Shown: piece by piece, positions 1-10,670 of the stretch
Numbering within the stretch: the first letter of the stretch is position 1
Layout: each line of letters starts with the position of its first letter
Assembly (NCBI GenBank): GCA_002687335.1
Contig: NYZY01000071.1
Location: 1 to 10,670 of the forward strand
Direction: 5' to 3'
Length of the DNA stretch: 10,670 nt
Source: Chloroflexota bacterium
Lineage (GTDB): Bacteria; Chloroflexota; Dehalococcoidia; UBA1151; UBA1328
Translations under genes and position numbers: made by a program
The notes under the pieces: generated by a model
The model's input: only the letters and a program-made list of their open reading frames with translations
The model's database searches: none
What the model was told of the DNA's origin: nothing

Positions 1-3000
1 AGTCAGTAGTTGGTTCGACAGAACTAGTATCTGGTGTATGGTACCATGTTGCAGCGACGTATAGTTCGACTACTGATAGAATAAGGGTTCATCTTAATGA
101 TTCTGTAGATGGTACTACTACACTTTCTAGTAGTTATACTATGTCGAATCGCAATTGCTGTGATAATTGGATAGGTTACGACAATTACTGGGGAACGAGC
201 TATACTTTTGACGGGATAATAGATGAAGTTCGTGTATCTAGTGTTGAGCGAACAGATTTTAACCATACAAAATCTCACACCATTTGGTCCTGGAGCCATC
301 CGGCCGTTGTCAAATTGATAGTCAATGAAGGGCCTGAGATAGTATCTACAACGATCTTGCCCACCGTGATTCAACAATGGGGTTCCTCGGGTATTACTTA
401 TTCTATCACGAGTAATACGGTTGGGTATTGGACTTTTGACGAAGGAACGGGAAACAAGGGCTACGACCTATCCTACCGAGGGGGCTATTTCGCGAAGACA
501 GGTGGTTCATGGGTCGATGGGCGTACAGGCAAAGCAATCGAACTTGATGGAACTGGTAGTGAGTATCTAGGACTGAGTGAATATGCCTACAAGGGTGATT
601 CTTTCACAGAATTTACAGCTGAATTCTGGATATATTTAGATTCACATGATACGTCTAGCAGCAGAAAGATTTTCAAGTCCTATAGTCCTGAGATAGCCCT
701 TGAAACCACCACCGATAATGGTTTCTATATTTATATCCCTCAGAGAAGAGTTAGCGATGGTGGCTGTTGTTACACCCAATCGTTTTATCTCGGAAGTACA
801 TCAGATATTACGGCGCTTGAAGATTCTTGGCATCATATTGCTCTAACATATGACGGTATAGATGACAAGATTGAAATGTATATAGATTCAGTTCTTTTGG
901 GTTCTCATACATGGAGTTATTCAGATGATATGAAATTGAAAATGGATAGTTGTTGCGAGTCAAGCAGCATCAATTTTGACGGAATAGTCGATGATATCCG
1001 TTTTTCCAATAAGGTATTGTCAACCAGCGAATTTATCATAGGTTCTACAAATACTGCCAATATCAGTTTTAGTTCTGTTGCCACTGACAGTGATGGATAT
1101 ATCGCTAATTATACCTGGAAATCTGATGTCGACGGTGATATTGGTTATCTCTCGTCAATATCCTTGAACGCCACAAAAGAATTCACTCCAGGTTATCATA
1201 ACATAACTCTGGTAGTCAAGGATAATGATGGCTATACGGTTACTAGCTCAGCCACGATGATACGTATCAAGGCAATTCCAGTGGTCAATATAACTGCGGT
1301 AACTCCCAATGCAGCCCCGACGGGTACATCTGTAAGTTTCACTGCCACGGCAACAGACAATGATGGTTCCATCTCGGCTTATCAATGGCGTTCGGACCTG
1401 GACGGCCTGATCAGTACCAGCAAGGATTTTTCCACTACCACTTTGTCAGCAGGCTACCACAACATAACTTTCAGGGTCAAGGATGTGGATGGTTTCTGGT
1501 CGTTCAGGGATTATGAGCATGTTCTCGTGACTGGTTTGAGTAAAACTCCCGACTTCGGCGTTCAGGGTTCAGGATTCTACGATTTTTATTATTTATACTC
1601 TCGAGAAATTACGCTCTCATCTCCAACTTCAATAGATAATACTACGATTAAGATAACTCTCGATAATTCTTCATTTGATTATCAATACGTTAATCTACTA
1701 GGTAAAGATATAAGATTTTTTGATTCGGAATTAAAGACAAAGTTTAGCTATTACATAGATGAATGGGATTATAATGGAACCTCAGAAATTTGGGTTAGAA
1801 TTCCTGATAGTGGAACTTCTAAATTTAATTTAGTTTATGGTAATAATTTTGTTGATTCAGAAAGCAATGCTACCAATACTTTCGAATTTTTCGATGATTT
1901 TGATGATGGTTCTTTGGACTCGACTTTATGGGAAGGAGATACGAATGGATTTACAGAATGTAACGGATATCTCTTTGCAGGTACGTCCTGTAATTATTAT
2001 GGAAGGAACGGCTATCGTCTAACCAGTATAAAGGAGTGGACTGGAAGTTATGTAATGGAAGTTAAGGTGTACATAGACTATACCAATTGGGGTGGTTTTC
2101 AGGCAGCAGGATGGCATGAGAGTACTTCAGACGGTATTGGTGCTGGCTTTTATTCTTACGAGGATTATTATGCAGTACAGGATGATGGTAGTACCAATGA
2201 ATATTATGATAACTATAACGATGATTGGGTAATCCTAACTTTAACTGCCAATGGGGCTTCTTCTAAGGCTTCATACTACAATGTGGCTGACAACTCATAT
2301 TATAATTTTTCAATCAACAATGGAGGATTAAGCGACGAGGTCATAGCTCTAGGAAAATGGCAATGTGACTGTCGTATGAATGAGAGCTACCGGGCTTGGT
2401 GGGATCAAATTTCTGTAAGAAATTACGACCCCACTACTTACACAATTCAGATTGGAAATCAAACTAATGCCAGCGTAGTCAACAATAACATCACATTCAA
2501 AACAACAGTCACAGATTCTTATAGCTTGATATCAAATTACACTTGGATTTCAAGCAAAGATGGGTACATAGGCAATACATCTAATTTCGTGCTTCCCTCC
2601 ACGTCACTATCTCTCGGTAACCACACTATCTCTGTTCGGCTCAAGGATAGCAGTGGCAACTGGTCGGGTTGGTCTAATTTCACTTACAAGGTCTACGAGA
2701 CCCCTACTGTGGATTCATGGAACATATCGGCATGGCTGGATGACCAGGGGGACCGTGTATTCTTCAATGGTACGGGTGATGATACAGACGGCACCATCGT
2801 TGGTTACAGGTGGGAATCAAGTATTGACGGTATACTGAGTACCCAGGCTTCTTTCAATACAACGACCCTGTCTCCTGGAAACCATACAATCTATTTCCAG
2901 GTCAAGGACAATTCGACTCTTTGGTCTTCTAAAAGTGACAGATGGCTTTACATCAATGACCAGCCGGTTGCCACAATAGTTTCTGTTTCTCCAACAACAG

Positions 3001-6000
3001 CTTACACCAACGGGACCTTTGCACCTGACAAGCCCGAGATTGATTCCAACACGATTCACATGTGGCGTCTGGATGAAGGCTCAGGATCATCTACCAGTGA
3101 CGACGGTTCCTATGATTGGTCTGGGTCCATATATGGCCCTTCTTGGGTTACTGGAAAATCGGGACATGCCTTGGAATTTGATGGAGACAATGACTATGCT
3201 CGGTCTACCAGTTCTACCAGTTCACACAATGGTGAAGTTACTATCGAAGCCTGGATTTATTTTGATAGTCTGTTATCTGATGAAAAATGTATTTACAGTT
3301 GGGGCGCAGGCGTACTTATTTTTTGCATCAATTCTAGTGAAAAACTCTATCTTAAGGCATATAGTGGCAATGGTTATGGCTATGCCTATGCTTATGGTTC
3401 TACAGCTCTATCAAATAGTACATGGTATCACGTCGCAGCTACTTTTAGTGAAAGTAATAATGTGATGAAGGTTTATGTCAATGGCGTTGAGGATGGTACA
3501 ACCTCAATTCATTCATCATATGAATTATATCACTGGGGCGCGAATAGTTACATTAGTTATGATGCTTGGTGGGGTGGACGTTATTTTGAGGGCATTATTG
3601 ACGAAGTCAGGGTCTCTAACGTCTCGCGGACGGTATTCAATGCACCAGATAACATCACTTTCAATGGTTCGGCCACGGACCAGTCTGGATACGTAGCAGC
3701 CTATTCCTGGACATCATCCATAGACAATCTGTTGAGCACCCAAGCTAATTTCACAATTCATGAATCTAACCTGTCCTTCGGAAATCACACTATAACCTTC
3801 CGTGCCCAGGATGAGACAGGTGCGTGGTCAGTTTCCAGAACCACTAATATCACCGTAAGATCATTTCCGTATGCCAGGATAACATCGGTTGAACCGTGGT
3901 ATGTCAATATAGGTACACAGGTCAATTTCACAGCGACCGCCATAGCACCCGATTCTAATCTGACGGACTATCTATGGTGGTCCTCTATTGACGGCAATCT
4001 TAACACTAATCTTTCTTTCAACTCGACTAGTCTGAGTTACGGTAACCATACAATTCTGTTCAAGGCAAAGAATGAGAGAGGAGAATGGTCCCAGCCTTAC
4101 TTTGCCGATGACGGCGTCAGTTTCGTTCTGGTCAATGATATTCCCGTAGCTTCGATAACCGACATATCTCCAGATCCTGCTACAAAAGGTGAAGGTAGGG
4201 CACCACCTGTGGACCAGTACACTGTAGGTTATTGGCCATTCCGAGAAAGTACTGGAACAGAAACAATAGACGAGAGCGGCCAGAAAAATAATGCCACCCT
4301 CAAAGGTTCACAGTTTGAGAGTGGCGTCTGGGATTCCTCAGTTTATTTTGATGGCAGTTCCGATTATTTGTATGTGACTGAAGGCGATGCGCTTTCTGAC
4401 TTGGGTGGCGGTGATTTCACTTTGGAGGCGTGGATCTATCCAACCCGATCGATGACCAGCGGTACCCATTCCATAATTCGTAATGATGGAGACTACAATT
4501 TGTTTGTCTCCAATGGTTATCTCAAAGCTGAAGTCTGGTTTGATGGAGATCGTTACTGGGTAACGTCCACTGAAACCTATCTGTCTTCTACATATGAATG
4601 GTACCACATAGCGGCAATCTGGAATTCTGACGATGAGGAATGGACCCTCTATGTTAATGGAAATCAGCAGAATGAAAATAATGGCGAATCAGAAGAAACA
4701 GTTGATGACTATCCCCTCTGGGTTGGCAGTACCGACCGTTACAGCGGCCAGGCTTTCAAAGGAAAAATAGACGAGGTTCGAATATCCAGTATAGAACGCT
4801 CATTATCCTCATTGTTGTATTACACCACACTTCAATCCACGATTTCATTTCAAGGTTCAGGCAGTGATGGTGACGGGACTATCGAGGATTACAACTGGAA
4901 ATCCTCCATCGAAGGAGAGTTAAGTACTAGTGAGGACTTTAGTTTAACAGCAGCGAATTTCACCGTCGCTATTCATACTATCTCATACCGTGTTCAGGAT
5001 GACGATGGCGTATGGTCTCCTTGGGCGACAGAAACTTTGGACGTCAGGTCCTACCCTACGGCCCAGATTCTATCGATAAGCCCCAACTCAACCAGCGAAG
5101 GCCTGTTAGTTACCCTCAAAAGTAACGCCAGCGATCCAGACTCATCTGAGACTTTTGTAACATTTCGATGGTGGTCCTCAGTAGATGGATTCCTGGGTGA
5201 TTCCAGAAACTTAAGCTATTCAGCTTGGACCCCAGGAAATCATACAATCTTTTTGCAGGTAAAGGATAACCAAGGTTACTGGTCGATGCCAGTCTCTGGA
5301 GAATTATTCATCAATGATATACCCGCGGCCTCAATCGATTCGATAACGCCTGATCCTGCATACCACAACAATGCAACGTACACGACAGTGACCTTCAATG
5401 GAACTGTACTGGATGCTGATGGTTCAATTGCTAGCTACGAATGGCGTTCAAGCAAGGATGGCGAATTGAGTACCAGTTCTGACTTTGTAATTAATGTTAA
5501 TGAATTGAGTAATGGCAATCATACAATAACCTTCCGAGGAAAGGATGATTATGGTGCCTGGTCACCTAATGCAACCTATTATCTTGAGGTATTTGAGAAT
5601 CCTAATGCCACTATCGATTCAGTCTCAGCTACTTTTGTCAATCAATATGCCACGCTGTGGTTGAATGGAACGGGAACAGATAATGACGGTTCAGTTACGA
5701 ATTATACATGGACCTCATCCATAGAGGGTCTGATTGGACTATTTGAGGACATATCGATATCAACATTGACTCCCGGAAACCATACCATAACTTTCAAGGT
5801 CAGGGATAATTCGACACTTTGGTCGACTGGTGCAACCACTAGTGTTGAGATCAATGCTCGTCCAATTGTCAATTTGGAAGCTGGTATTCCAACCACAATC
5901 TATGGTTTCAGTGGGAGCACCTTAGTTCAGGGTCCTGATGATGATACACTTGCTTTCTGGCATTTGGACGAGACTACTGGAGATACGGCATATGATTCAA

Positions 6001-9000
6001 GTTCATCTGAAAAGCACGGAAGTCTGAAGAACAGTCCTTCTTGGCAAACCGGGTTATATGAAAATGGTTTGGAATTTGATGGTAGTGACGACTATGTCCA
6101 AGTCCCAGAGCTTCTGCCTGGTAATGTTTTTGATGTTGTAACCATAGAAGCTTGGATTAAACTAAAATCTAATGTTGATGAAGATGATGAATGGATAGTA
6201 TTTGCAAGCGGCAAGGATGGACTTCTGAAATTTGGGATTAATGACGATGAAAAACCCTTCATTTTTGTGGATGAAACCGACAACTTTGACTCCAAAACCG
6301 TAACATCAAGTCAAGCGCTGGTCCATGGATATTGGTATCATTTGGCTGGAATCTATGATTCTGATAATAACTTAATACAAATTTATCTTAATCATCAGAT
6401 GGTGGCTAATTCGTCAATAGAAACTAATTACGTTCTTGACAGGGCAGCTACGGCAAAGAACGCTATCGGGTCATCAACGGGAGGGAGTCAAGATTTCTTC
6501 TATGGAATTATTGATGAGCTTCGAATATCAGATATCAAGAGAAATACATCTGATATGGTTTCACGCAGTGATGCTTCTTATCTTTTGGCATTTGCAAGCG
6601 ATACTGATGACAACATCGAATCAATGAAATGGCGTTCTAGCATTGATGGTTTACTTAGCTCTTCAAATTGGCTTTTGTTGGAAGCCTCTGATCTTCAGGC
6701 CGGCAGTCACAACATTACTTTCCGTGCCAAGGATCCTCATGGCTTCTGGTCCGAGTACATTAATTTCACATTAAATGTCAAAATGTATCCTCGAGCTTCC
6801 ATAACTTCAATATCTCCCAACTCGACCAATGTTGGAACAACAATAGCATTTACAGCAACTAGCAGCGACTCAGACGGTAGTATTGTTGCCTACAAGTGGC
6901 GCTCATCCAAGGATGGCGCGTTGAGTACCGATGAGAACTTCACCAGTTCATCCTTGAGTGCTGGTTATCACAGGATTACGTATCAGGTTAAGGACAATGA
7001 AAATTTGTGGTCGGTTATTGAAACGTCAGGGATATTCTTGAATGAAATACCAACCGCATCCATTGGTTCGATAGAACCTCAAATTGTTTACAGAAACAAT
7101 CTGACGTATTACACAGCATCCTTCAACGGTAATGTCAGTGATAACGATGGTCAGATAACCAGTTATTATTGGAATTCGAGTAAGGATGGTGTATTGAGTA
7201 CATCTGGTAATTTCACCATCAATGTCAATACTTTGAGTCTGGGTAACCACACGATAACTTTCCAGGGTCGTGACAATTATACGACCTGGTCTCCGGCGGT
7301 GTCGACCTGGTTTGTAGTGAAGGCGTATCCGAATGCAACTATAACCAGCGTATCCCCACGTTCGACGGATGAGGGAGTGAGCGTATCCTTCAGCGGCAGT
7401 GGTTCTGATGAGGATGGATCCATCACAGGATATGAGTGGACATCAAGCAGAGACGGGTCATTGAGTACTAGTTCATCATTCAGTACCACACAGCTCTCTA
7501 CCGGCTTCCATAAGATTTACTTCAAGGTCAAGGATAACGATACTCTATGGTCGGTTACAAAAATCTCAAGCGTATTCATAAACGACATACCTGAGGCCTC
7601 GATAGATGCAGTCGGCTCGAATCCCGTCTACAAGAATAACCAGACAACCACTTCAGTTGCGTTTAATGGTTCAGGCGTAGACAGTGATGGTCAGATAACC
7701 CATTATTATTGGAATTCAAGTAAGAATGGCGTGCTAAGCACGTCGGGTAATTTTACTACAGCACTTAGTGGTCTGAGTGTTGGCAATCACACAATATATC
7801 TCCAGGTGAGAGATAATTTCACATCTTGGTCCCCCTCTGTTGAAACATGGTTAGTCGTCAAGGCCTATCCGAATGCCTCCATAGGTTCTGTCTCTCCCTC
7901 ATTCACTAACGAGACTGATGATGTAACCTTTTCTGGTACGGGATCTGATGAGGACGGAACAATCACTGGATATGAGTGGACATCGTCAATAGACGGACTG
8001 ATAGGTACACTTTCTGGATTCACACTGGACAATTTGAGTCCGGGGGATCACACGATTTACTTCAAGGTCAAGGACAATGATAGCCTGTGGTCGACTACAG
8101 ATAGTACTAATATTGTTGTTAACGGAAGACCTGTAGTTGAGATTATAGCTACAGTACCTTCTATAATCTTTGGATATAGCGGGAATGACACACTACCAGC
8201 TTCGGATACAGATACACTAGGTTATTGGCACACGGATGAGGACAGTGGTACGAGAGCCAATGATGCAAGTTCTAATTCACATCATGCAACTCTCAAGAAT
8301 GGTGCAGACTGGAGCTCTGGTTTGTTTGGAGGAGGTGTTGAATTAGATGGTGATAACGATTACATTCTAGTTCCAGATATGCTGGGTGGTTCTTCAGTCT
8401 TCACAGAAGCCACATTTGAGGGTTGGATTAAGCTGGATTCTTCAGTGTCTAATGGAGAGACTATGGTTGTCTTTTCAGGAGGGCAAGATGGTTTTGTAGA
8501 AATTGGAATTGATGACGCCCAATATCCTTACTTCAAGGTCAAATCAGGCTCTTTTGGATGGAAAGAAGTTACATCTAATATGGCTGTGGCACCAGGTGCC
8601 TGGTATCATATTGCTGCACAGTACAGTGAATCTGGCGATTTCATCAAAATTTACATCAACCGTCAATTGGAAGGCACGTATACCTTGCAGAGCAATTTTG
8701 TTCTAAGTAGGTCTCTGTCGGCTAAGAATTGCATAGGTGCTGGAACCTCCGGGTCCTCAATTTGTACAGAGGATAATTTCCAAGGTAGTGTAGACGAATT
8801 TAGAATATCCACCTCGATTAGATCAGTTACATCCTTCATTTCCTTGTCTGACACTACCTTCCTTTCTGCAACGGTGTTCGATTATGAGAATTCAATTACT
8901 GATATCGAATGGTCCTCTTCTATTGATGGAGCTATCAGCTATGATCAATCATTCTCAATCAACGCAACAACACTCTCACCCGGTAATCATACATTGACCT

Positions 9001-10670
9001 TCAGGGCTAAGGACAGTCATGATTTCTGGTCTTTCAATGCTACAGCTCCTTTGTACGTTAGGCACCATCCCAGATCATCGATAGAGTCCATAAGCCACAT
9101 TTCTACGGACGAGGATGTGCCAATTACCTTCACCGGAGACGCAAGCGATACAGATGGTTCCATCAGCAGCTATGAATGGTATTCTAGCAGAGATGGTGTA
9201 TTTGGAACCAATCTAAATACCACAACTGGTGACTTGTCTATAGGCTATCATGTAATATCTTTCAAAGTCAAAGATAATGATGATTTGTGGTCATTAACAG
9301 ATTATTCTTTCTTGTTTATTAATGGGATACCAACCGCCTCTATTGGTTCAATAGATCCTCAGACGGTTTACAGGAATAATTTGACATATTACACAGCATC
9401 CTTCTATGGTAATGTCAGCGATAATGATGGTAGTATTACGCACTATTATTGGAATTCGAGTAAAGATGGCGCCCTTAGTACATCAGGCAATTTCACCACT
9501 AATGTCAATACTTTGAGTCTAGGTAATCATACGATAACTTTCCAGGGTCGTGACAATTATACCACATGGTCCCCGACGGTATCGACCTGGATCGTAGTAA
9601 AGGCGTATCCGAATGCAACTATTACAGATCAATCATCGTATTCAATCAACTTTGGAGATTTCTTTTCATTAGATGGCAGCGGTTCTGACGAAGATGGCAC
9701 AGTCACGGCATATGAGTGGGTTTCCAGTCGTGACGGCCTGCTGAGTACAAATTCGAGCTTTAACAGCACATCCTTGTCAGTAGGCTTCCACAGGATTTAC
9801 TTCAAGGTCAAGGATAACGATACCTTGTGGTCCCGCCCAGTCATTACGCAATTATCGGTAAATGACATTCCCGTCTCTATTATTCATAGCATAACACCCC
9901 AGACAGCCTACAGAAACAATTTGACGCATTACAATGTTAGTTTCTCTGGTAGCTCCTACGACAGAGATGGTGAAATAACTAGCTATTATTGGAATTCGAG
10001 TAAGGATGGTGTATTGAGTACATTTGGAAATTTCACGGTTAATGTCAATCTTTTGAGTCTTGGTACTCACAACATAACATTCCAAGGATCTGATAATGGA
10101 ACGTCTTGGTCTCCAAAGGCATCAACCTGGCTTGTGGTGAAGGCGTATCCGAATGCAACTATAACGAGTATATCACCAAGGTCCACGGATGAGGGCACAA
10201 GTGTCTCCTTCAGTGGTAGTGGAGCTGATGAAGACGGCACTATCACAGGCTACGAATGGATGTCCAGTCAAGACGGATTGCTTAGTCGCAATTCGTCATT
10301 CAGTACCGCAGAACTCTCTACCGGTTTCCACAGGATTTATTTCAAGGTCAAGGATAACGACACTCTATGGTCGGTTACAAAGACCTCCAGTGTATTCATC
10401 AATGATATCTCGGTTGCATCTATTGGTTCGATAGAGCCTCAGACAGTTTACAGAAATAATCTGACCTATTACAGTTCCTCCTTCTATGGTAACGTCAGTG
10501 ATAATGATGGTAGTATTACCCACTATTATTGGAATTCGAGTAAGGATGGAACCCTGAGTACATCAGGCAATTTCACCATTAATGTCAATACTTTGAGTCT
10601 GGGTAACCACACGATAACCTTCCAGGGTCGTGACAATTACACAACTTGGTCTCCAACAGTATCGACCTGG
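1..10670 (+). CDS. Giant secreted/surface LamG and PKD-like repeat protein (internal fragment, both ends missing)
   Basis: This is a single open frame of 3,556 full codons from base 3; bases 1-2 finish an earlier codon. I translated all of it and found no stop or frameshift. Visible content, in order: the C-terminal half of a LamG domain, then PKD-like Ig-fold modules, five of which carry a complete LamG domain and one a DUF2341 plus concanavalin-like block. LamG hallmarks recur (GYWxFDE, EAWIYL, WYHVAATY, GxIDEVRIS), as do PKD-like ones (DxDGxI, EWxSSxDGxLS, GNHTIxFxVKDN, LWS). LamG and PKD-like domains typically occur in extracellular proteins that bind glycans or act as spacers. The many N-x-S/T sequons and the absence of cytosolic motifs agree with an exported protein. 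Adhesion or particle binding is inference. No catalytic domain, membrane segment, signal peptide or anchor is visible, so the export route and attachment cannot be judged. The gene is certain; its precise role is not. Confidence 0.96.
3..254 (+). other. LamG-1 domain, C-terminal half only (cut by window edge)
   Basis: Residues 1-84 are the second half of a LamG / concanavalin A-like jelly-roll of the Laminin_G_3 type. The segment WYHVAATY (residues 13-20), the following strand (RIRVHLND, the usual x-x-Y-V-N-G position) and the closing FDGIIDEVRVS (69-79) are the family's most recognisable C-terminal elements. A vicinal Cys-Cys pair lies at residues 52-53. The N-terminal half is upstream of the window. 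LamG domains often bind sugars or proteins, sometimes with calcium; the ligand here cannot be read from the sequence. Confidence 0.85.
255..332 (+). other. Shortened junction where a PKD-like core and a type I unit would be expected
   Basis: After every other insert in this protein the chain completes a PKD-like core and then a full type I unit before the next X position. Here LamG-1 is followed by only about 26 residues (85-110). They contain SHTIWSWSHPAVV and then LIVNEGP, which resembles the usual type I exit (x-I-N-D-I-P). The HTI and WS elements of a PKD-like unit are present, but the DxDG and WxSSxDG elements are missing, as if the stretch had been deleted down to its last strands. It could instead be an unrelated linker. 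Confidence 0.5.
333..1277 (+). other. PKD-like unit with inserted LamG-2 (X position)
   Basis: This unit covers residues 111-425 (315 residues). It opens with a weak first strand (PEIVSTTILP), then carries a complete LamG domain at about residues 139-336 (bases 417-1010). LamG hallmarks are GYWTFDEGTG (141-150), ELDG, FTAEFWIYLD, WHHIALTYDG (276-285) and FDGIVDDIRFS (325-335). The PKD-like body then resumes with DSDGYI, TWKSDVDG, PGYHNITLVVKDNDG and ends before PVVNI. The LamG carries two Cys-Cys pairs, at residues 255-256 and 317-318, probably disulfide-forming if the protein is exported. A single type I unit follows. Confidence 0.82.
1278..1547 (+). repeat. PKD-like type I unit
   Basis: This unit covers residues 426-515 (90 residues, three more than the standard 87). 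It has a clear type I pattern: PVVNITAVTP, then VSFTATATDNDGSI, QWRSDLDG, LSAGYHNITFRVKDVDGFWS. The C-terminal strand is atypical (HVLVTGLSKT rather than the usual INDI), and it leads straight into the DUF2341-bearing unit. This is a spacer or binding Ig-fold; the acidic DNDG loop could bind calcium, which is inference. Confidence 0.8.
1548..2702 (+). other. PKD-like unit carrying a DUF2341 plus concanavalin-like insert (X position)
   Basis: This is the largest unit (residues 516-900, 385 residues). Residues about 533-618 match DUF2341: SREITLSS, then TTIKITLDNSSFDY, DIRFFDSELKT, IWVRIPDSGTSKFNLVYGN. The usual partner follows, a concanavalin-like jelly-roll from EFFDDFDDGSLDSTLW (628-643) to WWDQISVRNYD near residue 808. 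That last strand sits where other inserts have IDEVRIS. A PKD-like body then completes the unit (ITFKTTVTDS, TWISSKDG, SLGNHTISVRLKDSSGNWS). Four of this protein's 14 Cys are here, at residues 653, 663, 788 and 790. DUF2341 has no established biochemical role; it is typical of secreted proteins alongside LamG-like folds, which makes glycan binding plausible but unproven. Confidence 0.8.
2703..2963 (+). repeat. PKD-like type I unit, standard length
   Basis: Residues 901-987 form an 87-residue type I unit. Visible elements are VFFNGTGDDTDGTI, YRWESSIDGILSTQ, LSPGNHTIYFQVKDNSTLWS and the exit strand LYINDQ. The first strand is divergent (PTVDSWNISAW instead of P-x-A-x-I-x-S-I-x-P). The unit sits between the DUF2341-bearing unit and the LamG-3 unit. 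Confidence 0.82.
2964..3866 (+). other. PKD-like unit with inserted LamG-3 (X position)
   Basis: This unit covers residues 988-1288 (301 residues). The first PKD-like strand, PVATIVSVSPTTAY, is very clear. A linker and then LamG-3 follow at about residues 1018-1206 (bases 3054-3620), with MWRLDEGSG, ALEFDGDNDYA, VTIEAWIYFDS, WYHVAATFSE (1141-1150), KVYVNGVEDG and FEGIIDEVRVSN. The PKD-like body resumes with ITFNGSATDQSG, SWTSSIDNLLSTQ, FGNHTITFRAQDETGAWS. This is one of the cleanest examples of LamG splitting a PKD-like unit between its first and second strands. Cys are at residues 1096 and 1108, twelve apart. A glycine/tyrosine/alanine-rich hairpin (residues 1121-1133) may be a surface loop. 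Confidence 0.87.
3867..4142 (+). repeat. Divergent PKD-like type I unit without the DxDG loop
   Basis: This unit covers residues 1289-1380 (92 residues). The first strand PYARITSVEP, the VNFTATA strand, the LWWSSIDGNL motif and YGNHTILFKAKNERGEWS identify a type I unit. The usual acidic D-x-D-G-x-I loop is replaced by APDSNLTD, so any calcium site at that loop is probably lost. Five extra residues after the WS motif (YFADDG region) account for the length. It ends with LVNDI, the usual exit before an X-position unit. Confidence 0.8.
4143..5054 (+). other. PKD-like unit with inserted LamG-4 (X position)
   Basis: This unit covers residues 1381-1684 (304 residues). The first strand PVASITDISPDPA is followed by a proline/charged linker, and then LamG-4 at about residues 1408-1595 (bases 4224-4787). 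LamG-4 has VGYWPFRESTG, VYFDGSSDYLYV, FTLEAWIYP, LFVSNGYLKAEVWF, WYHIAAIW, WTLYVNGNQ, LWVGS and FKGKIDEVRIS. This is the most canonical LamG in the window, and it has no Cys. The PKD-like body continues with ISFQGSGSDGDGTI, NWKSSIEGELSTS and HTISYRVQDDDGVWS. The GNH turn seen in most units is replaced by VAIH. Confidence 0.87.
5055..5861 (+). repeat. Three PKD-like units in the order I-II-I
   Basis: Three units without insert occupy residues 1685-1953. Bases 5055-5321 are a divergent type I (89 residues; ASDPDSSETF in place of DxDGxI, then WWSSVDGFLG and PGNHTIFLQVKDNQGYWS). Bases 5322-5600 are the first plain type II in the window, with the full 93 residues (PAASIDSITPDPAYHNNATY, EWRSSKDGELSTS, NGNHTITFRGKDDYGAWS). 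It already has the longer first loop and the FRGKD variant typical of type II. Bases 5601-5861 are a type I of 87 residues (NGTGTDNDGSV, TWTSSIEG, PGNHTITFKVRDNSTLWS). The type II copy is less like the later ones and may be the older form. Confidence 0.82.
5862..6788 (+). other. PKD-like unit with inserted LamG-5 (X position)
   Basis: This unit covers residues 1954-2262 (309 residues). The first strand is degenerate (PIVNLEAGIPTTIYGFSG), and LamG-5 follows at about residues 1983-2176 (bases 5949-6530). LamG-5 has LAFWHLDETTG, LEFDGSDDYVQVPELLPG, VTIEAWIKL, YWYHLAGIYDS, IQIYLN, KNAIGSS and FYGIIDELRIS. It has no Cys. The trailing PKD-like body is shortened and altered (YLLAFASDTDDNIESMKW, RSSIDGLLSS, AGSHNITFRAKDPHGFWS). 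It resembles the LamG-6 unit closely in layout and wording (shared DTL-x-x-WH, GWIKL/AWIKL and the AKN-x-IG segment), so the two are probably duplicates of one cassette. Confidence 0.86.
6789..8129 (+). repeat. Five PKD-like units in the order I-II-I-II-I
   Basis: Residues 2263-2709 hold units at bases 6789-7049 (I, 87 residues), 7050-7328 (II, 93), 7329-7589 (I, 87), 7590-7868 (II, 93) and 7869-8129 (I, 87). Type I reads PNATITSVSP, GSGSDEDGSITGYEW, TSSRDGSLSTS, YFKVKDNDTLWS, FINDI. Type II reads PTASIGSIEPQ, VYRNNLTYY, SDNDGQITSYYW, NSSKDGVLSTSGNF, LGNHTITFQGRDNYTTWSP, VVKAY. Type II is six residues longer: four in the loop between the first two strands and two before the GNH turn. In type II the DGVLSTSGNF segment ends a YYWNSS strand rich in sequons. 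Unit lengths are exact, so these are recent or strongly constrained copies. Confidence 0.88.
7164..7203 (+). repeat. 40-base exact intragenic repeat, copy 1 (copy 2 at 9984-10023)
   Basis: These 40 bases, coding YYWNSSKDGVLST plus one base, are identical to bases 9984-10023, which lie 2,820 bases downstream in the same frame and at the same place in a type II unit. The bases immediately flanking the match differ. Shorter versions of the same stretch, sharing ggaattcgagtaa, occur at 7171, 9451, 9991 and 10531. Silent positions are conserved, which indicates recent duplication or gene conversion between units. Confidence 0.9.
8130..9068 (+). other. PKD-like unit with inserted LamG-6 (X position)
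   Basis: This unit covers residues 2710-3022 (313 residues). The first strand PVVEIIATVPSIIFGYSG resembles that of the LamG-5 unit. LamG-6 spans about residues 2739-2936 (bases 8217-8810), with LGYWHTDEDSG, VELDGDNDYILVPDMLGG, FEGWIKLDSS, WYHIAAQYSE, IKIYINRQLEG, KNCIGAG and FQGSVDEFRIS. Cys lie at residues 2910 and 2921, a close pair absent from LamG-5. The PKD-like body that follows is degenerate (LSATVFDYENSITDIEW instead of a DxDG loop, then SSSIDGAIS, PGNHTLTFRAKDSHDFWS). The unit takes the place of a type II within the I/II alternation. Confidence 0.86.
9069..10670 (+). repeat. Six PKD-like units I-II-I-II-I-II, last one cut by window edge
   Basis: Units lie at bases 9069-9329 (I, 87 residues), 9330-9608 (II, 93), 9609-9869 (I, 87), 9870-10148 (II, 93), 10149-10409 (I, 87) and 10410-10670 (II, 87 of an expected 93 residues). 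The last lacks only the VVKAY-type tail. The dimer period is exactly 540 bases (180 residues), seen in the starts 9330, 9870 and 10410. The PNATIT first strand, YFKVKDNDTLWS, NNLTYY and FQGRDNYTTWS elements are near-identical to those at 7050-7589. The final type I has SVAS in place of the usual IPxAS. The array evidently continues downstream. Confidence 0.88.

Follow-up and report, generated by a model that had tools for sequence, protein, structure and literature searches.

LamG domains nested inside PKD domains, rather than set between them, mark a long repetitive protein, a reading well supported by the order of its sequence segments and by predicted structures. The window, i.e. the whole stretch of 10,670 nucleotides analysed, is spanned by a single open frame of 3,556 codons on the + strand, as are all features described below, and both gene ends lie outside it. 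We take the product to be a portion of a giant stalk protein, probably extracellular, from a marine archaeon near Ca. Poseidoniales. In the whole window protein Pfam models match PKD in 18 stretches (PF00801, E 2.2e-50) and Laminin_G_3 in 6 (PF13385, E 6.4e-98); an NCBIfam scan gave one stray match only, far under its cut-off. The stalk would be a string of Ig-like PKD domains of two types, I and II, in alternation. Plain type II units measure 93 aa, and in the alignment exceed type I by 4 residues in the A-B loop, as the first-pass annotation had noted, and by 2 residues in a later loop.

Alignment and profiles give the same order in all five complete LamG units: an A-like segment, a LamG, the PKD strands B-G. 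The units, named by their first residue (111, 988, 1381, 1954, 2710), reside at 333-1277 (315 aa), 2964-3866 (301 aa), 4143-5054 (304 aa), 5862-6788 (309 aa) and 8130-9068 (313 aa), and exceed plain type II units by 208-222 aa. These coordinates, order and added lengths had been read from the bare sequence, and were confirmed by alignment, Pfam and our own profiles. In unit 111 the segment that takes the position of strand A (PEIVSTTILP..., 333..389; placed by alignment) is followed by the LamG payload with its linkers (390..1052; Pfam Laminin_G_3 E 9.7e-13, own profile 222.9 bits) and by strands B-G (1053..1277). The strand A, or A plus A', segment of unit 988 (PVATIVSVSPTTAYTNGT, 2964..3017) precedes a payload at 3018..3647 and strands B-G at 3648..3866. 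Unit 1381 is made by a strand A segment (PVASITDISPDPATKGEG, 4143..4196), a payload (4197..4835; Pfam E 1.2e-23) and strands B-G (4836..5054). In unit 1954 the segment standing where strand A is expected (PIVNLEAGIPTTIYGFSG, 5862..5915), 89% identical in the ortholog P0067, precedes the payload (5916..6572; Pfam E 5.8e-24) and strands B-G (6573..6788). In unit 2710 the strand A segment (PVVEIIATVPSIIFGYSG, 8130..8183) is 94% identical in P0060, and is followed by the payload (8184..8852) and strands B-G (8853..9068).

The inserted domain scores above the curated PF13385 cut-off in all five units (49 to 87 bits versus 27.6), and by our own profiles a PKD match comes directly after it in each. 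This match starts at model position 15 in unit 111 and 13 in unit 1381, and at position 3-4 in units 988, 1954 and 2710, whose LamG ends it overlaps. Scanned as single units, the five nested units all fall under the Pfam PKD cut-offs, as does a plain type II unit (21.7 versus 23.5), and domain scans of this sort miss such PKDs; a type I unit scanned alone clears the cut-off (25.0 versus 23.5). The first segment had been described as P-x-A-x-I. The motif holds strictly, as P-x-(A/V)-x-I, in units 988, 1381 and 2710, and is changed to PIVNL in 1954 and PEIVS in 111.

Two units were modelled by AlphaFold2 together with their type I neighbours, as residues 901-1380 and 2623-3109 (pLDDT 84.1 and 90.4, pTM 0.56 and 0.75, respectively). 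In both models strands A and A' are predicted ahead of the LamG (989-996 and 999-1002 in unit 988, 2711-2718 and 2721-2725 in unit 2710), in the pattern seen in the flanking plain PKDs, and strands B-G behind it. The first-pass annotation had stated that a free linker at this place would speak against nesting. The segment is not such a linker, since in both models it is a confident strand (blocks of pLDDT 83-91), and in the next block pLDDT falls to 55 and 66. Fold searches identify the inserted domain as LamG by fold in both modelled units; the rows shown are taken up by LamG matches, not by the split PKD. Domain 4 of AbnA (5hon, 18-19% identity) is among them; most of the others are binding domains from clostridial neurotoxins or from proteins partnered with these, alike in their jelly-roll fold only. 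For the first model Foldseek ranks fragments of GhpA, the grappling hook protein, at the top; these are unusable (rmsd 32-62). The evidence speaks for a discontinuous Ig-like domain, by order in 5/5 units and in relatives and by AlphaFold2 secondary structure in two units, with a folded domain in the gap.

According to the arrangement that we consider probable as a whole, around half the type II domains would be split. Strand A, with A', would be made first; the chain would leave through the A-B loop, fold a whole LamG, a ConA-like domain of lectin type, and come back for strands B-G. Strand A may pair with its own post-LamG strands, and the chain would enter at strand A and leave at strand G of one and the same domain. 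Two linkers would hold the LamG beside the stalk, where it would stay clear of the main load path while A/A' keep their bonds to the sheet. LamG may bind glycans, and its display may serve attachment.

The claim that LamGs always lie between the first and the second strand stands for the five complete units and fails for others. A sixth LamG, cut by the left edge of the window (3..281; own profile 102.1 bits, model positions 121-211), has no strand B after it. It is followed by a remnant of about 17 residues (IWSWSHPAVVKLIVNEG, 282..332) which, read by eye, resembles a last PKD strand, and for which no profile match was found. An F-G loop location may be considered for this LamG, as P0205 features a PKD and then a close LamG; the P0205 PKD may be complete. 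In the relative G359 LamGs sit in a different PKD loop. A type II slot of the window hosts another insert (1587..2483), marked by DUF2341 (Pfam E 1.2e-19); the rest of it, which has no profile match here, is presumably ConA-like, as judged from similar proteins. Strands B-G follow at 2484..2702 (own PKD profile from position 12). A possible strand A of this unit (TPDFGVQGSG, 1530..1586), 84% identical in the ortholog P0180, is assigned by position, profile tests being negative.

Inserts with a following strand B were counted in 6/12 type II slots and 0/11 type I slots. Random placement would give this distribution with a probability of 0.009, a figure which treats units as independent, yet the units share ancestry. 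The loop had been proposed as a preferred site of independent insertions, and this is not borne out; the tree tests do not reject one origin with later duplication (p-AU 0.168 for one clade of the family's nested carriers, 0.242 for one clade of its payloads, 0.416 when 111 and P0180 are left out). A history of duplication only, i.e. one LamG insertion in a type II PKD and block copies thereafter, with neither preferred site nor payload exchange, is thus a serious candidate, to which we would give somewhat less than an even chance; the regular alternation of the two types favours it as well. Against it, the best trees split nested carriers and nested payloads alike, and on the payload tree the nested label must have changed at least 3 times, given the starred branches, in a set which includes other lineages. 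The DUF2341 insert in an equivalent slot and the G359 LamGs in another loop also count against it. The payload tree includes 22 outside LamGs (taken in id order from those with a score >75), leaves out P0066, P0067, P0072 and P0205, and retains some linker residues in the P0183 row; its bootstrap is unsettled.

Payload and carrier disagree in 2/10 ortholog comparisons. P0181 is 96% identical to window unit 988 over strands B-G and 99% over the next unit, versus 37% over the LamG. Across one and the same span of 84 residues, the P0181 LamG shares 71% identity with the left-edge LamG, versus 43% with the LamG in the position corresponding to its own. The disagreement is milder in P0180, which compared to unit 111 shows 30% identity over the LamG, 63% over strands B-G and 77% over the next unit. 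The best payload tree joins P0181 to the left-edge LamG (100/95) and P0180 to an outside LamG (97/91). Clades joining the payloads of window unit 988 and P0181 (p-AU 0.38), or of unit 111 and P0180 (0.257), were not rejected. As no one-clade constraint was rejected, neither several origins nor exchange are proven by the trees. P0181 is a single protein, from a contig of 1,508 bases, and its mismatch may be an assembly chimera and not a true exchange. We hold this unlikely, though it keeps some weight: the longest exact stretch common to the left-edge LamG and unit 988 of the window does not exceed 9 bases, which is little for an assembly join, though the P0181 strain itself may have other sequences; the jump falls at the domain border, and P0180 supplies the second mismatch. 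It is tentatively proposed, with rather more doubt than confidence, that the split PKD acts as a socket, the carrier being near constant and the LamG swapped by recombination, so that a population would keep one stalk and vary its lectins.

Strand A was also searched for by sequence. With profiles made from the plain units of the window and 50 shuffles, the first segment was clear in 2/5 nested units (988 and 1381, where 0/50 shuffles reach the score). In unit 111 10 to 45 of 50 shuffles did, and the DUF2341 unit was negative. As this test is clear in two units only, the nesting claim was not rested on it. A second test used 200 composition-keeping shuffles and a profile built on 277 complete PKDs, of which relatives supplied 261 and the window 16. 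Of 17 units, 6 were clear, 2 marginal and 9 negative. The first segment beats all 200 shuffles in PKD score in window units 988 and 1381, P0183, L200, L204 and L208, and in these six neither linker nor LamG tail, swapped into its place, equals its score. Unit 111 (2/200 shuffles reach the score) and P0061 (4/200) are marginal. No significant gain in PKD score was obtained from the first segment of window units 1954 (89/200) and 2710 (61/200), three UBA23 units, P0060, P0062, L220 and the DUF2341 unit. LamG tails outscore the segment in unit 1954, UBA23 units a and c, P0062, L220 and the DUF2341 unit. By sequence alone, strand A is therefore clear in two of the five window units, marginal in one and unsupported in two. 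A profile of the five units matches the solved KIAA0319L PKD chains (E 0.003-0.007) through its post-LamG part only; the match begins at chain residue 18-22 in the four short chains, which fits a missing strand A.

In relatives, the first segment keeps with the LamG-PKD in P0183, L200, L204 and L208, whatever lies upstream. Three contexts were found upstream of it: a PKD, sequence lacking a PKD match (L204 and L208, close to each other), and an N-terminus of just 19 residues (P0183, the start of which may be miscalled). The first-pass annotation had allowed that the segment might pack on the preceding unit; P0183, L204 and L208 make it unlikely that it belongs there. Whole units reside in the same order in the orthologs P0060-P0062, and three UBA23 units have this order too. 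A beads-on-a-string chain with a trimmed PKD, in which the segment would link domains or extend the C-terminal end of the unit before it, and what follows the LamG would fold alone or borrow the LamG end as strand A, could draw on the window units with marginal or no sequence support, on the LamG tail of unit 1954 and on the three profile matches overlapping LamG tails, but is improbable, given the segment's persistence with almost nothing, or no PKD match, upstream, its confident strand prediction ahead of a less confident stretch, and the similar segment which at plain I-II junctions runs directly into strand B.

The split LamG-carrying PKD would extend split-domain display from bacterial adhesins to archaea, and to other carriers and payloads. 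The common solution would be a lectin held by two linkers off an Ig-fold and pointing sideways. If payloads are swapped on fixed carriers, the exchange of modules within a gene may allow marine archaea that are abundant and uncultured to vary their surface recognition.

In beta-integrins an I-like domain, an adhesion domain, is inserted in a loop of the Ig-like hybrid domain. The window protein is alike in having a putative adhesion domain in an Ig-fold loop; the domains are unrelated, and we know of no metal-dependent switch of the integrin kind in it. AbnA domain 4 (5hon), the LamG-like module of an arabinanase, has the same fold at 18-19% identity, which is no sign of a shared ligand. Beads-on-a-string proteins (PF00801, PF13385) are made of the same two folds, but LamG follows a complete PKD in them, as in L013 and L077. 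The contrast drawn with them by the first-pass annotation was right, and the idea is already in print for bacterial RTX adhesins. FrhA, MpIBP and AhLap feature "split" Ig-like domains, according to the portions of the reports available (PMC10865825, PMC12077191); there, as in the window, a stalk Ig-like domain is discontinuous in sequence. In those adhesins a ligand-binding domain buds off with both termini on one side, and the LamGs of the window may do likewise. In one RTX adhesin crystal structure the insert likewise leaves after the first strand (PMC12077191, available portion). RTX adhesins are Gram-negative proteins with sugar-binding, peptide-binding, beta-roll or vWFA payloads, three in AhLap, as far as the same portions go; the window protein is archaeal and features PKD carriers, LamG payloads, five of them complete in a partial chain, and plain PKDs in alternation. 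No RTX families were found among Pfam matches of the window at E 10, or at E 1 in the readable tail of the partly masked UBA23 ortholog, which features a hydrophobic segment and a Walker A-like motif. RTX repeats with a C-terminal type I secretion signal, which define RTX adhesins, were seen neither in this tail nor in the window, which stops before the C-terminus of its own protein. The words LamG and archaea are absent from the main text of PMC12077191, as are LamG and PKD from the available portion of PMC10865825. No archaeal LamG nested in a PKD was found in the literature searched, which included PMC10865825, PMC12077191, PMC6461757, PMC11532034 and PMC13059738, in part as available portions. 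Different ortholog payloads on near-identical carriers are also new; this rests on 2/10 comparisons, and tree tests leave simple descent standing. Split Ig-like display is thus a known kind in bacterial adhesins, and what is new is its archaeal LamG/PKD version, in five copies in one chain; the change of carriers and payloads suggests that the same solution arose more than once.

A single frame of 3,556 codons spans the window and is open at either end. Its PKD domains alternate between two types, usually of 87 and 93 residues, and Pfam matches correspond to 18 PKD stretches, 6 Laminin_G_3 (LamG) and 1 DUF2341. In all five units featuring a complete LamG (333-1277, 2964-3866, 4143-5054, 5862-6788 and 8130-9068), a segment in the place of PKD strand A, here called the first segment, is followed by LamG, and this by PKD strands B to G, as the first-pass annotation had it. 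The unit lengths it gave are exact, and the loop at the insertion place is indeed 4 residues longer in type II than in type I domains; the two types also differ by 2 residues at another place in the domain. The motif P-x-(A/V)-x-I is strictly matched in 3 units, and not in the remaining 2. In unit 988 (window 2964-3866) the loop is still type II-like as far as the insertion (SPTTAYTNGT, compared with TPQTAYRNN in plain unit 3290).

Context, score and structure prediction agree that the first segment is part of the interrupted PKD. In P0183, a more distant relative (551 aa), 19 residues precede the first segment PTAVIESVTPNPA, which is followed by LamG, strands B to G and a plain PKD, then by a hydrophobic segment. 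The first segment is preceded by a PKD in locus L200, and by sequences with no PKD match in the mutually similar loci L204 and L208. Because upstream contexts differ in these four cases, the first segment moves with the LamG-PKD unit, not with the upstream part. Scores were obtained with a profile made from 277 complete PKDs, adding the first segment, or 200 shuffles of it, to the post-LamG part of 17 units. The first segment outscored all shuffles in 6 units, was marginal in 2, and added nothing significant in 9. Replacing it by linker or LamG tail lowered the score in the 6 positive units; the LamG tail outscored it in 6 of the 9 negative ones. AlphaFold2 models (901-1380 and 2623-3109) place strands A and A' ahead of LamG, patterned as in plain units. 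The alignments behind them hold 11 and 12 sequences, and contain plain type II units only where ortholog fragments overhang the modelled stretch. Strand A probably pairs within the split PKD.

Among 59 proteins from a first search for relatives, the PKD and LamG profiles were both found in P0050 only, with a single weak PKD match. Two further searches retrieved fragments with all or part of the arrangement: it is complete in P0060, P0061 and P0062; P0063, P0064, P0072, P0180 and P0181 begin inside or at the start of LamG; and P0066 and P0067 end inside it. The more distant P0183 came from these searches too. P0183 is matched in 123 of 389 genomes of the phylum (E 1e-10); among the matches listed, most span PKD or LamG alone. 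Five of 30 loci fetched from this search have both profiles within a single frame (L200, L204, L207, L208 and L220); in L220, the score test gives the first segment no support. L207 belongs to Euryarchaeota archaeon UBA23, which NCBI assigns to Ca. Poseidoniales; a contig of this archaeon is the nearest named relative found. Unit 8130-9068 is 74% identical to its UBA23 counterpart; it is matched in 38 of 292 Ca. Poseidoniales genomes (E 0.001), strongly and at full length in UBA23 only.

The claim that LamG always lies between the first and second strands holds for the five complete units and several relatives, not for the theme as a whole. The left-edge LamG (window 3-281) is followed by a remnant resembling the last PKD strand, with no strand B; the 3-332 region may reflect either insertion in the F-G loop or deletion of strands B to F. 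In the sixth type II slot the insert is DUF2341. This slot (window 1530-2702) carries a further insert, and is 61% identical in P0180. In locus L223 of genome G359, from the same phylum group as UBA23, all three LamGs lie, as judged by eye, in the B-C loop of PKD domains, after GDTVxFDxxGS (strand B) and before IVSYEWDxxSDG (strand C). With three consecutive LamGs so placed, this locus shows an alternative nesting of the two folds.

Conservation of LamG and carrier was compared with the window, domain by domain, in 19 proteins and the UBA23 protein. Counts refer to the 10 ortholog fragments having LamG and carrier; left out were P0065, P0070, P0071, P0073, P0074, P0075 and P0140 (no LamG by profile), the distant P0183 and P0205, and the UBA23 protein, in which a single whole-chain alignment matched copies to wrong ones. 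Conservation is similar in 8 fragments. Identities of LamG and carrier, respectively, are 49% and 47% in P0061, 42% and 42% in P0062, 93% and 82% in P0063, 71% and 78% in P0064, 67% (24 residues) and 79% in P0072; LamG and strands B to G are both 83% in P0060, LamG and strand A 73% and 83% in P0066, 89% and 89% in P0067. The two are unequally conserved in P0181 (LamG 37%, B-G 96%, next unit 99%) and P0180 (30%, 63%, 77%). In P0181 identity steps at the LamG/strand B border from 38% to 98%, the latter over the 82 residues compared beyond it. Across one and the same stretch of 84 residues, the P0181 LamG shares 71% identity with the window's left-edge LamG, versus 43% with that of unit 988. Carriers pair as expected in trees (unit 988 with P0181, 100/97; unit 111, window 333-1277, with P0180, 100/96). 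The corresponding payloads are unpaired in the best payload tree; simple pairing was not rejected by AU tests (p-AU 0.38 and 0.257, respectively). The P0181 mismatch is possibly an assembly chimera. Fast divergence alone would not produce the likeness of the P0181 LamG to another LamG of the chain. Adjacent cysteine pairs, possibly vicinal disulfides, occur in LamGs of the N-terminal units (window 3-281 and 390-1052), P0180 and P0181.

From this anatomy, the stalk would most likely extend outward from the cell, split PKDs carrying LamGs sideways, each on two linkers. As the insertion lies after A', tension could run from A/A' to G inside the PKD, and need not cross LamG; in a bead arrangement, by contrast, the full load would pass through LamG. 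The LamG fold matches an arabinanase module, AbnA domain 4; the match concerns the modelled fold, and any ligand is putative.

On the UBA23 contig (L199, 1482-3401, minus strand) the stalk is followed, in the same frame, by a hydrophobic segment resembling a membrane span, and then by a long tail. The tail features a Walker A-like motif, GEPGVGKS; P-loop matches are weak (Pfam, PADLOC). A giant PKD-LamG stalk and a possible cytoplasmic NTPase in one chain would suggest a receptor. The split-domain architecture of the PKD units is the one described for bacterial RTX adhesins: a passage of the report on FrhA (PMC10865825) describes a binding domain turned outward by split Ig-like domains, with both termini on one side. 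Judged by the tail of its ortholog, the window protein is not an RTX adhesin, but is a variant of the split-domain architecture already described for them.
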